Shown here: positions 1 through 10,205 of the stretch, piece by piece
How the letters are laid out: the number at the start of each line of letters is the position of its first letter
How positions within the stretch are numbered: the stretch's first letter is position 1
NCBI GenBank assembly: GCA_024640925.1
Contig: JAHEEB010000075.1
Location: 1 to 10,205, forward strand
Direction of reading: 5' to 3'
Length of the DNA: 10,205 nt
DNA from: Bacteroidota bacterium
GTDB taxonomy: Bacteria > Bacteroidota > Bacteroidia > Bacteroidales > UBA10428
Translations under genes and position numbers: made by a program
The notes under the pieces: generated by a model
The model's input: only the letters and a program-made list of their open reading frames with translations
Databases searched by the model: none
Told to the model about the DNA's origin: nothing

Positions 1-210
1 TAGTGTGGGTACTCCACGAATCTGGTACTGGTTTGCTAATTCGTTGTTTTGATCCACATCGATTTTTATAACCCTGATTTTTTGACCCATCTCAATAGCT
101 ACTTCCTTTAGAACAGGTGACTGAACTTTACATGGGGCACACCATTCGGCATAGAAATCAACTAAAACAGGCCGTGAGTCTTTTATTATAGTTTCAAAAT
201 TACCTTTCAT
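1..210 (-). CDS. Thioredoxin, cytosolic type (3' end cut by window edge)
   Basis: This is the first 70 codons of a thioredoxin, running off the left edge. The ATG at 208-210 opens with MKGNFETIIKDSRPVLVDFY. The dithiol active site WCAPC follows at residues 23-27 inside the usual VDFYAEWCAPCK context, and the cis-proline loop RGVPTL is at about residues 65-70. No signal peptide or membrane segment precedes the fold, so it should be a cytosolic disulfide reductase of the normal ~100-residue size. Its start lies 3 bp after the stop of the membrane-anchored thioredoxin upstream, so the two are almost certainly co-transcribed and perhaps translationally coupled. I see no Shine-Dalgarno sequence. 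The last ~30 residues lie outside the window. The assignment as thioredoxin is firm; the partner protein is unknown. Confidence 0.93.
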   Translation of the reverse strand, partial: MKGNFETIIKDSRPVLVDFYAEWCAPCKVQSPVLKEVAIEMGQKIRVIKIDVDQNNELANQYQIRGVPTL

Positions 211-213
211 AGT

Positions 214-630
214 TTATGCAGTTTGAATTTGATTTAAAAGAAAATCTTTTGATTTAATTCCTACAAACCGTTTTACCTCTGTTCCATTCTTTAATAAAAC
301 CATTGTTGGAATATTGCGAACATTATATTTTTTCGCCAGGGACTGATAATGCTCAATATTAACTTTACCAACACGAGCATTTCCCGACAGCTCCTCAGCA
401 ACCTCGTTTAAGATTGGGGCCATCATTCTGCATGGCGCGCACCAACTTGCCCAGAAATCGATTAGTACAACCTTGTTTTTTATTTGATGCTGAAAATTTG
501 AATCACTAAGCGTTAAAATCTTCTCATTGTCTGTTACCATTGGAATGTTTTTCATTCTTGCCTTGGCAGTAAATAAGATAATTCCAAAGGCTACTATGAC
601 CAGACCTACTATTACCATTGCTGTTTGCAT
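214..630 (-). CDS. Membrane-anchored thioredoxin
   Basis: A 138-residue protein with an N-terminal hydrophobic segment (about residues 4-21, rich in V, I, G and F) followed by a basic stretch (KARMK) and then a complete thioredoxin domain (about 35-138). The active site CAPC is at residues 64-67 in a WASWCAPCR context, and the cis-proline is P108 in RNIPT. The segment could be an uncleaved anchor. The basic residues on its C-terminal side suggest the domain may stay on the cytoplasmic face by the positive-inside rule, but periplasmic exposure cannot be excluded. An internal ATG at residue 26 would give a soluble form. I prefer the long start because the hydrophobic run is coherent and the 31-bp gap to the previous gene is normal. 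It sits between an atypical thioredoxin-like gene and a soluble thioredoxin in one transcription unit. Confidence 0.9.
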   Translation of the reverse strand: MQTAMVIVGLVIVAFGIILFTAKARMKNIPMVTDNEKILTLSDSNFQHQIKNKVVLIDFWASWCAPCRMMAPILNEVAEELSGNARVGKVNIEHYQSLAKKYNVRNIPTMVLLKNGTEVKRFVGIKSKDFLLNQIQTA

Positions 631-661
631 TTTTGTTTTTTTAATGATGTTAAATTTTTTA

Positions 662-1018
662 TCAGGCCTTTATGGGTGCTACAAATTCGGTTTCAAGAAT
701 TGCTGTAATTTGTTGTTTTGTCTGAATACTTGAGGTTGCTTTCACTACCATACCATTTTTATAATAAATGGTAAAAGGAATCCCCATAAATCCCCGAACT
801 TCGGGTAACTCCCTTATTACATGCGATTCGGGATTATCGAACTCCATATCGTAAAATTTAATATTCGTGTACTCATGTTGTAGCCCTTCTACATGATGGT
901 AAACAGGGATACACATAGGTCCCATACGGCCGCATATAACAACTACATTTTCATTCTCACTGATAATCCTTTCATGGTCAGCTGCTGTTTCAATATGTTT
1001 TAAATTTGTGTACAACAT
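662..1018 (-). CDS. Atypical thioredoxin-like protein with CGRMGPMC motif
   Basis: A 118-residue protein with the overall thioredoxin order: a VVVIC strand (25-29), an active-site loop, a helix, a KFYDMEFDNP strand (54-63), a GIPFTIYYKNG cis-proline region (P81) and a C-terminal helix. The canonical CxxC is absent. The loop reads CGRMGPMCIPVY, with cysteines at residues 29 and 36, six residues apart. Only C36 aligns with a classical CxxC position (the second cysteine); C29 falls at the end of the preceding strand. It may therefore work as a monothiol or through an unusual disulfide, and need not be a general disulfide reductase. It is the first gene of the three-gene thioredoxin cluster and is divergent from the Crp/Fnr regulator. 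I do not know a defined function for it. Thioredoxin-fold membership is well supported by the downstream half. Confidence 0.85.
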   Translation of the reverse strand: MLYTNLKHIETAADHERIISENENVVVICGRMGPMCIPVYHHVEGLQHEYTNIKFYDMEFDNPESHVIRELPEVRGFMGIPFTIYYKNGMVVKATSSIQTKQQITAILETEFVAPIKA

Positions 1019-1044
1019 GTCTTTTTTGTTTTTTATTTCTGAAA

Positions 1045-1052
1045 CAAAGTTA
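1045..1052 (-). promoter_or_regulatory. Candidate -7 box for the thioredoxin cluster
   Basis: Read on the minus strand this is TAACTTTG, a match to the Bacteroidota -7 consensus TAnnTTTG. It ends 26 bp upstream of the ATG at 1018, a sensible leader length. I could not find a convincing TTTG -33 box at the expected distance, so it rests on one motif plus position. Confidence 0.45.
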
Positions 1053-1082
1053 TCTTACAAGGAGTTATGAATAAAGAAAATT

Positions 1083-1124
1083 GTTGTTTAGCGCGACAAC
1101 TTACGAATTGAAACAGGACAACTT
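1083..1124. promoter_or_regulatory. Candidate operator repeats between divergent promoters
   Basis: GACAACTT occurs twice in direct orientation, at 1095-1102 and 1117-1124, exactly 22 bp apart (about two helical turns). The first copy also forms an inverted pair with GTTGT at 1083-1087 (GTTGT-N8-ACAAC). The cluster lies between the two outward-facing -7 boxes, and the right copy falls 17-24 bp upstream of the regulator's -7 box, where a regulator could overlap the -33 region. This is a possible site for the adjacent Crp/Fnr protein or another factor. The motif is short and the region AT-rich, so chance is possible. Confidence 0.3.
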
Positions 1125-1140
1125 TTTTATTGATTTGGAT

Positions 1141-1148
1141 TAACTTTG
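1141..1148 (+). promoter_or_regulatory. Candidate -7 box for the Crp/Fnr regulator gene
   Basis: TAACTTTG matches the Bacteroidota -7 consensus and is identical to the box facing the other way at 1045-1052. It ends 23 bp before the ATG at 1172 and lies downstream of an in-frame start at 1130, which favours 1172 as the true start. No clear -33 TTTG is seen at the expected spacing. Confidence 0.45.
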
Positions 1149-1171
1149 AGATTCTTCAATCGAAAAGATAC

Positions 1172-1867
1172 ATGAAAACTATTCTTGAAGCCGACAACGA
1201 TTTTATCTGTGATATTCAGGCTCCTTGCTTTCAGATGCTTTCTGAACAGGAAGTAGAGTTAGTAAGAGCAAGCAAAACACAGGTGCTTTTTCGTAAAGGC
1301 GATAACCTTACCAAACAGGGAGCTTTTGCTTCATATATACTTTTTGTAATTAACGGACTTGCCAAACAATATATCGAAGGAGACAATACGAAGAATTATA
1401 ATCTTCGGATTATCAAACCTGGCGAATTTGTTGGACTTTCAGCAGTCTTCACCAAAAACACATTTAACTACTCATCTATAGCGCTCACCGATTGTCAGGT
1501 TTTTCTTATAGAAAAGGATACGATTGCCAATGTTGTTAAGCAAAACGGAATGTTTGGTTTTACTATTATAAAGAGGTATTGCGAGCAAAATGCCAATCTT
1601 TTTGATACTTTACGAAATGTATTATACAAACAGATGAATGGCCGAATTGCAGACACTCTGCTTTATATCGATGGTTTAAAAACCGAAAATGCCGAAGTGT
1701 TTCAGCTGCTCTCAAGAAAAGATATTGCCGACTTTGCCGGAATCTCTACTGAAAGTGCCGTAAAGTTATTGAAAAGCTTTGAACGGGACGGATTGATTGA
1801 GCTTAATGAAAAAGACATATTAATTTTAAATTCTAATGCTTTGCTTGAGATAAGCAAAAGAGGATGA
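1172..1867 (+). CDS. Crp/Fnr-family transcriptional regulator
   Basis: A 231-residue regulator starting MKTILEADNDFICDIQAPCF. An N-terminal cyclic-nucleotide-binding-like beta-barrel spans about residues 30-125, with KGDNLTKQG and IKPGEFVGL resembling the fold's conserved turns. A dimerisation helix and then a C-terminal winged helix-turn-helix follow (about 177-211, LSRKDIADFAGISTESAVK then ERDGLIEL). I chose the ATG at 1172 over an in-frame start at 1130. The shorter form matches the usual ~220-235 length, and a -7 promoter box lies between the two. Two cysteines (C13 and C19) lie near the N-terminus where several Crp/Fnr members carry redox ligands, but the full four-cysteine cluster set of FNR is not present. 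It is divergent from the thioredoxin cluster and convergent with the sulfur-respiration block. Either could be its target; the effector is unknown. Confidence 0.9.
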   Translation: MKTILEADNDFICDIQAPCFQMLSEQEVELVRASKTQVLFRKGDNLTKQGAFASYILFVINGLAKQYIEGDNTKNYNLRIIKPGEFVGLSAVFTKNTFNYSSIALTDCQVFLIEKDTIANVVKQNGMFGFTIIKRYCEQNANLFDTLRNVLYKQMNGRIADTLLYIDGLKTENAEVFQLLSRKDIADFAGISTESAVKLLKSFERDGLIELNEKDILILNSNALLEISKRG

Positions 1868-1871
1868 CAAG

Positions 1872-1903
1872 TTTCAAAAAAAGTGTGACCTGTCAGTTTG
1901 AAA
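1872..1903 (+). terminator. Possible weak terminator between convergent genes
   Basis: A 7-bp perfect inverted repeat, TTTCAAA (1872-1878) and TTTGAAA (1897-1903), sits just after the regulator's stop and is followed on the plus strand by a short T-run at 1915-1919. The stem is AT-rich and the loop is 18 nt, so stability is poor. Its place between convergent genes is the main argument. Confidence 0.25.
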
Positions 1904-1917
1904 GCCGAATTATGTTT

Positions 1918-2550
1918 TTAGCACCCTCCTGCAGGCTTCTTCTTTTTTGGTGTTGTCTTTATTACTGGTTTTGGAGAATTGGTTAATGGGGTGTTCGCGG
2001 GTTGTATCGTTGTTGTACTTCCACCTAAAGCACTACTTGCTGCCTTTCTGAAATCGTATTTTGCAAATTCTTCGTCAGAGCTGGTGGAGGCTGGTTCTGT
2101 TGGATTTAATATAACCTCGAACCAATAATTCAAGCCACCTTCCAGTACATAATTGTTCTTGTAGCCCAATTGTCGTGTTATCATCCAGGCTTCATTGGCA
2201 GTTATAGTGCCATTGGAATAAAATACGTTCATTTTTGTGTCCTGATCCAGTATTTCAACATATTGTTCGGCCAGCAAATCTGTAATGGGTATATTCATTG
2301 CTCCCTGCAAACTGAACTTTTCGTATTCATCCTGACTCCTTACGTCAATTAAAAGAAGGGTAGGATCGTTTTTCACAATCATATCAGCAACTGTTTCAGG
2401 TGAGATATATTGAGAACGTGTATTAGCTTCTGATAGCAGCTGTTCTGCTGTTAGTTTATAAGGTTTTGTCTTATTTTGAGGAACAGCGGCTATTATCAAT
2501 CCTAGAGGAATGATAAATATGGCAAGTATTATTCTCGGGTTCATACTCAT
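1918..2550 (-). CDS. Membrane-anchored rhodanese-like protein lacking the catalytic Cys, with C-terminal GGC
   Basis: A 210-residue protein. Residues 6-23 form a hydrophobic signal or anchor, suggesting export across the inner membrane. A rhodanese domain spans about 46-147: LLIDVRSQDEYEKFSLQGAMNIPI (66-89) is the conserved DVR...E...GA.NIP block, VFYSNGTIT (109-117) is the active-site loop and VLEGGLNYW (135-143) the closing motif. At the catalytic position there is serine (S112, codon TCC) instead of cysteine, so classical sulfurtransferase chemistry should be lost. The only cysteine in the protein is the last residue, C210, after a Pro/Thr-rich tail (about 183-200) and KKKK-PAGGC. It is last in the reductase-YeeE block, 39 bp after the preceding gene. 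A role in binding or relaying sulfane sulfur through the tail cysteine is inference; a scaffold role is equally possible. Confidence 0.88.
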   Translation of the reverse strand: MSMNPRIILAIFIIPLGLIIAAVPQNKTKPYKLTAEQLLSEANTRSQYISPETVADMIVKNDPTLLLIDVRSQDEYEKFSLQGAMNIPITDLLAEQYVEILDQDTKMNVFYSNGTITANEAWMITRQLGYKNNYVLEGGLNYWFEVILNPTEPASTSSDEEFAKYDFRKAASSALGGSTTTIQPANTPLTNSPKPVIKTTPKKKKPAGGC

Positions 2551-2589
2551 TTTACGTTTAATTTCTTAATCTGCTTATCTAATAAATAT

Positions 2590-3180
2590 TCAATATTCCT
2601 CCCGGGGGAATTTCTTTTCTGCCCAGTCAGCAACCCAAAACATTGCTAAGGCAACAAGAATTAATAAAAGAGCAAAAACACCATCGCTCAATCCTAGCGA
2701 TTTACTTATCTTAGGCGAGCCCAAATCCTGAGCCCAGTATAGTTTCTCCCAAATTGGGTAGCCACCGCCAAATATTGCAACCCCAATAAATAATCCAACA
2801 ATAAACACCATACCATCGACTTTACCAATGGAAGCACCACAAAAGCTAGTGCCCGGGCAATAACCACCCATAATAAATCCTGCCCCCATAACTACTCCCC
2901 CCAGTATTGCAGAAGATAAGTAAGTGGGATTAATATATACCAAACCTAAATCGACCCATCCAAAAAGGCTAAAAAACAGAAGTCCTAACATAGCTGTAAT
3001 AGCACCTGTAAAAAAGACTTTTAATACAACCATGTCATATCCATAAAACACACCTGCTAATTTCCGGCTCGAAGAAAAACCGCTTTGTTCCAACACAAAA
3101 CCAAAACCAATGCCGATGATAAAAGCAAGAAATAAGTTGGTGTTTTCCGATATTATTTCATTTACTGCTAATGGTCCCAT
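2590..3180 (-). CDS. YeeE/YedE-family sulfur transporter, second half-size protein
   Basis: A 196-residue polytopic membrane protein of the YeeE/YedE family, whose E. coli member YeeE (TsuA) imports thiosulfate. Hydrophobic segments lie at about 15-33, 52-72, 87-108, 123-140 and 165-185. Family signatures are GFVLEQSGFSSSRKLAG (28-44), followed by the YGYDMVVLKVFFTGAIT stretch, and GGYCPGTSFCGAS (106-117), holding C108 and C114. The GxCPGTS motif carries the conserved cysteine thought to contact the sulfur substrate. It is about half the ~350-residue length of single-chain YeeE and lies 16 bp after a second half-size paralogue, so the two probably assemble as one transporter. No TusA-like partner (the usual YeeD role) is seen in the window. 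The direction of transport and the substrate here are not shown by sequence. Confidence 0.9.
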   Translation of the reverse strand: MGPLAVNEIISENTNLFLAFIIGIGFGFVLEQSGFSSSRKLAGVFYGYDMVVLKVFFTGAITAMLGLLFFSLFGWVDLGLVYINPTYLSSAILGGVVMGAGFIMGGYCPGTSFCGASIGKVDGMVFIVGLFIGVAIFGGGYPIWEKLYWAQDLGSPKISKSLGLSDGVFALLLILVALAMFWVADWAEKKFPREEY

Positions 3181-3196
3181 ACTATTTTGAATAAAG

Positions 3197-3712
3197 TTAA
3201 ATCCAATTTTTTCTAAAGAAATATGCTAAAGCGAAGGCTGTTCCGAAAATTGCCATCATGGTAATAAAACCACCCAAAGACAAAACAGCCATACCACTTA
3301 AAGCCGAACCACTGGTACAACCACGACCGAGTTGAGAGCCCCAACCAAATAATACTCCACCTATTAGTGCCATTATTAATCTCTTTCGCGATGTAATTTT
3401 TGGAGAATGTTCAACTTTAAATTTCAATCTGCCAGCTATAGCACCTGAAAGAAAACCACCAACTAGCACTCCCAGCATTTCAAACACCAGCCAGTTTTTC
3501 ATCGGATTACCAGTATGTTTTTCTGTATATTCTTTTATAAAACCAGAAGTCTGCGCAGAAGATGGTGATATTATAGTTGTTGCCGTAACAATACAGCTTT
3601 TGATGGCACCACTGGCACCTAAACCCCTGCCAGATATAAAATTTGCAGAAAGCAAGACCAGTCCGAGTAAAACACCACCCAAATATGGGTTTAAGTATTT
3701 TTTTGGTTTCAT
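3197..3712 (-). CDS. YeeE/YedE-family sulfur transporter, first half-size protein
   Basis: A 171-residue membrane protein of the same family as its downstream neighbour, with hydrophobic segments at about 10-28, 75-95, 112-128 and 142-165. Its signature is QLGRGCTSGSALSGMAVLS (127-145) with the conserved C132. The N-terminal GRGLGASGAIKSC stretch (28-40) also resembles the substrate-facing loop of this family and adds C40. The order of this gene followed by the GxCPGT-bearing gene gives a two-gene transporter instead of one fused chain. It begins 31 bp after the NrfD-type gene, so it belongs to the same run of minus-strand genes as the molybdoenzyme complex. This supports a sulfur compound as the metabolic theme. 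Thiosulfate or a persulfide-type species are plausible cargoes, by family only. Confidence 0.9.
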   Translation of the reverse strand: MKPKKYLNPYLGGVLLGLVLLSANFISGRGLGASGAIKSCIVTATTIISPSSAQTSGFIKEYTEKHTGNPMKNWLVFEMLGVLVGGFLSGAIAGRLKFKVEHSPKITSRKRLIMALIGGVLFGWGSQLGRGCTSGSALSGMAVLSLGGFITMMAIFGTAFALAYFFRKNWI

Positions 3713-3743
3713 ATCTATCGTTAAGTATTAAATTTCGTATTCA

Positions 3744-4685
3744 TTAATATAGCCATCGGCTTACCTGTCCGGCATAAACAATTATAAAACGAAGCATGAT
3801 ACTGCCAAATAAAATCAACAAAGATGATATCAATACAGGTATATGAAATTTACGTAATTCTAAAAACTCCAATAAGGCAGGAATAACAAGCCCCAAAGCA
3901 ACTACAAATATCCAAAAAGCCATAGTGTAGGGACCACCAAGAAACAATTTGGCTGCATCTATTTGTACCTGTGTGCTTGCCATAAATCCCATAAACATGT
4001 GAATGATCAGAAAGACTTCTATTCCAATTAGTATCAGGTCAATTTGAGCAAATCGTTTTTTCTCAACAGCCGATTTAGACAAAAGCATTATTGTTGCTGC
4101 TCCTGCCGATAAACCTGAAGTGAGGAATAAGGGCCCCAGAATTGAAGTATTCCAGAGTGGACGGGCATTGAACGCTGATAAAAGTATGCCGGTATATATG
4201 CCCAGAATAACAGAAAAAATCAACATAATCCAGGCGATGGTTTTTTTATAACCTATTAGAAATACTTCTAATAATTTAATCCATGTATATTTCCAGTCCC
4301 AATTTGGAAAAAATTCCCTGATATAAAGGGCAGCCCAAATAAAAGAAACGGGAGTAATAACCATTAAAGTCCAGGCTCCCCAAGACATGGGCGATTGTAA
4401 TTTTATATTTGTATATAATTGCCAGAAATACAATTTATGCCGGAGATCTATGAAAAGGGCCAATAATCCTAAGATTAAAAGAAATGGAACAATTACAGGA
4501 GCTTTCTTAACCGCTGCTGGATACTCGTTTTCTTTTCCATTGATAAAAAACAAGGCAGTAAAAAATAAGATTCCGGCAGCAAGTCCTCCAAGAAAAAGGT
4601 AGAGTGGAATTTGCCAATGCCAGATATTTAATTGCGGGTCAACCAGGTGGTTCATTCGTCCGCTGACTATTAATTCTTCTTTCAT
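3744..4685 (-). CDS. nrfD: NrfD/PsrC-type quinol-interacting membrane subunit
   Basis: A 313-residue integral membrane protein with about eight hydrophobic segments (roughly 24-48, 64-82, 102-122, 148-169, 185-204, 216-236, 254-274 and 284-305), the standard NrfD/PsrC architecture. Family motifs visible are LGGLAAGI (32-39), SPMSWGAW (98-105), GIYTGILLSAFNARPLWNT (162-180) and RFIIVYAGQ (299-307). In PsrC-type complexes this subunit anchors the complex and passes electrons from menaquinol to the four-cluster ferredoxin subunit, which feeds the molybdenum site. It carries no haem-ligand pattern like the cytochrome b type PhsC. Its place directly after the ferredoxin gene, 15 bp apart, gives the classic catalytic-ferredoxin-NrfD gene order. 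Confidence 0.93.
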   Translation of the reverse strand: MKEELIVSGRMNHLVDPQLNIWHWQIPLYLFLGGLAAGILFFTALFFINGKENEYPAAVKKAPVIVPFLLILGLLALFIDLRHKLYFWQLYTNIKLQSPMSWGAWTLMVITPVSFIWAALYIREFFPNWDWKYTWIKLLEVFLIGYKKTIAWIMLIFSVILGIYTGILLSAFNARPLWNTSILGPLFLTSGLSAGAATIMLLSKSAVEKKRFAQIDLILIGIEVFLIIHMFMGFMASTQVQIDAAKLFLGGPYTMAFWIFVVALGLVIPALLEFLELRKFHIPVLISSLLILFGSIMLRFIIVYAGQVSRWLY

Positions 4686-4700
4686 TTGCAGTTCGAACCT

Positions 4701-5234
4701 TTAAATTATGAAATATAATTGTGGATTAGTACCTGCTTCGGGAATCAGTGTTTTGTATTTTCTTCTTTTCAAAATCATAGAAACCTTGCTGTTAGGGTCG
4801 TCTAAATCGCCAAAATAAATACATTTGGTAGGACATACTGAAGCACAAGCTGTATCCAGGCCGTTTTTTACACGATGAATACAAAAAGTACACTTATCAA
4901 CATATCCATCGGGATGCGGGTATCTTGCATCATATGGACACGAAGCAATACAGGCACCACAACCGATGCATTCCTTTGATTCAACCAGTACTATTCCTCC
5001 ATCGCTATAATGACTTGCTCCGGTTGGGCAACACCGCACACATGGAGAATTCTTGCAATGGTTGCAACGTTCAGAGCGGATTTCAATCTCAAGTTGGGGA
5101 TAGGTTCCTGCCATCACTTCAACAACCCATTCACGACAATAACCTATGGGAACATTGTTTTCTGTCTGGCAAGCAACAACACAATCGCTGCAACCCACAC
5201 ATTTTTTAGTGTCAACGGCCATTGCATATCTCAT
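4701..5234 (-). CDS. Four-cluster 4Fe-4S ferredoxin subunit (PsrB/PhsB/NrfC-like)
   Basis: A 177-residue electron-transfer subunit with sixteen cysteines arranged for four [4Fe-4S] clusters: C12/C15/C18/C22 (CVGCSDCVVAC), C57/C60/C65/C69, C89/C92/C95/C99 (CIGCGACIASC) and C115/C118/C130/C134. This is the DMSO-reductase-family beta-subunit pattern. It has no signal peptide, so it is expected to be exported in complex with the Tat-signal-bearing catalytic subunit. The gene start overlaps the catalytic gene's stop as TAATG (shared base at 5234). A strong AAGGAGG lies at 5242-5248 on the minus strand, 7 nt before the ATG, within the last codons of the upstream gene, so the start is well defined and translation is probably coupled. 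Its job is to link the NrfD subunit to the molybdenum subunit. Confidence 0.95.
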   Translation of the reverse strand: MRYAMAVDTKKCVGCSDCVVACQTENNVPIGYCREWVVEVMAGTYPQLEIEIRSERCNHCKNSPCVRCCPTGASHYSDGGIVLVESKECIGCGACIASCPYDARYPHPDGYVDKCTFCIHRVKNGLDTACASVCPTKCIYFGDLDDPNSKVSMILKRRKYKTLIPEAGTNPQLYFII

Positions 5235-7468
5235 TAGATTGCCTCCTTTTCCGTTTTTTTTGTAATAAAGGTTACAAAGTTTCCACGCATACCAGTGCCA
5301 CCCATAATCGGATCAATCAGAACTTTTGATATAAGCTGAGTGTCGCTTGCCCCCTTACCAAAACAACGTTTCATCTGTTTTTGGGCATGACCGAAACCAT
5401 GGACCATATAAACCGAATCCCATCGGATTCTCTCTGTAACCCGTATTTTTATAGGGAACTCGGATTCAATACCATCCTGGTTTTTAAGCCAGATATATTG
5501 ATCATTATTCAACCCCCATTCCTTAGCCACTTTTGGGTTAACCCATACAGTATTTTCATCCATAATATCGGTTAAATTTGGATTATTAGCAGTTCTACTG
5601 AAGGTATGCATTGGTGCGCGACCATAAATCAACCGATAGAAACCCTCTGGTGGCTCCTCGTGGGGTGTATATAGTGGTAGGGGATCAAATCCTGATTGTT
5701 CAAAATAAGTTGAATAAAGCTCTATTTTTCCCGATTCAGTTGGAAATTCGACATTTTCGCCTTCAGTTATATATATATCATCTGCTTCTCTTTCATAAGT
5801 TTTAACCCCAAGTTTTGACATCTCCTCAAGAGAGGTTCCTATTTTTTTAAGTTGCCAATCAAGAAGACTTTCTTGGTTTTCAAAAGGAAAATATGCTTGC
5901 AATCCCAATTTTTTAGATAATTCACGGGCTATCCAATATCCAGGTTTTGTGTTATACATTGGTTCCGATGCAGGCATACGCAAAGCTATGGCAGGTTTGC
6001 GATGGGGACTGACACGGATATTATCGAATCTTTCAAGATAGGTGCATTCAGGAAGAACAACATCAGCCCAGCCTGTAATCTCCATGGGCATTGTATCGAT
6101 AACAACAAGCAATTCAATATTTTGAATGGCTTTCAATGTATTCGCCTGATTTGGAATGGTATTTATAAGATTTGTTCCATTGACAATCCATCCTTTAATT
6201 GTAAAAACAGGATTATTTTCAGGAATAGATGCATCTATTAATACATTTGAAACCGTTAAACTGGCTAAACTATATTTACCAGGGAAAGCATCCTGCCAAG
6301 TTTTTGCAGGTTTAGGAAAGGAAGGAAGTGCGTATGAAGGTATGTTTGCTTTTGAAGGTCGGTAAAAACCGCCTCGGCGGCCCCAAGAACCCAACAGCGC
6401 ATTTAAAATAGCTATAGCTCGTATGCGTTGAGTATCATCGCCATACCACGTAACGTGCCTGCCCGGGTGTATAATGACTGCCGGAGATGCGTTGGCCATT
6501 TCCTTTGCTGTTTTCCGTATTAAACCAGGTTCAATGGTTGTTATTCCATAAGCCCATTCGGGAGTATTTTCCTTTACGTGCTCCTTAAGTTTATCAAAAC
6601 CAATACAATATTTCTCCACATAATCTTTATCGTAGTAATTATTATAGATTATCTCATGGATCCAGGTCAAAAGTAATGCTATATCAGTTGAAGGTTTAAT
6701 TGGCAACCAATATTTTGATTTACTTGCTGCTGTTGAAAAACGCGGATCAACGGTAATAATAGTTGCATCTTTATCAATGGCATCGGACATTTCTTGTATC
6801 TGTCCGTTATGCATGTTCTCGCCAATATGTGATCCAATTAAAACAAGACATTTTGTATCCCTGATATCTGTAATCTCAGGAGAGTATGCTTCTTCTCCAA
6901 AAGTAGCCATAAATGCTTCGTCTCTGGGGCCACGACATTGTGCATACGAAGGTTCTGCAATGTTAGCCGATCCGAAAGCTTTAAATAATGTTGAATAATA
7001 GCTGCTGCCAGAACCATGAGAGAAAAGGGCCATGCTTTCAGGACCATATTTAGAGCCGATTTCTATCATTTTGTTTGCTATATAAGTGAGTGCTTCTTCC
7101 CACGAAGCCTCCCGGAAAACTTGTTTACCTCTTTCCTGAATTCTGATAAGAGGTGTTTTCAGCCGATCTTCATCATAATACATTCCAATACCACCGGTAC
7201 CTCTTGGGCAAAACCGACCGTTACAATGCTGATCTTCTTCATTTCCAACAATCTTCCAAATTTTTCCTTCATCATTTTTATAAACCCATCCTGCACATTT
7301 CCAAAAACAAACTTCACAATAGGTGGGGATTCGCTTCAGCCCCTGAAGCAGATATTTTATTCCTTCCTGGGGTGAATATTTCTGAATTCCCTTTAAAATT
7401 CCACCTCCAATTGCCAGAGCACCTGCACCAAGCGCTGTGATCTTGATAAATTGTCTGCGGTTAGTCAT
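5234..7468 (-). CDS. Tat-exported molybdopterin oxidoreductase, polysulfide/thiosulfate reductase type catalytic subunit
   Basis: A 744-residue catalytic subunit of the DMSO-reductase family. It opens with a Tat signal, NRRQFIK (residues 3-9) then a hydrophobic AL/G-rich core (11-24), so it acts outside the cytoplasmic membrane. The [4Fe-4S] site is C51-x2-C54-x3-C58 ... C87 (YCEVCFWKC and CPRG). The molybdenum ligand is most likely C178 in SYAQCRGPRDEAF, and a cysteine ligand is what PsrA and PhsA use. Late motifs VYMVHGFGH and GMRGNFVTF near the C-terminus are typical of this clade, and 744 residues fits the ~750-760 family length. Downstream ferredoxin and NrfD genes complete the complex, and YeeE pairs and a rhodanese-like gene point to a sulfur substrate. 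Polysulfide, thiosulfate and tetrathionate cannot be separated by eye. Arsenate reductases share the Cys ligand and are the main alternative. Confidence 0.93.
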   Translation of the reverse strand: MTNRRQFIKITALGAGALAIGGGILKGIQKYSPQEGIKYLLQGLKRIPTYCEVCFWKCAGWVYKNDEGKIWKIVGNEEDQHCNGRFCPRGTGGIGMYYDEDRLKTPLIRIQERGKQVFREASWEEALTYIANKMIEIGSKYGPESMALFSHGSGSSYYSTLFKAFGSANIAEPSYAQCRGPRDEAFMATFGEEAYSPEITDIRDTKCLVLIGSHIGENMHNGQIQEMSDAIDKDATIITVDPRFSTAASKSKYWLPIKPSTDIALLLTWIHEIIYNNYYDKDYVEKYCIGFDKLKEHVKENTPEWAYGITTIEPGLIRKTAKEMANASPAVIIHPGRHVTWYGDDTQRIRAIAILNALLGSWGRRGGFYRPSKANIPSYALPSFPKPAKTWQDAFPGKYSLASLTVSNVLIDASIPENNPVFTIKGWIVNGTNLINTIPNQANTLKAIQNIELLVVIDTMPMEITGWADVVLPECTYLERFDNIRVSPHRKPAIALRMPASEPMYNTKPGYWIARELSKKLGLQAYFPFENQESLLDWQLKKIGTSLEEMSKLGVKTYEREADDIYITEGENVEFPTESGKIELYSTYFEQSGFDPLPLYTPHEEPPEGFYRLIYGRAPMHTFSRTANNPNLTDIMDENTVWVNPKVAKEWGLNNDQYIWLKNQDGIESEFPIKIRVTERIRWDSVYMVHGFGHAQKQMKRCFGKGASDTQLISKVLIDPIMGGTGMRGNFVTFITKKTEKEAI

Positions 7469-7490
7469 TTAGTAATGAATTGTATATATA

Positions 7491-7498
7491 CAAATTAA
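7491..7498 (-). promoter_or_regulatory. Possible -7 box for the molybdoenzyme operon
   Basis: On the minus strand this reads TTAATTTG, one mismatch from TAnnTTTG, ending 22 bp upstream of the molybdoenzyme ATG. The whole 7469-7673 gap is very AT-rich, so a near-match has limited weight, and no -33 box is evident. Confidence 0.25.
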
Positions 7499-7538
7499 TA
7501 AAAAAAAACGACATTATTAATCTAAAATTGCACATACA

Positions 7539-7612
7539 TACATATGTAGATTATTAATTTAAAAAGATTCTAAATATATGTGCCTGAAAAACAACCATGT
7601 GTATGTAGTTTA
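7539..7612. promoter_or_regulatory. Palindrome and repeated motif upstream of the molybdoenzyme operon
   Basis: The 205-bp gap before the molybdoenzyme gene contains a perfect 10-bp palindrome, TACATATGTA (7539-7548). A motif TATGTAGATTA (7543-7553) recurs as TATGTAGTTTA (7602-7612), 59 bp away, with one mismatch. ACATACA (7532-7538) is also inverted as TGTATGT (7600-7606). These could be operators for anaerobic or substrate control of the respiratory genes. The AT-rich background makes such matches easier to get by chance. Confidence 0.28.
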
Positions 7613-7656
7613 GAATGAGTATAAATTGACCAAGAGAATATTTTTTACTAAAGACC

Positions 7657-7680
7657 TTTTTGGAACCACTTCCTCAAAAA
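7657..7680 (-). terminator. Hairpin overlapping the mobA stop codon, possible terminator or attenuator
   Basis: TTTTT-GGAA and TTCC-(TC)-AAAAA flank a 4-nt loop CCAC, giving a nine-pair hairpin with a two-base bulge across the mobA stop. On the transcribed strand it is not followed by a clean U-run. Termination before the molybdoenzyme promoter region is therefore only a possibility, and read-through from the cofactor genes may occur. Confidence 0.25.
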
Positions 7681-8258
7681 TATTTAACCAAATGATTGTA
7701 TTCCTCTGGTGTGTTTACATTTAAAAACATGGCTGACGTATAAACTGTAAGATCTTCTGTTATTTCTATTGGCAGATAGGAAGTACTTTTAATAAATGTC
7801 ATCAATTTGTAATCATGCTTGTTAATAGAAATTTCCATGGCAGGTAATACAGATTTCTTATAGATTGCACATAAAGGTTCGAAGTATTTATTATGGGTAG
7901 GAACAATTATATCATGGTTATTGGCAAATGTCAGTAAATATTCAAACAACATAGTTTGTATTAATGGCATATCGCATGATATAACCAGATTAACCTCGGT
8001 GGGTGATTGTTTTATACATGAGTAAATGCCTGTTATTGGTGCCTGAACATCCATTTCGTCGGGCCAAACTTCACAACCGGTAAAATCATAATTATTGAAG
8101 TTCGAACTGATAACTACTTTATCACACAAGGGTTTAATTGTGTCGATAGCATATTGTATGAGTGGTTTGCCATTCAGAATCATGAGCGATTTATCCTGGC
8201 CCATTCTGCTACTTCTGCCACCTGAAAGGACTATTCCGGTTATTAACTTTTTATCCAT
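7674..8258 (-). CDS. mobA: Molybdenum cofactor guanylyltransferase MobA
   Basis: A 194-residue nucleotidyltransferase that joins GMP from GTP to Mo-molybdopterin, producing MGD, the precursor of the bis-MGD cofactor needed by DMSO-reductase-family enzymes such as the one encoded next door. The N-terminal GTP-binding signature LSGGRSSRMGQDK (11-23) is the MobA pattern. The metal-binding aspartate lies in SCDMPL (94-99), followed by EPLCAIY (127-133) and a C-terminal FLNVNTPEE (178-186), also characteristic. The length matches MobA. The start overlaps the stop of the MOSC-Mog gene as TAATG (shared base 8258), so the two are translationally coupled. It is the last gene of the cofactor block; 205 bp separate it from the molybdoenzyme gene on the same strand. 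Confidence 0.93.
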   Translation of the reverse strand: MDKKLITGIVLSGGRSSRMGQDKSLMILNGKPLIQYAIDTIKPLCDKVVISSNFNNYDFTGCEVWPDEMDVQAPITGIYSCIKQSPTEVNLVISCDMPLIQTMLFEYLLTFANNHDIIVPTHNKYFEPLCAIYKKSVLPAMEISINKHDYKLMTFIKSTSYLPIEITEDLTVYTSAMFLNVNTPEEYNHLVKYF

Positions 8259-9196
8259 TAATGAGAATCAATGTTATAAAGCATATGAATAGTATGTTCT
8301 ATGGTTTTGAATATTTCGTCGGTATATTCCTTTACTGCTTTCGGATTACCTGGCAGGACATAAATTAAAGTTTTTCCTGCCACACCTGCAATACTTCGGC
8401 TTATCAAGGCATTTGGTGTTTGCATCCCATATTTCACCCTGATTAATTCCATGATTCCTGGTATTTCCTTGTCCAATAAGGGTTTTATTGCATCAGGAGT
8501 ATAATCATGCGGACCTATTCCGGTACCTCCGGTTGTAAAAATGATATCGGTCGTCTTGTTTTGAATTAGTTTTTTTATGCAAGCCTTAATTTTTTCGACA
8601 TTATCGGGTAATATCGTATTTTGAATTTTAATACCTCTATGAATAGAGGCAAAAAAAACCTCAGATAATTCTCTCAGAAGTGGACCGCTTTTGTCTTCAT
8701 AAACACCTTCACTGGCTCTGTCGCTCAAGGTAACAATCTGAATATTCAAAAGTCTGGGTTGATATTCCAGAATATCGCCAGGAGCCAAAACTCCACCCTG
8801 AATTACCCGACAAAATATTCCTTCCCTGGGCATTACACAATCGCCGGCTTCTTTAAATATTTCACATCCGGAACCATGACATTTTTTGCCAATCTGGGTA
8901 ATCTCCAGTATAATATTTCCACAAACCAATCGATCAAGAGGTTTCATTGTATATAAAGGGAAGCCCTCAGTAGTAATATTTTCAGCAAATTCCCCAAAAT
9001 TGAGTTTGTGTTTAATGGATGTATTCATTTTATCATAACTTTCCTTGCCAAGCAAACTAACCTGCCGATGCCAGTTTCCAGCATGTGCGTCACCTTCGAC
9101 TCCGAGATTATCAAGAGAAATTGTGTTAACAGGCACTTTTATTGTTCCTTTTTTCTCCGAAATATTAACGGAAAGTATTTTTATCTGTTGCATCAT
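8258..9196 (-). CDS. MOSC domain-MoaB/Mog fusion protein (molybdenum cofactor biosynthesis)
   Basis: A two-domain protein of 312 residues. The N-terminal MOSC domain (about 1-145) shows GVEGDAHAGNWHRQVSLL (32-49), GEFAENITTEG (68-78), and KCHGSGC and CVMPREGIFCRV (105-131) with several cysteines. MOSC domains bind pterin-type molybdenum cofactor or carry sulfur. The C-terminal domain (about 151-312) is MoaB/Mog-like: TLSDRASEGVYEDKSG (156-171), FTTGGTGIGPHDYTPDA (220-236) and LPGNPKAV (281-288). These domains adenylylate molybdopterin before molybdate insertion. An in-frame GTG at 9199 lengthens it by one residue; I prefer the ATG at 9196. The gene starts 14 bp after moaC ends and overlaps mobA by one base. 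No separate moeA is seen here. Whether the MOSC half acts in cofactor storage or sulfuration is not shown. Confidence 0.9.
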   Translation of the reverse strand: MMQQIKILSVNISEKKGTIKVPVNTISLDNLGVEGDAHAGNWHRQVSLLGKESYDKMNTSIKHKLNFGEFAENITTEGFPLYTMKPLDRLVCGNIILEITQIGKKCHGSGCEIFKEAGDCVMPREGIFCRVIQGGVLAPGDILEYQPRLLNIQIVTLSDRASEGVYEDKSGPLLRELSEVFFASIHRGIKIQNTILPDNVEKIKACIKKLIQNKTTDIIFTTGGTGIGPHDYTPDAIKPLLDKEIPGIMELIRVKYGMQTPNALISRSIAGVAGKTLIYVLPGNPKAVKEYTDEIFKTIEHTIHMLYNIDSH

Positions 9197-9210
9197 CACT
9201 TATTAACTTT

Positions 9211-9657
9211 TCATTCTTTGGTTTTCAGCAGTAATTTTATATCATTTATTGTCATTGTTTTGTCTACAGCCTTACACATATCGTAGATGGTTAACAGAGC
9301 AATGCTCACACCTGTCAATGCTTCCATTTCCACCCCGGTTTTTCCGGTACAACAAACCTCACATTCAACAAGTACTCCTTCTTTCTGAATGATAGTATTA
9401 ACAAGTACTTTTTCAAGAATAAGGGTATGACACAATGGAATTAACAACGCTGTTTGCTTGACAGCCTGGATTCCTGCTATTTCGGCAACAGTGAGTACAT
9501 CTCCTTTTCTTAATGTGTTTTTATTGATGAGTTTTATTGTATCGCCTGATAGTGAAATAAAACCCGAAGCCTTTGCGTAACGATGTTGGTCTGTTTTATC
9601 TCCTACATCTACCATGCGGGCATTTCCCTGAGAATCAGTATGTGTTAATTTTTTCAT
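9211..9657 (-). CDS. moaC: Cyclic pyranopterin monophosphate synthase MoaC
   Basis: A 148-residue enzyme that turns the MoaA product (3',8-cyclo-7,8-dihydro-GTP) into cyclic pyranopterin monophosphate, the second half of the first step of molybdenum cofactor synthesis. Visible signatures are LTHTDSQGNARMVDVGDK (4-21), IPLCHTL (73-79) and TGVEMEALTGVSIALLTIYD (109-128), with the catalytic lysine region CKAVDK just after. The usual IPLCHPL has T instead of P, a minor change. An in-frame TTG at 9675 would overlap moaA and add six residues. I prefer the ATG at 9657: it gives the canonical N-terminus, and a GGAGG sits upstream within the end of moaA. It lies 7 bp after the moaA stop, so the two are co-transcribed. 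Confidence 0.95.
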   Translation of the reverse strand: MKKLTHTDSQGNARMVDVGDKTDQHRYAKASGFISLSGDTIKLINKNTLRKGDVLTVAEIAGIQAVKQTALLIPLCHTLILEKVLVNTIIQKEGVLVECEVCCTGKTGVEMEALTGVSIALLTIYDMCKAVDKTMTINDIKLLLKTKE

Positions 9658-9664
9658 TTTAGTC

Positions 9665-10205
9665 TTATCCTCCAATGTTATAAAAAGCTCCCGTTCTGTT
9701 GAAGCACCCTTTCAATGGTTTATTATTCAGCGCATTAATTAGAGCCCTTTCAGCTCCAAGTTCACGCACACTGTATTCATCCTCACTGAATAGACAGGGT
9801 TTAATCATTCCATTGGCTGTGAGACGCAAACGGTTACATTTTGTGCAAATCCCTCCGTTTCCTCCTTCAACCTCCGAATATTCGCCAGTCACAAGATTCA
9901 TTTGGCGTATAAACCTTACCTCAAGGTTATTGTCAAGACAGAATCTTTTTACTTCGTAGGCATCTTCTTCATCCGACGATTTAAAAACCACACAGTTGAC
10001 TTTGACAGGCTTTAGCCCAAATAAAATAGCAGACTTTATGCCTTCAAAAACCCTGTTTATGTTGCCACCCCTTGTTATTTCTTTAAATTTCTGAGCATTT
10101 ATGGTATCCAGACTTATATTAACTCTGTTTAAACCCGCTAATGCAAGGGATTCAGCGAAATACCCCAATAATATTCCATTCGTAGTTAATGATAAATCCT
10201 TTATA
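9665..10205 (-). CDS. moaA: GTP 3',8-cyclase MoaA (N-terminal part outside window)
   Basis: The C-terminal ~180 residues of MoaA, a radical-SAM enzyme that starts molybdenum cofactor synthesis by cyclising GTP. The reading frame continues to the right edge as KDLSLTTNGILLGYFA, so the true start and the N-terminal CxxxCxxC radical-SAM cluster are beyond the window. An apparent start near 10168 is only an internal TTG. The segment RVNISLDT is the conserved strand of the barrel. The C-terminal cluster that binds GTP is present as ICTKCNRLRLTANG followed by KPCLF (CxxC-x13-C). The protein ends FYNIGG, matching the conserved di-glycine tail needed for activity. Full MoaA is about 320-330 residues, so roughly half is visible. 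It is the first visible gene of the cofactor block. Confidence 0.95.
   Translation of the reverse strand, partial: IKDLSLTTNGILLGYFAESLALAGLNRVNISLDTINAQKFKEITRGGNINRVFEGIKSAILFGLKPVKVNCVVFKSSDEEDAYEVKRFCLDNNLEVRFIRQMNLVTGEYSEVEGGNGGICTKCNRLRLTANGMIKPCLFSEDEYSVRELGAERALINALNNKPLKGCFNRTGAFYNIGG

Follow-up and report, generated by a model that had tools for sequence, protein, structure and literature searches.

The protein encoded at positions 1918..2550 of the window (the whole 10,205-nucleotide stretch of a Bacteroidota contig analysed here) belongs to a widespread bacterial family of rhodanese-like proteins whose carboxyl terminus probably acts as a swinging arm handing sulfur to a YeeE transporter. 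Family members have a rhodanese domain that lacks the catalytic cysteine and a flexible tail with a conserved cysteine at or next to its end. Tightly linked and often covalently fused to one half of the transporter (half B), they are candidate sulfur presenters genetically locked to it, and they are found with three alternative enzyme partners. How sulfur enters the cytoplasm is described as poorly understood by the SoxT study PMC11582611.

The window protein and its gene neighbourhood

The coordinates of the protein, of its parts and of the co-oriented genes are compiled in Table 1. The ORF codes for 210 residues, or 208 if translation starts at the second ATG, the form given by database entry P0001. 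From the amino to the carboxyl terminus the protein is composed of a hydrophobic segment, which is a helix in the AF2 model (residues 3–20 of the 208-residue form), the rhodanese domain, a further helix and a 33-residue tail with the end KKKKPAGGC. The model predicts a confident rhodanese fold carrying a mostly disordered tail (pLDDT <50 at residues 176–191 and 199–208 of the 208-residue form). The Foldseek matches listed for it are mostly rhodaneses, and PDB chain 1qxn (Sud of Wolinella) is among the sequence relatives of the protein (E 8.1e-7). The first-pass annotation had described a well-kept rhodanese fold, a single cysteine (C210) in 210 residues and a flexible Pro/Thr tail tipped by KKKK-PAGGC; the domain match, the model confidence, the cysteine codon and the variable linker listed in Table 1 bear it out on these points.

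Table 1. Features of the window protein and of the adjoining transporter and reductase genes
Feature	Positions	Strand	Evidence
Terminal-Cys rhodanese-like protein	1918..2550	(-)	Pfam Rhodanese E 7e-15; 2256 homologues at E<=1e-3
N-terminal hydrophobic segment, ~residues 5–22; probable membrane anchor / signal anchor	2485..2538	(-)	Direct reading; helix in AF2 model
Rhodanese domain, residues 51–144	2119..2400	(-)	PF00581 E 7e-15; AF2 pLDDT about 90–95
Former active-site loop Y-S-N-G-T, residues 111–115; Ser112 at catalytic-Cys position	2206..2220	(-)	Sequence reading; alignments
Flexible tail, residues 178–210: variable Pro/Thr/Ser-rich linker, then KKKK	1921..2019	(-)	AF2 mostly pLDDT <50; linker conservation 0.38
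Terminal Gly-Gly-Cys	1921..1929	(-)	Cys210, codon 1921–1923, sole Cys of the 210-residue protein
YeeE half B, PmpB/YedE2-like, N-terminal half of PF04143; Cys108 in GGYCPGTS	2590..3180	(-)	Pfam Sulf_transp E 7.3e-11, profile 8–157
YeeE half A, PmpA/YedE1-like, C-terminal half of PF04143; Cys132	3197..3712	(-)	Pfam E 7.5e-21, profile 175–309; 6leo E 2.4e-5
NrfD/PsrC-type membrane subunit	3744..4685	(-)	PF03916 E 1.6e-44
4Fe-4S ferredoxin-type subunit, NrfC/PhsB-like	4701..5234	(-)	Profile matches
PhsA/PsrA-like molybdopterin oxidoreductase, RRQFIK (Tat-like) N-terminus	5234..7468	(-)	Best NCBIfam PhsA 469 bits, below cut-off 694

Upstream of the phsA-like gene (7674–10204, minus strand) lie molybdenum cofactor genes coding for MobA-like, MOSC and MogA-type fusion and MoaC proteins and for the end of a MoaA-type radical SAM protein. 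On the other side of the operon, a divergent Crp/FNR-type regulator gene (1130–1867, plus strand) separates it from the thioredoxin genes. Positions 1–1018 (minus strand) code for a thioredoxin with an open end, a thioredoxin with an N-terminal hydrophobic stretch (214–630) and a 118-residue ORF (662–1018) that reads CGRMGPMC and has no Pfam match. These thioredoxin-like ORFs may serve to reduce the arm. A search for TusA, positive in 11 of 14 control genomes, gave no match in the window's own genome (82% complete).

Conservation of the carboxyl-terminal cysteine

Cysteine is the last residue in 119 of the 120 proteins listed from the 2256 homologues (108 end in AGGC and 11 in SGGC), in all 120 proteins listed from the 155 matches of a second search and in 9/9 from a third. 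P0081, whose genomic context is unknown, is the only one without terminal cysteine among the 120 class A proteins listed (operon classes are described below); its AGGF end could stem from a single-base change or a sequencing error. Of 93 stretches from named genomes that code for a relative, 80 were retained. All 80 combine a loop with S-N or S-H and a GGC end, and 79 have no further cysteine in domain and tail, in a set biased by search patterns that included loop and tail stretches. Their titles name Bacteroidota and, in addition, six Neomarinimicrobiota bins. A rhodanese match at E<=1e-8 is present in 46 of 296 genomes sampled across the phylum of the window, and distant fetched members with 25–40% identity still end in cysteine (KKKKREGC, RVIGGC, even DLRFQC).

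The terminal cysteine is found in the family more than by chance: 37 of the 480 mechanically called ORFs of at least 150 residues in 40 related gene maps end in cysteine, 35 of which are family members, and the 442 other ORFs account for two. Within the window's own genome (assembly 82% complete) the only KKxxGGC-stop motif is that of the window gene. In the hand-chosen alignment A1 (77 rows) mean conservation is 0.75 for the domain, 0.38 for the linker and 0.93 for the last three residues (GGC tip). The cysteine is present in 74 rows, the remaining three being references cut short of the carboxyl-terminal end. The median net charge over 15 residues of the tail falls from +5 in class A to +3 in class B and +1 in class C, and some tails are hardly Lys-rich (LVRMGC, DLRFQC). 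The constant of the tail is thus the cysteine and not its charge.

A short conserved carboxyl-terminal motif, placed after a Lys-rich stretch in many members, might also mark a site for modification or attachment (of a lipid, a peptide or another protein) whose cysteine carries no sulfur. The residues around the cysteine vary, however, unlike those of a processing signal (GGC, EGC, MGC, FQC, GGCG, GLCS), and a membrane link is already provided by the N-terminal hydrophobic segment or by fusion to a membrane protein, which makes a modification site very unlikely.

Loss of the catalytic cysteine

Residues 109–117 of the window protein read VFYSNGTIT, with Ser112 in the place of the catalytic cysteine. 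At this position the 53 aligned family members, pre-filtered by requiring a cysteine within the last three residues, have Ser (20), Ala (17), Gly (13), Cys (2) or Asp (1), and the residue that follows is Glu, Asn or Asp in 48 of them. The loop cysteine that defines catalytic rhodaneses or sulfurtransferases (PF00581) and Sud-type polysulfide carriers is absent in 51 of the 53 and present in 2 of 383 rows overall. As read from these alignments, the family trait is the loss of the catalytic cysteine with a loop turned polar or acidic. The spread of Ser, Ala and Gly over the members identifies Ser as the form of the window's own clade. The replacement of cysteine by serine, emphasised in the first-pass annotation, is accordingly correct for the window and its clade (80/80), but family-wide Ser is only one substitute; it was rejected as the key feature since Ala and Gly serve as well. 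Note that L103 and L111, sisters in the tree, have a cysteine in the loop (LYCED/LYCEN) and keep the terminal one too.

Linkage and fusion to the YeeE transporter

The two genes that precede the rhodanese gene code for two short PF04143 halves, each with a conserved cysteine, which together have the make-up of a two-part YeeE transporter. Half A features the motif GRGCTSG, and in an alignment with S. thermophila TsuA its Cys132 falls on a GC; for half B alone, no PDB sequence relative was found. The split is the same as that of PmpA and PmpB, given in a passage of PMC11582611 as the C-terminal and N-terminal parts of PF04143, respectively. Part of PMC10812762 describes YedE1E2 (PmpAB) of C. 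pinatubonensis and S. meliloti as a one-way importer of zero-valent sulfur that needs both conserved cysteines, and the survey reported there found few YedE1 or YedE2 proteins outside Proteobacteria. By analogy with these relatives, the YeeE pair of the window would import zero-valent sulfur.

The 296 phylum genomes were also searched with the neighbouring half B, a query that makes no use of the tail, and the sequence fused to or following each match was then read. Of 57 matches in 51 genomes, 53 were strong (E<=1.5e-33) and 4 weak. The strong ones represent 52 distinct loci, after merging two near-identical genomes and filling L116, L125 and L129 from stretches of the rhodanese search. An intact terminal-Cys rhodanese is encoded at 51 of these 52 loci, as the next gene in 26 and as an in-frame fusion in 25. 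Its cysteine is last in 46 and second-last in five (L142, L146, L147, L197 and L191, with ends GGCT, GGCS, GGCG, GGCA and GLCS, respectively); the GGCG end of one member resembles that of the SoxY arm. At the remaining locus, L189, the gene is broken and its downstream piece still ends KKKKREGC. None of the four weak YeeE relatives from the half B search of the 296 genomes has a terminal-Cys rhodanese fused to it or following it. Among the 49 rhodanese matches, G271:C2 (L152) and G250:C1 (L154) were set aside as they have no half B within the fetched 15 kb; the sequence of L152 suggests a rhodanese combined with a metallo-hydrolase-like part.

Drift in a single lineage, named in the first-pass annotation as the case against its reading, is rejected by these results. 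Loss of the loop cysteine and presence of the terminal one co-occur across the family: both are seen in 80/80 close relatives kept, and 51/52 transporter-anchored loci have the terminal cysteine, with the last one broken. No intact gene next to the transporter was seen to lack the terminal cysteine or to have the catalytic one in its stead.

Fusion to half B strengthens the assignment of the transporter as partner. In 92 natural YeeE-B/rhodanese fusions (of 120 listed) the residues R393, G397 and C398 are invariant, as is Cys107, the counterpart of the half B cysteine. One such fusion was modelled with AF2; the tail is not positioned at a pore, and since the membrane part is poorly predicted (pLDDT about 50) the model was rejected as a means of locating it. 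The fusions, the presence of cysteines in both YeeE halves and the three thioredoxin-like ORFs near the window gene would also suit a redox plug or gate, in which the tail would occupy the vestibule of YeeE and be joined by a mixed disulfide to one of the channel cysteines, shutting the channel until thioredoxin reduces it, with no sulfur carried. Such a gate is considered unlikely: the swap of the sulfur enzyme between operon classes described below fits delivery of a cargo better, and no ORF in the 40 maps was labelled as a match to the two thioredoxin-like query ORFs of the window.

Operon classes and fusion history

Three kinds of operon, assigned from the content of the fetched stretch, share the constant core half A – half B – terminal-Cys rhodanese. 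Class A (the window and 21 mapped loci) codes for the PhsA-like protein, ferredoxin, NrfD, half A, half B and rhodanese; the loci from named genomes show this order as far as their contigs reach. Class B (25 of 52 loci) codes for an octaheme-type cytochrome, cytochrome b561 (24/25), half A and a half B-rhodanese fusion (24/25). The cytochrome matches PF11783 and has as best PDB match 1sp3 (E 4.9e-130), the Shewanella octaheme tetrathionate reductase. Ignavibacteria-type organism names are found for 6 of the 120 matches listed (of 155) in the second search. In class C (5 of 52 loci) a two-domain rhodanese precedes half A, half B and a rhodanese ending in MGC or FQC; the two-domain protein of L143, the one that was read, has a catalytic-type Cys loop, and one organism name is Balneolaceae. 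The place of this ~300-residue protein upstream of half A is taken in L124 by a 548-residue match that looks like more than two rhodanese domains.

The first-pass annotation had placed the protein next to a sulfur reductase and a sulfur transporter. The transporter pair is indeed constant, but a molybdenum reductase as fixed partner is too narrow a view and was rejected, given the octaheme cytochrome and the multi-domain rhodanese of classes B and C. Judged from gene content, the enzyme partner is interchangeable and of a sulfur-handling type. The same observations bear on the view that the carrier serves a periplasmic enzyme rather than the transporter, feeding polysulfide sulfur to a Phs/Psr-type reductase in the manner of Sud. 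The PhsA-like, ferredoxin and NrfD subunits of class A, encoded in the window and 21 further maps, and the presence of 1qxn among the sequence relatives speak in its favour. It is nevertheless improbable, as the enzyme differs in the 25 class B and five class C loci while the YeeE pair stays, and fusions join the rhodanese to half B and not to the enzyme.

In a maximum-likelihood tree of 73 rows, the 67 family rows are separated (98/91) from the six other rhodaneses included. Fusion is seen in a class B clade, within which L153 is unfused, in L090 of class A and in L191, a long branch of unsure placement; the fused rows need 4 changes on the tree, 3 of them forced by starred branches. Their position in separate parts of the tree points by parsimony to at least two separate fusions, the alternative being a gain plus losses. 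In L153 (G005), the class B locus with half B and rhodanese unfused, the half B match crosses one in-frame TAG. L114 (G134), and also L087, have tandem rhodanese-like paralogues after the YeeE halves, both ending PEGGC with this cysteine as the only one; downstream of the L114 tandem are a gene for a Crp-like protein and two rhodanese-like ORFs of greater length (325 and 332 residues).

Proposed mechanism

A transporter-tethered periplasmic swinging arm that presents sulfane sulfur to the two-part YeeE importer is regarded as a moderately likely function of the family. The rhodanese domain, devoid of its own sulfur-binding cysteine, would be the body that docks on the transporter, and the disordered tail of ~30 residues with its single Gly-Gly-Cys (or Glu-Gly-Cys, Met-Gly-Cys) end would be the working arm. 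Sulfane sulfur generated or released by the periplasmic operon partner (Phs-like molybdoenzyme, octaheme cytochrome or multi-domain rhodanese) would be loaded on the terminal cysteine as persulfide or thiosulfonate, carried by the swinging arm to the mouth of the channel that YeeE halves A and B make up, and passed into the cell by the conserved YeeE cysteines. The swinging-arm carrier that the first-pass annotation had suggested as one possibility is supported by the family data, with the mechanism itself predicted. The periplasmic side is suggested by the positively charged N-termini that precede the single anchor (charges read by eye) and by the Tat-like start of PhsA. The step from this anatomy to sulfur carriage is made by analogy. 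In lucinid symbionts, SoxY swinging-arm genes are reported to lie next to otr and next to YeeE/D (PMC11237559), and for the C. abyssi metallopterin-dependent ergothioneine synthase (MES) a passage of PMC9516567 gives Cys1135 of 1136 as essential and proposes a persulfide relay.

The arm might also pass electrons or resolve disulfides, freeing sulfide at the importer in a thiol-disulfide relay without being a sulfur donor. A precedent is one SoxT locus with a DsbA-like partner that has a Cys pair at its carboxy-terminal end (sections of PMC11582611), but the family members have a single cysteine, with no resolving second one in domain and tail (79/80), and a relay of this type is highly improbable. 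For the sulfur-presenting arm, a bolder and tentative version, doubtful at present, is that a bound sulfur atom and not a dissolved ion enters the cell, by thiol exchange between the arm persulfide and a channel cysteine with one atom per handover; this would be a new import class. Passage of sulfur from the SoxY cysteine to the channel cysteines is called conceivable, yet doubted for distance, in a part of PMC11582611, which also doubts direct Cys-to-Cys transfer within the channel, whose cysteines are ~7 A apart. If one-atom handover holds, a single delivery module would serve three kinds of sulfur enzyme that are unrelated to one another.

Relationship to known sulfur carriers

Swinging-arm sulfur carriers are already known; what is new here is the scaffold and its coupling to a transporter. 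A literature search of open-licence papers, a scope that makes it weak evidence of absence, found analogues only and no description of a terminal-Cys rhodanese family. By sequence the family is neither a catalytic rhodanese, its loop cysteine being absent, nor SoxY nor TsuB, and its layout is SoxY-like.

SoxY of SoxYZ (PF13501) is a periplasmic carrier with its working cysteine on a carboxyl-terminal swinging arm, of motif GGCGG; GGC would have the same role here, as predicted. The family likewise has a Gly-flanked cysteine on a flexible carboxyl-terminal arm, with Gly on one side only and the cysteine mostly last. It differs by an unrelated fold, with no match to the SoxY domain in 77 family members at E<=0.01, and by being membrane-tethered or transporter-fused. 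SoxY is over the cut-off in 34 of the 296 genomes and overlaps with the terminal-Cys rhodanese only in G005. Mutual exclusion of the two is only suggestive, since 32 of the 34 SoxY genomes are from one family (f18) and phylogeny may explain the pattern. If the arm acts as proposed, it would be a SoxY-like carrier for Bacteroidota, Ignavibacteria and Neomarinimicrobiota.

DsrC is alike in having a mobile carboxyl-terminal arm, with a conserved second-last cysteine that carries sulfur, and unlike in fold, location and partner: it is cytoplasmic and works with sulfite reductase. The C. abyssi MES shares the cysteine at the extreme carboxyl terminus, which is essential there, but has a cysteine desulfurase domain and an intramolecular relay, and no transporter. 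YeeE/TsuA and SoxT with TsuB (YeeD), and PmpAB (YedE1E2), are of the same transporter family, with a dedicated thiol partner that adjoins or is fused. TsuB is described in parts of PMC11073785 and PMC11582611 as a cytoplasmic TusA-family protein that decomposes thiosulfate. The partner here is instead of rhodanese fold and probably located in the periplasm, acting, as proposed, ahead of transport; the TusA domain with CPxP (PF01206) has no match in the window protein or the 77 members.

The fold is that of single-domain rhodaneses such as PspE and Sud, and 77/77 members match PF00581. Those proteins carry sulfur on the loop cysteine that the family lacks; Sud of Wolinella is a periplasmic polysulfide carrier, which binds polysulfide sulfur and feeds a Psr-type reductase. 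Single-domain rhodaneses and Sud are not known to have a terminal-Cys tail. Entries of the family are named sulfurtransferase in some databases, though the catalytic cysteine is gone.
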